Position numbers and translations under genes: made by a program. Of a stretch of DNA of 64,000 nucleotides, positions 1 to 64,000 are shown piece after piece (position 1 is the first letter of the stretch; each line of letters opens with the position of its first letter). Under the pieces are notes generated by a model, which did not search any database, was not told where the DNA came from, and worked only from the letters and a program-made list of their open reading frames with translations. Source of the stretch: Neisseria sicca (GTDB lineage: Bacteria; Pseudomonadota; Gammaproteobacteria; Burkholderiales; Neisseriaceae); the NCBI RefSeq assembly GCF_003044565.1, contig NZ_POXG01000008.1, positions 62,001 through 126,000 of the forward strand, written 5' to 3'.

Positions 1-55
1 TGACGATTTGCGGCGGGTTTTTCTCGATGAGCTTGCCGGTCAGTCTGCTGATCAT
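1..55 (-). CDS. ruvA: Holliday junction DNA helicase RuvA, N-terminus only
   Basis: The first 18 codons are visible, read leftward from an ATG at 55-53, and the rest lies outside the window. The peptide begins MISRLTGKLIEKNPPQIV, which matches the conserved RuvA N-terminus (first beta strands of the OB-fold, domain I). RuvA binds four-way junctions and loads the RuvB motor for branch migration. The fragment is short, but the motif is distinctive for the family and especially for neisserial RuvA. Its upstream side holds an inverted uptake-word pair and the end of the divergent tRNA-Lys region. Confidence 0.8.
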   Translation of the reverse strand, partial: MISRLTGKLIEKNPPQIV

Positions 56-79
56 GTGAATTCCGAGTGGCGTTGGCGG

Positions 80-127
80 GGTCGTCTGAAAACGCGGTTT
101 TGTACGATGGCGGCGTTTCAGACGACC
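80..127. repeat. Inverted DNA uptake sequence pair upstream of ruvA
   Basis: GGTCGTCTGAA at 80-90 faces its reverse complement at 117-127. The 26-base loop is long for a terminator, so this is more likely two uptake words than an efficient hairpin. Confidence 0.6.
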
Positions 128-134
128 GTGATTG

Positions 135-170
135 TCTGGTGGATTCGGTTTAAACCGGTACGGCGTTTCC
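135..170 (+). repeat. Decayed left half of a Correia element
   Basis: The stretch GGTGGATT...TTTAAACC.GTACGGCGTT aligns with about three quarters of the first 36 bases of the intact Correia elements elsewhere in the window. No matching right end follows. It is probably the relic of an old insertion. Confidence 0.4.
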
Positions 171-204
171 GTATGGTTTGGCGTGCGTGTATCCGAAAGA
201 TAAT

Positions 205-236
205 AAAAAAGCTGAGTTTTTCAACTCAGCTTTTTA
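205..236 (-). terminator. Rho-independent terminator of tRNA-Lys
   Basis: The stem is AAAAAGCTGAG paired with CTCAGCTTTTT around a short loop. Leftward transcription from the tRNA gives a GC-containing hairpin followed by a U run. The structure is nearly symmetric and could also stop rightward transcripts. Confidence 0.8.
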
Positions 237-240
237 AATT

Positions 241-316
241 TGGTGGGTCGTGAGCGATTCGAACGCTCGACCAACGGATTAAAAGTCCGCTGCTCTACCG
301 ACTGAGCTAACGACCC
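241..316 (-). tRNA. tRNA-Lys (anticodon TTT)
   Basis: The minus strand reads GGGTCGTTAGCTCAG at the 5' end, has a CTTTTAA anticodon loop with anticodon TTT, a T-arm GTTCGAATC, and an encoded 3' CCA. The acceptor stem GGGTCGT pairs with ACGACCC. The gene is 76 nt with CCA and is expressed alone, with its own promoter and terminator. Confidence 0.97.
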
Positions 317-328
317 GATAAGCGGTGC

Positions 329-357
329 ATTATATGGATGCCGTTGGAAGGTGTCAA
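329..357 (-). promoter_or_regulatory. Sigma-70 promoter of tRNA-Lys
   Basis: On the minus strand, TTGACA (357-352) and TATAAT (334-329) are both perfect consensus hexamers separated by 17 bases. The -10 box ends 12 bases before the tRNA 5' end, as expected for a strong stable-RNA promoter. Confidence 0.9.
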
Positions 358-445
358 CTTATTTTTACCGGTATTGTATAAATTTTTGTTTCCAATGGTT
401 TTTATGTTTCATTGTCCAGCGTGCTCGCTGAAAAAAGCAATGCGC

Positions 446-2149
446 TTACAGCAGCCAGCCGCCGTCGAAACGGTTTAAAAATTCGCTAAATTGCTGTTGC
501 GCCCTCTGGATGATGATTGCGTCCTGCGTTTCCAATACGGCTTCAAAACGCGCCATTTCTGCGGCGATGATGTGTCGGTTGTCGCCGAGAAATTCTTCGT
601 ACAGGCGTTTGGCTTTTTCCAACAAATAGATATTGTGCTGCTGGTCGCGCGGATGAATTTTCAAGGCGGCAAGTTTGCGCAGGGAGGCTTCGATTTCTTC
701 AGGCGTCAGGTTTTGGCTGTTTTGACGGAAAACCTGATTCATGTGCAGATTCAGGTCGCGGTTGCTGATGTCGACTTCCAAAAGCCCGTTGACGTCGTAG
801 CTGAAGCGGACGTCTATCGATACCTGACCTTTCGGCTTGGGCGGGACGTTGACCGACAGTTCGCCCAGTTTCAGGTTTTCTTTGGCCAACATGGATTCGC
901 CCTGCAAAACATCGACCAAAATCACTTTCTGCCCGTCGTGGGAAGTGATGAAAGTTTCGACGCGCGAAACGGGAACGGGCATATTGCGTTCAATAATCGG
1001 GAAAAAACGTCCGGTAACGTATTGGCCGATGTCCATGCCGGCTTCCGTGCCGAGCGAGAAGGGCATAACGTCGGTAAGGACGACTTCTTCCACGCTTTCG
1101 TTACGCGCAATCAGCGCCGCCTGCACCGCCGCGCCACGTGCAATGGCTTCGTCGGGATTGACCGAAACAAGCGGGATGCGGCGGAACAATTGGGCAATGG
1201 AATGACGGATCATCGGCATCCGCGTCGCACCGCCGACCAAGATGATGCCGTCGATTTGCGAAGGGTGCAGCTTGGCATCGCGCAATGCGCGTTCCAGCGG
1301 TTGACGCAGGCGACCCATTAATGGCGTGGCGGCTTCTTGGAATTCCTCGCGGCTGATGACGGCAGAGTGAACCGTGTCGCCGTCATGGAAACGGATTTCG
1401 GTCTGCATGTCTTCGCCGAGTTTGCGCTTGGCAGTTTCCAATACCTGCCACAATTCGCTGTTTTGCGCCAGTTTGTCGCTTTCAGACGACGTCAGTGTCG
1501 TACATTTTTTCAGGAAGCACTGGCGCAAGACGTTGACGAAATCTTCGCCGCCCAAATGGTTGTCGCCCGCGCTGGCGGATACTTGGACGACGCCGTCGAA
1601 ATAATCGAGTACGGATACGTCAAATGTCCCGCCACCCAAGTCGTAAATCAAAAAGCGCGTGTCGTCGGGTTTTTCCTGCAAACCGTAGGCAAGACCGGCG
1701 GCAGTCGGCTCGTTGAGCAAACGTAAGACGTTTAAACCTGCCATCTGCGCCGCGTTTTTCGTTGCCTGACGCTGGATGGCGTTGAAATAGGCGGGAACGG
1801 TCAGAACGACATCGCATACCGGTTCTCCCAAAAAGGCTTCCGCATCTTCTTTCAGGCTTTTTAAAATCAGCGCGGACAATTCTTCGGCGCGGAACGTGCG
1901 CTTGCCCAAATGGAAAGTTTTATCCGTTCCCATAAATCGCTTGAACGCCGAGGCGGTCAGCGTCGGGGCGGTGGAGAGGCGTTCGCGTGCGGCGATGCCG
2001 GTCAGGATGCTGCCGTCTTCGGCGACGCTGATGACCGACGGTGTCAGAAAATGGCCGTGTTGGTTGGGAATCAGGCGGGTTTCGCCGTTGTGGAACTGGG
2101 CAATCAGGCTGTTGGTCGTGCCTAAGTCGATACCGATTTGCAGGGTCAT
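446..2149 (-). CDS. hscC: Hsp70-family chaperone HscC
   Basis: This is a 567-residue Hsp70 homologue, ATP-driven and presumably cytoplasmic. The actin-type ATPase fold is shown by [10 protein letters not shown] near residue 5, a phosphate-2 motif [11 protein letters not shown] near residue 170, and the adenosine motif [10 protein letters not shown] around residue 305. The substrate-binding domain follows ([11 protein letters not shown]). The protein is about 70 residues shorter than DnaK and lacks its long lid and tail. That length, and the absence of dnaJ or grpE next door, fit the HscC/Hsc62 branch (about 556 residues in E. coli) rather than DnaK. It is monocistronic, with an inverted uptake pair upstream. 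Its client proteins cannot be read from the sequence. Confidence 0.88.
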
Positions 2150-2483
2150 GAATGTCTCGTTTCGGAGGGGTTTGAATGTGTTTCAGACGACCTTTCACAT
2201 CATCCGCATGGGGTCGTCTGAAAGAGGGAAGATTGCAAAATCATAACATTTCTTCCATTTGTATGGAAAATCCGGCGGCGTTTCGGACTGGCGGATGGCG
2301 CGCTTTGTTGCCGTTTGGGGAAGGAAAATGGTTGGAATGGTTTTTATCGTAAGATGGGTTGTGTATTTGCCGACGTTTCTAATCCGACATTGCTCTTGGC
2401 AATATAAATAAAAATAATAATTATTCTCTAATTTGGGAAAATATGTTAGGCTGATTTCTTTATTGTGTTAATGACTTAAGACG
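2150..2483. other. Divergent hscC-zupT intergenic region
   Basis: It holds an inverted uptake pair (2181-2223) beside hscC and a very AT-rich stretch at about 2400-2460 with the palindromic core AATAATTATT, just ahead of zupT. A metal-responsive operator would be plausible there, but I see no clear Fur or Zur consensus. Confidence 0.5.
2181..2223. repeat. Inverted uptake pair, TTCAGACGACC first
   Basis: TTTCAGACGACC at 2181-2192 is followed by GGTCGTCTGAAA at 2212-2223. It lies in the hscC leader rather than at a gene end. Confidence 0.6.
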
Positions 2484-3293
2484 ATGCCTGATATCAGCTC
2501 AACCAACCTCATCACCGCCTTCGGCATCGCCCTTGCCGCCGGATTGTTTACCGTATTGGGCAGCGGGTTGGTGATGTTTTCCAAAACGCCCAACCCGCGC
2601 GTATTGTCGTTCGGGTTGGCGTTTGCGGGCGGGGCGATGGTGTATGTGTCGCTGACGGAGATTTTCAACAAATCCAGCGAAGCCTTCGGGCAGGTTTACG
2701 ACAAAGACAAAGCCTTCGCCGCCGCGACGCTGGCTTTTCTGGCAGGCATGGGGGCGATTGCGCTGATTGACCGCCTTGTGCCGAACCCGCATGAAACGCT
2801 CGACCCGCACGACCCCGCCTTTCAGGAAAACAAACGCCGCCACATCGCCCGCGTCGGCATGATGGCGGCGTTTGCGATTACCGCGCACAACTTCCCCGAA
2901 GGTTTGGCAACTTTTTTCGCCACGCTGGAAAATCCCGCCGTCGGAATGCCGCTGGCGCTCGCGATTGCGATACACAATATTCCCGAAGGCATTTCCATTG
3001 CCGCGCCCGTTTATTTCGCCACCCGCAACCGCAAAAAAACCGTCCTCGCCTGCCTCGCTTCAGGGCTTGCCGAACCTTTGGGCGCGGTTTTGGGCTACAC
3101 CATGCTCAAGCCGTTTTTATCGCCTTTCGTGTTCGGCGCAGTGTTCGGCGTGATTGCGGGCGTGATGGTGTTTCTTGCGTTGGACGAATTGCTGCCCGCC
3201 GCCAAGCGTTATTCCGACGGACACGAAACCGTTTACGGGTTGACGTCCGGCATGGCGGTGATTGCGCTGAGTTTGGTGTTGTTTCATTTTTAA
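2484..3293 (+). CDS. zupT: Zinc transporter ZupT (ZIP family)
   Basis: This inner-membrane ZIP permease of 269 residues imports zinc and probably other divalent metals. About eight membrane segments are visible. The paired metal-site motifs are HNFPEG at residue 135 and HNIPEG at residue 164, the hallmark of the ZIP/ZupT signature. A cytoplasmic loop rich in charged residues (about 95-125) lies between the third and fourth segments. The length equals that of E. coli ZupT. The ATG follows a strongly AT-rich leader. It stands alone; the next gene on the same strand starts 304 bases later. Confidence 0.93.
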   Translation: MPDISSTNLITAFGIALAAGLFTVLGSGLVMFSKTPNPRVLSFGLAFAGGAMVYVSLTEIFNKSSEAFGQVYDKDKAFAAATLAFLAGMGAIALIDRLVPNPHETLDPHDPAFQENKRRHIARVGMMAAFAITAHNFPEGLATFFATLENPAVGMPLALAIAIHNIPEGISIAAPVYFATRNRKKTVLACLASGLAEPLGAVLGYTMLKPFLSPFVFGAVFGVIAGVMVFLALDELLPAAKRYSDGHETVYGLTSGMAVIALSLVLFHF

Positions 3294-3597
3294 ATCTGAA
3301 CTAGACAGGCGCGGCAGAGTCAAAAGCAGTGTCGAGGTCGTCTGAAACTTTAAGCAGGGCGGGTTGGCTAAGGAATGCGGATAAATCGAAAAGATAAATA
3401 AAGGTAGTAAGTATAATATGCTAAAAATGTATATAAAATCGCATATTTCAGCTGTGAATTAGGGTTTTTGTAACATAAATTTACGAAATTTTATAGGTTT
3501 GTTATTCGATAAAAATAGAATCTATGTGAAATTAATATCATTATTCTGCTATACTTAAAAACACTTTCTTAATTTTGACTATCCGTTTGGAGAAAAA
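3294..3597. other. zupT-TM2 intergenic region
   Basis: This is 304 bases of low-GC DNA with one single uptake word near 3345 and the promoter of the following gene at its right end. No ORF or RNA gene was recognised. Confidence 0.6.
3547..3555 (+). promoter_or_regulatory. Extended -10 promoter of the TM2 gene
   Basis: TGCTATACT (TGn plus -10 hexamer) lies 43 bases before the ATG. The -35 region is weak, as is usual for extended -10 promoters. A ribosome site GGAGA follows just before the ATG. Confidence 0.5.
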
Positions 3598-3882
3598 ATG
3601 TCCGAAAATACACCTCTGCAATCCCTTCCTACTACCAACAAACGCATCATCGCCGCGGCTTTGGCGTTCTTTTTAGGTTGCTTCGGAGCGCATAAATTCT
3701 ATTTGGGCTTAAACAAAGCCGGTATCATCTATTTGGCGATTGGCGTGGTGGGTATGTTTTTTGTCTATCCTGCTTTGATAGCTGTTGTCGGTTTATCTCT
3801 CTTCGACATCTTTAAATACCTGACATCTACGCCGGAAGAATTTGAACAAGTTTATGTTGTCGGTAAGAAAGAATGGTTTTAA
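3598..3882 (+). CDS. TM2 domain membrane protein
   Basis: This 94-residue protein has a TM2 domain: two hydrophobic helices (about 18-36 and 42-66) around a short turn. The first half carries the typical GCFGAHKFYLG motif (residues 28-38), followed by a TSTPEEF tail. The biochemical role of bacterial TM2 proteins is not settled. The start is backed by GGAGA seven bases upstream. It is convergent with the purine permease, and both end at a shared perfect uptake-word palindrome. Confidence 0.85.
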   Translation: MSENTPLQSLPTTNKRIIAAALAFFLGCFGAHKFYLGLNKAGIIYLAIGVVGMFFVYPALIAVVGLSLFDIFKYLTSTPEEFEQVYVVGKKEWF

Positions 3883-3963
3883 GCATTGGCTGATTGATGC
3901 CTTTGAATATTGAGCGGAACGATAGTGCGAAGTTTTAAATATTCATTGCATCTTAAAAACCAA

Positions 3964-3997
3964 AAAAGGTCGTCTGAAAATTTTCAGACGACCTTTT
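3964..3997. terminator. Bidirectional terminator built from an uptake-word palindrome
   Basis: A perfect 34-base palindrome (AAAAGGTCGTCTGAAAA and its complement) sits between two convergent genes. It has A and T tracts on both sides, so it can serve either strand. Confidence 0.85.
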
Positions 3998-4036
3998 GCT
4001 ATTGCGGGGAATGAAACAGCTAACCTGAAAACGGCA

Positions 4037-5350
4037 TCAGCCGCCCAGATACCAGAATTTCAACGCCCACAATACGGCAACTATCCACACCATAGGCGGC
4101 ACGTCTTTGACGCGGTTGCATAAAAGTTTAATCACGGCATAGCTGATGAAGCCGAAAGCGATGCCGTCGGCAATCGAGTAGGTGAACGGCATGAACACGA
4201 TGGTCAGGAAAGCGGGAGCGGCTTCGGTCATATCGTCCCAGTCGATTTCACGCGCGCTGCGCAGCATTTGCGCACCGACGTAGAGCAGTGCGGGCGCGGT
4301 GGCGAAACCGGGGATACTTTGAATCAGCGGCGAAAAAATCAGACACGCCAGCATCAATACGCCGACGGTTACGGCGGTCAGTCCCGTGCGGCCGCCTGCG
4401 GACACGCCCGCCGCGCTTTCGACATACGGCGTGGTTGAAGACGTACCCAGTGCGGCACCGGCGACGATGGCGGTCGAGTCGGCGAACAGGGCGCGTTTCA
4501 GACGAGGCAGTTTGCCGTCTTCCAGCAGGCCTGCGCGGTGGGAAACGCCGACCAGCGTGCCGGTGGAGTCAAACAAATCGACCAGAAAGAAGACGAAAAT
4601 CACGCTGACCATGTTGAGGGTAAACAGACCATTGAAATCCATCTGCATGAAAGTCGGCGCCATGCTCGGAATTTCGCCGACCACGCCTTTAAAATCGCTC
4701 AAGCCCAGCAGGGTGGAAATGGCTGTGAGTGTCAGAATAGTCAAGATAATCGCACCTTTGACACGGAAATGCCCCAAAGCCACCACCATAGCGAAGCCTG
4801 CCAGCACCAAGAGCGCGACGGGTTGGTGGATGTCGCCCAGTTTCACCAAAGTCGCGTCGCTGGCAACGATAATGCCAGAACCTTTGAGTGCAATCAGCGA
4901 CAGAAACAGCCCGATACCGGCGGCAATCGACATTTTCAAACCCATAGGCAGCGCGTTCACCAGCATTTCGCGCACTTTGAAAAAGCTGAATAAAATAAAA
5001 ATAATGCCGGAAACGAAAACCGCGCCCAAAGCCACCTGCCAGGGTACGCCCATGCCTTTGACGACGGCGAAAGTAAAGTAGGCGTTCAAACCCATGCCCG
5101 GTGCGAGTGCAATCGGATAGTTGCCGACGAAGCCCATCACGAAGCAGCCGATGGCGGAAGCGATACAGGTGGCGACGAATACCGCGCCCATGTCCATGCC
5201 CGTTTCGCCGAGAATCAGCGGATTGACGATGATGATGTAACACATGGCGAGGAAGGTGGTCAGACCTGCCATCAGCTCCGTGCGCACATTTGTGCCATTT
5301 GCGCGTAAATTGAATATACGCTCCAGCACATTTTGATTTGAAGTAGTCAT
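4037..5350 (-). CDS. Purine permease, AzgA/GhxP-type (NCS2)
   Basis: This 437-residue inner-membrane permease has about 12-14 hydrophobic segments. Family features are an N-terminal NVRTELMAGLTTFLAM stretch, the NPLILG motif near residue 43, the APGMGLNAYF motif near residue 84, and the substrate-site region DLFDSTGTL around residue 260. These place it in the AzgA-like branch of nucleobase permeases, which take up adenine, guanine or hypoxanthine with protons, rather than the uracil/xanthine branch. The exact purine cannot be decided here. It is monocistronic and convergent with the TM2 gene. Confidence 0.88.
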   Translation of the reverse strand: MTTSNQNVLERIFNLRANGTNVRTELMAGLTTFLAMCYIIIVNPLILGETGMDMGAVFVATCIASAIGCFVMGFVGNYPIALAPGMGLNAYFTFAVVKGMGVPWQVALGAVFVSGIIFILFSFFKVREMLVNALPMGLKMSIAAGIGLFLSLIALKGSGIIVASDATLVKLGDIHQPVALLVLAGFAMVVALGHFRVKGAIILTILTLTAISTLLGLSDFKGVVGEIPSMAPTFMQMDFNGLFTLNMVSVIFVFFLVDLFDSTGTLVGVSHRAGLLEDGKLPRLKRALFADSTAIVAGAALGTSSTTPYVESAAGVSAGGRTGLTAVTVGVLMLACLIFSPLIQSIPGFATAPALLYVGAQMLRSAREIDWDDMTEAAPAFLTIVFMPFTYSIADGIAFGFISYAVIKLLCNRVKDVPPMVWIVAVLWALKFWYLGG

Positions 5351-5659
5351 GATTTATGCTTTTCAAAAAAAAAGGAAATTTGCGGGCGGTATTATACTGA
5401 AAACGCCTTGCTGTCGGGTGAAAAATTGTCAACATTTTGCCGAAGGCAACACGCAGTTATTTCTGCCGTTTCTGCGCGTGAATAAGACGGAGCAGGGCGG
5501 GAGGTCGTCTGAAAATCGGAGCGTTGGGTTTTCAGACGACCTTTGCCCTTTGAATACAGTGGTAAACACGGAAAGGTCGTCCGAAACCATGTTCCGAATA
5601 CATTGTCCGCACTGGCGCGCAAGCGTAAAATTTCCGTTTTCCCACAATGTGCCACACTC
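5351..5659. other. Divergent intergenic region between the purine permease and the AEC carrier
   Basis: It contains an A9 tract near 5367, an inverted uptake pair at 5502-5542, and a mismatched uptake word (GGTCGTCCGAA) near 5573. No gene was recognised. Confidence 0.6.
5502..5542. repeat. Inverted uptake pair
   Basis: AGGTCGTCTGAAAA is followed, after 13 bases, by TTTTCAGACGACCT and a T run. The hairpin lies between divergent genes, so it terminates nothing obvious. Confidence 0.65.
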
Positions 5660-6592
5660 ATGGAAACCGCCTTGCTCCTTGCCGGCAAAATCACCGAGCT
5701 GACCCTGATTGTCCTGATGGGCATGGCGTTGGTGAAGTTTAAGCTCCTGAATTCCGAACACAGCCGCACGCTCTCCGTCATCGCGCTCTACCTCATCAGT
5801 CCGTCGGTGATGATCCACGCCTTCCAAATCGAGAACACGCCCGATATCATTGACGGACTGAAGCTCTCGGTTGCCCTAGCAGTCGTGTTCCACATCCTAC
5901 TGATCGCGCTGGGCAGGCTTTTCAAAACCGTGTTCAAGCTCGATACGCTCGAACACGCCGCCACGGTTTACACCAATTCCGGCAACCTCATCATCCCGCT
6001 GGTGATGTCCATTTTCGGACCGCAATGGGTGATTTACACCAGCGGCTTCATCATCGTCCAAATGTTCCTTTTCTGGACGCACCTGCGCCTGCTGCTTTGT
6101 GGGCGCGGCAATCTTGCGTGGAAAACCGTATTCACCAACATCAACATCCTGTCCATCTTTGCCGGCGTGTTCATGTTTGCCTTCCAAATCAAACTGCCGC
6201 ACATCATCGACAACACGCTCGCCACCGTCGGCAGCATGATAGGCCCGGTCGCCATGCTCGTTGCCGGAATGCTGATTGCCTCGCTGCCGCTCAAAGAAAT
6301 CGTCCTCTCCAAACGGATTTACCTCGTCGCCCTCCTGCGTCTGATACTTATCCCGCTGATTCTGCTGGTGTTTGTCAAAGTTTCAGGCATAGCCCACATT
6401 GGCGGACACAGCGATACCGTCGTCCTCATCAGCTTCCTCGCTACCGTCAGCCCCGCCGCGTCCACCGTTACCCAAATGGCGATGGTTTATGGTCAAAACG
6501 CCCGTAAAGCCAGTGCAATTTACGGTATCACCACGCTGCTGTGCGTCATCACCATGCCGCTGATGATTGCGTTGTATCAAGCGATGGTTTAA
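5660..6592 (+). CDS. AEC-family transporter (auxin efflux carrier / MdcF-like)
   Basis: This 310-residue inner-membrane carrier of the AEC family has about ten hydrophobic helices in two five-helix halves. Characteristic features are the YTNSGNLIIPL motif near residue 101 and the C-terminal SPAASTVTQMA motif near residue 268. Bacterial members move malate, malonate or other organic acids. The substrate is unknown here because no metabolic genes flank it. The reading frame stays open to 5543, but the upstream part contains a degenerate uptake word and soluble, unconserved sequence. I therefore start at METALLLAGK, 40 codons in. Confidence 0.83.
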   Translation: METALLLAGKITELTLIVLMGMALVKFKLLNSEHSRTLSVIALYLISPSVMIHAFQIENTPDIIDGLKLSVALAVVFHILLIALGRLFKTVFKLDTLEHAATVYTNSGNLIIPLVMSIFGPQWVIYTSGFIIVQMFLFWTHLRLLLCGRGNLAWKTVFTNINILSIFAGVFMFAFQIKLPHIIDNTLATVGSMIGPVAMLVAGMLIASLPLKEIVLSKRIYLVALLRLILIPLILLVFVKVSGIAHIGGHSDTVVLISFLATVSPAASTVTQMAMVYGQNARKASAIYGITTLLCVITMPLMIALYQAMV

Positions 6593-6607
6593 AAGGGTTG
6601 GGTTAAG

Positions 6608-6654
6608 AAAAAGGTCGTCTGAAAACCCAGATTTGAGTTTTCAGACGACCTTTT
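6608..6654. terminator. Uptake-word hairpin after the AEC carrier
   Basis: AAAAGGTCGTCTGAAAAC pairs with GTTTTCAGACGACCTTTT around a short loop and ends in a T run. It lies 16 bases after the AEC stop codon. Confidence 0.75.
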
Positions 6655-6690
6655 GTTGCTACAATCCGTTTTTTTATTATTGCCATTGTC

Positions 6691-8631
6691 ATGAAAGCCA
6701 GCGTCTGCCTCTCACTATTGTTCCTGCTCGCCGCCTGCCAACCCGACTCCGCAGCCGTAGATACCGCCGCGCCGATCGCGCGCAAGCCTTCTTATTTTGA
6801 GTCTGACAAACGCCAAGCCGCCACGCCGGTTAAAACGCAAACGCCCGCGCTGTCCGCCATCCGCAACCGCGCCGATTTCGACCTGCTTTCGCGCGTTTAC
6901 GAACAAGACAGCGAATACGAAATCCCGCACGTCCTCTTCCTTATCGACTGCGAAGACAACAACCGCACCGACTACATCAACACGCCGAAATACCGCCTGC
7001 ACGAAACCTATCTCGCCGAGATTTTGAAGCCGATGCCGACGCGCAAAGAATTGTTGGAACAATACCGCAGCCCGAACTGCCGCTTCCTGTTCGGCACCAT
7101 CAGCTGGCAGAACAGCACTCAAGAATACGTTTACGAATTTTGGGAAGGCGACAAAATCACACCCGAATTACTGAAATTGGCAGAAGGCCGTCTGAAAGAC
7201 AGTTTCTTTGCCCCGCTGCGCTACAAAACCAATTCCCTGTGGCAGGAAACCGTTGCCGCGCAAAGCAAAGTCCCCTTCGTAACCCAAGAAAGCCTGATAC
7301 AGAATTTCCCTTATCTGCCGTTGCACAGAGGGAAAGCGGTAGGCACATTGCGCGTCATCACTCAGGAAGACGACCTTTACGATGTCGGCGCGGACGACAT
7401 CATCATCTTGAAAGAAGTGCCGCTGGTATTGCCGCCCGTAGCAGGCATCATCAGCGAAAAACCGTCCACCGCGCTTTCGCATGTGAACGTCTTGGCGCGC
7501 GGCTGGGGCATTCCCAACATCTACCTCAAAGACGCGGAAAAAATCCTCGCGCCCTATATCGGCCGCCGTATCGAATTGGCAGCCGACGCGAAACAATACC
7601 GGGTCGCCCAAATCAGCCGAAACACTGCCGCCAAAACATTTTCAGACGACCTCTCCCTGCCGCAGCCCGACACTTCCGATTACAGCCTGCGGCCGCTTGC
7701 CAACTTGCGCCGTGAAGACAGCCGTTACTGCGGCAGCAAAGCCGCCAACCTCGGCCATATCCGCGCCCATATCGCAGGCAGCAACGTCCCCGACGGATTC
7801 TGCATCCCCTTCGCCTATTACCGCGCCATGATGGACAAACTCGGCATCAACGCGGCAACACTGGCGCAAATCGAATCGCAAAGCGGCGGTGACAACCGCA
7901 AACGCCGCACCGCCTTGCTCGCATTGCAGAAAAAAATCACCGATGCCGAAATCCCGTCCGAATGGAAACGCACCTGGGCGGAACAATGGCGCAGCCAGTT
8001 AAACAGCAAAGGCGTGTTCGTCCGCAGCTCGTCCAATTCCGAAGACCTGCCGAATTTCAGCGGCGCAGGGCTGTACACCACCGTGCCGAACGTAACCGGC
8101 GAAAACGCATTGGCGGAAGCAGTGAAACAATCTTGGGCTTCCGTTTTCAATTACAGCGCGTACGAAGCCCGACGCATCGCCGGACTGCCGCACGACAGCG
8201 TGAAAATGAGCGTCTTCGTCCAGCAAAGCATCAATGCCGACCTCTCCGGCGTACTCGTTACCGTCAATCCCTACGATACCGCGCAGAAAAACACTTCCTA
8301 CATCGCCGCCAAACGAGGGCTGGGCATTCGCGTGGTCGAAGGAAAACGGGTGGCGGAACAAGCCGTTTACAACCGCCGCAACGACTCAGTACAACGCCTC
8401 AGCTCCTCCAACGAAACCACCGCCCTGCAACTGGATGAAAACGGCGGCGTCAGGGAAGTACCGATCACCGGCGGCAACGTCATGAACCACGGCCAAATCC
8501 GCCGCCTCGACCAAGCCGGCCAGCAAATCAAAGAGCTTTTCGGCAACGGCGAACAAGACATAGAATGGGCTTTCGCAGGCGGAAAACTCGTCATCCTTCA
8601 GGCAAGGCCTTATTTAAACGGCGGACGGTAA
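6691..8631 (+). CDS. Predicted exported GWD-like dikinase lipoprotein
   Basis: This is a 646-residue protein. A short hydrophobic leader ends in the lipobox LAAC (Cys16), so it should be lipidated outside the cytoplasmic membrane. Residues about 60-230 are unrecognised. A swivelling phosphohistidine domain follows, with LSHVNVLAR (His264). Residues about 345-640 form the ATP-grasp domain of PPDK/PEP synthase, with CGSKAANLG, RSSSNSEDL and the closing ILQARPYL. The order His domain then ATP domain, with no PEP-binding barrel, is that of plant glucan water dikinase and opposite to PEP synthase. The LSHV.V.AR motif also matches GWD. The seen facts are order and motifs. Function and substrate are inference, and an ATP-using enzyme outside the cytoplasm would be odd. 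The stop codon lies inside a Correia element. Confidence 0.72.
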   Translation: MKASVCLSLLFLLAACQPDSAAVDTAAPIARKPSYFESDKRQAATPVKTQTPALSAIRNRADFDLLSRVYEQDSEYEIPHVLFLIDCEDNNRTDYINTPKYRLHETYLAEILKPMPTRKELLEQYRSPNCRFLFGTISWQNSTQEYVYEFWEGDKITPELLKLAEGRLKDSFFAPLRYKTNSLWQETVAAQSKVPFVTQESLIQNFPYLPLHRGKAVGTLRVITQEDDLYDVGADDIIILKEVPLVLPPVAGIISEKPSTALSHVNVLARGWGIPNIYLKDAEKILAPYIGRRIELAADAKQYRVAQISRNTAAKTFSDDLSLPQPDTSDYSLRPLANLRREDSRYCGSKAANLGHIRAHIAGSNVPDGFCIPFAYYRAMMDKLGINAATLAQIESQSGGDNRKRRTALLALQKKITDAEIPSEWKRTWAEQWRSQLNSKGVFVRSSSNSEDLPNFSGAGLYTTVPNVTGENALAEAVKQSWASVFNYSAYEARRIAGLPHDSVKMSVFVQQSINADLSGVLVTVNPYDTAQKNTSYIAAKRGLGIRVVEGKRVAEQAVYNRRNDSVQRLSSSNETTALQLDENGGVREVPITGGNVMNHGQIRRLDQAGQQIKELFGNGEQDIEWAFAGGKLVILQARPYLNGGR

Positions 8632-8785
8632 AGTGGATTAACTTTAAACCAGTACGGCGTTGCCTCGCCTTAGCTCAAAGAGAACGATTCTCTAAGGTGC
8701 TGAAGCACCAAGTGAATCGGTTCCGTACTATCTGTACTGTCTGCGGCTTCGTCGCCTTGTCCTGATTTAAATTTAATCCACTATA
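8629..8785. mobile_element. Correia element (CREE), full-length 157 bp
   Basis: Terminal inverted repeats (left TAAAGTGGATTAAC, one mismatch; right TTAATCCACTATA) enclose the conserved GTACGGCGTTGCCTCG and CGGCTTCGTCGCCTTG arms and the 50-bp central insert. The insert holds two small hairpins (AGAGAA/TTCTCT and GGTGCT/AGCACC). The TA target is fused to the stop codon of the preceding gene. Confidence 0.92.
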
Positions 8786-8866
8786 AAATGGGAAAGGAAA
8801 GAGGTCGTCTGAAAACGCGGCTTCAATGAAGTTCAAAACCAAAATCAGCTTAACAAAGGAAACATC

Positions 8867-9559
8867 ATGAGTTATCAGGATTTCATCAGCCAAACCGAAG
8901 CACAATACGGCATCTCCCTGCCCAACCTATACAAACGCCTCGCAGCCGACGGTATGTTGGACTGGGGAGAGGCTGGCAGAAACTGGTATAGCGACACCTT
9001 TCCCAAGTTACTCAAGCATCCGCCCCTACTGTTGGTCGGCTCAGCATTTGAACTGCCTCACACCGACGAATTGCAGGGAATCAACGAACAGCTATGCGAC
9101 GACAGTGAATGGAGGAGTTTAAAACCCGAATACCGTGGCAAACTCATCGCCTTTGCCGAAGCGGGTAACGGCGATTACTACGCATTCGACTACCGCCAAA
9201 AAGGCGAACCATGTATCACACGCCTGTATCACGACGACGACTTCAGTGTAGTAGAAGCCGCAAACTTAGCAGACTTCATCTTCCGCAGGCTGCTCCAAGC
9301 CCAAGCGGACTATTTCCCCGAAGAAGATACCTCTCCCGAAGACTACCGCAGACAACTGTTTGCCCAATTGGAAAGCCACCGCCCCTACCTCTCCGCCGAA
9401 CAATATGAATTCCTCCGACAAACCTATCAAAAAACCTATCAAAAAGACCGATGGGGCGGATTGTTCATGTTGAGTGACGAAGAAACCAGTGCCGCCGAAC
9501 AACGGTTCATCTCATGCGAACGGCTGGACGAAGAATTCGAACCTTTCGACTACGACTAG
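8867..9559 (+). CDS. SUKH (SMI1/KNR4)-like protein
   Basis: This 230-residue soluble acidic protein has no signal peptide. The N-terminal half resembles the SMI1/KNR4 (SUKH) fold: an LYKRL...DG.LDWGE opening, an aromatic/acidic core near [13 protein letters not shown] (residue about 92), then an alpha-helical tail. SUKH proteins often act as immunity proteins against polymorphic or contact-dependent toxins, but many have unknown roles. No toxin gene lies beside it. The ATG follows a good AAAGGAA ribosome site. It sits between a Correia element and an inverted uptake pair, which suggests a small mobile cassette. The family call is moderate and the immunity role is inference. Confidence 0.6.
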
Positions 9560-9673
9560 CGGATATATTGGTTTCGGTTTAAATCAGGATAAAATACTAA
9601 AGAAAAAAGATGTAAGAAAACACCGCATTGTTTACATAACAGGTGTAGATTGAATTGGAAACCCAACTTTCAC

Positions 9674-9705
9674 AAAGGTCGTCTGAAAGTTTTCAGACGA
9701 CCTTT
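9674..9705. terminator. Uptake-word hairpin between the SUKH gene and the ABC permease
   Basis: AAAGGTCGTCTGAAA is followed by TTTCAGACGACCTTT after two bases. The tight stem with T tail lies 115 bases after the SUKH stop codon. Confidence 0.7.
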
Positions 9706-9753
9706 GCTTCGTATTCGTTACAATAGCTGTTTTAGTCCCTGCGTACCTGTTCC

Positions 9754-11283
9754 ATGAAAACTCCGTTTCGTTTGTTTCCTACCACTGTTTTGCTTGCGCT
9801 GCTGCCTTTGGGCTTCTTGGCGGTGATGGTGGTTGCGCCATTGGTGGCAATGGCGGCTTATGACGGGTCGGCTTGGTCATTGGTATTGGCTGATGATTAT
9901 ATGCAGCATCGTTTGGTTTGGACGGTGGTTCAGGCGGCGGTCACTTGTGTGCTGGTTTTGCTGCTTGGGATTCCGGTGGGGTGGTCGTTGGCGAGGTTGT
10001 CGTTTCGCGGGCGTGAGATGATTTTGCGGCTTTTGATGCTGCCGTTTGTGATGCCGACTTTGGTGGTCGGGGTCGGCGTGTTGGCTTTGTTCGGGGCAAA
10101 CGGTGTGTTGTGGGCGGGCTGGCAGGATACGCCGTATTTGTTGCTTTACGGTAATGTATTTTTCAACTTGCCTGTGTTGGTGCGCGCGGCGTATCAGGGA
10201 TTTTTGCAGGTGCCGCAGGCTAGGCTGCAGTCGGCGCAGACACTAGGTGCGGGGGCTTGGCAGCGGTTTTGCTTTGTGGAATGGCCGGTGTTGCGCCCTT
10301 GGTTGGCGGGCGGGGCTTGTTTGGTATTTTTGTATTGTTTTTCGGGTTTCGGACTGGCTTTGTTGCTTGGTGGCAGCCGTTATACGACGGTTGAGGTGGA
10401 AATTTATCAGTTGGTGATGTATGAGCTGGATATGGCTCAGGCGTCGGTTTTGGTGTGGATGGTGTTGGGTGTGACGGCGCTGGCGGGGCTGCTGTATGCG
10501 TATTTGAGCCGGCAAACGGCTTCTGATAAGGCGGTTCGTGCTTTGCTGCCGCATCGTCCGCAATCTTTCGGCGAACGTGTTTTGCTGGTTTTTTCTTTAA
10601 TGGTGTTGCTGCTGTGTTGCCTGCTGCCTTTGGCGGCGGTGGTTTTTCTGGCGGCGTCGGCAGGCGGGTCTTGGGGCGTGTTGTTGGAACGGGAAACCTT
10701 GGCGGCGGGATGGAATACGCTGCGGTTTTCGGGGATGGCGGTTTTGACGGCGGTTGTGTTGGGGGTGATGTATGCGGCGGTTGCGCGACGGGTGGCGTGG
10801 GTACGCGGTTTGGTGTTTTTGCCGTTTATGGTTTCGCCTGTCTGCATTGCCGCCGGTATATTGCTGCTTTATCCGCAATGGACGGCATCGCTGCCTTTGT
10901 TGGTCGCTACTTATGCGCTGCTGGCGTATCCGTTTGTGGCAAAAGATGTGCTGGCGGCTTGGGACGATTTGCCTGAAGATTATGTGTCGGCTGCGCGCGG
11001 TATGGGGGCAAATGCTTTTCAGACGACCTTGTATGTGACCGCTCCATTATTGAGACCCGCCTTGCGACGCGGTTTGACTTTGGCTGCGGCAACCTGTATC
11101 GGAGAGTTTGCCGCCACGCTGTTTTTGTCGCGCCCTGAGTGGCAGACGCTGACCACTTTGATTTATTCGTATCTGGGTAGGGCAGGGGCAGACAATTATG
11201 CGCGGGCAATGGTGTTGACGACGGTTTTGATGCTGCTGTCGCTGATGGTGTTTTTACTGTTGGACGAACGTGAAAAAACTTGA
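9754..11283 (+). CDS. ABC transporter permease, fused FbpB/ThiP type
   Basis: This 509-residue inner-membrane protein carries two copies of the binding-protein-dependent permease module in one chain, about 6 + 6 helices. Each half has an EAA-like loop: the first near residue 165 (SAQTLGAGAWQRF), the second near 420 (AARGMGANAFQTT). This fused layout is typical of iron(III) (FbpB) and thiamine (ThiP) importers. The solute-binding protein and ATPase are not adjacent, so the substrate is open. Many TTG/GTG codons and valine/leucine-rich helices give it a G-plus-T-rich coding strand. An uptake word at about 11017 is translated as part of the second EAA region. Confidence 0.82.
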   Translation: MKTPFRLFPTTVLLALLPLGFLAVMVVAPLVAMAAYDGSAWSLVLADDYMQHRLVWTVVQAAVTCVLVLLLGIPVGWSLARLSFRGREMILRLLMLPFVMPTLVVGVGVLALFGANGVLWAGWQDTPYLLLYGNVFFNLPVLVRAAYQGFLQVPQARLQSAQTLGAGAWQRFCFVEWPVLRPWLAGGACLVFLYCFSGFGLALLLGGSRYTTVEVEIYQLVMYELDMAQASVLVWMVLGVTALAGLLYAYLSRQTASDKAVRALLPHRPQSFGERVLLVFSLMVLLLCCLLPLAAVVFLAASAGGSWGVLLERETLAAGWNTLRFSGMAVLTAVVLGVMYAAVARRVAWVRGLVFLPFMVSPVCIAAGILLLYPQWTASLPLLVATYALLAYPFVAKDVLAAWDDLPEDYVSAARGMGANAFQTTLYVTAPLLRPALRRGLTLAAATCIGEFAATLFLSRPEWQTLTTLIYSYLGRAGADNYARAMVLTTVLMLLSLMVFLLLDEREKT

Positions 11284-11316
11284 TGTCCGCTTTTGAAATG
11301 TAGCATGATGTTTATA

Positions 11317-11347
11317 GAGGTCGTCTGAAAACATTTCAGACGACCTC
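11317..11347. terminator. Uptake-word hairpin after the ABC permease
   Basis: GAGGTCGTCTGAAA pairs with TTTCAGACGACCTC across a three-base loop, 34 bases past the permease stop codon. Confidence 0.75.
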
Positions 11348-11383
11348 AAATCCATTTAGATTGTCAGCAATTCCATTCAAAAA

Positions 11384-11540
11384 TATAGTGGATTAACTTT
11401 AAACCAGTACGGCGTTGCCTCGCCTTAGCTCAAAGAGAACGATTCTCTAAGGTGCTGAAGCACCAAGTGAATCGGTTCCGTACTATCTGTACTGTCTGCG
11501 GCTTCGTCGCCTTGTCCTAATTTAAATTTAATCCACTATA
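11384..11540. mobile_element. Correia element, full-length 157 bp, upstream of parC
   Basis: The left TATAGTGGATTAAC and right TTAATCCACTATA termini are both intact, and the central 50-bp insert is present. The right end reads CACTATAAAA, a -10-like sequence pointing toward parC about 90 bases away. Confidence 0.93.
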
Positions 11541-11632
11541 AAAAGATACGTGGCGAAACCATGCCCCGACATTTTTATTTTCATTCGCTATCCTTTACAA
11601 TACCTTCCTTTATCTTTCATTCCAGCTTCCTT

Positions 11633-13942
11633 ATGAACGAACACGTTTCCGTCCCATCCCCCGTCGGCGAAGACTACCTGCTGTTAGGTCAGTACGCCGA
11701 ACGCGCCTATCTCGAATACGCCATGAGCGTGGTCAAAGGCCGCGCGCTGCCTGAAGTTTCAGACGGCCAGAAGCCCGTGCAACGGCGCATTTTGTTTGCC
11801 ATGCGCGATATGGGTTTGACGGCGGGGGCGAAGCCGGTGAAATCGGCACGCGTGGTCGGCGAGATTTTGGGTAAATACCACCCGCACGGCGACAGTTCCG
11901 CCTATGAAGCGATGGTGCGGATGGCGCAGGATTTTACCTTGCGCTATCCCTTAATCGACGGCATCGGCAACTTCGGTTCGCGCGACGGCGACGGGGCGGC
12001 GGCGATGCGTTACACCGAAGCGCGGCTGACGCCGATTGCGGAATTGCTGTTGTCCGAAATCAATCAGGGGACGGTGGATTTCGTGCCGAACTACGACGGC
12101 GCGTTTGACGAACCGCTGCACCTGCCCGCCCGCCTGCCTATGGTGTTGCTCAACGGTGCGTCAGGCATCGCGGTAGGCATGGCGACTGAAATTCCGTCGC
12201 ACAATTTGAACGAAGTCACGCAGGCGGCGATTGCGCTGTTGAAGAAGCCGACGCTGGAAACCGCTGACCTGATGCAATATATTCCCGCTCCCGACTTTGC
12301 CGGCGGCGGTCAAATCATCACGCCGGCGGACGAATTGCGCCGGATTTACGAAACCGGCAAGGGCAGCGTGCGCGTGCGTGCGCGTTACGAAATCGAGAAG
12401 CTGGCGCGCGGGCAATGGCGCGTGATTGTGACCGAGCTGCCGCCGAACGCCAATTCTGCCAAAATCCTTGCCGAAATCGAAGAGCAGACCAACCCGAAAC
12501 CGAAAGCGGGTAAAAAGCAGCTCAACCAAGACCAGCTCAACACCAAAAAGCTGATGCTGGATTTAATCGACCGCGTGCGCGACGAGTCCGATGGCGAACA
12601 TCCCGTGCGCCTTGTGTTTGAACCGAAATCCAGCCGCATCGATACTGATACCTTCATCAACACGCTGATGGCACAGACTTCGCTGGAAGGCAATGTGTCC
12701 ATGAACTTGGTGATGATGGGGCTGGACAACCGCCCCGCGCAGAAAAACCTGAAAACGATTTTGCAGGAATGGTTGGATTTCCGCGTCGTGACCGTAACAC
12801 GTCGTCTGAAATTCCGTTTGAACCAAGTGGAAAAACGGCTGCACATCCTCGAAGGTCGTCTGAAAGTCTTTCTGCATATCGACGAAGTGATTAAAGTTAT
12901 CCGCGAGTCAGACGATCCGAAAACTGATTTGAGGGCGGCGTTCGGGCTGACCGAAATTCAAGCCGAAGACATTTTGGAAATCCGCCTGCGCCAGTTGGCG
13001 CGTTTGGAAGGGTTCAAACTCGAAAAAGAATTGAACGAATTGCGCGAAGAACAAGGTCGTCTGAATATTCTTTTGGGCGACGAAAACGAAAAACGCAAGC
13101 TGATTATCAAAGAGATGCAGGCGGACATGAAGCAGTTCGGCGACGCGCGCCGCACGCTGGTGGAAGAAGCCGGACGCGCAGTGCTGACACAAACCACCAC
13201 CAATGAACCCATTACGCTGATTCTGTCGGAAAAAGGCTGGATACGCAGCCGTGCCGGGCACAACCTTGATTTGAGCCAAACCGCATTCAAAGAAGGCGAC
13301 CGCCTCAAACAAACCCTTGAAGGCCGCACCGTTTTACCCGTTGTCATCCTCGATTCATTGGGCAGAACCTACACGCTTGATGCCGCCGAAATCCCCGGCG
13401 GACGCGGCGATGGCGTGCCGGTTTCATCGTTAATCGAGCTGCAAAACGGCGCGAAACCCGTCGCTATGCTCACCGGACAGCCCGAACAGCATTACCTACT
13501 CTCAGGCAGCGGCGGCTACGGCTTCATCACCAAGCTGGGCGACATGGTCGGACGCGTGAAAGCGGGCAAAGTGGTGATGACCGTGGACAGCGGCGAAACC
13601 GTCCTGCCGCCGATTGCGGTTTATGCCTCTTCTCTCATCAATCCCGACTGCAAAATCGTACTGGCCAGCAGCGACCACCGCCTTTTGGCGTTTTCCATCG
13701 GCGAACTTAAAGTCATGCCCAAAGGGCGCGGTTTGCAGTTGATGTCGCTGACCGACGGCGCGTCTTTGGAACACGTCCTTGTTACCACGTCTGCGGAATT
13801 CATCGTCGAAACCGTCGGCAAGCGCGGTGCGGTGCATCAGGAAAAATTGCGTATTTGCGACATCGACGGCAAACGCGGCAAAAAAGGGAAGGTTTTGGAC
13901 ATCTCAGGTCGTCTGAAAACTTTGTCCGCTGCCTCCGCATAA
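11633..13942 (+). CDS. parC: DNA topoisomerase IV subunit A (ParC)
   Basis: This 769-residue subunit cuts and rejoins DNA in the decatenating topoisomerase IV together with ParE. The catalytic tyrosine is Y127 in [10 protein letters not shown]. The quinolone-resistance region [12 protein letters not shown] carries D87, S88, S89 and E92, equal to unmutated gonococcal D86, S87, S88 and E91, so no resistance change is visible. The C-terminal beta-propeller spans about residues 490-750. The start at MNEHVSVP fits the family; the frame is open 24 codons further upstream, but that peptide is encoded by leader DNA. Several uptake words lie inside the gene, translated as GRLK or similar. Confidence 0.96.
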
Positions 13943-14105
13943 ACAACAAAAGGCGCGGTAACACATTGAAAACCTAGAAAACACGGTCGTTTTATGTTAT
14001 GCTGACAAAATTAAAAAAATATTTACGACCGTCTGCGGAAATATCGCAGAACGATTTCAAAACAGGTACTAATAATGATAAAAATAAACAAAAAGGGTTG
14101 CGGAT

Positions 14106-15695
14106 ATGAGTAAATCCGGCTTTCAGGAACTGGGAAACCTGAGCGAGCGGATACCCGGTTTAATCAATATCGCCCGTATTGCCATCGTGCTGCCGCTGTT
14201 GGTCATGCATGCTTTCGGCGTTTACAGCAGTGGTGCCCATGTCGGCATGTCATTCCCGCCCGTCGAATTTTACAGTTGGGCAGCGCTGTATTCCTTCCTC
14301 ATCTTGTTATCCGTCGCCCGTCCGGACTGGCAATGGCAGACTTTGGATTTGCCCAATGCCAGCGCAGTCGTCGATATTTCGATGATGATGATACTGGTGT
14401 ATATCGCCGGCGGAGTCGATTCGGGCTTCGGCATCCTTGTCCTTCCTTTCGTCGCGACGTCCTGCCTCCTCAGCTACGGGCATTACCCCATGCTGTACGC
14501 AGGTTATGCGTCCATGCTGTTTTTCTTCAATCTACTGCTCGACGGCAGCATCCGCCTGCATCCGTTTGATTGGGATACGCAGCCCCTGATTACTACGGTC
14601 CTGCTCTGTGGCGCGTGTTATCTTGTTGCCATGCTGACTTCGTTTGCCGCCCGCTATTTGGAGCAGGCGACCGAATCCGCCAGCCGCCATCAGCTTGCCT
14701 ACCGCCGCATCAGCGGGTTGAACCGCCTCGTTCTCAACCGCGTGCAGGAAGCCGTTATCGTCATCGACAGCACCCAGCGCGTCTGGCTTTTCAACAAACA
14801 GGCAAAAACCTATTTCCCCGGTTTGGTGGTTGACCAGCAGGAAGTCGTGTTCGGCGAATTGGTTACACGTTGGCAATATCACCCCGACAAACCGTTTGAA
14901 ACCGATATCCACATCTTCCAACACGCCATGCACGTCCGCGCCGTCCCGCTGATTCAGGAACAGACGGAACTGCTCATGCTGTATGTCCGTTCGCTGCGTG
15001 AAGTCGCGGCAGAGGCCATGTCCACCAAGCTCACCTCGCTCGGACAGCTTACCGCGAACCTCGCCCACGAAATCCGCAATCCGATGTCCGCCATCCGCCA
15101 CGCCAGCGATTTGCTGCAAGAAAGTGATGACGATGCCGAACCCGATCCCGTTAAAGCCAAGCTTTGCGGCATCATCGACAGCAACATCCAGCGCATCGAT
15201 AAAATGTTGGAAGACATCTCACTGCTCAACAAACGCGATAACATCAGCCGCGAGCCGATTAACCTGATGAAATTCTGGCTCGACTTCAAACAAGAGTTCA
15301 CGCTCAACAATTCCGAAGCCATCGGCTGCCTGCGCATGAACATGGACGGCAACAACCTTACCGTCCTCGCTGATGTGATGCACATCCAACAAATCATGTG
15401 GAACCTCTGCAATAACGCTTGGCGACACAGCCGTCAGGACGAGAATGCGATTACCGTCCTGATCCGTCCCAGCGGCAGAATGCACATTTCCATCGTCGTT
15501 GCCGATAACGGCAAAGGCATTTCGCCCGAAGTCCGCAACCATCTCTTTGAGCCGTTCTACACCACTGAAAAACAGGGTACGGGATTGGGATTGTACGTTG
15601 CCCGCGAACTGGCGCACGCCAATATGGGTCAACTCCATTACCACCCCGAAATGAACGGATTTGAACTGATTTTACCGAGAGAACACAATGAGTAA
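14106..15695 (+). CDS. pilS: Sensor histidine kinase PilS
   Basis: This 529-residue membrane sensor kinase has about six hydrophobic helices in residues 20-190 and a PAS-like region at about 200-290. The phosphoacceptor motif is LAHEIRNPMSAIRHAS with His321. The ATPase boxes are NNAWRHS, DNGKGIS and GTGLGLYVARELA. It overlaps the regulator gene by eight bases, so the two are translationally coupled. PilS phosphorylates PilR; the pair controls type IV pilin expression in Pseudomonas and has been linked to pilus control in commensal Neisseria. The long N-terminal membrane domain supports PilS over NtrB. Confidence 0.88.
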   Translation: MSKSGFQELGNLSERIPGLINIARIAIVLPLLVMHAFGVYSSGAHVGMSFPPVEFYSWAALYSFLILLSVARPDWQWQTLDLPNASAVVDISMMMILVYIAGGVDSGFGILVLPFVATSCLLSYGHYPMLYAGYASMLFFFNLLLDGSIRLHPFDWDTQPLITTVLLCGACYLVAMLTSFAARYLEQATESASRHQLAYRRISGLNRLVLNRVQEAVIVIDSTQRVWLFNKQAKTYFPGLVVDQQEVVFGELVTRWQYHPDKPFETDIHIFQHAMHVRAVPLIQEQTELLMLYVRSLREVAAEAMSTKLTSLGQLTANLAHEIRNPMSAIRHASDLLQESDDDAEPDPVKAKLCGIIDSNIQRIDKMLEDISLLNKRDNISREPINLMKFWLDFKQEFTLNNSEAIGCLRMNMDGNNLTVLADVMHIQQIMWNLCNNAWRHSRQDENAITVLIRPSGRMHISIVVADNGKGISPEVRNHLFEPFYTTEKQGTGLGLYVARELAHANMGQLHYHPEMNGFELILPREHNE

Positions 15696-17292
15696 GCTGC
15701 AAGACCCAGTATTGGTCGTCGACGACGAGGCCGACATCCGTGACTTGATGGAAATGACGCTGATGAAGATGGGGCTGCGCGTGCAGACCGCCGTCGGCGT
15801 AGAAGATGCCAAAGACAAGCTCGACAACAACGATTACTCCCTCGTCTTGACCGATATGCGGATGCCCGACGGCTCCGGTCTCGAAGTCGTCCAATACATA
15901 GACGAACTCATGCTCGACACCCCTGTCGCGGTCATTACCGCCTTCGGTAATGCCGACCAGGCGGTCGAAGCGCTGAATGCGGGCGCGTTCGACTACCTGC
16001 AAAAACCGATTACCCTTTCCCAACTGCGCTCGCTGGTTAAATCCGCCGTTTCCGTTTCCAACAGTACGGACGAGATTGCCCAGCCGCCGATAGAAAAACC
16101 GTCTGCACCCGTCGCCGCCGCATTCAACAAACCGAAAACTCCGCCCAAACCGCCCAAGCGCGATTTGAGCGGCTCCGTTACCGTTCCTGAAGGCCTGCGT
16201 TCGATGAAAGAACGCTTTGCCACCGGCGAAATCGCCATGCGTTCGAACGAAGACGTGCCGGAATTGGGCGGCGAAGAAGATATGCCGCGGCTACTCGGCA
16301 GTTCGCCCCAAATGGTCGAAGTCCGCCACCTGATCCGCCGCCTCGCCCGCAGCGGCGTGCCCGTTTATATTTCCGGCGAATCGGGTACCGGTAAAGAACA
16401 GGCTGCGCGTACCATCCACGAATTGTCCGATCGTGCTGACAAGCCCTTTATCGCCGTCAACTGCGGCGCGATTCCTGAAAATCTGATGGAAAGCGAATTC
16501 TTCGGCTACAAAAAAGGCAGCTTTACCGGCGCCGACCAAGACCGTCTCGGCTTTTTCCAACACGCCGACGGCGGTACGCTGTTCCTCGACGAAGTTGCCG
16601 ACTTGCCGCTAGCCATGCAAGTCAAACTCCTGCGCGCCATCCAAGAAAAAGCTGTACGCCGCATCGGTGATGCCCGCGAAACTTTCGTCGATGTCCGCAT
16701 CATCTGCGCTACCCACAAAAACCTCGAAGCCCTTGTTGACAGCGGCGCATTCCGTCAAGACTTATATTACCGCCTCAACGTCGTTACCCTGCACATGCCG
16801 CCCCTGCGCGAAATGCGTGAGGACTTGGGCGCGCTGATTCTGTACCTACTCTACAAACACCGCCACGGTACGCAAACCTACAAACTCAGCCCCAAAGCGC
16901 AAGAAGCCCTGCTGCATTACAGCTATCCCGGCAACTTCCGCGAACTCGAAAACATCCTCGAACGCGCCGTCGCTCTGACTGTCGGACAAGTTATCCAACT
17001 GGATGATTTGCAAATCCAAAATACGCCGACACCGAAAAACGACCATCCAAACCTTGATCTCGACGACATCGCCGATTCCGAAACACGAAAAGGCGAAACT
17101 TTGGATCACCAGCCGCTTCCGCCGTTTGACCCGCGCACCATGCAGATTCAAGATTACCTTGACCAAATCGAGCGCGGCATTATCGAACAAGCGTTGCAGC
17201 AAACCCGTTACAACCGCACTCAGGCAGCCAAGCTTTTGGGCATCAGCTTCCGCTCCATGCGCTACCGTATGGAACGTTTGGACATCAATTAA
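15688..17292 (+). CDS. pilR: Sigma-54-dependent response regulator PilR
   Basis: This 534-residue protein has three domains. The receiver domain (1-120) has the phosphoacceptor Asp56 in LTDMRMPDG. The AAA+ domain (about 205-440) has Walker A GESGTGKE, Walker B GGTLFLDEV and a sigma-54 contact loop GSFTGA (GAFTGA in most relatives). A Fis-type helix-turn-helix lies at the end (TQAAKLLGIS). A long proline-rich linker lies at 125-200. It acts on promoters using RpoN, so a working sigma-54 gene should be present elsewhere. It is cotranscribed with pilS, whose last eight bases it overlaps. Confidence 0.9.
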   Translation: MSKLQDPVLVVDDEADIRDLMEMTLMKMGLRVQTAVGVEDAKDKLDNNDYSLVLTDMRMPDGSGLEVVQYIDELMLDTPVAVITAFGNADQAVEALNAGAFDYLQKPITLSQLRSLVKSAVSVSNSTDEIAQPPIEKPSAPVAAAFNKPKTPPKPPKRDLSGSVTVPEGLRSMKERFATGEIAMRSNEDVPELGGEEDMPRLLGSSPQMVEVRHLIRRLARSGVPVYISGESGTGKEQAARTIHELSDRADKPFIAVNCGAIPENLMESEFFGYKKGSFTGADQDRLGFFQHADGGTLFLDEVADLPLAMQVKLLRAIQEKAVRRIGDARETFVDVRIICATHKNLEALVDSGAFRQDLYYRLNVVTLHMPPLREMREDLGALILYLLYKHRHGTQTYKLSPKAQEALLHYSYPGNFRELENILERAVALTVGQVIQLDDLQIQNTPTPKNDHPNLDLDDIADSETRKGETLDHQPLPPFDPRTMQIQDYLDQIERGIIEQALQQTRYNRTQAAKLLGISFRSMRYRMERLDIN

Positions 17293-17400
17293 GCTTGCAC
17301 TTTATATTGTCTGCACGGTTAGGAAGCAAGCCCCGAATATGTGCTTCAAATCTCAAACCGCGTATCTGCCATTCAGTCGGATACGCGGTTTTTGGCGTTC

Positions 17401-17434
17401 GAGAGGTCGTCTGAAAATTTTCAGACGACCTCTC
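17401..17434. terminator. Perfect uptake-word palindrome after pilR
   Basis: GAGAGGTCGTCTGAAAA is followed directly by its full complement, giving a 34-base perfect palindrome that extends the uptake words by GA/TC at the ends. Confidence 0.75.
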
Positions 17435-17468
17435 TGTTTTAGGAGATTTGTGGATAAATACGGTTGAA

Positions 17469-17625
17469 TATAGTGGATTAACTTTAAATCAGGACAAGGC
17501 GGCGAAGCCGCAGACAGTACAGATAGTACGGAACCGATTCACTTGGTGCTTCAGCACCTTAGAGAATCGTTCTCTTTGAGCTAAGGCGAGGCAACGCCGT
17601 ACTGGTTTAAAGTTAATTCACTATA
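17469..17625. mobile_element. Correia element, full-length 157 bp, reversed
   Basis: It is in the opposite orientation to the first two copies: the GCGGCGAAGCCGCAG arm comes first. The right terminus is TTAATTCACTATA with one mismatch. Its end again creates CACTATAAAATG toward ftsE. Confidence 0.92.
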
Positions 17626-17736
17626 AAATGGTGGCGACAATCACACTTGTAATATTGTGTTGTAAAGCCGTCAGTCCGACGCTTTGCCTACCGCCGTCCA
17701 TATCCGAGCAAACTATCAAAAAAACGCCGAAATCTT

Positions 17737-17742
17737 TATAAT
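17737..17742 (+). promoter_or_regulatory. Candidate -10 box of ftsEX
   Basis: A perfect TATAAT lies 103 bases before the ftsE ATG. The -35 position (TATCAA, 17-base spacer) is weak, so the call rests on the -10 alone. Confidence 0.35.
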
Positions 17743-17844
17743 TCGGCACATATCCTATTTTTCAGACGACCTATCTCCGATAGCGTATCCTTTTGTGGAT
17801 TAACTGTGGATAAGTTTGTCCTGACCCCTTTCCAGGAATACCTT

Positions 17845-18495
17845 ATGATCCGTTTCGAACAAGTTTCCAAAACCTATCCCGGCGGTTTTGAAGCCCTGAA
17901 AAACGTCAGCTTCCAAATCAAAAAAGGCGAAATGATATTTATCGCCGGCCATTCCGGCTCCGGCAAGTCCACCATCCTCAAGCTGATTTCCGGTATTACC
18001 AAGCCCAGCAAAGGCAAAGTGTGGTTCAACAACCAAGACTTGGGCGAATTGAGCGACAACCAAATCGGCTTCATGCGCCAACATATCGGCATCGTGTTCC
18101 AGGACCACAAAATCCTCTATGACCGCAACGTCCTGCAAAACGTCATCCTGCCGCTGCGGATTATCGGTTATCAGCCGCGCAAAGCCGAAGAGCGCGCCCG
18201 CATCGCTATTGAAAAAGTCGGCTTGAAAGGACGCGAATTGGACGATCCCGTAACCCTGTCGGGCGGCGAACAGCAACGATTGTGTATCGCCCGTGCCGTC
18301 GTCCACCAACCGAGCCTCCTGATTGCCGACGAACCCTCCGCCAACCTCGACCGCGCCTACGCGCTCGACATCATGGAATTGTTCAAAACCTTCCACGAAG
18401 CAGGAACCACCGTCATCGTCGCCGCCCATGACGAAACCCTCATGGCAGACTACGGCCACCGCATCCTGCGCCTCTCGAAAGGACGACTCGCATGA
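17845..18495 (+). CDS. ftsE: Cell-division ATPase FtsE
   Basis: This 216-residue ABC ATPase partners FtsX at the divisome and drives peptidoglycan hydrolase activation at the septum. Walker A is GHSGSGKST (residues 35-43), the signature is LSGGEQQRL near 138, and Walker B is LLIADEPSANLD near 157. The start MIRFEQVSKTYPGG is the family start and 13 codons inside the longest open frame. The last four bases overlap ftsX, the usual ATGA-type coupling. Confidence 0.95.
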   Translation: MIRFEQVSKTYPGGFEALKNVSFQIKKGEMIFIAGHSGSGKSTILKLISGITKPSKGKVWFNNQDLGELSDNQIGFMRQHIGIVFQDHKILYDRNVLQNVILPLRIIGYQPRKAEERARIAIEKVGLKGRELDDPVTLSGGEQQRLCIARAVVHQPSLLIADEPSANLDRAYALDIMELFKTFHEAGTTVIVAAHDETLMADYGHRILRLSKGRLA

Positions 18496-19409
18496 GCATC
18501 ATCCACTACGTCTCGCTGCACGTCGAATCCGCGCGTACTGCGCTCAAACAACTCCTGCGCCAACCCGTCGGCACGCTGCTCACTCTCCTGATGCTCGCCG
18601 TCGCCATGACCCTGCCGCTTTTCATGTATTTGGCCATCCAAAGCGGACAAAGCGTTTTAGGCAAGCTCAACGAGTCACCGCAAATCACGCTCTATATGGA
18701 AACCGATGCTTCCAAAGCCGACAGCGATACCGTCCGCAACCTGTTGGAACGCGATGCCCGCCTCAACAAAATCCGTTTCATCAGCAAGCAGGAAGGCTTG
18801 GAAGAGCTGCAATCCAACCTCGACCAAAACCTCGTTTCCATGCTCGACGGCAATCCCTTGCCCGACGCCTTTATCGTAACGCCCGACCCCGCTACGCCGC
18901 CCGCACAAATGCAGGCGATTTATCAGGATATGGTCAAGCTGCCCATGGTCGAATCCGCCACCATGGACACCGAATGGGTGCAAACGCTGTATCAAATCAA
19001 CGAGTTCATCCGCAAAATTTTATGGTTTCTTTCACTGACGCTGGGTATGGCGTTCGTCCTGGTCGCGCACAACACCATCCGTCTGCAAATCCTAAGCCGC
19101 AAAGAAGAAATCGAAATCACCAAGCTGCTCGGCGCGCCCGCATCGTTCATCCGCCGCCCCTTCCTTTATCAAGCCATGTGGCAGAGTATCTTCTCCGCCG
19201 CCGTCAGCTTGGGACTGTGCGGCTGGCTGCTTTCCGCCGTGCGCCCGTTGGTCGATGCCATCTTCAAACCCTACGGACTCAATATCGGCTGGCGTTTCTT
19301 CCATTTCAGCGAAGTTTCGCTGGTGTTCGGCTTCGTCATCGCCTTGGGCGTCTTCGGCGCATGGCTTGCCACCACGCAACATCTGTTGGGCTTTAGAGCC
19401 AAGAAATAA
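18492..19409 (+). CDS. ftsX: Cell-division protein FtsX
   Basis: This 305-residue membrane partner of FtsE has a cytoplasmic N-terminal segment, a first helix at about 22-45, a large periplasmic loop (about 48-170) that would contact murein-hydrolase activators, then three helices (about 175, 230 and 270 onward). The motif LLGAPASFIRRPFL between helices 2 and 3 is the coupling region typical of FtsX/MacB permeases. It ends ahead of an uptake-word hairpin. Confidence 0.94.
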   Translation: MSIIHYVSLHVESARTALKQLLRQPVGTLLTLLMLAVAMTLPLFMYLAIQSGQSVLGKLNESPQITLYMETDASKADSDTVRNLLERDARLNKIRFISKQEGLEELQSNLDQNLVSMLDGNPLPDAFIVTPDPATPPAQMQAIYQDMVKLPMVESATMDTEWVQTLYQINEFIRKILWFLSLTLGMAFVLVAHNTIRLQILSRKEEIEITKLLGAPASFIRRPFLYQAMWQSIFSAAVSLGLCGWLLSAVRPLVDAIFKPYGLNIGWRFFHFSEVSLVFGFVIALGVFGAWLATTQHLLGFRAKK

Positions 19410-19433
19410 AAACATTGGATTGAAGCAAAGGCA

Positions 19434-19476
19434 AAAGGTCGTCTGAAATTCTAAAACAAGGTTTCAGACGACCTTT
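19434..19476. terminator. Uptake-word hairpin after ftsX
   Basis: AAAGGTCGTCTGAAA and TTTCAGACGACCTTT are separated by 13 bases, ending the ftsEX operon. Confidence 0.7.
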
Positions 19477-19509
19477 GATTAGCTGCCATTTATCGTATAA
19501 GGAAATAAT

Positions 19510-20049
19510 ATGCAGGGGAATCTACTGCCACTCGACTATGACCTGAGTTTGAGCAAATTCTTGAGAAGGATGGCGCAGATACTGTTCATCTTATCCTTGT
19601 GCTTGCCTGCCGTGAATGGAGCTATGGGTTTGCTAGTTTGGTCGGCAGGCTTATTTTTCCTTTGGCTTCCGTTAGGTTGGCCTACATTTGCCAATGTAAT
19701 TTTTATTGTTTTATATATCAGATTGAATGATGAGAAAGAGATCTTGCCTTTGTTACCCTGTTTAATGTTAACCCTGATGATACCGGGGTCGATATTTGGG
19801 TTATCTGGTGTATTTGGCTGGGGATATGTAGTTTGGGTGATGTCGGGTATGCTTGTATGTGCAGATTGGCTGTGTAGCCTTATGCCGCACAAACAGCGCC
19901 TGATTGTCAGGTTGGCAATCATGATTTGTCTGATATGGGCTGTCGGCTTAATAGGGCTTGGGCAGTATCAGCAAAACTCAAACGATCAGGATATCTTTGA
20001 GAATCTATATTTCAGTGTGTTTTACAATCCGTTAGGTCTTCCAATATAA
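19510..20049 (+). CDS. Hypothetical multi-pass membrane protein
   Basis: This 179-residue protein belongs to no family I recognise. Four or five hydrophobic stretches are visible (about 20-55, 58-75, 85-105, 108-130, 138-155), separated by short polar loops. The tail is polar (QQNSNDQDIFENLYFS). AAGGAAATAAT upstream of the ATG is a fair ribosome site. The gene is noticeably more AT-rich than ftsX before it, which suggests later acquisition. It is flanked by an uptake-word hairpin and the tRNA-fMet promoter region. Confidence 0.6.
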   Translation: MQGNLLPLDYDLSLSKFLRRMAQILFILSLCLPAVNGAMGLLVWSAGLFFLWLPLGWPTFANVIFIVLYIRLNDEKEILPLLPCLMLTLMIPGSIFGLSGVFGWGYVVWVMSGMLVCADWLCSLMPHKQRLIVRLAIMICLIWAVGLIGLGQYQQNSNDQDIFENLYFSVFYNPLGLPI

Positions 20050-20254
20050 GCTTTGTATCAACAGTGAAAAGCCAAAACCGGTTGTAACCATCTTTAAAGG
20101 CTCTTTGAGATTGGATAGTTTACGATGGGGTTTTGATTAACGCTGATGGGTCGAATTTTGGTTTAAGCTTTTTAAAATCATGAGATTGTTGGAATTGGTT
20201 TTGCCGTTGCGAATTTGAATGGTTAATGAATTGCTCAAATTGGGCGACAAATAC

Positions 20255-20283
20255 TTGACAGCGTTTTCAAGTATCTGTATAGT
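20255..20283 (+). promoter_or_regulatory. Sigma-70 promoter of the initiator tRNA
   Basis: TTGACA, a 17-base spacer and TATAGT lie 12 bases before the tRNA 5' end. The -35 is a perfect match and the -10 has one mismatch. Confidence 0.9.
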
Positions 20284-20295
20284 TCTACTTTCTGA

Positions 20296-20372
<77 letters not shown>

Positions 20373-20380
20373 AATTTTCA

Positions 20381-20408
20381 AACCCTCGGTTCTGCCGAGG
20401 GTTTTTTC
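20381..20408 (+). terminator. Terminator of the initiator tRNA
   Basis: AACCCTCGG pairs with CCGAGGGTT around TTCTG, followed by a T run. It is a compact GC-rich intrinsic terminator nine bases past CCA. Confidence 0.9.
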
Positions 20409-20447
20409 TTGGCTTTATGGTTGGGTAAGTAAAGCCTCATCAGTAGG

Positions 20448-20492
20448 AAAGGTCGTCTGAAAACTTGATATTGAGTTTTTCAGACGACCTTC
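20448..20492. repeat. Inverted uptake pair after tRNA-fMet
   Basis: GGAAAGGTCGTCTGAAAAC pairs with GTTTTTCAGACGACCTT; it lies immediately before the short Correia element. Confidence 0.65.
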
Positions 20493-20499
20493 GTCTTTG

Positions 20500-20569
20500 T
20501 ATAGTGGATTAAATTTAAACCAGTACGGCGTTGCCTCGCCTTGTCCTGATTTAAATTTAATCCACTATA
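20500..20569. mobile_element. 70-bp Correia derivative
   Basis: Both termini are intact (TATAGTGGATTAAA and TTTAATCCACTATA) but the middle is reduced to GCCTCGCCTTGTCCTG. This equals the 107-bp form minus exactly 37 bases lying between two direct TCGCCTT repeats. Confidence 0.88.
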
Positions 20570-20598
20570 TTCATCATTATCGTGGGTAGAACCCACGT

Positions 20599-20640
20599 GT
20601 TGCCAACAAACTTTGTAACGTGGGCTTTGCTCGCGATCCA
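20599..20640. repeat. GTGTTGCCAA / CGTGGGCT repeat, copy 1
   Basis: GTGTTGCCAA, then about ten variable bases, then TAACGTGGGCTTTGCTCGCGAT. It aligns over about 42 bases with copy 2 near 20820. A small hairpin CGTGGGTAGAACCCACG precedes it. Confidence 0.55.
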
Positions 20641-20733
20641 AAATTTTAGACGGTCTATTCTCTAATTATCTTCATGGATAAAGCCAACGTTACGGATGCT
20701 ACCGTCCCTAAAAACAATAGCCGGTTCAAACAT

Positions 20734-20775
20734 AAAGGTCGTCTGAAACCTATATCGGGTTTTCAGACGACCTTT
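20734..20775. repeat. Inverted uptake pair upstream of the second short repeat
   Basis: AAAGGTCGTCTGAAACC pairs with GGTTTTCAGACGACCTTT; no gene ends nearby on the left. Confidence 0.6.
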
Positions 20776-20818
20776 TTGTGTCAATCATTTTCGAGGACGG
20801 AGTTCACGCTACGTTTTT

Positions 20819-20862
20819 TGTGTTGCCAATAGCCTTCGTAGCGTGGGCTATGCCCACGAATC
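20819..20862. repeat. GTGTTGCCAA / CGTGGGCT repeat, copy 2
   Basis: GTGTTGCCAA then TAGCCTTCGTAGCGTGGGCTATGCCCACGAAT in two parts. The CGTGGGC TAT GCCCACG end is a perfect hairpin. Copy 1 carries the same frame with a broken stem. Confidence 0.55.
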
Positions 20863-20917
20863 GCTAAACATTTCAGACGACCTTTCCTACGCATTCCTGC
20901 ATCGTTGATATCGTGCT

Positions 20918-22264
20918 TCACTTCTGTCCGCTTTGTTCCACCTGCCGTTTGAAGCGTGTGCCTGCGGCGTGGTAGAAGGGGCGAGGGGAGAATTGGCGGG
21001 AGACTTGTGAGGCAAAGATGCAGGCGATGAGCAGCCAGAAGAGGAGGTTTTGTCCGCCGGTCATTTCCATCACGACGACGGCGGAGGTGAGCGGCGATTG
21101 GGTGGCACCGGCGAGGAAGGCTGCCATGCAGATGAGGACGAGGACGTGGGTGCCTTGGGCGAGTCCGGTGAGGGTGGCGATGCGTTCGCCCAAGACTGCG
21201 CCTATGGTCAGGGAGGGGGTGAAGATGCCGCCGGGCGTACCTGTCCAGTAGGTCAGGACGGTGGAGAACCATTTGGCGGCGGCGAGTCCGGCGGGGGCTT
21301 CGTGGATGCCGCGCAGGGCTTGGGCGGCTTCGTGGTAGCCTGTGCCGTAGGTTTTGCCTTGGTAAAGCGTGCCGATGGCGGCGAGCAGGATGCCGATGAG
21401 GGCGGCGGTAATCAGGGGATGGCGGCGGATGTGTTCGCGCCATTTGGCGGGGGCGAAGGCGGTGGCGCCGAGATACAGGGTGCGCCCGAACAGTCCGCCT
21501 GCGATGCCGCACGCGAGTCCGCAGCCCAATACCCAGCCGAGCATATTGTCGAGCGCGCCGCCGCTGAAGCCTGAAAAATAGGGATTGTTGCCTTGGATGG
21601 CGACTTGGATGAAACCGGCGGCGAGGACGCCGAGCAGGATTTGCCGCTCCCAACGCAGCATGACTTCGCGCCCGAGTTCTTCGATGGCGAAAATCACGCC
21701 TGCCAGCGGGGCGTTGAACGCGGCGGCCAGACCGCCTGCCGCGCCTGCGGCGATAAGATCGTTTTCCTGCATGCCGCGAAAGGCGAAACCGTGTTTTTTG
21801 CACCATGCGCCCCACGCGCTCATGACTGCTGCGCCGACTTGGACGGACGGCCCTTCACGCCCGACGGACGCGCCTGCGCACATGGCGAGGAAGGTCAGCG
21901 GGATTTTGAGGAGGGTTTCGCGGAGGCGGATCAGGCGGGTTTTGTTAGCGCCGTAGGGCAGGGCGAGGCTGGCGAGCACTTGCGGGATGCCGCTGCCGGA
22001 GGTGTAGGGGGCGAAACGGCGGGTGATCCAGACGATGAGCGGCAGCCCGAAGGGCAGGGCGACCCAGGCAAACCAAGGATATTTTTGCACCAGCTCCGCG
22101 TTCGTTTCCAACGCGAAATCCGCCATCCAAGCAAACAGGAGGGCGGTCAGCGCAACCAGTGCCGAACCTGCCAGCAGGAACAGAAAAGCAATGCTTTTAC
22201 GCGAGATGCGGCGGGTTTGGCGGATTTTGTGCGTGATGTGGTAGGCGGGCGGTTTGGTCGGCAT
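20918..22264 (-). CDS. clcA: CLC-family chloride channel/transporter
   Basis: This 448-residue integral membrane protein with the CLC fold exchanges chloride for protons or conducts chloride. Selectivity-filter motifs are GSGIPQ (residues 90-95), GREGPSVQ (135-142, gating glutamate E137 equal to E148 of E. coli ClcA) and GGIFTPSLTIGA near 345. E. coli ClcA is of similar length (473). No C-terminal CBS domains are present. The gene is GC-rich relative to its flanks. Upstream lies a lone uptake word and the tandem membrane-protein pair on the same strand. Confidence 0.93.
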   Translation of the reverse strand: MPTKPPAYHITHKIRQTRRISRKSIAFLFLLAGSALVALTALLFAWMADFALETNAELVQKYPWFAWVALPFGLPLIVWITRRFAPYTSGSGIPQVLASLALPYGANKTRLIRLRETLLKIPLTFLAMCAGASVGREGPSVQVGAAVMSAWGAWCKKHGFAFRGMQENDLIAAGAAGGLAAAFNAPLAGVIFAIEELGREVMLRWERQILLGVLAAGFIQVAIQGNNPYFSGFSGGALDNMLGWVLGCGLACGIAGGLFGRTLYLGATAFAPAKWREHIRRHPLITAALIGILLAAIGTLYQGKTYGTGYHEAAQALRGIHEAPAGLAAAKWFSTVLTYWTGTPGGIFTPSLTIGAVLGERIATLTGLAQGTHVLVLICMAAFLAGATQSPLTSAVVVMEMTGGQNLLFWLLIACIFASQVSRQFSPRPFYHAAGTRFKRQVEQSGQK

Positions 22265-22301
22265 GGTATGCGGAAGTGTGGAAAAGGTCGTCTGAAAAGG
22301 G

Positions 22302-22655
22302 TTATTGCGGAAGGGGCACCAATGCGTTAAGAAAGCCTAGAGCGAAGGGTAGTAAAAATGCCGAAGCGATGCCGACACCCCAGTAAATAGATCGGTGCTG
22401 TGTAGGTTTGTCAGTGGTGGTGCGCAGCAGTTTGAAATAGAGTGCGAACCAGGCAGATGACACGGCGGCAGTCAGTAACAAGCTGAAGGGAGAGAAGAAT
22501 GAGTAAAAAACGTAGCTTATCAGTGTCATTATCACGGCATAAAGTACACCCGCGCCTACCGCCCATTTCCAGATGGGATAGAGCTTGTCGGGAAAGTCTA
22601 GTGTTCCTGAGGCTTGAAGTCTGCCGAATGTTAATATGAATATAATGTCTAACAT
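22302..22655 (-). CDS. Small membrane protein, tandem paralogue A
   Basis: This 117-residue protein of unknown family has three or four hydrophobic helices. It begins MLDIIFILTFGRLQ and has a conserved F.LYFKLLRTTT...R.IYWG motif near residues 67-90. The longer frame to 22727 runs through a palindromic uptake pair, so the start is taken at MLDII, where the sibling also starts. It lies 37 bases from clcA on the same strand and could be cotranscribed with it. The role is unknown. Confidence 0.7.
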   Translation of the reverse strand: MLDIIFILTFGRLQASGTLDFPDKLYPIWKWAVGAGVLYAVIMTLISYVFYSFFSPFSLLLTAAVSSAWFALYFKLLRTTTDKPTQHRSIYWGVGIASAFLLPFALGFLNALVPLPQ

Positions 22656-22684
22656 GATTATTGCCTTGGAGTAAGATGTTTTTG

Positions 22685-22714
22685 TTTTCAGACGACCTCG
22701 AGGTCGTCTGAAAA
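22685..22714. repeat. Perfect 30-base uptake palindrome before paralogue A
   Basis: TTTTCAGACGACCTC is followed directly by GAGGTCGTCTGAAAA with no loop. The order is the reverse of a normal terminator pair, and the same arrangement precedes paralogue B. Confidence 0.75.
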
Positions 22715-22747
22715 AGAGGAGCGGCATTCATCCTATTGCCCCTCCAG

Positions 22748-23116
22748 TCAATGCATAATAAATAAGTTTGCCAAAGAAAACAATTTTTCGGTCAGTAGGG
22801 TTAAGGCTATACCTGAAAGAATGCCCAGTCCCCAATAGATAAACCGGCGGCGTTTCGGGTTGGTCGTGGTACGCAACATTTTGAAATACAAAAGCAAGCA
22901 GCCGAACATGCAGATGGTTTGAAACAGGATGAGGGGGAGGCTGTCAATGGCTTTGGAAATCGAATCATGAACGATGATTGTCACTATGCGTATGCATAAA
23001 TAAATCAAAGCCGAGCCTGCCGCCGAATGCCAAAAGGGGACGGGCGAGTCGGATGAGTCGGTTGTCCTGTGGGGTTGAAGCCTGCCGAATAACAATATAA
23101 AGACAATGTCAGACAT
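22748..23116 (-). CDS. Small membrane protein, tandem paralogue B
   Basis: This 122-residue protein begins MSDIVFILLFGRLQ and keeps the LLLYFKMLRTTT...RRFIYWGLGI motif of its neighbour, so the two are tandem duplicates that have diverged to roughly one third identity. It has four hydrophobic helices and no signal peptide. Upstream DNA, including the palindromic uptake pair, is also duplicated. It is not assigned to any family, and no function is proposed. Confidence 0.68.
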   Translation of the reverse strand: MSDIVFILLFGRLQPHRTTDSSDSPVPFWHSAAGSALIYLCIRIVTIIVHDSISKAIDSLPLILFQTICMFGCLLLYFKMLRTTTNPKRRRFIYWGLGILSGIALTLLTEKLFSLANLFIMH

Positions 23117-23150
23117 AATGATGGCTCCCTTGACGTAAGCTGTTTTTGTG

Positions 23151-23178
23151 TTTCAGACGACCTCGGGGTCGTCTGAAA
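23151..23178. repeat. Near-palindromic uptake pair before paralogue B
   Basis: TTTCAGACGACCTCGG abuts GGTCGTCTGAAA; it corresponds to the 30-base palindrome in front of paralogue A. Confidence 0.7.
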
Positions 23179-23204
23179 TGTTATGGTGCGGCGATATGGG
23201 GCAG

Positions 23205-23362
23205 TATAGTGAATTAACTTTAAACCAGTACGGCGTTACCTCGCCTTAGCTCAAAGAGAACGATTCTCTAAGGTGCTGAAGCACCAAGTGAATCGGTTCC
23301 GTACTATCTTGTACTGTCTGCGGCTTCGTCGCCTTGTCCTGATTTAAATTTAATCCACTATA
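23205..23362. mobile_element. Correia element, 158 bp
   Basis: The left terminus TATAGTGAATTAAC has one mismatch and the right terminus is intact. A one-base insertion in CTATCTTGTACTG makes it one base longer than the other full copies. Confidence 0.92.
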
Positions 23363-23496
23363 CCGCGCTAAGGCGTGTCAGTACGTTGATCATCCGCAAC
23401 GCCGAAGCGGCTGCCATACCCCGGTAAACACAGTGATGCAGCAGAACAGTATGGGCTTTCTCAAATAAAGCCCGCGTTACGGTTTGCGCTTGGTCT

Positions 23497-23531
23497 AAAG
23501 GTCGTCTGAAACGGTTTTCAAACGACCTTTT
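23497..23531 (-). terminator. Imperfect uptake hairpin after ppc
   Basis: AAAGGTCGTCTGAAAC faces GTTTTCAAACGACCTTT, with one base (TCAAACG for TCAGACG) departing from the uptake word. It lies 12 bases beyond the ppc stop codon. Confidence 0.7.
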
Positions 23532-23542
23532 TTCGTGCTGCC

Positions 23543-26511
<2,969 letters not shown>

Positions 26512-26988
26512 ATGTTCAACTTCAATTCCGTACGCGAAAACGACAAACGCCAACCCACCGTCCGCACCGCCGTAGCAGGCGGCTCCATCAACATGAGTAC
26601 TTCCGCCATCAAAGTTTTGGCGGAAAACGCCACCCAAAACGCAGGCATCCTCAACGTTGCCCGTATCGCCGCCGTCCAAGGCATCAAGCAGGTCGGGCTG
26701 CTTGTCCCGCTTTACCAGCCCCTCCCCCTGCAACACGTCCGCGTCGATTTCGATGTCGATATCGAACTCGCCTACGTCAAAGCCACCGTAACCGTTTCCT
26801 CGGAAGTCGGCAAAAGCATCACGACCGAAGCCATTACCGGCGTCAACATCGCCCTCATCTCCATCTACGACATGATGAAAGAAGTCGACCAGTCCATGAT
26901 GATGACCCGCATCCACCTCGAATCCGAAAGCGGCGGCGAACGCGGTCCGTTCGTATTCGACGATGCCTACGAAAACATCGATTTCTGA
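26512..26988 (+). CDS. moaC: Cyclic pyranopterin monophosphate synthase MoaC
   Basis: This 158-residue enzyme acts in molybdenum-cofactor synthesis, converting the MoaA product to cyclic pyranopterin monophosphate. It has the family's VRTAVAGGSINMS opening near residue 22 and the active-site helix IYDMMKEVDQSM near residue 120, including the catalytic lysine. MoaC usually forms a hexamer. The moeB-like gene follows 154 bases later in the same direction, keeping cofactor genes together. Confidence 0.92.
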   Translation: MFNFNSVRENDKRQPTVRTAVAGGSINMSTSAIKVLAENATQNAGILNVARIAAVQGIKQVGLLVPLYQPLPLQHVRVDFDVDIELAYVKATVTVSSEVGKSITTEAITGVNIALISIYDMMKEVDQSMMMTRIHLESESGGERGPFVFDDAYENIDF

Positions 26989-27000
26989 TTGAACAAACAA

Positions 27001-27042
27001 AAAGGTCGTCTGAAAACCGGTTTGAGGTTTCAGACGACCTTT
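27001..27042. terminator. Uptake-word hairpin between moaC and moeB
   Basis: AAAGGTCGTCTGAAAACC pairs with GGTTTCAGACGACCTTT, 12 bases past the moaC stop codon. It should separate moaC from moeB. Confidence 0.7.
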
Positions 27043-27142
27043 GGCATGAGGCATACGGATGGATACAACAGGAGGCCAACATCGGGACGGCGTTGCCCGT
27101 TTTGCCGATTCCATCCGTGATACAACATTCAGACGACCCATT

Positions 27143-27892
27143 ATGAACGACCAACAATTGCTCCGTTACAGCCGCCACATCCTTCTCGACGAAATCGGTA
27201 TCGAAGGGCAGGAAAAAATGCTTGCTGCCTGCGTCCTCGTCGTCGGCTGCGGCGGGCTGGGTGCGGCAGCCCTCCCGTATCTTGCCGCTTCGGGCGTCGG
27301 CAAACTCATCATCGCCGACCACGACACCATAGACGACACCAACCTCCAACGCCAAACCACTTTCACCGAAGCCGATATCGGACAAGCCAAAGCGCAAGTG
27401 ATGGCAGGTCGTCTGAAAGCCGTCAACAGCGCGTGCGACATTACCGCATTGACCGAGAAACTGGATAAAGCCCGCCTGATCGAACTCATGCGCACCGCCG
27501 ACATCGTCCTCGACTGCACCGACAACTATCCCACCCGCCAAGCCATCAACCGCGCCGCCGTCGCCACACGCACCCCGCTGGTTTCCGGCGCTGCCGTGCG
27601 TTTTGAAGGACAAATTGCCGTGTACCGTCCCGATTTTCCTGACAGCCCTTGCTACGCCTGCCTGTTTGACGGAGATACCGCCGACGACGGCGCCTGCGCC
27701 TTGTTCGGCGTGTTTTCCCCGCTGGTCGGCATCATCGGCGCCACCCAAGCTGCCGAAGCCCTCAAAATCCTCACCGGCGCAGGCGAACCGGCACACGGCA
27801 AACTGACGGTTTACAACGCACTCACTGCCAAATGGCAGACATTCCGCGTCCATAAAAATCCCGATTGCAGCGTATGCGGTAAACCGCGCTGA
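27143..27892 (+). CDS. moeB: Molybdopterin-synthase adenylyltransferase MoeB (HesA/MoeB/ThiF family)
   Basis: This 249-residue E1-like enzyme adenylates the C-terminus of a small sulfur carrier (MoaD or ThiS). Features are the ATP loop VVGCGGLG (residues 33-40), DDTNLQRQTTF near 70 (arginine finger) and two zinc CxxC pairs, CYAC near 173 and CSVC near 243. The frame is open 28 codons upstream of the chosen ATG, but that part overlaps an uptake word and is not conserved. MoeB is favoured over ThiF because moaC is adjacent; the two cannot be separated by sequence alone here. Confidence 0.85.
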   Translation: MNDQQLLRYSRHILLDEIGIEGQEKMLAACVLVVGCGGLGAAALPYLAASGVGKLIIADHDTIDDTNLQRQTTFTEADIGQAKAQVMAGRLKAVNSACDITALTEKLDKARLIELMRTADIVLDCTDNYPTRQAINRAAVATRTPLVSGAAVRFEGQIAVYRPDFPDSPCYACLFDGDTADDGACALFGVFSPLVGIIGATQAAEALKILTGAGEPAHGKLTVYNALTAKWQTFRVHKNPDCSVCGKPR

Positions 27893-28069
27893 CCGTAGTG
27901 GGAAGGCCCGCTAAAAGTGATAAAAGATACGGAAACCAAGTTTCAGACGACCTTTTCAAGAAGGTTTAAGCCGTAGGAAAGGTCGGTTTTGCATCGATAA
28001 AACTGTCCTACGCGGCTTATTTCACATAAAATGGGGTTGCCTGAATAACCAGCAATCTTGGGATACGCT

Positions 28070-28716
28070 ATGGACACAGACCTCCAGCAAACTGAACACC
28101 TGCAAATATCCTTCTCTCCTACCGATCAAGACAGACGCTATGCGGGAAAGCGGCTTTTGCGTTATATAGAGCCTGCTTGGCGGCGCAAATATTGGTTTGG
28201 TTCGGCTGCGTTCCTGCTGGTGTGGGGTAGTCTATTCGTCTTTGCTTGTTGGTTGCTTAACGGCATCAACAATACTTAAATACTTATATTCAAAACTGCT
28301 ATCTGTTTGCCGATTCGCAAACTGACAGTTTGGAGTACTGTCTGTATAAAGCTGGGGACGACGGCAGCTCCCTATGGATAATGGCGGGTCTCATCTACGC
28401 CACCACCATGGTAACGTATTTCGAGCAGCGTTGGATATATCGCAGCTTTACCCGCATAGTCAGCCATCCTCTGGATGGGCGACGTTTCTCCGTCATCCTT
28501 TCAGCCGAAGGCCTTACTCAGGAGGAGGCAGGGCGCAGCAGGCATTTCCATCATTGGGCAGGCGTGGAACGTATCATCGAAGACCAAGCATTCCTGCTGT
28601 TTTATATTGACCGTAACATCGTCTATTTTATTCCGATGGCCGCCTTTGCAGAGGCGGGAATGGATGCCCACGCGTTTTATACCCGGGCGATGGAGTTGAA
28701 GGCTGCAGCAGAGTAG
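28070..28716 (+). pseudogene. Frameshifted YcxB-like membrane protein
   Basis: Two frames appear to be one broken gene. Frame A (ATG 28070) gives 69 residues with one membrane helix and stops at 28279. The next frame is open from 28261, immediately after its own in-frame stop, to 28716. It supplies a second helix (LWIMAGLIYATTMVTYF) and a soluble part ending FIPMAAFAEAGMDAHAFYTRAMEL, typical of the YcxB-like family. A single base change near 28256-28262 would fuse them into about 216 residues. A TTG at 28330 could start a fragment, but the layout argues for a frameshift. The gene is followed by an Eikenella-type uptake pair. Confidence 0.6.
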
Positions 28717-28732
28717 GTAAAACCAAACGAAA

Positions 28733-28777
28733 CAAAGGCTACCTGAAAGACCATTTTTGGTTTTCAGGTAGCCTTTG
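28733..28777. terminator. Hairpin of Eikenella-dialect uptake words
   Basis: CAAAGGCTACCTGAAA pairs with TTTCAGGTAGCCTTTG. The word AGGCTACCTGAA is the dialect described for Eikenella, not the AGGTCGTCTGAA found elsewhere in the window. It lies between the broken YcxB-like gene and valS and can terminate both. Confidence 0.85.
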
Positions 28778-28798
28778 TTCTTCAAATGCAGGGCTGAT

Positions 28799-31636
28799 TT
28801 AGTCCTTCAACTTAGCCAACTGAGTTTGAACTTTCGCCATTTTGTCTTCCAACTCCGCCAAATCGGCTTTGTCTTTTTCCACCAGATGCGCGGGGGCTTT
28901 TTCGGTGTAGCCGGGTTTGGAGAGTTTGGCGTTGAGTTTGTCCAAGGCTTTTTGCAGCTTCTCGGCCTCTTTGCTCAAGCGGGCGGTTTCGGCGGCTTTG
29001 TCGATTTCGACTTTCAGCATCAGGCGCGCGCCGTTGCAGACGGCGACGGGGGCGTCTTCGCTTTCGGGCAGGGCGGCGACTTGCTGTGCTTCGGTCAGGC
29101 GGGTCATCATCGGCAGGTACTTGAGGTAGTCTGCCAAGTCGTCCGCGCTTTCGACAAACAGTGGGGCTTTCACGTTGGGCTGGATGCCCATTTCGCCGCG
29201 CAGGTTACGGACTGCGCCGATTAAATCCTGCAACACGGTCATTTGCTCGAAGGTCGTCTGAACGATTTGTTCGCGGTCGGCTTCAGGGAAGCGGGCGAGC
29301 ATGATGCTGTCGGCGGTTTTGGCGTCGCACATGGGGGCAACGGTTTGCCACAGTTCTTCGGTGATGAAGGGGATAATCGGATGCAGTAGGCGCAGGGCGG
29401 CTTCGAGTACGCGCAATAAGGTATGGCGTGTGGCGCGCTGGCGGCTGGCGCAGCCGGTTTGAAGCTGCACTTTGGCAAGTTCCAAATACCAGTCGCAATA
29501 GTCGTTCCATACGAAGCTGTACAGGGTTTCCGCCGCCAAATCAAAGCGGTAGGTTTCGTAGGCTTGCGTTACTTGCTCGATGGTCTGATTCAGACGACCT
29601 ATGATCCACATATCGGGGAAGGAGTAGCCGCGCGGTTCGGTGGCGGTTACGCCGTAGCCGCAGTCTTGGTTTTCGGTGTTCATCAAGACGAAGTTGGTGG
29701 CGTTCCAGATTTTGTTGCAGAAGTTGCGATAGCCTTCGGCGCGTTTGAAGTCGAAGTTGACCGAACGCCCCAAGCTGGCGTAGCTTGCCATGGTAAAGCG
29801 CAATGCGTCCGCGCCCATGCTGGGGATGCCTTCTGGGAAGAGTTTTTTCGTGGCTTCTTCCACTTTCGGCGCGGTTTCGGGTTTGCGCAGACCGGTCGTG
29901 CGTTTCACCAGCAGCTTGTCCAAGTCGATGCCGTCAATCAAATCGACGGGGTCGATGACGTTGCCTTCTGATTTGGACATTTTTTTGCCTTCGTGGTCGC
30001 GCACGATACCGTGGATGTACACGTCTTTAAACGGTACTTTGCCGGTGAAGTGGGTGGTCATCATAATCATGCGCGCCACCCAGAAGAAGATGATTTCGTA
30101 GCCGGTTACCAAGACGTTGGACGGCAGGAAGGCTTTGAGTTCATCGGTTTCAGACGGCCAGCCGAGCGTGGAAAACGGCACGAGCGCGGAGGAGAACCAT
30201 GTGTCCAATACGTCTTCTTCGCGGGTCAATCCTGTTTTGCCGGCTTGTTTTTCGGCTTCCGCCTGATTGTGGGCGACGTACACATTGCCTTCGTTGTCGT
30301 ACCATGCAGGGATTTGATGACCCCACCACAGTTGGCGCGAGATACACCAGTCTTGGATGTTGTTCATCCATTGGTTGTAGGTGTTGACCCAGTTTTCAGG
30401 GATAAAGCGTACCGCGCCGCTGTCGACGGCTTTTTTGGCTTTGTCGGCGAGGCTCAGGCCTTTGAATTCGCTGTCAGGCTCGCCGCCGTTTGGCGTAGCG
30501 GACATGGCGACAAACCATTGGCTAGTCAGCATCGGCTCAATGACCGAACCTGTACGGTCGCCTTTCGGCGTCATCAGTGTGTGCGCTTTGATTTCGACCA
30601 ACAAGCCTTGTTCCTGCAAATCGGCAACCATTTGTTTGCGTGCGGCAAAGCGGTCTAAGCCAGCGTATTTTTCAGGCAGGGCAAAGCCTGGTTGCGCTTC
30701 GCCTTTGAAGTTGAACACTTCGGCGTTTGCCAGCACTTTGGCTTCCAAATCGAACACGTTAATCAGGCGCGTGTCGTGGCGTTTGCCGACTTCGTAGTCA
30801 TTGAAGTCGTGCGCAGGCGTGATTTTCACGCAGCCGGTACCGAAGTCTTTTTCAACGTATTCGTCGGCAATCACGGGGATGGTGCGGCCGGTCAGCGGCA
30901 GGATTAGTTCTTTGCCGATCAAATGGGTATAACGTTCGTCTTCAGGATTGACGGCTACGGCCACGTCGCCCAGCAGCGTTTCGGGACGGGTGGTCGCCAC
31001 GATAACGGCTTCGGCGGGATTGTCCGCCAGCGGATAGCGGATGTGCCACATAGAGCCTTGTTCTTCCACACTTTCCACTTCCAAATCCGATACTGCTGTA
31101 CCAAGCACGGGATCCCAGTTCACCAAGCGTTTGCCGCGGTAAATCAAGCCTTGCTCATACAGGCGCACAAACACTTCGGTCACGGTTTCAGCACGCACAT
31201 CGTCCATCGTGAAATACTCGCGCGTCCAGTCGGCAGAACAGCCCACGCGTCGCATTTGTTGGGTAATTGTGCCGCCAGAAACTTCTTTCCATTCCCACAC
31301 TTTTTCCAAGAATTTTTCACGACCCCAATCATGACGGGACACGTTTTGCGCGGCAAGCTGACGCTCAACCACGATTTGCGTGGCGATACCCGCGTGGTCG
31401 GTGCCGGGAATCCAGGCGGTGTTGCAGCCTTTCATGCGGTAGTAGCGGGTCAGGCTGTCCATAATGGTTTGGTTGAAGGCATGGCCCATGTGCAGCGTGC
31501 CGGTTACGTTGGGCGGCGGCAGTTGGATGGAAAAAGACGGTTTGGTCAAATCCATATCGGGCTGGAAATAACCTTGGGTTTCCCAGTTTTGATAGTGTTT
31601 GGATTCGATTTCGGCGGGATTGTATTTGTCTAACAT
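28799..31636 (-). CDS. valS: Valyl-tRNA synthetase
   Basis: This 945-residue class I synthetase has the HIGH-type motif in [15 protein letters not shown] (near residue 40), a CP1 editing insertion (about 190-360) and a KMSKS loop ([13 protein letters not shown], near 555). The C-terminal coiled coil ([20 protein letters not shown] region) is the ValRS tRNA-binding arm. The length matches E. coli ValS (951). One internal uptake word of GCCGTCTGAA type lies near 30150. Confidence 0.97.
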
Positions 31637-31707
31637 GGTAAAAAATGCTGTCTGTAAAAGGGTTTGCGGGCAAACGTCTGTTTAAAAAATAATTGCGGAT
31701 TATAGCG

Positions 31708-31752
31708 CAAAAAGGTCGTCTGAAACGGAATATCGTTTCAGACGACCTTTTT
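31708..31752 (-). terminator. Uptake-word hairpin between the HTH gene and valS
   Basis: AAAAAGGTCGTCTGAAACG pairs with CGTTTCAGACGACCTTTTT. It lies 20 bases after the HTH stop codon, and its tract of T suits leftward termination. Confidence 0.75.
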
Positions 31753-31771
31753 GAAACAAATCGAAACGGGC

Positions 31772-32065
31772 TTATTTGCCTTTGTCGGATTTGGCTTCTT
31801 TTTTCAAGGAAGCGTACAACTCAGGGTCGCGGTTTTTCAGCAGGGAGGCAATCGCCAAATCGTCGCGGTTTACTTTTGCCAAGTCAACGCGTTCGATGTG
31901 TACCAAGCGCAGCAGCTCGCGTACAGGTTTGGGCATATTGCGACCGGATTCGTAACGTGAACCACCGGATTGGGTTACGCCGATACGGCTCCAAAAGTCC
32001 ATTTGGTTCAAACCGAGTTTTTTGCGGATATCGCGGATGTTGTCAATTTTCTCAAACGACTTCAT
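31772..32065 (-). CDS. HTH (XRE-like) DNA-binding protein
   Basis: This 97-residue protein has an N-terminal helix-turn-helix: LRKKLGLNQ-type recognition through DIRKKLGLNQMDFWSRIG and VTQSGGSRYESGRNMP (residues about 11-45). A lysine-rich tail ends KSDKGK. It belongs to a conserved neisserial XRE-like group with unknown targets. The long AT-rich leader upstream suggests its own regulated promoter. No phage or toxin partner is beside it. Confidence 0.72.
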   Translation of the reverse strand: MKSFEKIDNIRDIRKKLGLNQMDFWSRIGVTQSGGSRYESGRNMPKPVRELLRLVHIERVDLAKVNRDDLAIASLLKNRDPELYASLKKEAKSDKGK

Positions 32066-32652
32066 GAAAATTCCTTTTTCTTCTGTATTGTTTGTTGATA
32101 AGCAAGAATCTGCTTCTTCACATTGGGAAGGGGCGCAAATTAGTTTTCAGTAGCAAGGTTCCTTACAGAGGAAATCATTAATTGCGACATAAAAAACTAT
32201 CTATACTGAATTGTTAGACAGTATATTCGAAAGAAGTTTTGTAGAATTCTTCATAAATTGGCTAAATATTTCCAAGTTAAATATTTTATAGAAGAAAAAA
32301 CATTTAAAACAACAGGATAGTAATTTAGCAAGAATAATATTTTACATAAATAAACAGTCGTATCGGGAATGTTGCGTTTGACATTATTTATAATACATAA
32401 TTGTTTTGCATGAAATTGTAGAGAGAGTGCAGTGGAAATGAGCGGATATGTTTATATTTCAGTCCGATGTTTAGCCTTGAATTGGATAGTCGAGAATGGG
32501 TTTTGATAATGATTGATTTGGCTGAGGATGGTGCAGAAGCATTATTCTGCTGTTGAGTTCTGGTAGGGACAATTTAAAAAGGTCGTCTGAAAACCTTGTT
32601 TGCGTTTCAGACGACCTTTTTTGCTTTGAAAACAGGATGATGGTTTGCCCGA
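32066..32652. other. AT-rich intergenic region between map and the HTH gene
   Basis: These 587 bases are strikingly AT-rich, with no convincing ORF. They hold the uptake hairpin behind map and, at 32479-32516, a stretch resembling 20108-20148 (GGATAGT...ATGG.GTTTTGAT). A small RNA or a decayed element could be here, but I cannot support either. Confidence 0.5.
32576..32622 (-). terminator. Uptake-word hairpin after map
   Basis: AAAAAGGTCGTCTGAAAAC is matched by GTTTCAGACGACCTTTTTT 31 bases beyond the map stop codon. Confidence 0.75.
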
Positions 32653-33432
32653 TTAGGGTTTGCCGGTGGCAGGGCTGATGGTCAGGATTTCGTAGCCGGT
32701 TTCTGTCACTAAAACTTCATGTTCCCATTGGGCGGAGAGGGAGCGGTCTTTGGTCACGACCGTCCAGCCGTCGTTTAGGATGCGCAGGTGGCGTTTGCCT
32801 TGGTTGATCATCGGCTCGATGGTGAAAATCATGCCGGGCTTCAGGACGACGCCTTGTCCTTTGCGGCCGTAGTGCAGGACTTGCGGGGCTTCGTGAAAAC
32901 CGCGTCCGATACCGTGTCCGCAAAATTCTTGTACAACGGAATAGCCTGCGTTTTCGGCAACTTGTTGGCAGGCGTAGCCGATGTCGCCCAAGGTTGCGCC
33001 GGGTTTGACGGCAGCGATGCCCGCCATCATGGATTCGTGGGTGATGTCAATCAGGCGTTGGGCGATGGGGGAGACTTTGCCGACGGTAAACATACGGCTG
33101 GAGTCGCCGTGGAAGCCGTCTTTTTTGATGGTCAGGTCGATGTTGATGATGTCGCCTTCTTTGAGCGGCTTGTCGTCGGGGATGCCGTGGCAGATGACGT
33201 GATTGACGGAGGTGCAGCAGGATTTGGGGTAGGGCGGGTTGCCGTAGTGCAGGGGGGCGGGATAGCCGCCTTGTACGTTGACGTGGTAGTCGTAAACGAG
33301 TTTGTCGATTTCGTTGGTGGTTACGCCGGGTTTGACGAATTGTCCGATGTAGTCGAGGGCTTCGGCGACGAGTTTGCCCAGTTCGCGCATTTTCTCGATT
33401 TCTTCGGGGGTTTTGATGATGATTTCGTTCAT
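32653..33432 (-). CDS. map: Methionine aminopeptidase, type I
   Basis: This 259-residue metallo-exopeptidase removes the initiator methionine from nascent proteins. The five metal ligands of the pita-bread fold are visible: two aspartates in IINIDLTIKKDGFHGDSS, the histidine in CGHGIGRGFH, and glutamates in FTIEPMI and WEHEVLV. The CHGIPD histidine near residue 80 binds substrate. The length is that of E. coli Map (264). It has its own terminator and a reversed uptake pair upstream. Confidence 0.97.
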   Translation of the reverse strand: MNEIIIKTPEEIEKMRELGKLVAEALDYIGQFVKPGVTTNEIDKLVYDYHVNVQGGYPAPLHYGNPPYPKSCCTSVNHVICHGIPDDKPLKEGDIINIDLTIKKDGFHGDSSRMFTVGKVSPIAQRLIDITHESMMAGIAAVKPGATLGDIGYACQQVAENAGYSVVQEFCGHGIGRGFHEAPQVLHYGRKGQGVVLKPGMIFTIEPMINQGKRHLRILNDGWTVVTKDRSLSAQWEHEVLVTETGYEILTISPATGKP

Positions 33433-33448
33433 GTTGTTTCCTTGATGG

Positions 33449-33487
33449 TTTCAGACGACCTTAGTGCGGCACAAAGGTCGTCTGAAA
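33449..33487. repeat. Inverted uptake pair in the map leader
   Basis: TTTCAGACGACCTT and AAGGTCGTCTGAAA are separated by 12 bases, in the order opposite to a terminator pair, directly upstream of map. Confidence 0.6.
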
Positions 33488-33609
33488 GGGAAGGGGATGA
33501 GTCGGCAGCTTGCTTTTGGCACACTGCAACGAGGCGTGCGGACGTTTCGGCTTTTTTGGATTCGCGACTGATGCCGGAAGTTCAGATTAAAGCCGAACGC
33601 CAGTCCGCA

Positions 33610-34215
33610 CTAGAATAGATTGTCGATGACTTCTTTGGATTTGGAAGGAGCCTTAGGCTTCGGAGTCGGCTTAGGTGCCGGCTTGGCTGCTTCGGGTTGG
33701 CGTTGTTCGGGTTTTGCCGCAGGTTTGGATTCAGTCGGTTGTTCCGACGGAGTACGTCTGTTGCCTGTTGCGGCGGGTGTGCTGCGCGGCGTTTTTTCTT
33801 CGGTATCGGGCGTTTCGGTTACAGCGGGTTTGGCGTTTGCTTTGTTATTGGCGGGTTTATCTTCTGAGGCTTCGTCCTCAGTCGGGGTGGTGTTGCTGTT
33901 TTTGCCGTTTGATTTGTTTTTAGGCGGGATGACGGGATTGCGGGAATCGGTTTTTTCGTCGTCGTCAAGCTCGGCTTTGGCGGCAGGCTTGGTTCTGTCC
34001 TCTTCGGGAGCGCCGATGGGACGCCAGACTTCGACAGGGGTGTCTTTGGGAACGGGTTTGTTTTTAATGGCTTCGCGTTCTTGGGAGTCGTGGCTTTTGA
34101 TGGTGCTGATGACGCCGATGACCAAGGCGGCAACGGCAATGATGCAGACGCCGAAAAAGGCTCTGATTAAATGTTTGGGTTTGAGTTGAAATGAGGATTT
34201 AGGGGTTTTGGACAT
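33610..34215 (-). CDS. Membrane-anchored Pro/Lys/Ala-rich protein
   Basis: This 201-residue protein has one N-terminal helix (about 16-38, IRAFFGVCIIAVAALVIGVI) after a basic start, so it should sit in the inner membrane facing the periplasm. The rest is low complexity: KPAAK, TPSEQPTES and PKPTPKPKAPSK-type blocks, charged and proline-rich, with no globular domain. Such TonB-like linkers can span the periplasm, but no TonB C-terminal fold is present. It lies between map and dolP on the same strand. The family is unknown. Confidence 0.65.
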   Translation of the reverse strand: MSKTPKSSFQLKPKHLIRAFFGVCIIAVAALVIGVISTIKSHDSQEREAIKNKPVPKDTPVEVWRPIGAPEEDRTKPAAKAELDDDEKTDSRNPVIPPKNKSNGKNSNTTPTEDEASEDKPANNKANAKPAVTETPDTEEKTPRSTPAATGNRRTPSEQPTESKPAAKPEQRQPEAAKPAPKPTPKPKAPSKSKEVIDNLF

Positions 34216-34261
34216 GATAAATCGGTAAAAATGAAATCAATCGGGCGGATTGTATCGTAAT

Positions 34262-34297
34262 AGGTCGTCTGAAACAAAATTGGGTTTCAGACGACCT
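34262..34297 (-). terminator. Uptake-word hairpin between dolP and the anchored protein
   Basis: AGGTCGTCTGAAAC pairs with GTTTCAGACGACCT around a nine-base loop, 18 bases beyond the dolP stop codon. Confidence 0.65.
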
Positions 34298-34315
34298 CTC
34301 AGTCAAGGAACAATC

Positions 34316-34927
34316 CTATGGCTGCTGGGTGTAGTTTTGATACAGGGTAACGACTTTTTGTACGCCCACGGTGGTGCTGACGCGTTGGGTAACTTTTTCT
34401 TGTTCTTCAGGCGTCAGGATGCCCATCACATAAGTCACGTTGCCGTAGGTCACGATTTTGACGCGCGCCTGCGTGGTGGGTTTGAGGCCCAAAAGGGCGG
34501 TGCGGACTTTGGATGTGCCCCATGTGTCGTTGGTTACGTCGCCGAAGGTGCGTCCTTGGGGGGCGACGGTGATGTAGTTGTACACGCCTTCGGCGGCTTG
34601 TTCGGCGCGGGCGATTTGTTCGACGAATTGTTTTTCGCCTTCAGTGGGGACTTGTCCGAGCAGCAGCAGGTGGCGGTTGTAGCCGACGACGTTGAGTTTG
34701 GGGGTATAACCCTGCACTTGGTTGTTTTGGCGCAGGTAGGAGCGGGCAGTGGTTTCGACGCGCACTGCCATTACGTTGTCGTCGGTTTGCGCGCCTGTGG
34801 TGCGGCGGTCGACGGCGGATTTGGTGCCGACTGCCGCGCCGCCGAGGAGTACGCCGACACAGCCGCTGAGTGTCAGGCTGAGGAGGAGGGCGGTCAGAAC
34901 GGGTGCGGTATGGCGTTTGATGTTCAT
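34316..34927 (-). CDS. dolP: Dual-BON outer-membrane lipoprotein DolP
   Basis: This 203-residue lipoprotein has the lipobox LSGC (Cys23). Two BON domains follow, about 60-125 and 140-200, each with the alternating beta-alpha pattern (VVGYNRHLLLLGQV; IVTYGNVTYVMGIL). DolP binds anionic lipids and supports outer-membrane integrity; the neisserial orthologue is the antigen GNA2091. The gene order gmhA/diaA, dolP with yraN and rsmI next door matches the E. coli yra cluster, which supports orthology. Confidence 0.93.
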   Translation of the reverse strand: MNIKRHTAPVLTALLLSLTLSGCVGVLLGGAAVGTKSAVDRRTTGAQTDDNVMAVRVETTARSYLRQNNQVQGYTPKLNVVGYNRHLLLLGQVPTEGEKQFVEQIARAEQAAEGVYNYITVAPQGRTFGDVTNDTWGTSKVRTALLGLKPTTQARVKIVTYGNVTYVMGILTPEEQEKVTQRVSTTVGVQKVVTLYQNYTQQP

Positions 34928-34960
34928 ATTTTTTCCTTGATGATGGGTTCGGCGGATATG

Positions 34961-34994
34961 TTTCAGACGACCTTTAAAAAAAGGTCGTCTGAAA
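34961..34994 (-). repeat. Inverted uptake pair between gmhA/diaA and dolP
   Basis: TTTCAGACGACCTTT and AAAGGTCGTCTGAAA flank a short A tract. It could attenuate the upstream gene, whose stop codon is only five bases away. Confidence 0.65.
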
Positions 34995-34999
34995 AAGGC

Positions 35000-35593
35000 T
35001 TACATTCCTTCAAGCAACATGGAGTCGATGCAGTCGCACATGGCGTGTATCAGCAGGATATGGTTTTCCTGAATGCGGGCGGTACGCGGGTAGGGGACGT
35101 TGAGCAGTACGTCGGTGTCTTTGAGCATAGCGGCGATTTTACCGCCGTCGCGGCCGGTCATGGCGATGACGTGCATATCGCGTTCATGTGCCGCTTTGAT
35201 GGCTTCGATAACGTTGGCGGAGTTGCCGGAGGTAGAGATGCCGACCAAAACGTCGCCGTCGCGTCCGAGCGCGCGCACTTGCTTGCTGAACACATGGTCA
35301 AAACCGTAGTCGTTGCCGATGGCGGTCAGCGCGGAAGTGTCCGTCGTCAGCGCGACTGCGGCAAGTTCCATCCGCTCTTTTTCAAAGCGTCCGGTCATTT
35401 CGGCGGCGAAGTGCTGCGCGTCGGCAGCCGAACCGCCGTTGCCGCAGGCTAAAATTTTGCCGTCGTTCATCAGGCATTGCAGCATCAATTCGGCTGCTTG
35501 AGCAGTCGGCTCGACCAGCACTTTTTCGGCTTCCTGCTTGGCAAGAATGCTTTCGGCGAAATGGGCGGCAACGCGCTCTTGTAAAGTCGTCAT
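35000..35593 (-). CDS. gmhA: SIS-domain phosphoheptose isomerase / DiaA-like protein
   Basis: This 197-residue protein is a single SIS (sugar isomerase) domain. The overall sequence and gene neighbours resemble E. coli DiaA, a DnaA-binding initiation factor. Yet the heptose-isomerase residues are in place: His61 and Glu65 in HFAAEMTGR, the phosphate loop STSGNS (120-125), and a histidine at 178 (IQENH). E. coli DiaA lacks the glutamate. Neisserial orthologues are generally annotated as GmhA, which makes D-glycero-D-manno-heptose 7-phosphate for lipooligosaccharide. I favour GmhA; a DiaA role remains possible. Confidence 0.8.
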   Translation of the reverse strand: MTTLQERVAAHFAESILAKQEAEKVLVEPTAQAAELMLQCLMNDGKILACGNGGSAADAQHFAAEMTGRFEKERMELAAVALTTDTSALTAIGNDYGFDHVFSKQVRALGRDGDVLVGISTSGNSANVIEAIKAAHERDMHVIAMTGRDGGKIAAMLKDTDVLLNVPYPRTARIQENHILLIHAMCDCIDSMLLEGM

Positions 35594-35597
35594 ATCG

Positions 35598-35945
35598 TCA
35601 ACCTGTAATATTCTTTATCCATTCGGGTGGGCGGTTTCCTTCTATCAGTACCGCATCGATGCGGCACGCGGTATCCGTCATGCCGTTTTGTTGCAGATAA
35701 TACTCCGCAGACCGTTGCAGTTTCAATAACTTAGACGGCGAAATACTGTATGCGGCACCGCCGAAACCCTGATTTTTGCGGTATTTTACTTCAACAAACA
35801 GAATCATGTTACCGTTTTTGACAATCAAATCGATTTCGCCGTAAGCGCAGTGCCAGTTACGCGCCACGAGTTTGCAGCCTTGCGAAAGAAGAAACGCCAG
35901 CGCGCTATCTTCGCCCGCCGCCCCTTGTTTGTGGTTCAGACGCAT
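35598..35945 (-). CDS. yraN: YraN family protein (UPF0102)
   Basis: This 115-residue protein has an endonuclease-like alpha/beta core: the GE.LAL.FL...G..L..RNW pattern at the start, then GEIDLIVKNG and LFVEVKYRK near residues 37-56, the (E)xK signature of the restriction-endonuclease fold. The function is unproven, though nuclease activity is suspected. It ends four bases before the SIS gene, so the two are cotranscribed. It is divergent from rsmI. Confidence 0.9.
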   Translation of the reverse strand: MRLNHKQGAAGEDSALAFLLSQGCKLVARNWHCAYGEIDLIVKNGNMILFVEVKYRKNQGFGGAAYSISPSKLLKLQRSAEYYLQQNGMTDTACRIDAVLIEGNRPPEWIKNITG

Positions 35946-36000
35946 GGAAGTTTACCCCGTATAATATCGTTATATTGTTTTCAGACGACCTGATAAAGCC

Positions 36001-36888
36001 ATGTTTCAAAAACACCTTCAAAAAGCCGCCGACAGTATTGAAAAACGGACATTATACGTTGTCGCCACGCCCATCGGCAATTTGGCGGACATCACCCTGC
36101 GCGCGCTCGCCGTCCTGCAAAAAGCCGACATCATCTGTGCCGAAGATACGCGCGTTACCGCACAGCTTCTGAGTGCATACGGCATACAGGGCAAGCTCGT
36201 CAGCGTGCGCGAGCATAACGAACAGCAGATGGCGGACAAAATCATCAACCATCTTTCAGACGACCTCACCGTCGCACAAGTTTCTGACGCGGGTACGCCT
36301 GCGGTTTGCGATCCCGGTGCGAAACTCGCCCGCCGCGTGCGCGAGGCAGGGTTTAAAGTTGTCCCCGTTGTCGGCGCGAGCGCGATCATGGGCGCATTGA
36401 GCGTCGCAGGCGTTACCGAACCTAATTTCTATTTCAACGGTTTCCTGCCGCCGAAATCCGGCGAACGGCAGAAGTTGCTCGCCAAATGGGCGCAGGCTGA
36501 TTTTCCCGTTGTGATGTTTGAAACCCCGCACCGTATCGAAGCCACCCTTGCCGACATGGCGGCTCTCTTCCCCGGACGCAGCCTGACTCTCGCCCGAGAA
36601 ATCACCAAAACCTTCGAAACCTTTCTTAGCGGCTCGGTTACTGAAATTCAGGCGACCCTAAAAAATGACGGCAATCAAGCGCGCGGGGAAATGGTGCTCA
36701 TCCTCCATCCTGCGCTTCGTGAAAAACACGATACCTTGCCCGAAGCCGCGCAAAACGTTATGAAAATCCTCGCCGCCGAACTGCCCACCAAACAGGCCGC
36801 CGAACTTGCCGCCAAAATTACCGGAGAAGGCAAAAAAGCCTTGTACGACTCGGCGTTGGAGTGGAAACGGGTTTCAGACGACGTTTGA
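36001..36888 (+). CDS. rsmI: 16S rRNA 2'-O-ribose C1402 methyltransferase RsmI
   Basis: This 295-residue methyltransferase with the tetrapyrrole-methylase fold methylates the ribose of C1402 in the 30S P site. Motifs are VATPIGNLADITLRAL near residue 21, CAEDTR near 50, VSDAGTPAVCDPG near 95 and FETPHRI near 170. The ATG lies right after an uptake word (TTTCAGACGACCT at 35981). An in-frame start further upstream is not supported. The divergent pairing with yraN is conserved in many Proteobacteria. Confidence 0.95.
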   Translation: MFQKHLQKAADSIEKRTLYVVATPIGNLADITLRALAVLQKADIICAEDTRVTAQLLSAYGIQGKLVSVREHNEQQMADKIINHLSDDLTVAQVSDAGTPAVCDPGAKLARRVREAGFKVVPVVGASAIMGALSVAGVTEPNFYFNGFLPPKSGERQKLLAKWAQADFPVVMFETPHRIEATLADMAALFPGRSLTLAREITKTFETFLSGSVTEIQATLKNDGNQARGEMVLILHPALREKHDTLPEAAQNVMKILAAELPTKQAAELAAKITGEGKKALYDSALEWKRVSDDV

Positions 36889-37085
36889 GAGTAGGAGGTC
36901 GTCTGAAACAAGAGGGAAGGGCAGTTGTTGAGCCATGATTCATATTGACATCGGTCATGCGCTGAGTCACGGACTTTTGAGCAAAGAAGATTTAGATTTC
37001 TTAATTTCATTGCCCGGATGTTTGCTAACTTGCCTTGTTTTATTTTAAGCAAAATAAATAAGAAACTTTCATAAAGCTTGATGGT

Positions 37086-37116
37086 GAAGGTCGTCTGAAA
37101 CATTCAGATAACCTTC
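37086..37116. repeat. Degenerate uptake hairpin before the atp operon
   Basis: GAAGGTCGTCTGAA faces TTCAGATAACCTTC, in which ATA replaces ACG. The stem is still formed. Confidence 0.55.
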
Positions 37117-37181
37117 TTTTAAAATTAAGATGGAAATATCGACAATTCAGCCGACCAATGTCTGTAATTGTATGTAATGCG

Positions 37182-37190
37182 TGATATAAT
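37182..37190 (+). promoter_or_regulatory. Extended -10 promoter of the atp operon
   Basis: TGATATAAT gives a TGn motif and a perfect TATAAT. The -35 region (CTGTAA, 17-base spacer) is poor. Transcription would start near 37197, leaving the TTG at 37200 leaderless. Confidence 0.6.
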
Positions 37191-37316
37191 GCGAATTCTT
37201 TGCCTTACGTTAAGGTGAAGTCAGATATAGACTCACAAAGATTAACATATTGCTTGACGTACATAGGCTTCTTGATTATATTTAGCCTCGCATTACTGTC
37301 GGGATTTCCCGTTTTT

Positions 37317-37670
37317 ATGAAGCAGATTCTCATCTTACAAATTCTGGTTTTGACAGCGGTTGCGCTGATTAGCGCCGCATTTTCAGGTTTGGCAGGATTT
37401 TGGTCTGCTGTTGCAGGTGGGTTTTCCTACCTTGTCCCTTCCGCTTTCGCAGTTTTACTTTTAAAACTTTCCAAACGTAATCCTTTGTATCATGGTAAGG
37501 CTTTCATTATTGGGGAAGTTTTAAAAGTAGTGCTGTCGCTGGTGATGATGCTTGCCGTATTTATGGTTTGGCATCAGTCTTTGATATTCTTTCCGTTCTT
37601 GTTCGGATTGCTCGGTGTCAGCCATTTGGTTTTTTTAGTATCGTTGAGAGTGAAGCATTATGGCAGGTGA
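37317..37670 (+). CDS. atpI: ATP synthase assembly protein AtpI
   Basis: This 117-residue small membrane protein at the head of the atp operon is thought to help c-ring assembly or cation supply. From MKQILILQILVL it aligns with E. coli AtpI, with four hydrophobic helices and a conserved GEVLKVVLSLVMM helix. The frame is open upstream to 37200 and would add another hydrophobic segment. A strong ribosome site AAGGTGA at 37212 is followed by ATA, not ATG, so the true start is uncertain. It overlaps atpB by 11 bases. Confidence 0.75.
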   Translation: MKQILILQILVLTAVALISAAFSGLAGFWSAVAGGFSYLVPSAFAVLLLKLSKRNPLYHGKAFIIGEVLKVVLSLVMMLAVFMVWHQSLIFFPFLFGLLGVSHLVFLVSLRVKHYGR

Positions 37671-38529
37671 CAAAATTACTGCTACTGATTACATCACGCA
37701 CCACTTGCAAAGTTTAACCAGCCTTTCCGATGTAGCTAAAGGACAGGGCTTGGACAATATTGCTGATTTTTCTTTTATTAATATCGATGCAATATTTTTC
37801 TCTGTATTGTTGGGCGTAATCGGCAGTTTCCTACTTTTGCGTGGAGCCAAGAAGGCGACAGCAGGTGTACCCGGTCGTTTTCAGGCTGCTGTCGAGATTT
37901 TGTTTGAATTTGTGGATGATATGTGTAAAAGCATTATTCACAACGAACAATCCCGAAAAGCCATTGCTCCGTTGGGCTTGACCCTGTTCGTATGGATTTT
38001 CCTGATGAATGCCATGGATATGCTGCCGGTGGATTTGTTCCCGTGGCTGTGGCAAAACATTATTACAGGTAACCATCATGCATTGCTGCGCATTGTGCCG
38101 ACTGCAGATTTGAATACTACTTTGGCGTTGGCTATCGGTGTCTTGGTAATTTGTATTTATTACAATATTAAAATCAAAGGTGTTCGTGGTTGGATTCATG
38201 AGTTGTTCAGCGCTCCGTTTGGCGCCAAACTTGCTCCCGCCAACTTTCTTTTGAATCTTGTTGAATTCCTTTCTAAAACAGTTTCTCACGGTATGCGGTT
38301 GTTCGGTAATATGTATGCCGGTGAGCTGGTGTTCCTCCTGATTGCTTTGCTGGGTGGTGCTTGGGCATCATCTGGAAGCGTTGAAGTGTTGGATCCGATT
38401 CTGTTTGGTTTCCACATCCTTGCCGGATTGGCATGGGCAATTTTCCATATTTTGGTGATTACCCTGCAGGCATTTATCTTTATGGCCTTGGCGTTTGTCT
38501 ATATCGGACAAGCTCATGATGCACATTAA
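37660..38529 (+). CDS. atpB: ATP synthase subunit a
   Basis: This 289-residue Fo subunit forms the proton half-channels facing the c-ring. Helices are visible from residue about 45 on. The key arginine helix appears as LVEFLSKTVSHGMRLFGNMYAGE near residue 210 (motif given in parts: SHGMRLFGN holds the essential Arg). The ATG lies inside the end of atpI, a translational overlap typical of the operon. Confidence 0.96.
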   Translation: MAGDKITATDYITHHLQSLTSLSDVAKGQGLDNIADFSFINIDAIFFSVLLGVIGSFLLLRGAKKATAGVPGRFQAAVEILFEFVDDMCKSIIHNEQSRKAIAPLGLTLFVWIFLMNAMDMLPVDLFPWLWQNIITGNHHALLRIVPTADLNTTLALAIGVLVICIYYNIKIKGVRGWIHELFSAPFGAKLAPANFLLNLVEFLSKTVSHGMRLFGNMYAGELVFLLIALLGGAWASSGSVEVLDPILFGFHILAGLAWAIFHILVITLQAFIFMALAFVYIGQAHDAH

Positions 38530-38576
38530 TTATTAGGTAGTTTTTCATTAACTTTCTTTGTTTTCTCAAGGAGTAA

Positions 38577-38813
<237 letters not shown>

Positions 38814-38837
38814 TCAAACGGCGTGTTCCGTCTAGGT

Positions 38838-38871
38838 ACAGACTTTGGTCTGTTTAGACTTTGGTCTGTTT
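38838..38871 (+). repeat. Tandem hairpin repeat between atpE and atpF
   Basis: AGACTTTGGTCTGTTT occurs twice in a row at 38840-38855 and 38856-38871. Each copy folds as CAGAC/GTCTG around TTTG. It sits where mRNA processing or ribosome control could separate c from b expression. Confidence 0.8.
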
Positions 38872-38900
38872 GATTAACACTAGTACGAAGGTTAACTAAC

Positions 38901-39371
38901 GTGAATATTAATGCAACCTTATTCGCTCAAATCATCGTCTTTTTCGGTTTGGTTTGGTTTACCATGAAATTTGTGTGGCCGCCGATCGCAAAAGCATTAG
39001 ATGAGCGTGCCGCAAAAATTGCCGAAGGCTTGGCTGCTGCCGAGCGCGGTAAGAGCGATTTTGAACAGGCAGAGAAGAAAGTTGCAGAACTCTTGGCTGA
39101 AGGGCGTAACCAAGTTTCCGAAATGGTAGCTAACGCCGAAAAACGTGCCGCCAAAATCGTAGAAGAAGCGAAAGAACAAGCTTCTGTCGAGGCGGTGCGG
39201 ATTACAGCACAAGCTAAAGCCGATGCGCAGCAAGAAATGAATCGTGCACGCGAAGTTTTGCGTGAACAAGTTGCTGCGTTGGCAGTTAAAGGTGCCGAGT
39301 CTATTTTGCGCAGTGAAGTTGATACTTCCAAACATGCGCAGTTGCTCAGTGCCTTAAAACAGGAGCTGTAA
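38901..39371 (+). CDS. atpF: ATP synthase subunit b
   Basis: This 156-residue peripheral stalk protein has one membrane helix at about 5-25 ([21 protein letters not shown] in parts), then a long charged coiled coil ([15 protein letters not shown]) running to the end, which binds delta. One copy only, so the b2 homodimer is implied. It ends five bases before atpH. Confidence 0.95.
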
Positions 39372-39375
39372 TCTT

Positions 39376-39909
39376 ATGGCTGAGTTCGCAACGATTGCCA
39401 GACCTTATGCGAAAGCATTATTCAATCTGGCGCAGGAAAAAAACCAAATTGAGTCTTGGTTGGGCGGACTGGAAGAATTAGCCGCGGTTGTTCAAAATGA
39501 GAAAGTCATTTCTTTGATTGAGCGACCTGAAACAAATACTTCTGAAAAGGTAAATGTGCTTGCCGAACTCGTTGAGTTAAAAAGTGATGAATTGAAAAAT
39601 TTCATTACTGTTTTGGCAGAGCAAAAACGTTTGCCCGTATTGCCTGAAGTCTATGCTCAATATCAAGCTTTAACCTTGTCATTCAATCATACTAAGTCTG
39701 CTGTAATTTACAGCGCTTATCCATTGACTGAAGATCAACTGGCTGAGTTGGCTGAAATATTGAAAAAACGCTTTGACAGTGAGTTGCAAATTACAACTGA
39801 AGTTGCGCCTGAGTTAATCGGCGGTGTCAAAGTTGAAGTGGGTGACCAGGTCTTGGATTTGTCGGTGCAGGGTAAATTGAATGCCCTGTATGCGACTATG
39901 ACAAATTAG
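39376..39909 (+). CDS. atpH: ATP synthase subunit delta
   Basis: This 177-residue F1 subunit joins the alpha3beta3 head to the b stalk. The N-terminal six-helix bundle starts [14 protein letters not shown], and the C-terminal part has the family motif [19 protein letters not shown] near residue 145. Length matches E. coli (177). Confidence 0.95.
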
Positions 39910-39919
39910 GAGAGTTTTC

Positions 39920-41467
39920 ATGCAGCTTAATCCTGCTGAAATTAGCGATTTGATTAAAGCTAAAATTGAAAATCTGTCTGGAAATACAGAAGTACGTACC
40001 CGTGGTACGGTTATTTCTGTAACAGACGGTATTGTTCGTATTCATGGCTTGTCAGACGCAATGCAAGGTGAGATGCTCGAATTCCCGGGTAACACTTTCG
40101 GTTTGGCGATGAACTTGGAGCGTGACTCCGTCGGCGCCGTAGTGTTGGGTGAATACGAACATATTAAAGAAGGCGACACAGTTACTTGTACCGGTCGTAT
40201 TTTGGAAGTACCTGTCGGTCGTGAATTGGTTGGTCGCGTTGTAGATGCACTGGGTCGTCCGATTGATGGCAAAGGTCCGATCAACACATTTTCTACTGCA
40301 CCCATTGAAAAAATTGCACCAGGTGTGATTGCCCGTAAATCGGTTGACCAGCCTATGCAAACTGGTCTGAAGGCCATTGACTCAATGGTTCCGATTGGTC
40401 GCGGTCAACGTGAGCTGATCATTGGTGACCGTCAAACAGGTAAAACAGCCGTAGCATTGGATGCTATTGTTAACCAAAAAGGTACAGGCGTTATTTGTAT
40501 TTATGTCGCAATCGGTCAAAAAGCATCTTCTATTGCTAACGTAGTACGCAAATTGGAAGAGCATGGTGCAATGGAACACACGATTGTGGTTGCTGCGACT
40601 GCTTCTGAGGCTGCCGCTCTGCAATATATCGCACCTTATGCAGGTTGTACTATGGGCGAGTTCTTCCGCGACCGCGGTGAAGACGCATTGATCGTATATG
40701 ATGACTTGTCCAAACAAGCTGTTGCTTACCGTCAAATTTCCCTGTTGCTGCGCCGCCCACCCGGACGCGAAGCATATCCTGGCGACGTTTTCTATCTGCA
40801 CTCCCGCTTGTTGGAACGTGCGGCTCGTGTAAATGAACACGAAGTTGAAAAACTGACTAATGGCGAAGTGATAGGTAAAACAGGCTCTTTGACTGCATTG
40901 CCGATTATTGAAACCCAAGCCGGTGACGTATCTGCATTCGTACCGACAAACGTGATTTCGATTACCGACGGTCAAATTTTCTTGGAAACTGACTTGTTTA
41001 ACGCTGGTATCCGTCCTGCGATTAATGCCGGTATTTCGGTATCGCGCGTAGGTGGTGCAGCGCAAACTAAAGTAATTAAAAAATTGGGTGGCGGTATCCG
41101 TTTGGCACTCGCTCAATATCGTGAGTTGGCAGCCTTCTCGCAATTTGCTTCCGATTTGGATGAAGCTACACGCAAACAGCTGCAACACGGTGAAGTGGTT
41201 ACTGAATTGATGAAACAAAAACAATTCAGCACTTTGGATACAGCCGAAATGGCTTTGACTTTGTGGGCCATTAATAATGGTTCTTACGAAGATGTACCAG
41301 TACCCAAGGCATTGGCTTTCGAAGCGGAATTTTTGAGCTTTGTACGCACTCAGCATCCTGGTGTTTTAGAAGCAATCAACGCATCAGGTGCGATGTCCGA
41401 TGAAAGTGAAAAAACATTGACTGAAGCCATGAATTCTTTCAAATCTTCTTATGCTTACCAAGCCTAA
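39920..41467 (+). CDS. atpA: ATP synthase subunit alpha
   Basis: This 515-residue non-catalytic nucleotide-binding subunit has Walker [10 protein letters not shown] near residue 170, a family motif [17 protein letters not shown] in parts near 272, and the C-terminal helical domain. AGGAGAG precedes the ATG by seven bases. Length is as in E. coli (513). Confidence 0.98.
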
Positions 41468-41491
41468 GAGCTGAAATGAAAGGAGTCTGAA

Positions 41492-42367
41492 ATGGCAGTC
41501 GGAAAAGAGATTCTCACCAAAATCCGTAGTGTTCAAAATACCCAAAAGATCACTAAAGCGATGCAAATGGTGTCAACCTCTAAAATGCGGAAGACTCAGG
41601 AACGGATGCGCTTAGCGCGTCCGTATGCCGAAAAAGTGCGGACAGTTATGAGTCATTTGGCGCAAACCAATGAAGATCATGGTATTAAATTATTGGCACC
41701 TCATCGTGAAACACGTCGGGTGGGTTTCATTTTAATCACCTCTGATAAAGGTCTTTGCGGTGGTTTGAACGCGAATGTTTTGAAGAAATTTTTAGCGCAA
41801 GTCCAAGAATACCAAGAGCAGGGCATTGAAGTTGATGTTGTCTGTTTAGGTAGTAAAGGCTTAGCCGCTTGTCAAAGCATCGGTTTGAACGTTATTGCCA
41901 GTGCGATTAATTTGGGGGATACCCCAAAAATGGAATTGCTGCTTGGTCCATTGACTGAAATCTTCCAACGTTACGAGAAGCATGAGTTAGATAAAATACA
42001 TTTGGTATATTCGCGTTTTGTTAATACCATGCGTCAAGAACCACGGTTGGAGGTTCTGCTGCCGATCGGCGAAAATGTGATAGAAGACGAGAATAACTAT
42101 TCTTCATTCAGTTGGGAATATCGTTATGAACCAAGTCCTATCGCTGTGTTGGAATATCTGGTTCGCCGCTATTTAGAGTCTGTGGTTTATCAAGCATTGA
42201 GTGACAATATGGCATCAGAGCAAGCTGCGCGTATGGTGGCGATGAAAGCGGCCACCGACAATGCAGGCAATGCCATTAAAGAGTTGCGTTTGGTATATAA
42301 CAAATCGCGTCAAGCTGCGATTACCACGGAATTGTCAGAAATTGTAGCAGGTGCAGCGGCAGTTTAA
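41492..42367 (+). CDS. atpG: ATP synthase subunit gamma
   Basis: This 291-residue rotor shaft turns inside the alpha3beta3 ring. The N-terminal helix AVGKEILTKIRSVQNTQKIT (in parts) and SDKGLCGGLN near residue 87 are conserved, and the C-terminal helix carries AMKAATDNAGNAI, the gamma signature. It follows atpA by 24 bases. Confidence 0.97.
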   Translation: MAVGKEILTKIRSVQNTQKITKAMQMVSTSKMRKTQERMRLARPYAEKVRTVMSHLAQTNEDHGIKLLAPHRETRRVGFILITSDKGLCGGLNANVLKKFLAQVQEYQEQGIEVDVVCLGSKGLAACQSIGLNVIASAINLGDTPKMELLLGPLTEIFQRYEKHELDKIHLVYSRFVNTMRQEPRLEVLLPIGENVIEDENNYSSFSWEYRYEPSPIAVLEYLVRRYLESVVYQALSDNMASEQAARMVAMKAATDNAGNAIKELRLVYNKSRQAAITTELSEIVAGAAAV

Positions 42368-42396
42368 TGTCGTCTGAAACCTGAACAGGAAATTAG

Positions 42397-43803
<1,407 letters not shown>

Positions 43804-43813
43804 GGAGGTCGGC

Positions 43814-44239
43814 ATGAGCATCATGCGAGTTGAAGTGGTAAGTAGCGAGCAGAACATCTATTCAGGCGAAGCCAGTTTTGTAGTGGTTCCGACTGTTCAA
43901 GGTGAGCTCGGTATTTATCCGCGACACGAGCCGATTATGAGTTTGGTACGTCCCGGTGCATTGCGTTTGACCGTGCCGGGCGAAGCCGAAGAAGTTCTTG
44001 TTGCCGTTTCCGGTGGAGTGCTGGAAGTGCAGCCCAACCAACTTACTGTGTTGGCGGATGTTGCCGTACGCAGTTCCGAGATGGATCGGGAGCGCGCGGA
44101 AGCTGCCAAGAAGGCGGCGGAAACAGGCATTTCTCAAGCCAAAGACGATAAATCGCTGGCTGAAGCGCACAAAGCCTTAGCCGCAGCGATTGCCCAGCTC
44201 AAAACCTTGGATTATCTTCGTTCGCACAAAAACAAATAA
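43814..44239 (+). CDS. atpC: ATP synthase subunit epsilon
   Basis: This 141-residue subunit couples gamma to the c-ring and can inhibit ATP hydrolysis. An N-terminal beta-sandwich (GELGIYPRHEPIMSLVRPG region) is followed by a two-helix C-terminal domain (AAKKAAETGIS onward). GGAGG precedes the ATG by six bases. It closes the operon ahead of an intrinsic terminator. Confidence 0.95.
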   Translation: MSIMRVEVVSSEQNIYSGEASFVVVPTVQGELGIYPRHEPIMSLVRPGALRLTVPGEAEEVLVAVSGGVLEVQPNQLTVLADVAVRSSEMDRERAEAAKKAAETGISQAKDDKSLAEAHKALAAAIAQLKTLDYLRSHKNK

Positions 44240-44253
44240 GCAGTTTTGTTTTA

Positions 44254-44286
44254 CAAAAAGCACGGTTGATTACCGTGCTTTTTTAT
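44254..44286 (+). terminator. Intrinsic terminator of the atp operon
   Basis: AAAAAGCACGG pairs with CCGTGCTTTTT around TTGATTA, then a T-rich tail. This is a conventional hairpin not built from uptake words. Confidence 0.9.
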
Positions 44287-44333
44287 TTTTGGGATTGGCT
44301 GAGCGTATAGATGATCAAGGGAAAGATAGAAGC

Positions 44334-44393
44334 AGGTCGTCTGAAAACCATGCTCAAGGTTTGATGCCATGGAGGCTGCGTTTTCAGACGACC
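44334..44393. repeat. Inverted uptake pair between atpC and the Tli4-like gene
   Basis: AGGTCGTCTGAAAA and TTTTCAGACGACCT are 33 bases apart, ten bases beyond the stop codon of the convergent lipoprotein gene. Confidence 0.6.
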
Positions 44394-44402
44394 TTTTCAT
44401 CG

Positions 44403-45431
44403 CTATTGCTTCACAGGTTTCAAAGTCGGCAAAACCGTATCCCAAATCGCCAGCACTTCGGCTTCGCTGCGCTTCGTCCCGTCTTTCTTCTCCGCGCCGA
44501 ACTGTATCATGATACGCGGATCACCGCCGTCACGCTCCCAAAAGAACATATATGTGTTGCCGCCCCATTTCACCAATTTTTCCTCGCCGGACATGCCGTT
44601 GATGGTGCGTTTTCCTTGGCGGATGGTGTGCGTTAGGGCTTTAACCATTACACCCTTATCTAAATTAACCTTGCGTTTCAACAGCGTCGGCTCACCTGCT
44701 TTCAACACGTCACCATGCATGATTTCCAGACTCATATCATGTTGCTTGGCAAATTCGACGGTGCTATGAACTTCAAACGGTTTTTTACCGTCATCGGCGA
44801 TAAAACCGCCTATCAAGCAGATGCCGTGTTTATTTGGCACTTCAAATTCCTGTCTTGTTTTCAAACCGCTGAGAATTTCTTGGCGGAATTTTTTCTCTAT
44901 GGTGTTGATCGCTTCTTTTTCTTGGGCTTTCCAGTTGGCAGGAGCTTTGCCGTTTTCGGCGGGGATATAGAAAAAACTGCGTACGATATAAGCGTCATCA
45001 TTATCCAGCTTGAAATATAAGTCGGCTTCGTAGGGCATACCGTCCTTCCCGATAATATTTTCCCAATGGAATCCCCCGCGCGTTACCTGCATCATCGCCC
45101 GATCCGGAATCAGAGTGCGGGTATCGACGACAATATCGGTTCCATCATACCCACTATGTTTGAACCTCTTGATAGTCCTAACGTTTCTATTCCAATCATT
45201 AAACATGACCATCACGCTCCAGCCGTTGTAACCAAGATGCGTACTGCCATGACGGCGTTTGGATGGCAGGCGCAATTGATAGCGGCCGCTGCAATAGGGC
45301 TGTTCTGTCCAGTAGGCGGTGTCGATGGCGGTTTTGGTAACGGTTGGCGAAGTTTCTGCCGATGGGGACGCGGTAGGCGTGCAGGCTGCGACGGCAAGGA
45401 TCAGGGATAATGTAGTCAGACGGATGGTCAT
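44403..45431 (-). CDS. Lipoprotein resembling Tli4-type T6SS immunity proteins
   Basis: This 342-residue protein has a short hydrophobic leader ending VAAC (Cys17), so it should be lipidated. Near residue 47 is a YCSGRYQLRLP motif, and near residue 205 the block HGICLIGGFI, then a beta-rich C-terminal half. This layout, an opening CxGR.x.xLP strand and a later CxxGGFI strand, resembles the Tli4 family that protects the periplasm from T6SS lipases. The match is from memory and not strong. No effector lies next door, but the genome carries T6SS genes 9 kb away. It could equally be an unrelated lipoprotein. Confidence 0.45.
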   Translation of the reverse strand: MTIRLTTLSLILAVAACTPTASPSAETSPTVTKTAIDTAYWTEQPYCSGRYQLRLPSKRRHGSTHLGYNGWSVMVMFNDWNRNVRTIKRFKHSGYDGTDIVVDTRTLIPDRAMMQVTRGGFHWENIIGKDGMPYEADLYFKLDNDDAYIVRSFFYIPAENGKAPANWKAQEKEAINTIEKKFRQEILSGLKTRQEFEVPNKHGICLIGGFIADDGKKPFEVHSTVEFAKQHDMSLEIMHGDVLKAGEPTLLKRKVNLDKGVMVKALTHTIRQGKRTINGMSGEEKLVKWGGNTYMFFWERDGGDPRIMIQFGAEKKDGTKRSEAEVLAIWDTVLPTLKPVKQ

Positions 45432-45921
45432 GGATAAGCTCCGTGATTGAATAGGGGTCGTCTGAAAGTATAGTTTGATTCAGACGACCTTTGTCATAAA
45501 ACGGACTTGGCGGTATTTATTGAATATGGGTGGAAATCTGAGGTGTGTTTGGGCGTGCTTGAGGTTTGGGATGGCTTTTGCTGCCTGATGGTTTGAGACA
45601 AGTCTGTGTTTATGTCGAACTATTTTTTCTTCTTTATTGTCTTTCCCAAGGTATCGTCTTTTGTTACGGCTTTATTTGCAAAAATTGTTAATATCCGAAA
45701 ATTTAATTATACTCATAAAGTATTAGTGCTTTTGGTTTATAATCTATTGTTGTAGATTCACTTTTTAGTCTGAATCTGCCAATGCCCGATTGAAGACCGT
45801 TATGTAAAAAATGGCAGCGATGCGTATTTCGATTGCTGTTTTTCTCGGTGGATTTAAATAAACAGGCAAGGCAGGAGCTTGGCGTTTTATTTCAATCCGC
45901 TCAAAACAACAGAGAGAATTT
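45432..45921. other. Divergent intergenic region before the PepSY protein
   Basis: These 490 AT-rich bases hold an inverted uptake pair and possible -10 boxes TATACT (45708) and TATAAT (45738), neither with a good -35. An iron-responsive operator is expected but not identifiable by eye. Confidence 0.5.
45455..45492. repeat. Inverted uptake pair upstream of the lipoprotein
   Basis: GGGGTCGTCTGAAA and TTCAGACGACCTTT are separated by a short AT-rich loop. Confidence 0.6.
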
Positions 45922-47334
45922 ATGGACACAACCAAACCTACTCCTCGTTCCGAACAACAAGCGAACCGCCGCTATCTGACCGTGTGGCGGTGGCATTTTT
46001 ATTTCGGACTTCTGGTCGCCCCCTTTCTGACACTGCTTGCCATCACAGGGTTGGGAATGCTGCTATTCGCCAACATTACCGGCAAAGAGGGTGAGCGTAT
46101 ACACGTTACCCCGCAGGCGCAGGTGCAGCCTTTGTCGGCGCAGGCGGAAGCGGCGCGGCAGTCTGTGAACCCTGAAACCGCTTCGGTGGTGCAATATATC
46201 GCGCCGCGCGCCGACGATATGGTTGCCGTGTTCCGCGTGAACAACGACGACAAAGCGACCATGGTCGCCGTCGATCCTTACACGGCGAAAGTCGTCAGTT
46301 CCATGCCGCGCAATGAGGGCTGGTATCACACGATGGACGGAATCCACGGCGATATGATGCTCGGCACGGTGGGCGATTATCTGATAGAAACCGCCGCGTC
46401 GCTGACCATCCTGATGATGATTACGGGGATTTATTTGTGGTGGGCGAAACAGCGCAGCCTGAAATCCATGCTTGTGCCGCAAACGGGCAAAGGACGCTCG
46501 TGGTGGCGTAGCATGCACGGCGCATTCGGCACTTGGGTTTCTTTGATTTTATTGTTGTTCTGCCTGTCGGGTGTTGCTTGGGCGGGCATTTGGGGCGGTA
46601 AGTTCGTTCAGTCGTGGAGCCAATTCCCCGCCGGCAAATGGGGGGTCGAACCGAACCCCGTATCCGTCGTGCCGACCCACGGCGATGTGTTGAACGACGG
46701 CAAAACCAAAGAAGTACCGTGGATTCTGGAACTCACGCCCATGCCTGTTTCCGGTACGACGAAGGGCGAAAACGGCATCAATCTGAGCGAACCGATGACT
46801 TTGGAAACGGTTGACCGCTTCGCCCGCGAAATCGGTTTCAAAGGCCGCTACCAGCTCAACCTGCCCAAAGGAGAAACGGGCGTGTGGACGCTGTCGCAGG
46901 ATTCGATGAGCTACGACATGATCAGCCCGACCGCCGACCGCACGGTGCACATCGACCAATACAGCGGCAAAATCCTGGCCGACATCCGTTTCGACGATTA
47001 CAACTTCTTCGGCAAATTCATGGCGGCCAGCATCGCGCTGCACATGGGGACGCTGGGCTGGTGGAGCGTGTTGGCGAACGTTTTGTTCTGCTTGGCGGTC
47101 ATCTTCATCTGCGTCAGCGGCTGCGTGATGTGGTGGAAACGCCGCCCTGCCAAAGCGGGCGGACTGGTTCCTCCGGCGCAGAAAATCGAGCTGCCGGTAT
47201 GGTGGGCAATGGCTGTGCCGCTGTTGATTGTGGCGGTATTGTTCCCGACCGCCATCGCCGCCATCGCTGTGATTTGGATTTTAGATACGGCTTTGCTGTC
47301 GCGGATTCCGGCGCTGTCGCGGTGGTTCAAATAA
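45922..47334 (+). CDS. PepSY-TM family membrane protein (PiuB-like)
   Basis: This 470-residue inner-membrane protein has four main helices: about 27-55, 150-172, 205-228, 370-395, plus a C-terminal pair at 415-465. The periplasmic PepSY regions follow the first helix and surround the FAREIGFKGRYQL block. Conserved histidines (WHFYFG near residue 27, YHTMDGIHGD near 135, MHGAFGTW near 195, HMGTLGWW near 375) fit the PiuB/FhuF-associated group, thought to reduce or handle iron. A TAAC leader and lone gene give no further context. A 107-bp Correia element begins three bases after the stop codon. Confidence 0.82.
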   Translation: MDTTKPTPRSEQQANRRYLTVWRWHFYFGLLVAPFLTLLAITGLGMLLFANITGKEGERIHVTPQAQVQPLSAQAEAARQSVNPETASVVQYIAPRADDMVAVFRVNNDDKATMVAVDPYTAKVVSSMPRNEGWYHTMDGIHGDMMLGTVGDYLIETAASLTILMMITGIYLWWAKQRSLKSMLVPQTGKGRSWWRSMHGAFGTWVSLILLLFCLSGVAWAGIWGGKFVQSWSQFPAGKWGVEPNPVSVVPTHGDVLNDGKTKEVPWILELTPMPVSGTTKGENGINLSEPMTLETVDRFAREIGFKGRYQLNLPKGETGVWTLSQDSMSYDMISPTADRTVHIDQYSGKILADIRFDDYNFFGKFMAASIALHMGTLGWWSVLANVLFCLAVIFICVSGCVMWWKRRPAKAGGLVPPAQKIELPVWWAMAVPLLIVAVLFPTAIAAIAVIWILDTALLSRIPALSRWFK

Positions 47335-47336
47335 AC

Positions 47337-47443
47337 TATAGTGGATTAACTTTAAATCAGGACAAGGCGACGAAGCCGCAGACAGTACAGATAGTACGGC
47401 AAGGCGAGGCAACGCCGTACTGGTTTAAAGTTAATCCACTATA
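47337..47443. mobile_element. Correia element, 107-bp form
   Basis: Both ends are intact (TATAGTGGATTAAC; GTTAATCCACTATA) and the 50-bp central insert is missing, giving GTACGGCAAGGCGAGG in the middle. It begins two bases past the PepSY gene stop codon. Confidence 0.93.
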
Positions 47444-47497
47444 AACGCTTATGGCGCGTGGCAAACGATAAACCGTCAGGCTTGATTTGCCAAAGCT

Positions 47498-47543
47498 AAA
47501 AGGTCGTCTGAAAACCAAATTAGGTTTTCAGACGACCTTTTTT
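47498..47543. terminator. Uptake-word hairpin between the PepSY and RsiV-like genes
   Basis: AAAAGGTCGTCTGAAAACC pairs with GGTTTTCAGACGACCTTTT between convergent genes. Confidence 0.7.
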
Positions 47544-47610
47544 GACGATTAACTGCAAATACTTGAATCGGTCAGAAGCTGAGGGGAGATAATCTACACC
47601 GGTTCCTTAA

Positions 47611-48417
47611 TTATTTTTTGGGTTGTATGAAATGCTCCGCTTCCTTCAAGATTTCAGGTTTCACGATTCCCTGCAAATCCTTAGTGGGGATAGTAAACTC
47701 AGGTCTGCCTAAAACATATGCACCGATTTCGTAACTTTGATACAGGAAAGTCAAACCGTTTTTATCGAAACGCCAGTTTTCCGTAGCGGAAAATTTGTCA
47801 CTATTGTATCCACTAATGTAATTACGTGCTTCTTCTTCGGTGTCACCACTATTTTCCTTCAGGTATTTGACATAGGCTTCTTCAAGCAGGTGTGTCAGTT
47901 TTCCTTCTTGATTGGGTAATAAGATGTCGTTCAATTGAAGAGGCTTTGGATTAGCAATGCCGCGCTTCAATACTGTCAGCGTGTGCACGCCGTATCCGTG
48001 CGGGCCACAATTGTATTCCCAGTCTTCTTTTCCGAAAACGGCATAATTGGGCGTATAGCCTTCCAGTTCCAACGTATCTATATAGTCCAAAGCACAAGGA
48101 TACTCACCGGCTTTGTGGAGTTTTTGGTTTTCCTTATTGGTCTCCTTTACGTCTTTGTCGCGTATTAAGGTCGTCTGAACCGATTTCTGCGTAGGCAGTT
48201 TGCCCCCCATTTGTTTTCTGACCCAGTTATCCAAATGCTTGTCGCCCGTAATCGGATAGCCGACGGTAAGTTGATGGCAAAGGGGTTTGCCATCTCTGTC
48301 TTTACCGTCACAGGATTTGGCTTCCAAGGTTTTGGATTGAAACGATAAAGGGGCAGCCTGAACATTTGCAGAGAAAACGAGGGACAGTGCTGCGGCAGCA
48401 AGCGTTTTGCGGAACAT
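47611..48417 (-). CDS. Secreted RsiV-like protein (DUF3298)
   Basis: This 268-residue exported protein has signal peptide residues 1-21 (cut after VQA). A central cysteine pair (CALDYI, YNCGPHGYG) and the C-terminal block GLTFLYQSYEIGAYVLG match DUF3298/RsiV, with a preceding DUF4163-like stretch. The role is unknown; RsiV proteins can bind lysozyme-like ligands in Bacillus, which cannot be assumed here. It lies 11 bases behind glyQ on the same strand and is probably cotranscribed. Confidence 0.72.
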   Translation of the reverse strand: MFRKTLAAAALSLVFSANVQAAPLSFQSKTLEAKSCDGKDRDGKPLCHQLTVGYPITGDKHLDNWVRKQMGGKLPTQKSVQTTLIRDKDVKETNKENQKLHKAGEYPCALDYIDTLELEGYTPNYAVFGKEDWEYNCGPHGYGVHTLTVLKRGIANPKPLQLNDILLPNQEGKLTHLLEEAYVKYLKENSGDTEEEARNYISGYNSDKFSATENWRFDKNGLTFLYQSYEIGAYVLGRPEFTIPTKDLQGIVKPEILKEAEHFIQPKK

Positions 48418-48428
48418 ATCAACACCTA

Positions 48429-49331
48429 TTAGGATTTGGATTTAATCAGCGGGAAGCCCAATGCTTCTCGGCTTTCGACGTATTTTTGCGCCACGATACG
48501 GCTGAGGGCGCGGATGCGGCCGATGTAGGTGGCGCGTTCGGTCACGGAAATGGCGCCGCATGCGTCTAAGAGGTTGAAGGTGTGTCCGGCTTTGAGGACC
48601 AGCTCGTAGGCGGGCAGGGCAAGGCTGGCGTTTTCTTCGGCGAGCAGGCGTTTGGCTTGCGCTTCGTAGTCGTTGAACTGGCGCAGCAGCCAGTCGGCAT
48701 CACTGTATTCGAAGTTGTAGGTGGATTGTTCGACTTCGTTTTGGTGGTACACGTCGCCGTAGGTGACGGTGTTGCCGTCCAGCGTTTTTGCCCAAACGAG
48801 GTCATAGACGTTTTCTACGCCTTGCAGGTACATCGCCAAGCGTTCGATGCCGTAGGTGATTTCGCCGAGTACGGGGGTGCAGTCAATGCCGCCAACTTGT
48901 TGGAAGTAGGTGAACTGAGTTACTTCCATGCCGTTGAGCCAGACTTCCCAGCCCAAGCCCCATGCGCCGAGGGTGGGGTTTTCCCAGTCGTCTTCGACGA
49001 AGCGGATGTCGTGGACTTTGGGGTCGATGCCCAATTCGCGCAGGGAATCGAGATAGAGGTCTTGGATATTGGCGGGCGCGGGTTTGAGGGCGACTTGGAA
49101 TTGGTAATAGTGTTGCAGGCGGTTGGGGTTGTCGCCATAGCGGCCGTCTTTGGGGCGGCGGCTGGGTTGGACGTAGGCGGCAAACCAAGGCTCGGGGCCG
49201 AGCGCGCGCAGGCAGGTGGCAGGGTGGGAAGTACCGGCGCCGACTTCCATGTCGAAAGGTTGGATGACGGTGCAGCCTTTGTCTGCCCAGAATGTTTGCA
49301 GTTTGAAGATGATTTGTTGGAAGGTGAGCAT
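48429..49331 (-). CDS. glyQ: Glycyl-tRNA synthetase alpha subunit
   Basis: This 300-residue class II subunit works with GlyS in an alpha2beta2 enzyme. Conserved blocks are [22 protein letters not shown] (in parts, near 24), [21 protein letters not shown] near 55 and the SGxGGIDCTP-type block [17 protein letters not shown] near 142. Length equals that of E. coli GlyQ (303). glyS is not adjacent, unlike many bacteria, so it must lie elsewhere. Confidence 0.97.
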
Positions 49332-49519
49332 GGCTTATGTTTCGGATTGGGATAAAAGGGGGATTTTACTGTTTTGACAGTGTTTTGGGTAGGTGTACAG
49401 GCAGATGGAATGGCGGGTCGGCGGTGTGATTTGACTGTCAATAAATGCGGAAACATGCCACAATGCCGTTATCCTGTTGTCTGTTTTAATCTGTTTTGAT
49501 TGAATTTGAGGAGTCGCCC

Positions 49520-50314
49520 ATGACCCCGATTTTGGCTTTCGATATTGAAACCGTGCCTGATGTGAACGGCATCCGCCTGTTGTACGATCTGCCTGCTTCT
49601 TTGCCGGACGACGAGGTGGTCTTGTTCGCCCAGCAGAAACGCCGTGCCCAAAACGGCTCTGACTTTATGCAGCACCACCTGCACCAAGTGGTCGCCATTT
49701 CCTGCTGTATGCGCTGGGGGCAGGACAAAATACACGTCGGCACCATAGGCGAAATGCACGACAGCGAAGAGGAAATGATCGCCAAGTTTTTCGACCTTAT
49801 CGAAAGCCATACGCCGCAATTGGTGAGCTGGAACGGCGGCGGCTTCGACCTGCCCGTCCTGCATTACCGCGCGCTGATACACGGTATTGCGGCGGCGCGT
49901 TATTGGGATATGGGCGAGGGCGATTTTGGCGACAGCCGCGATTTCAAGTGGAACAACTACATCAGCCGCTATCACAACCGCCATTGCGACCTGATGGACT
50001 TGCTCGCTCTGTACCAGCCGCGTGCCAATGTGCCGCTGGACGATATGGCGAAACTTTGCGGTTTCCCCGGCAAATTGGGCATGGACGGCAGCAAAGTTTG
50101 GGAGGCGTTCCACGTAGGTCGTCTGAAAGACATCCGCGATTATTGCGAAACCGATGCGGCAAACACTTATTTGATGTTCCTGCGCTTTCGCCTGATGAGC
50201 GGCGCTTTGGATGCGGACGAGTATGAAGTGGAAGTCAAACGGCTGAAGCATTACCTGACCGGACAGGCCCAGGACAAGCAGCATTGGAACGAGTTTGTCG
50301 CCGCGTGGCGTTGA
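49520..50314 (+). CDS. Predicted PolB-like 3'-5' exonuclease
   Basis: This 264-residue protein has the DEDD exonuclease core: ExoI motif FDIETVPDV (Asp7, Glu9), ExoII WNGGGFDLPVL near 113, and the last aspartate in DIRDYCETDAANTYL near 212. It fits the stand-alone PolB-type exonuclease family (DNA_pol_B_exo2). The start follows GAGGAG by six bases; the upstream TTG is not needed. Function in DNA repair is inferred from the family only. Confidence 0.85.
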   Translation: MTPILAFDIETVPDVNGIRLLYDLPASLPDDEVVLFAQQKRRAQNGSDFMQHHLHQVVAISCCMRWGQDKIHVGTIGEMHDSEEEMIAKFFDLIESHTPQLVSWNGGGFDLPVLHYRALIHGIAAARYWDMGEGDFGDSRDFKWNNYISRYHNRHCDLMDLLALYQPRANVPLDDMAKLCGFPGKLGMDGSKVWEAFHVGRLKDIRDYCETDAANTYLMFLRFRLMSGALDADEYEVEVKRLKHYLTGQAQDKQHWNEFVAAWR

Positions 50315-50351
50315 GCTTCAGACTTGGAAAGTCTATCGTTCCTGTCCACTA

Positions 50352-50408
50352 TAAAGGTCGTCTGAAAAGCGGAATCCGGTATGGACTTCTGTTTTCAGAC
50401 GACCTTTT
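50352..50408. terminator. Uptake-word hairpin after the exonuclease
   Basis: AAAGGTCGTCTGAAAAG is matched by CTGTTTTCAGACGACCTTTT 38 bases beyond the stop. A stray CCACTATAA just before it looks like a lone Correia terminus. Confidence 0.6.
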
Positions 50409-50546
50409 GGTTTTAGCGTTGCTTCTGAAAGCAAACCGCGTCATCGGAATATCGATAATGGTTGCAATGCGTTTTTAGACGACCTCAAGCTGTCACCAAC
50501 GGTAGCGTCGTGCGGATTGGTTCTAAAGTTTTTATGGCGGCATTTC

Positions 50547-51392
50547 TTAATCTTTAGAAACGCTGATGGTGTGTTTGACGTGTTTTAAATTCGCCACGAT
50601 GGTAAACGTCATCATCACCAGCAAAGCCCACGAACTCCATTTGCTGATATGCACCGATGCCCATGCGCCGATTTGGTTGGGATAACGCCAAACGCCGAAC
50701 AAAGTCCCCAAATTTTCCGCCAGCCAAATGAAAAAACCGATCAGGACGAAAGACAGCAGCAGCGGCATTTTCCGGGTGGTGTCATAGGGCGTGTATAAAA
50801 CAGTTGTCCGCGCATAAAGCCCGAGTGCAAAGGCGGCGAGATACCAGCGGTAGTCGCCGAGATAGTGATGGGTGAAAAAATTGACGTAAATTGCCAGCGC
50901 GCACAATGTGCTCAACCAATACGGCGGATGGCTTTTGATTTTGATATTAAAGAGCCGCCAAGCCTGAATGATGTAGCTGCCGACCGCCGCATACATAAAG
51001 CCCGCAAACAGCGGCACACCGCCGATTTTGGTATACGCCTCGTCCGGATAGCTCCAAGATTGGATGTCGCCCGATGTCTTGAACCACTCCAAAGCAAAGC
51101 CCACTAAGTGAAACAGCGTAATCGATTTTACTTCATCCCACGTTTCCAGCTTGAAATACAACATCGCAGCCTGTACGGAGACTGCAAAAACCAGCAGCAG
51201 GTCATAGCGTGAAATCCCCAGCCAGCCTGTTTTCGGAATCAGGAACATGGCAATGAAAAACAGACCTGCAAATAAACAGGCGCGTGCTTCTTTCAGTCCG
51301 AAAAACCAAAATTCGACCGCAAAACGCCGCCAACCGAGCAAATCATGCCGTTTCGGGTGTTCCATCAGCCAAGTATCCAGTTTGCCCAACAT
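50547..51392 (-). CDS. DUF817 family membrane protein
   Basis: This 281-residue integral membrane protein has about eight hydrophobic helices. Conserved DUF817 features are the EFWFFGLKEARACLFAG start near residue 27, a WSYPDEAY block near 113, the FTHHYLGDYRWY histidine pair near 178, and WLAENLGTLFGVWRYP near 225. No activity is known for the family. It is a single gene, divergent from the photolyase gene over a Correia-bearing gap. Confidence 0.85.
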   Translation of the reverse strand: MLGKLDTWLMEHPKRHDLLGWRRFAVEFWFFGLKEARACLFAGLFFIAMFLIPKTGWLGISRYDLLLVFAVSVQAAMLYFKLETWDEVKSITLFHLVGFALEWFKTSGDIQSWSYPDEAYTKIGGVPLFAGFMYAAVGSYIIQAWRLFNIKIKSHPPYWLSTLCALAIYVNFFTHHYLGDYRWYLAAFALGLYARTTVLYTPYDTTRKMPLLLSFVLIGFFIWLAENLGTLFGVWRYPNQIGAWASVHISKWSSWALLVMMTFTIVANLKHVKHTISVSKD

Positions 51393-51881
51393 ATTTTCAG
51401 ACGACCTTCGGGTTTACAAAGTGACGGAATATAACGGAAATGGGAAAGGGATGGGATATGGTATGACGAACGGCAATGTCGTGAGATAGGGCGATGAGGG
51501 GTCGTCTGAAAGCGTGTGCGATGTTTGGCATTTTTTGAGCGATAGGATGGGGTAGAACAATGAGCCTGCGGTTTGCCGATTATAGTGGATTAAATTTAAA
51601 CCAGTACGGCGTTGCCTCGCCTTGCCGTACTATTTGTACTGTCTACGGCTTCGTCGCCTTGTCCTGATTTAAAGTTAATCCACTATATTTGAGTGAGGGA
51701 GGGGGCTGAGTTTTAGGGCAGGTTCGGAATAGGGAGTATCGCACAGTTTGAAACAGCAAACAGCTTTTGCGAATGGCGCGTCCTAGCGTTTTCAGACGAC
51801 CTCCCCGCCTTCCGCCACCTTCTTAGGACTCTAAAATTTCTGCTAAAATCAAACGCCTTATCCCTTTCAGACGACATCGCC
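51393..51881. other. Intergenic region between DUF817 and phrB
   Basis: It holds scattered uptake words (near 51390, 51500 and 51790), one 107-bp Correia element and nothing else recognised. An uptake word TTCAGACGACA also sits ten bases before the phrB ATG. Confidence 0.55.
51581..51687. mobile_element. Correia element, 107-bp form
   Basis: TATAGTGGATTAAA and GTTAATCCACTATA ends with CGCCTTGCCGTACTATTTG in the middle; the full-length insert is absent. It is in the opposite orientation to the copy at 47337. Confidence 0.93.
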
Positions 51882-53165
51882 ATGCAAGCACATACATTGG
51901 TCTGGTTCCGCCGCAACCTGCGCATACGCGACAACGCCGCGTTGTCCGCCGCCGTGAAACGGGGATTGCCTGTGGCAGGCGTGTGGGTGGCGCAGGGGTC
52001 GTCTGAAATCCCCAATCCGCATCAGGATTGGTTTCATTATCAGGCGGCTGCGGCTTTACATGGCTCTCTGGCGGCGCGCGGCGTGGCTTTGTATGCGGTG
52101 AACCGTGTGGAAGAATTGCAGGCTTTGGCGACGCAGTTGAATGTTCAGACCGTAATTGCCGACGAAGCCTATACGTCGTCTGAAATCGAGCAAGATAACC
52201 GCATTTGGCGGATTTTGGATGGACAAAGCGTTGCGTTCGAGCGCGTTAACGACCGTGCCGTATTTGCCAAGGCAGACATCATGGGCAGCCACGGCGCACC
52301 TTACACCGATTTCCCACATTATAAAGAAGCGTGGCTGGCTTTGTTTCGTCAGCGGTTCGGCGGGCAGGATGCAGTTTGCCGTCAAACCGAAATTTTTCAG
52401 ACGACCTCAGCCGAAATGCCGCCGCTTCCAGCGTGGAACGGGCAACAGGATATGGTTTCCGCGCAGCGCGGCGGCGAAGATGAAGCGGATAAACAATGGC
52501 AGAAGTTTGAAGAAAATATCGAGTTTTATCCGATTATGAAGGATTTCCCCGCCAGAAAAGGCACCGGCCGCTTGAGCGCGTATCTGAGCGCGGGCTGCAT
52601 TTCGCCGCGCGTGTTAGCGGTCGAGGCAGCAGGGCAGGGCGCAGATGCGTGGTTGGATAACTTGATACGGCGCGATTTCTATCAGCAGCTTGCTTATCAC
52701 CGCGCCCGCATCGAGCCTGAATCCGATGCCGAATCTGCACCGTTTTCAGACGACCTGACGGAATGTTGGCGGCAGGGGAAAACAGGCTTCCCGCTTATCG
52801 ATGCCGCCATGCGCAGCCTGAAATCGAGCGGCTGGCTGCATCCCGCCTTGCGCTCCCTAACAGCGGAATTTTTGTGCGGCATCCTGCATCAACCGTCCGA
52901 ACACGGCATCGTTTGGTTTGCCGCGCAGCAAACCGATTTTGACCCCGCGTTGAACGAGGGCAACTGGCAAACCGCCGCCCGCAACGCCCGCAGGCGTTCT
53001 ATCGACATTATCCAAACCGCCCGCCGGCTCGACCCCGACGGCACATTCGTCCGCCGCTATATCCCCGAGTTGGCGCATCTGCCCGCCAACCTCGTTCATA
53101 CCCCGTGGCTCGCCTCGTCTGAAATTGACGCACACGGCTATCCACCACCCATTGTTGCGCCATAA
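51882..53165 (+). CDS. phrB: Photolyase/cryptochrome homologue
   Basis: This 427-residue flavoprotein has an N-terminal alpha/beta antenna domain (starts HTLVWFRRNLRIRDN) and the helical FAD domain from residue about 200 (ARKGTGRLSAYLSAGCISPR; TGFPLIDAAMRSL). The FAD-site block usually WMHNRLRM reads WLHPALRS, and the NNGGWQWAAS block reads NEGNWQTAAR. So the conserved asparagine near the flavin and a tryptophan are replaced. The gonococcal orthologue has been reported to affect supercoiling rather than photoreactivation, which would fit. It has several internal uptake words. Confidence 0.85.
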   Translation: MQAHTLVWFRRNLRIRDNAALSAAVKRGLPVAGVWVAQGSSEIPNPHQDWFHYQAAAALHGSLAARGVALYAVNRVEELQALATQLNVQTVIADEAYTSSEIEQDNRIWRILDGQSVAFERVNDRAVFAKADIMGSHGAPYTDFPHYKEAWLALFRQRFGGQDAVCRQTEIFQTTSAEMPPLPAWNGQQDMVSAQRGGEDEADKQWQKFEENIEFYPIMKDFPARKGTGRLSAYLSAGCISPRVLAVEAAGQGADAWLDNLIRRDFYQQLAYHRARIEPESDAESAPFSDDLTECWRQGKTGFPLIDAAMRSLKSSGWLHPALRSLTAEFLCGILHQPSEHGIVWFAAQQTDFDPALNEGNWQTAARNARRRSIDIIQTARRLDPDGTFVRRYIPELAHLPANLVHTPWLASSEIDAHGYPPPIVAP

Positions 53166-53374
53166 CGTAAACCAAGCATCTGATACGGCTGCGGGTTTCT
53201 CATCACACAACATCTTTAAGCGTAAAAATAGCTTGAAGAAGTCTGCCCTTGAAGCGCTTTTCTCCTTAAATCTCCTATCCTCAAACTTAAAACCGTCCCA
53301 TTGTGGACGGTTAATTAATTTTTGAAATGAGCAAGTCAGGTTGCCTTAAGAGGTCGTCTGAAAATTGTTTTGTT

Positions 53375-53481
53375 TATAGTGGATTAAAATTGCAATGATA
53401 CGGCGTTGCCAACGCCCTTATGTACTACCCGTACACGGCGGGCGTTGTCGCCTTGTCTCATTTTTATTTTAATCCACTATA
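53375..53481. mobile_element. Divergent 107-bp Correia-like element
   Basis: The termini TATAGTGGATTAAAAT and ATTTTAATCCACTATA are standard. The interior differs: GATACGGCGTTGCCAACGCC and GTACACGGCGGGCGTTGTCG replace the usual arms. Confidence 0.82.
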
Positions 53482-53487
53482 TTTTTT

Positions 53488-53560
53488 CTAGAGCGGGTTA
53501 ATTTTAAAACCGGTCGGGTGTTGTCCTGTCTTGATTCGGTATGAAGTTAATTTGTCATAA
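53488..53560. repeat. Decayed Correia-like sequence
   Basis: GGGTTAATTTTAAAACCGGT...GTTGTCCTGTCTTGATT has the order of the 70-bp element, but both ends are ruined. It is a weak match. Confidence 0.3.
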
Positions 53561-53682
53561 ATATTTGAATGGAAATGGCTTTATTCATTATTTTAAAAAA
53601 TCGATTAGCACTCAAACTATCGTAAATTTGCCTGTTTTATAGCCCTTTTGATAAGCGGTATGAATTTGATATTTAACGGTAG

Positions 53683-53711
53683 TTACTAATTTATTTATTT
53701 TTTGATATGAT
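53683..53711 (+). promoter_or_regulatory. Promoter of the T6SS gene block
   Basis: TGATATGAT at 53703-53711 is an extended -10. A weak TTACTA at -35 sits 17 bases upstream. Transcription would start near 53718, after the first in-frame ATGs, which supports the start at 53740. Confidence 0.45.
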
Positions 53712-53739
53712 GAGTAAATTTTTTAAAAAGGTAAAAACT

Positions 53740-54003
53740 ATGAAAGGTATTATCAGGCTGGGAGATTCAACTACTCATGGAGGCGTTGTGGTTCAAGCGT
53801 CTTCGGATATGGTCATTGAAGGAAAGCCTGCCGCTCTGGTAGGCGATTTGGTTTCTTGCCCCATACCCGGGCATGGAACCAATCCGATTATCGAAGGCAG
53901 TCAATATATGTCGTTTAAGGGGCGTGATGTTGCTGTGGACGGTTGTAAAACTGCATGCGGCTGCGCTTTGATCAGCAGTATGCCGACTGTCGGAAGCGAC
54001 TAG
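53740..54003 (+). CDS. T6SS PAAR spike-tip protein
   Basis: This 87-residue protein is a bare PAAR domain that sharpens the VgrG spike and can carry effectors. Repeats of the family are visible: GDSTTHGGVVVQAS, GDLVSCPIPGHGTNPII and KGRDVAVDGCKTACGC, with His and Cys residues that likely bind zinc. The frame starts 11 codons earlier at MMSKFFKK, but a ribosome site AAAAAGG precedes the MKGIIRLGD start. No toxin extension is fused. Confidence 0.88.
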   Translation: MKGIIRLGDSTTHGGVVVQASSDMVIEGKPAALVGDLVSCPIPGHGTNPIIEGSQYMSFKGRDVAVDGCKTACGCALISSMPTVGSD

Positions 54004-54214
54004 GGGAAGGGAATCTGCAAGGAGCTAAAGTGCCAGATTGTCGGAAATAAGATACAAAATTGAATAATCCTTTTAGTGTCGCAGGTTTTTAGGGGCGCAT
54101 ACCTGATTCGGGGCAGGTTTGGTAAACAGCCTTTCATCTCAATAATTCAAAAGTTCTGGTATTCAGAATACAGATTAAGTTTTTAGATTTTAAGTTTATT
54201 TTTCGGAAGTTATT

Positions 54215-57200
54215 ATGAAGCCAATTTTTACTGGCATAGTGGTTATTATTCTAAGCATCGTCAGTGCAGTCTTACTCTACTTTTTAGGTCATAAATTCGG
54301 AATCGATACATCTGCAGCCAAAGCGGTTGTTTGGGCATGTATCACAGTAGTGACCTCGTTGATATTCTTTATCCCTCTGTTGACACGAATGCTTTGGTCA
54401 GGCGTGTCCGATAGACATTCTAATTTGAAGCATCTGAATCCCGAAGATTTAAGCGGTGACAGTGCGGAATCTACCCATTTAATCGGTGTGACGGAACGCT
54501 GGGAGCAGTTGAGACATATCCACTTGCTGACCAAGCAATATAAAAAACACCGTAAGCCTTGGATTTTTGTGGTCACCCAAGATACTGCCTTGCTGGAAGC
54601 CTCTTTGCCGGATATCCGCCGTCAGTTGTGGGTGGAAACCGCATCGGCTATTTGGATTGATGCACAAGCCATGGAGCCTGCAGGCGGTTGGCAATATCTG
54701 AGGGGTGTGGGTAAACGTCCAGCCGAAGGCATTGTCTCTCTTCAAGCAAAATCCTCAATTCACGAAAATGCTGCGCAATTGACCGAGTTAATGAAGAAAC
54801 TCGGATGGAAGCTGCCGATTAATCAGGTGTATCTGACCAATGAAACCGATGAAATGCCATCAGCCATCAGCCATGCTTTGAAATATGGTTCGACTGTATC
54901 GGCAACGGAGTTGGCGAAAGAATTGGATCAGTTTGCCAACCAGTTGGCAGCATTGGGTACGCAGCTGATTGAGGAAGATTTGCGCCAAACACCTATTGCG
55001 AAACTGTCTGCTACGTTGCCTGCCCACAGTCAAACTTTGGCGGATCATATTGCTGCTGAAAAACGGAGTTTGGGAAAACTGGATACAGTTGCCGGCGTTT
55101 CGTTTATTCAAACCAATAATCCTGAACAATCAGGAGATTTGATTTACCGTGCGTTTAACGACCTGTCTGTTTTGGGTTCAGGTAAGAAACTGCATTTGTC
55201 CAAAACGGAAAAAACCTATTTGGCAATGAGTGCCGTAGCTTTGCTGATCGGTAGTGTGTTCGCTGTGGGGGCGCACAGCAGTTATCAAGATATAGGTCGT
55301 CTGAATGCTGATTTGGAAAGCATTCAGAAGGCAAAATCACGCTCGGAAAAAGTTGCTGCATTAGTCAAACTGCAACAGAGTATTACTGAAATGGAATCCG
55401 GCAGGGATTTCTTGCAATATACAGCCAAGTTCTTGGGCTATGAACATAGAAAAGAGTTGTTGGCTGCCGCGTATCGTAAATACGGTATTTTGGTTAAAGA
55501 TGTCGTCAGCCGCCCAGCTACCGTATTCTTCGCGAATAAGTTAGATGGTTTGACTATGCTAGAAGGGCAGATTCCGGACGACTTCGCGCTGCAAGACAGT
55601 TCTTATCAGGACTTGAAAGCATATTTGATGCTGACGTCTCATGTAGAGAAAACCAAAGACAAAAAAGATGCTGAATTCCTGACGAAAAAACTGGTGGAAA
55701 TGTTGTCAGCACAGAATGTTTCTACCAAAGATGCACAAATTTTGGCTCAATTCTTTGTACCTCGCATGGCTACTCATTCCGGTTGGCTTGAAACCGAGCA
55801 ACCTGAATTGGTATCACGAAGCCGTCAGATTCTGGTGGATTGGATCAACCGCGACCAAGGCAGTGAACAGTTATACAAACGCATCGTACAAGGTACGGAT
55901 GCCAAGCTGAAAACCATTACATTGGCAGAGCTGTTGAATAAGGATTTGAAAGGCATTTGGACTGTCGGCAAACCTTTGCCTCGCGTGTATACGGTCGAAG
56001 GCTGGGAAAAACACGTCAAGCCTGCTTTGGATCAAGCTGTTAAAGACAGCAAGAATACTGACTGGGTGTTGGGTGGAAACCTGCATCAGGCACCGGTAAC
56101 GGAAGCTGCCATCAACAGTCTGAAAGAGCGTTATTTCAAAGAATATGCTGCGGCTTGGTATGACATGATGAACAGTATTACATGGCAGCCAAGAACGACC
56201 AATTTGGATGCGGTCAATCAGTTCCACGTTTATGCAGATCCTCAGCGTTCCCCATTGGTGGCATTATTCCATGCTGTAAAAGAAAGCAGCCAATTGGACA
56301 GCAAAAAAATTGACGTAAATCCGGCGGTTGCCGATGCTGCAAAACGTGCGGCGGCAAGACAGCTGTCTTCCCGCTCGCGTAGAGTTGCCGATACGGTATT
56401 AAATTCACAGGCTGAAAACATCAACGCCCTGGAAGGTAAAGTCAATGATTATCTGGCAGGACCGTTGGAAGCAGAATTTGAAAACCTGCTGCAATTGATT
56501 GACGCACAAATCAATCCGAAGAGCGATTTGAGCCTGCAGCGCTACCTTGAGCGAGTGACGACCATTAAACAACGCTTGATTCAAATGGCGTCTTCTTCCG
56601 ATACCGGTGGCGTAGCCAGATCGGCCGTACAAGGTGTTTTGAATGGCGGAGACAATGAATTTCTTGAAGGTATGCAGTATGCACGTTTGATTGAGGCTGG
56701 TGTGGGCGACAGATTGCTGCCGTTTGCGCGCAACGTTTTTGTCTTGCCATTTAATTCCGTATGGGATTCGATTGCAGGCGTAGCCCAAAAAGATATCAAT
56801 AATCTGTGGGCAAGCAATTTTGTTAATCCTATGCAGTCCGAATTGGGTGGTAGATATCCGTTTGCCAAATCAGAAACAGAAGTTTCGATTCCCGTATTGG
56901 CAAAATACTTGGATATCAACAAAGGTGCATTGAATCAGTTTGTAACGACTCAATTGGCAGGCGTTTTGACCAAACAAGGCAATCAATGGATCGTCGCGCC
57001 GGGAAGCGAATTGAAAGTCAATTCTGGACTGTTGCAACAGTTGAATAAATTGAGTGCGATTTCTGAGGATTTCTTCGTTAACGGAGAAGGTGGTTACAGC
57101 TTTGAGCTTAAGCCGACATCTACTCAGGGAATTGTTCAGTTCGACTTGGTTGTTGATGGTCAATCATTGAATTATTTCAACCAACAGACAGAATGGAAGC

Positions 57201-57490
57201 CATTTAAATGGCCGGGCGATGTCAGCAATGCCGGTTTGCGTATTTCTTGGGAAACCGAGGCAGAAGGTATGCGTAAAACTCAGGAAATCAGCGGACGTTT
57301 CGGTTTCATCCGTATGCTTGAAAAATCTAGGGTTACACCGATTGATGGAAGTACCTATCTGGTCGAGTTCCCATTGGAAAAAGACAAATTGATGCGCTTC
57401 TATATGCGAACCAATTCCGGTAAGGGACCGTTGGGACTGTTGGATCTGAAAAATATCCATCTGCCGAATAAGATTTTTGAGGTTAAATAA
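54215..57490 (+). CDS. tssM: T6SS membrane-complex protein TssM (IcmF)
   Basis: This 1091-residue protein anchors the T6SS in the inner membrane and reaches through the periplasm to TssJ. Three helices are visible (about 6-24, 36-56, 336-355), with a cytoplasmic domain between the second and third and a long periplasmic part to the end. The C-terminal half carries the family blocks (AAAWYDMMNSITW; FVLPFNSVWDSI; the beta-rich end). No Walker A motif is present in the cytoplasmic domain, unlike many TssM. The stop codon shares one base with the tssA start. Confidence 0.9.
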   Translation: MKPIFTGIVVIILSIVSAVLLYFLGHKFGIDTSAAKAVVWACITVVTSLIFFIPLLTRMLWSGVSDRHSNLKHLNPEDLSGDSAESTHLIGVTERWEQLRHIHLLTKQYKKHRKPWIFVVTQDTALLEASLPDIRRQLWVETASAIWIDAQAMEPAGGWQYLRGVGKRPAEGIVSLQAKSSIHENAAQLTELMKKLGWKLPINQVYLTNETDEMPSAISHALKYGSTVSATELAKELDQFANQLAALGTQLIEEDLRQTPIAKLSATLPAHSQTLADHIAAEKRSLGKLDTVAGVSFIQTNNPEQSGDLIYRAFNDLSVLGSGKKLHLSKTEKTYLAMSAVALLIGSVFAVGAHSSYQDIGRLNADLESIQKAKSRSEKVAALVKLQQSITEMESGRDFLQYTAKFLGYEHRKELLAAAYRKYGILVKDVVSRPATVFFANKLDGLTMLEGQIPDDFALQDSSYQDLKAYLMLTSHVEKTKDKKDAEFLTKKLVEMLSAQNVSTKDAQILAQFFVPRMATHSGWLETEQPELVSRSRQILVDWINRDQGSEQLYKRIVQGTDAKLKTITLAELLNKDLKGIWTVGKPLPRVYTVEGWEKHVKPALDQAVKDSKNTDWVLGGNLHQAPVTEAAINSLKERYFKEYAAAWYDMMNSITWQPRTTNLDAVNQFHVYADPQRSPLVALFHAVKESSQLDSKKIDVNPAVADAAKRAAARQLSSRSRRVADTVLNSQAENINALEGKVNDYLAGPLEAEFENLLQLIDAQINPKSDLSLQRYLERVTTIKQRLIQMASSSDTGGVARSAVQGVLNGGDNEFLEGMQYARLIEAGVGDRLLPFARNVFVLPFNSVWDSIAGVAQKDINNLWASNFVNPMQSELGGRYPFAKSETEVSIPVLAKYLDINKGALNQFVTTQLAGVLTKQGNQWIVAPGSELKVNSGLLQQLNKLSAISEDFFVNGEGGYSFELKPTSTQGIVQFDLVVDGQSLNYFNQQTEWKPFKWPGDVSNAGLRISWETEAEGMRKTQEISGRFGFIRMLEKSRVTPIDGSTYLVEFPLEKDKLMRFYMRTNSGKGPLGLLDLKNIHLPNKIFEVK

Positions 57491-59115
57491 TGATGACATT
57501 ACCCCAATGGGTAAAGCCGATACTCGGTGATGAAGGTACATCTATCACCGATAACAATATCCATCGCTGGCAAGAATGGTTGGAGCCTGTTTCAGACAAC
57601 CATCCTTGTGGCGAGGATGTCGCCTATGCAGATGATTTTGAAGCCATCAAAATTGAGTTGGCCAAACTTTCGGGTATGGATTACCGATTGATTTTGGATG
57701 CTTCAGAACGCCTGCTGAAGCGTGAATCTAAAGACCTGAGGGTGGCAACCTATTACATTTTTGCCTCGCTGAGAGACAGAGGTTTGGCAGGTTTTTCAGA
57801 CGGCTTGGAGATTTTGTGCGGGTTGCTGCAAAAATTCGATCAGTCGCTGTGGCCGAAAAAACCGGTACAAAAACGTAATGCATTAAATTGGTTGTCCGGT
57901 GAAAGGGTGTTGGATACGCTTAAAGAAGTAGGATTATCCGATTCTACGGAGCTTAAGCGGACATTATCGGCTTTGATGTTGTTGCAAAATTACTTTGAGG
58001 GATGGGAAGAGGCAGTACGCCCCAGCTTATTTCCATTGTTGCAATATTTTGAAGAGTCATCTGTTCGTTTTTCATCTTCTCCAACAAGTTCAAGTCAAAA
58101 TCAGGAGACCAGTGCGCCTGTTGAGCAAGTGGCAACGCCACAAATTCATCAAGAGAGTCGAGGGTCGTCTGAAAGTCTGACTGTCACAAAGGTTAACTCT
58201 TCTAAAGCCTTGCTTGACCAAGTCAGGATTAACGCTGCCTACTTGAGGGAGCAGGATGATGGTTATTGGTCTGCAAATAAGATGATTCGGGCCGTCCGTT
58301 GGGGTGGATTAAACGGCATTCCTCCGCATCAAAACGGTCAGACGCGGTTGAAGGCTCCGAGGGCAGATTTATTGGCAAACTTGAATCGTTTGGTTCAGGA
58401 GCAGCAATGGCGCGATTTGCTCGATAAAGTGGAAGCGGCTTTTTTGGAAGGTGCTAATCACTATTGGCTGGATTTGCAATATTACGCATGGCAAGGTCAG
58501 CAGGCATTAGGTGGTTTATATCTTTCCCAAGTTGATTCTTCGCTATTTGAGTTGAAATCCTTATTGACCCGATGCGAAGGCCTGACCGGTTTAAGTTTTG
58601 ATAACGGATTCCCGTTTGTATCGGCCGATACGCTTAAGTGGCTGGAACAAAAAGTCATGTCGTCTACGCGCAAGCAGACGAATAGCCAAGCCATTCAAAA
58701 GGCAGTGTTAGAACCGTCATCTCAGGAGGAAAACCAAGAAAGTTACTGGCAACAGGCGCTGTTGAAAACGCAAGAATACGGTTTAGACGCTGCATTTGCT
58801 TGGTTGGAAACATTACCAGAGTGGCAGGCGGGTTCGGGGCAGGTTAAGAAATGGTTGATGATGGCTCGGTTGGCTGTAAACGCCCAAAAAGCGGAATGGG
58901 CTGTGAAACTGTTGGAGCAAGCTTCGAAGCAGATGCAAGTGTTGACAGTTAAAGAGTGGGACAAACATTTTACGTTTGAAGTGTATTCCCTTTGGTATCA
59001 ACTATTAAGTGAAAACCTTGATAATAAAGATATTGAGGCTGTCAAACAGCTCGAATTTTTACGGACAGAATTGATGCAGGCGGATGTTGTCCGTGCATTG
59101 GAATTAATTTATTAA
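57490..59115 (+). CDS. tssA: T6SS assembly protein TssA
   Basis: This 541-residue protein has the ImpA N-terminal domain (residues about 18-110, CGEDVAYADDFEAIK and DYRLILDASERLL), a linker with polar repeats (about 190-230), and a C-terminal part of the VasJ/ImpA type starting near residue 250. TssA primes sheath polymerisation and connects it to the baseplate. The GCCGTCTGAA word near 57796 is a rare non-local uptake form; a local one lies near 58162. Confidence 0.88.
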   Translation: MMTLPQWVKPILGDEGTSITDNNIHRWQEWLEPVSDNHPCGEDVAYADDFEAIKIELAKLSGMDYRLILDASERLLKRESKDLRVATYYIFASLRDRGLAGFSDGLEILCGLLQKFDQSLWPKKPVQKRNALNWLSGERVLDTLKEVGLSDSTELKRTLSALMLLQNYFEGWEEAVRPSLFPLLQYFEESSVRFSSSPTSSSQNQETSAPVEQVATPQIHQESRGSSESLTVTKVNSSKALLDQVRINAAYLREQDDGYWSANKMIRAVRWGGLNGIPPHQNGQTRLKAPRADLLANLNRLVQEQQWRDLLDKVEAAFLEGANHYWLDLQYYAWQGQQALGGLYLSQVDSSLFELKSLLTRCEGLTGLSFDNGFPFVSADTLKWLEQKVMSSTRKQTNSQAIQKAVLEPSSQEENQESYWQQALLKTQEYGLDAAFAWLETLPEWQAGSGQVKKWLMMARLAVNAQKAEWAVKLLEQASKQMQVLTVKEWDKHFTFEVYSLWYQLLSENLDNKDIEAVKQLEFLRTELMQADVVRALELIY

Positions 59116-59124
59116 GCATATATT

Positions 59125-60891
59125 ATGTCAGATCCCACATTACGCTATTATGAAGAAGAGATGCGGTATCTCAAAGAGGCGGGATTAGAGTTTTCAAAAG
59201 CCCATCCTGATCGTGCCGCAATGCTGAATTTAGACAGGGTAGGTACACGTGATCCTTATGTAGAAAGGCTGTTTGAAGGCTTTGCTTTTTTGACAGGGAG
59301 AATCAGACAAAAATTAGATGATGACTTTCCGGAATTGACGGAGGGATTGGTCCATATGCTGTGGCCGCATTATCTGAGGATGATTCCTTCTCTGACTGTT
59401 TTGGAATTAATTCCGGACAATAAAAAGTTGCAAGGAGGACAGGTCGTCAAAAAAGGATTGTCCGTTCAGTCCGAACCTATCAATATCAACGATAGATTGA
59501 CCAGATGCTTGTATCGGACCACTGCTGATGTTGCGCTCCAGCCTTTGAGCATATTGCATACATTGTTGGATTATGATGCGAATGGTCAAAGCGTCATCAA
59601 ATTAACTTTTGGTATCCACCGACAAATACAGAAAGAAAATTTAGATTTTTCCAAAATCAGAATTTATATTTCCGCCGATGAACCGATTGCCTTCGCATTG
59701 CGTCATGCTTTGTTGAATCAGACAGCGCGAATCAGCCTTCATCATGCCGAATTGCCATCTGCCGACAATATACAGTTTAAGGCAGTCGGATTTGCTGAAG
59801 ATGAAAGATTGTGGGAGAAAGTCAATAACAGCTTCAGCGGCTACCAACTATTGCTGGAATATTTTTGTTTCAAACAAAAGTTTTTCTTTATTGATTTAGT
59901 AGGCATCGATGCCGGAGCGTGGTCGGAACGGATTAATGAGTTTAGCGTGAATGTGGTTCTTTCCAAGCAATACCCTTCAGAGCTTCGATTCCCTCCTGAC
60001 TGCTTGAAATTGAACTGCGTGTCTGCCATCAATCTGTTTGATATGGAAGCAGAGCCTATCCGAGTAGATCATAAGGCGTTCGAATATCCTGTTAAGCCGT
60101 TACTACATGAAGGTATGGCTGTTGAAGTTTATTCCGTCGAAGAGGTAGAGGCGGTTAATCATGAAACAGGTAAGCGTTATCCCTATATTCCTTTTTCCTC
60201 ATTCCAGCATCGTGGCGGATTGATGAAATATGATGCGCCAGAAAGGTATTTCCATACCAAAGTCAAGCAAGGCGTATCAGGAAGACATGAAACATTTATC
60301 ATGCTTGGCGGATTGTTGTGGGATAGAAAAGACATATTGCCTACCGAGACGCTTTCATTGAAGGTGGTCGGGACAAATGGCGCTTTGCCGCGTAAAAGTC
60401 TGAGGGAGACCCAGATTCAAGACGACGATATCGCCGAACCAAATGTCAAAATGGTCAGAAACCTTACCACGCCGACATTGTCTTGCTATCCGCCGACAGA
60501 GGATCGATTCCAATGGCGTATATTGTCCCATTTGTCACCCAACTATTTATCACTATTGAATGTCGACAGTTTGAAAGGGGCATTGTCCATTTACGACTGG
60601 ACTGAAGACGAGCTGAACAAGCGCAGACTGAATGGTATTGTTGATGTCAAACATGAAACAGTACAGAGAATCGAGCGTGGCGCAGTCCACCGCGGAATTC
60701 ATATTACCGTAACATTTGATTCGACCGCATTTAGCGGTGAGGCGGAAATTTATTTGTTCGGAGAATTATTGAACGAATTTTTTGCAATGTATGCTGATTT
60801 GAACCTGTTTACCCGGTTCAGCATTGTTTCTCTGCCATCCGGGAAAACATATACATGGAAAGACAGCAAAACAACTATCACACGGTTTTAG
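59125..60891 (+). CDS. tssF: T6SS baseplate protein TssF
   Basis: This 588-residue baseplate wedge component opens with the family start LRYYEEEMRYLKEAGLEFSK (in parts), followed by RDPYVERLFEGFAFL near residue 45. WPHYLRMIPSL near 83 and the C-terminal GTEVYLFxxxLxxF-like EIYLFGELLNEFF near 552 are typical. It overlaps tssG by 37 bases, so the two are coupled, as they are partners in the wedge (TssE-F-G). Confidence 0.94.
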   Translation: MSDPTLRYYEEEMRYLKEAGLEFSKAHPDRAAMLNLDRVGTRDPYVERLFEGFAFLTGRIRQKLDDDFPELTEGLVHMLWPHYLRMIPSLTVLELIPDNKKLQGGQVVKKGLSVQSEPININDRLTRCLYRTTADVALQPLSILHTLLDYDANGQSVIKLTFGIHRQIQKENLDFSKIRIYISADEPIAFALRHALLNQTARISLHHAELPSADNIQFKAVGFAEDERLWEKVNNSFSGYQLLLEYFCFKQKFFFIDLVGIDAGAWSERINEFSVNVVLSKQYPSELRFPPDCLKLNCVSAINLFDMEAEPIRVDHKAFEYPVKPLLHEGMAVEVYSVEEVEAVNHETGKRYPYIPFSSFQHRGGLMKYDAPERYFHTKVKQGVSGRHETFIMLGGLLWDRKDILPTETLSLKVVGTNGALPRKSLRETQIQDDDIAEPNVKMVRNLTTPTLSCYPPTEDRFQWRILSHLSPNYLSLLNVDSLKGALSIYDWTEDELNKRRLNGIVDVKHETVQRIERGAVHRGIHITVTFDSTAFSGEAEIYLFGELLNEFFAMYADLNLFTRFSIVSLPSGKTYTWKDSKTTITRF

Positions 60892-61964
60892 AAACGGCGC
60901 ACAAAAGCGCTAAAGAAAATAACGGCAGGCAGACGCTTCCTTTATGGGAGATTCCTAGAAATAAAGCGCAGCGCGAAAGCGGGTCGTCTGAAATCTTCCA
61001 AGAGAAATTGGGGGAGTTTATTGTACGCAATGCGGCAACGATGAATTTCTTCCAATTTTGCCGGGTTTTAGAAACTCTTGCCGAAGGAAATGAAGAAAAG
61101 GCTGTCGAGTCAACCGTAAGATTTAGAAGGGTAAAATCTTTATCTTTCCCTTCGGGGGAAATCGCATCGGTTGAATATGACGCAGAAGCCGATTTGCCGA
61201 CCGTCAGGACGACATTTTTAGGTTTATACGGCGTCGATGCAGTTTTGCCGGATTACTTCCTGAACGATATTGCGACGCATAAAGACGGCAGTGAAAGCCT
61301 GGCGGCATTTTTAGATATCTTTAACCACCGAATCACGACCCTGTTTTTCCAAGCATGGAAAAAATACCGTTATCCGTTTCTGTTTCAACGGGAGGGGCAA
61401 GATGACCTATCGCGTTCACTTCTGCACCTTATCGGGCAAGGCATGGTCAACGGCAAATTCATGCATCCTCTGCTGGATAGCAGGATTTTGGGATTGTTCA
61501 GTATTTTTTACCAGCGAACCCGAACCAAAGAAGGGATTGTCAGCATCGTCAGATATCTGCTTCCCTTTGCCGATGTGAACGTAAAAGAGTTTCAGCCGCA
61601 ATGGGTCATTTTGGAAAAGGACCGCAAACTGGGGAAAGCCGGTTTGCGATTAGACGGAGGGAGTGCATCTTTGGGCGGGCGGATAAAAGATTACAGTCAT
61701 TTGGTGCGCATTGAAATTACGCCTGATACATTTGACAACGCGCAGCTTCTGTTGCCAAAGCAGCAATTACACCAAAAATTGCTCGAATTATTAAAACTCT
61801 ATTTGGGTCGTCGTTTTGATGCGAGTGTTTACCTAAATATTAAAAAACAATGGATACCCAAAAGCCGTTTGGAAAAAAAACAAATATTGGGGATTAATAC
61901 CGGTTTAGGTGCGATGTACCAAGACAAACAAATAAAAATAGCGAACTATACTTACTCAAACTAA
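60855..61964 (+). CDS. tssG: T6SS baseplate protein TssG
   Basis: This 369-residue wedge component has NFFQFCRVLETLAEG near residue 56, FLGLYGVDAVLPDYF near 122 and a conserved DIFNHRITTLFFQAWKKYRYP stretch (in parts) near 155. One local uptake word is in the reading frame near 60981. TssG binds TssF and the sheath start. Confidence 0.92.
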   Translation: MERQQNNYHTVLETAHKSAKENNGRQTLPLWEIPRNKAQRESGSSEIFQEKLGEFIVRNAATMNFFQFCRVLETLAEGNEEKAVESTVRFRRVKSLSFPSGEIASVEYDAEADLPTVRTTFLGLYGVDAVLPDYFLNDIATHKDGSESLAAFLDIFNHRITTLFFQAWKKYRYPFLFQREGQDDLSRSLLHLIGQGMVNGKFMHPLLDSRILGLFSIFYQRTRTKEGIVSIVRYLLPFADVNVKEFQPQWVILEKDRKLGKAGLRLDGGSASLGGRIKDYSHLVRIEITPDTFDNAQLLLPKQQLHQKLLELLKLYLGRRFDASVYLNIKKQWIPKSRLEKKQILGINTGLGAMYQDKQIKIANYTYSN

Positions 61965-61984
61965 CTTCAAGAAAACGGAAAATC

Positions 61985-62524
61985 ATGAATAAAAAAACCA
62001 GAATTACGTCAGTCTGCTCATTAGCCCTTTTATGCGCCATGCTTTCAGGATGCGGGATTTGGCAAGGCATGAAAGATGGAACGGTTGAAGCAACGAAAAG
62101 CGTTTTTTATACCAAACTCAAGATTTTGAAAATCGACCTGATCGCACGAAACGGTTTGAATCAAAACGAGCGCGGGCAGTCGCTGTCGACAGTCGTCCGA
62201 GTTTATCAATTGAAAGACAAGCAAAATTATGAAGTTGCCTCATATCGTGATTTGCTCAATCAAGACAAAACCATCTTAAGCAACGATCTGGCGGAAGGTT
62301 ACAAGCAATATACCATCCGGCCGGGGGAGACCATCAGCTTTGATGAAACGCTGAATAAAGACACCAAATATGTCGGTGTTGTCGCTTTCTACAACAAAGT
62401 AGGGGAAGAGCAGACTTGGAAAATGTTGATTACCAAAAAGCAGCTGACCAATAAAAAACCGGTCGTTATCGAATTGGTGGATAACAAAGTCCTGCTTCAA
62501 GAGACGGTCAAGAAAGTCAAATAA
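61985..62524 (+). CDS. tssJ: T6SS outer-membrane lipoprotein TssJ
   Basis: This 179-residue lipoprotein has the lipobox LSGC (Cys23) and a transthyretin-like beta-sandwich after it. The VRVYQLKDKQNYEVASY block near residue 70 is the family signature. TssJ anchors TssM at the outer membrane. The stop codon's last base is also the first base of tssE, showing tight coupling. Confidence 0.9.
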   Translation: MNKKTRITSVCSLALLCAMLSGCGIWQGMKDGTVEATKSVFYTKLKILKIDLIARNGLNQNERGQSLSTVVRVYQLKDKQNYEVASYRDLLNQDKTILSNDLAEGYKQYTIRPGETISFDETLNKDTKYVGVVAFYNKVGEEQTWKMLITKKQLTNKKPVVIELVDNKVLLQETVKKVK

Positions 62525-62937
62525 TGGATGCCGCACTCTATGAGAAACTGACCGGATTTTATTCCGACGGTTTGCCGATAGATGACCTGCCGGGCAGCTT
62601 CCAGTTGGTTCGCAGTGTTTTGGACAATATCCAACGCATTCTTAACAGCAGGAGCGGTTCCTTGAAACATCTGCCGGATTATGGGATTCCCGATCTCAGC
62701 ATGGTTTATAAAAACCTGCCGTCCAGCGCGCATGACTTGCGGTATTTTATGAGGAAAACCTTGTTGAAATACGAGCCGAGATTAAGGAACTTGGATATCC
62801 ACCTCACTGAATCCAAAGACAATATCATGGTTTTATGTTATCAGCTGGAATGCGAAATAGAAAACGCGGGTGCGGTAGTTATAGACACTTATTTTATGCC
62901 TGAGGGGACGGTTTCCGTTAAACGCAGCCGGACATAA
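62524..62937 (+). CDS. tssE: T6SS baseplate protein TssE (gp25-like)
   Basis: This 137-residue phage gp25-like protein initiates sheath assembly on the baseplate. The conserved LLNSRSGS-like block ILNSRSGSLKHLPDYGIPDL (in parts) near residue 39 and the EPRL motif near 84 mark the gp25 fold. Neighbours TssF/TssG complete the wedge. Confidence 0.93.
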   Translation: MDAALYEKLTGFYSDGLPIDDLPGSFQLVRSVLDNIQRILNSRSGSLKHLPDYGIPDLSMVYKNLPSSAHDLRYFMRKTLLKYEPRLRNLDIHLTESKDNIMVLCYQLECEIENAGAVVIDTYFMPEGTVSVKRSRT

Positions 62938-62984
62938 GCTTTCTTTGGTGTGAATAGATTACTTTGAAAATTAAGAAATAAAAT

Positions 62985-64000
62985 ATGGTTAAACACATTT
63001 TCCTTACTTGCGGCGTGTTGCTTTCAGCAACCGCTCAAACCGCCTTTGCCAAAGAGCTGGAAGGCATGTTGGTCACTCAAAACAATTATGTCCGGATTCG
63101 AAGTTGTGATTTGAAAAACAATTACACTTTGCTCCCCGGTAGCGGAAACGGCTATGAAGCCGCAGCGGAAATCATCAGCGTCAGAAAAAATACGCCTGAA
63201 AACACACCAATCTATGTCGGGCTGAGAGGAAATCTGGAAAATACCAATTTTTTGATTTCCGGGATTGATTTCATCAAAATGGGCGAGAGCTGCCATGTAC
63301 CGCATACCGAAACCCCGCCTGCCGAAGTCGTTATTCGAGAGTATCCGCTTACTCAGCAGAAATCAGGTTCGACAGGAGAGAAGCCTGAGTCTAAACAAGA
63401 CAATTCGAAATTAAAGGCTACGGAATCCCAACAAGCTAAGGCAGAACAGGACAAACCGGAAGAAACGGCAGGCAAGTCAGAAGAGCCGATTCCTTATCCT
63501 GAAGTTACACAGACTAATCAATTGGAAGACAGTAAAAAGTCTGAAGACAATACAAATTCAGACGACCTTGTTAAAGAAAGTGTGAAAACTGAGGATGCCA
63601 AACAGACAGATACCGAGAAATCTGATCGCACAAATGCTGGCTCGGCGACACCGGAAGTATCAAATACAACTGCGCCAATTGAGAAAAAAACCGTAGAAAA
63701 CAAGGAAATTGATACGTCGGCTAAAGCAGAGGTATCTGAAACGGTAGAAGTGTCGGTCAAAGCGGAAACGCATGAAACGGTAGAAGCACCAACCCAATTT
63801 GAACCACTTGAAAAGGTAGAAACGCTGCCAACTAAGACTGAAATTTCTGAAACCGTAGAAACACCAGCCCAAACGGAAGCGCCTGTAACAGTAGAAACAC
63901 GGGTAACAACAGAAACTACGCAAGCTCCGATAGTGGAAGAAGTGTCGACAAAAGTGGTTGATGTAGAGGAACATTCGTCCGTATCTGAGCCCGTGGCTCC
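62985..64000 (+). CDS. Secreted protein with cysteine head and acidic repeat tail, partial
   Basis: The gene starts at ATG 62985 and runs off the window end; 338 codons are visible. A Sec signal peptide (residues 1-22, cut after AFA) is followed by a compact region to about residue 108 with two cysteines (RSCDL and ESCHV) that could pair. From about 115 on the sequence is highly acidic and rich in Lys, Thr, Val and Glu, then degenerates into repeats of the type SETVE / ETVEAP / EKVETL. No known domain. It lies 47 bases after tssE on the same strand, so it may be part of the T6SS transcript. It contains one local uptake word near 63559. Candidates are a periplasmic spacer or accessory factor. 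Confidence 0.55.
   Translation, partial: MVKHIFLTCGVLLSATAQTAFAKELEGMLVTQNNYVRIRSCDLKNNYTLLPGSGNGYEAAAEIISVRKNTPENTPIYVGLRGNLENTNFLISGIDFIKMGESCHVPHTETPPAEVVIREYPLTQQKSGSTGEKPESKQDNSKLKATESQQAKAEQDKPEETAGKSEEPIPYPEVTQTNQLEDSKKSEDNTNSDDLVKESVKTEDAKQTDTEKSDRTNAGSATPEVSNTTAPIEKKTVENKEIDTSAKAEVSETVEVSVKAETHETVEAPTQFEPLEKVETLPTKTEISETVETPAQTEAPVTVETRVTTETTQAPIVEEVSTKVVDVEEHSSVSEPVA

What the first reader, a model, noticed from the sequence alone, without database searches (positions are those of the whole stretch)
62985..64000. Unrecognised secreted repeat protein at the end of the T6SS genes
An open frame with a signal peptide, a two-cysteine head of about 85 residues and a long Glu/Thr/Val repeat tail lies 47 bases after tssE in the same direction. 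It does not match any core Tss protein I know. The low-complexity tail resembles envelope-spanning or surface spacers. It may be a lineage-specific T6SS accessory or an unrelated gene at the block edge.
Basis: partly seen in the sequence, partly recalled or inferred. Interest (0 to 1): 0.65.

Follow-up and report, generated by a model that had tools for sequence, protein, structure and literature searches.

The report
Neisseria T6SS-A accessory protein
A gene of unknown function sits at the end of a bacterial weapon's gene block in commensal Neisseria and was found only with that weapon, so it probably encodes an exported helper part of the machine, although its job has not been tested.

Summary
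The frame is real. It starts at 62985, 47 bases after tssE, runs past the window end and totals 433 residues: an apparent Sec signal peptide, an ~84-residue head with two invariant cysteines, and a 327-residue acidic, probably disordered tail. The cluster is the published neisserial T6SS-A cluster A (PMC10210955), whose operon lists stop at tssE. The four distinct heads have diverged about as much as TssM and TssA. The head is under strong purifying selection (11 base changes, no amino-acid change, in 84 codons between two genomes); the tail drifts. In one genome the gene has moved ~350 kb yet is intact. In another it is cut by an insertion sequence beside a truncated tssF. Best reading: a lineage-specific periplasmic T6SS-A accessory, working like TslA/AsaA or TssW but not shown to be related. 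Function, partner and localisation are inferred.

The parts
62985..64000 (+). Gene of interest (first 338 of 433 codons; it continues to G000:C8:126286)
62985..63050 (+). Apparent Sec signal peptide (codons 1-22, ...TAFA/KE)
   Evidence: Read by eye; hydrophobic starts also in the G027, G045 and G006 homologues. No prediction program run.
63051..63302 (+). Conserved head (residues 23-106) with invariant Cys41 (63105-63107) and Cys103 (63291-63293)
   Evidence: Alignments A1/A2: both Cys invariant; purifying selection
63303..64000 (+). Start of the acidic Glu/Thr/Val/Pro-rich tail (residues 107 onward), classed as disordered, sequence not conserved between distant homologues
62938..62984 (+). 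47-base tssE-gene gap without a terminator-like hairpin (folds at -1.9 kcal/mol)
62524..62937 (+). tssE
   Evidence: PF04965 and TIGR03357
61985..62524 (+). tssJ
   Evidence: PF12790 and TIGR03352
60855..61964 (+). tssG
   Evidence: PF06996 and TIGR03347
59125..60891 (+). tssF
   Evidence: PF05947 and TIGR03359
57490..59115 (+). tssA
   Evidence: PF06812, PF16989 and TIGR03362
54215..57490 (+). tssM
   Evidence: PF06761, PF21070, PF06744; TIGR03348 matches below its cut-off
53707..54003 (+). PAAR gene
   Evidence: PF05488
53375..53481 (.). Correia-type repeat upstream of the block (a partner lies downstream at L004:3124-3230)
   Evidence: Terminal repeat motifs; CREE flanking core cluster A is published for N. 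sicca/N. macacae

Best explanation
It is a lineage-specific accessory part of the neisserial T6SS-A. Steps supported by sequence: the gene is the last of the tssM-A-F-G-J-E block in four of six genomes; it goes with T6SS-A and not with T6SS-B; the head is a selected domain with two invariant cysteines. Steps inferred: the signal peptide sends the protein through Sec; the head folds in the periplasm around a Cys41-Cys103 disulfide; it docks on the T6SS-A trans-envelope complex (most likely the periplasmic part of TssM or the TssJ lipoprotein) and helps that complex assemble or be placed; the long acidic tail is a flexible spacer or tether whose character, not sequence, matters.
For: Profile: head found in 6 of 46 Neisseria genomes and in the same 6 of 83 Neisseriaceae with a four-row profile. 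These are exactly the 6 with a second TssG and TssF of the window's type. The 8 Neisseria genomes with only the other type and the 16 T6SS-bearing genomes of other genera lack it. Adjacency: directly after tssE in G000, G019, G026 (47 bases) and the divergent G027 (17 bases). Signals: no terminator in the gap; a DUS inverted repeat follows the gene by 56 and 60 bases in G019 and G026. Age: the four distinct heads share 44-60% identity, against TssM 46-50% and TssA 46-51% (three lineages each; not found near the G006 gene) and TssJ 54-61% (four lineages). Selection: 11 base changes and no amino-acid change in 84 head codons, G000 vs G019. Separation: in G045 the gene lies ~350 kb from cluster A but is intact, with T6SS-A clusters A and B present. 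Co-decay: in G006 the frame is closed by an IS end, tssF is truncated, and tssM and tssA are not in the 20 kb held.
Against: No experiment, no interaction partner, no usable structure (AlphaFold2 mean pLDDT 47.1 and 38.8). Only six genomes, three of them nearly identical, so about four independent points. All six carry both T6SS types; strains with T6SS-A alone, described in print, could not be examined. In G027 no DUS inverted repeat follows the gene within the next 4 kb. In 5 of the 8 non-Neisseria tssE loci found, those examined, no such gene follows tssE. The relocated G045 copy shows operon membership is not required.
Confidence: 0.6

Rival explanations
1. A passenger: an unrelated exported envelope protein that happens to lie inside the repeat-flanked T6SS-A block and is carried along with it.
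For: Last gene of the block; insertion sequences nearby in G000, G006 and G045 (assigned by reading); the gene is separable from the block in G045.
Against: Present in all 6 T6SS-A genomes found, across four lineages whose TssJ are 54-61% identical, and in none of the other 77 family genomes searched; head under strong purifying selection; kept intact when 350 kb away.
Confidence: 0.2
2. A surface-exposed or released protein (adhesin or shield) whose tail is a surface spacer, carried and perhaps co-expressed with T6SS-A but not part of it.
For: Long acidic low-complexity tail that varies in length between close relatives.
Against: No lipobox, sortase signal, transmembrane segment or barrel seen by reading (no program run); gives no reason for the strict T6SS-A linkage.
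Confidence: 0.1
3. A self-protection (immunity-like) periplasmic protein that shields the producer from a T6SS-A effector.
For: Apparent signal peptide, small two-cysteine head, strict linkage to one T6SS type.
Against: No effector gene recognised beside it by reading: tssE precedes, an inverted repeat, IS or unrelated genes follow; the head is very conserved whereas immunity proteins usually diversify (general knowledge); the long tail has no role in this model.
Confidence: 0.07

Closest known systems
TslA/AsaA of Acinetobacter (PMC6602968 and PMC10564176, passages read)
   Same: Exported periplasmic protein of a T6SS cluster, restricted to one genus, no known domain; binds the periplasmic part of TssM; its loss lowers membrane-complex foci.
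   Different: 230 residues, predicted alpha-helical; Acinetobacter lacks a recognisable TssJ whereas this cluster has one. Sequences were not compared.
TssW of Acidovorax citrulli (PMC12607579, passages read)
   Same: Exported T6SS accessory that contacts TssM (and TssJ more weakly) and sets where the machine assembles.
   Different: tssW lies between ppkA and fha and is an outer-membrane protein; here the gene follows tssE and no kinase or FHA gene was recognised by reading. Sequences were not compared.
NlpE C-terminal domain (PF17185)
   Same: Similar length; cysteines 69 residues apart in three of the four distinct heads (62 in the window's) and in the NlpE_C of L070 (own count); the 77-column profile alignment keeps both cysteines in register.
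   Different: No Pfam hit; hhalign P 0.024-0.066; 14 of 200 column shuffles score as well; in the reverse direction only 37-39 columns align. Not a supported relationship.
Neisserial T6SS-A cluster A (PMC10210955; sections 17 and 20-22 plus passages read)
   Same: The same tssM-A-F-G-J-E block, with Correia repeats on both sides and PAAR at the cluster.
   Different: The published operon lists end at tssE; this gene is not named in the parts read. The figures and supplements were not seen.

Membership tests
T6SS core (Tss) proteins | Match to a Tss family model | tested here: not met
   Full protein: best Pfam hit DUF4407 at E 4.3, no NCBIfam hit; residues 1-115: one NCBIfam hit, fumarate reductase cytochrome b, at E 0.21 in the signal-peptide part
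T6SS accessory of T6SS-A | Encoded with the T6SS genes, same strand, no terminator between | tested here: met
   Directly after tssE in 4 of 6 genomes; no terminator-like site in the gap. Not so in G045 and G006.
T6SS accessory of T6SS-A | Occurs only with that T6SS | tested here: met
   6 of 6 T6SS-A genomes, 0 of 40 other Neisseria, 0 of 37 other Neisseriaceae
T6SS accessory of T6SS-A | Needed for Hcp secretion, killing or assembly | not testable with these tools
   Needs a deletion mutant
TslA/AsaA | Exported protein of a T6SS cluster, restricted to one genus | tested here: inconclusive
   Genus restriction holds in the genomes searched; export rests on reading the signal peptide only
TslA/AsaA | Sequence homology to AsaA | not tested
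   No AsaA sequence was fetched
TslA/AsaA | Binds periplasmic TssM | not testable with these tools
   Needs pull-down or two-hybrid
TssW | Gene between ppkA and fha | tested here: not met
   Neighbours are tssE and an inverted repeat or IS; ppkA and fha were not searched for elsewhere
NlpE C-terminal domain PF17185 | Match to the family model | tested here: not met
   0 Pfam hits for 4 of 4 heads at E<=10; a home-made NlpE_C profile gives E 0.009 to 0.77 on the 5 heads
NlpE C-terminal domain PF17185 | OB fold | tested here: inconclusive
   Both AlphaFold2 models too poor; strands only, no helix in either
T6SS immunity proteins | Gene next to a cognate effector | tested here: not met
   No effector recognised by reading beside the gene in G000, G027, G045; neighbours were not run through family libraries

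The most novel reading that the evidence does not exclude
A new family of periplasmic T6SS part with an unusual build: a disulfide-held head, possibly an NlpE_C-like OB domain, on the membrane complex, plus a 190-370-residue disordered acidic tail that acts as a tether or contact sensor across the envelope, licensing T6SS-A assembly where the cell touches a neighbour and setting T6SS-A apart from the co-resident T6SS-B.
Probability: 0.12. Interest if true: 0.7.

Novelty: new variant of a known kind. Interest (0 to 1): 0.45.

Why it matters
All six Neisseria genomes found with T6SS-A also carry a second T6SS, and the published T6SS-A operon lists read here end at tssE. A further conserved gene found only with T6SS-A is a concrete candidate for how this machine is assembled or placed in the envelope, and for how two T6SSs in one cell are kept apart. 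If confirmed it would join TslA and TssW as a lineage-restricted exported T6SS accessory, with an architecture (two-cysteine head, long disordered tail) unlike what the passages read describe for those two. It can be tested with one deletion.

Tried and rejected
Known families: full protein and head against Pfam and NCBIfam, heads against PHROGs: nothing beyond chance. PHROGs gave two families of unknown function, each matched by 1 of 5 members, at E 0.025 and 0.13. Solved structures: profile A1 gave two hits, E 0.76 and 2. Species-representative contigs with the single protein: 75 pattern stretches, 1 relative, Neisseria sp. HMSC077D05, whose contig has the same length as the G026 contig, so L006 stands for G026 and is not an extra genome. 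Viral contigs: 60 stretches, 0 relatives. Plasmids: no match. Order-level profile search, 399 genomes: besides 2 Neisseria, two weak hits at E 0.012 (frame with a stop) and 0.040 (36 positions only), taken as chance; only the first was looked at.

NlpE_C idea: it arose from a recalled resemblance. I built a profile from 14 loci plus E. coli K-12 NlpE (L061, L062 and L077 dropped: no tblastn match at 1e-5). Forward and reverse scores 14.9-17.1, P 0.024-0.066. Control: 14 of 200 column shuffles reached 14.9, the score without E. coli and the partial L076; the 17.1 pairing was not shuffled; the reversed profile scored 12.4. Head against TssJ and TssE gave P 0.75 and 0.32. NlpE_C ranks above these but is not significant and is not claimed.

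Structure: alignments with homologues from the genome search were not sent to structure prediction, because its stated rule does not list that source. Only window letters (both jobs) and L006 letters (first job) were sent; both models are unusable, so no fold search was run.

Own arithmetic, no call: hitting exactly the 6 T6SS-A genomes out of 46 has odds of 1 in 9.4 million if genomes were independent, which they are not, so it is not used as a P-value.

Full report
What is there. The window lies at G000:C8:62001-126000 of a 2.78 Mb Neisseria genome. The frame at 62985 is real and runs on beyond the window to give 433 residues. Residues 1-22 read as a Sec signal peptide (by eye). Residues 23-106 form a head with Cys41 and Cys103. 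Residues 107-433 form an acidic tail with 54 E, 46 T and 38 V, net charge -40, disordered by the charge-hydropathy rule. A third cysteine, Cys9, is in the signal peptide and does not read as a lipobox. In this genome the tail has no tandem DNA array.

The neighbourhood. [quoted passage not shown] TssM is below the NCBIfam cut-off but over Pfam's). This is the published neisserial T6SS-A cluster A (PMC10210955; sections 17 and 20-22 and passages read), whose operon predictions list tssM to tssE only. A figure legend in PMC13375697 (passages read) mentions hypothetical non-T6SS genes at that cluster in N. subflava; I could not see whether this gene is one of them. The other half of T6SS-A (ClpV, Hcp, an OmpA-ended TagL-like protein, TssL, TssK, TssB, TssC) is on another contig of the same genome (named by reading; TssK by model), so the system looks complete. 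A TssG of the other type lies at C1:89503.

Transcription signals. The 47-base gap has no terminator-like site and folds at only -1.9 kcal/mol. No promoter-like site was found on the gene's strand in 62400-64000; one lies on the other strand, against 2.3 expected. In G019 and G026 an inverted pair of DNA uptake sequences followed by CTTTT begins 56 and 60 bases after the gene; PMC10210955 notes that such repeats can terminate or attenuate transcription. G027 has no such repeat in the 4 kb after the gene. In the window's genome an insertion element (IS3-like by reading) sits inside that hairpin, seen as two separated halves. Correia-type repeats bracket the block in G000, at window 53375-53481 and L004:3124-3230. 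G019 has the downstream one; its upstream side was barely covered by the stretch fetched. L006 (G026) shows none in the sequence held. Bracketing of cluster A by CREE is published for N. sicca and N. macacae. In G045, which lacks the gene at this place, a DUS inverted repeat stands 36 bases after tssE, and the relocated gene has another 122 bases after its end.

Distribution. The head was found in 6 of 46 Neisseria genomes and, with a four-row profile, in the same 6 of 83 Neisseriaceae. TssG and TssF searches show 14 of 46 Neisseria genomes with a T6SS; exactly 6 of these carry a second TssG of the 203-223-bit class, and they are the same six. So the gene is in 6 of 6 T6SS-A genomes, 0 of 8 with only the other type, and 0 of 32 without T6SS. 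In the other genera 16 of 37 genomes have a TssG and none has the gene. Assignment to T6SS-A rests on TssG score class plus direct comparison of the loci. The order-level search of 399 genomes found no credible relative outside the genus. A TssE search of that order found 8 non-Neisseria genomes; in the 5 best, the gene after tssE is not this one (two read as tssK). The other 3 were not examined.

Age and selection. The gene sits 17 bases after tssE in G027 too, although TssM there is only 50% identical. The four distinct heads share 44-60% identity, comparable to TssM at 46-50% and TssA at 46-51% (three lineages each) and TssJ at 54-61% (four lineages). This fits inheritance with T6SS-A from a common ancestor. 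Between G000 and G019 the head has 11 base changes, none changing an amino acid (dN 0, dS 0.24); the tail has 44 amino-acid changes over 327 codons plus 17 gap codons. Tails of G027 and G045 are unlike in sequence but also classed as disordered.

Two natural tests. G045 keeps an intact 493-residue copy about 350 kb from cluster A, beside a transposase-like frame, with T6SS-A clusters A and B present. No tssE remnant was found beside the moved copy. G006 has a copy of 146 codons whose frame is closed by the end of an insertion sequence, next to a truncated tssF; tssM and tssA are not in the 20 kb held, and the rest of that genome was not searched for them. PMC10210955 reports that N. canis lacks tssA and tssM and has tssF preceded by a transposase, which matches G006. 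Loss of the gene thus accompanies decay of the machine.

How it most likely works. Supported by sequence: linkage to T6SS-A, a likely export signal, a selected two-cysteine head, a drifting disordered tail. Inferred: the head folds in the periplasm with a disulfide and docks on the trans-envelope complex, with TssM or TssJ as likeliest partners, helping it assemble or be placed; the tail is a flexible spacer. The reasoning is by analogy with TslA/AsaA, a genus-restricted periplasmic protein of the Acinetobacter T6SS that binds TssM (PMC6602968, PMC10564176, passages), and TssW of Acidovorax, an exported protein that contacts TssM and positions the machine (PMC12607579, passages). I did not compare sequences with either.

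What it is not, as far as tested. It matches no Tss family, no Pfam or NCBIfam model and no solved structure by sequence. A resemblance to the NlpE C-terminal OB domain, including equal cysteine spacing in three of four heads, did not pass a shuffle control (14 of 200). Both structure predictions, made nearly without an alignment, are too poor to use.

Limits. Six genomes represent about four lineages. All six carry both T6SS types; no strain with T6SS-A alone could be examined. Five searches of the open-access paper library (listings, and passages of the papers named above and of PMC7643975) showed no paper on this gene; that is not proof that none exists. Function needs a deletion mutant.

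Noticed in passing
L004 about 1761-3012 (just beyond the window): An IS3-like insertion element (by reading) sits inside the loop of the DUS inverted repeat that follows the gene, leaving the two arms apart; G019 and G026 have the repeat uninterrupted.
   Followed up: partly
L033:7127-7735: In G045 the tail of the homologue is a 21-base array of 29 copies (QPEVSEA-type heptads), a likely length-variable locus.
   Followed up: no
L035:4877-15159: G006 (N. canis-like by published description) has T6SS-A pieces side by side around several insertion elements: Hcp, ClpV, the cut accessory gene, truncated tssF, tssG, tssJ, tssE.
   Followed up: partly
G000:C1:80001-100000 (L039): The same genome carries a second T6SS (TssG at C1:89503-90405; T6SS-B by published naming). 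The stretch was fetched but not analysed.
   Followed up: no
51581-51687 and 53375-53481: Two Correia-type 107-base elements lie 1.7 kb apart upstream of the PAAR gene.
   Followed up: no
L036:17529-18906: Four closely spaced DUS inverted repeats downstream of the G027 T6SS-A block.
   Followed up: no
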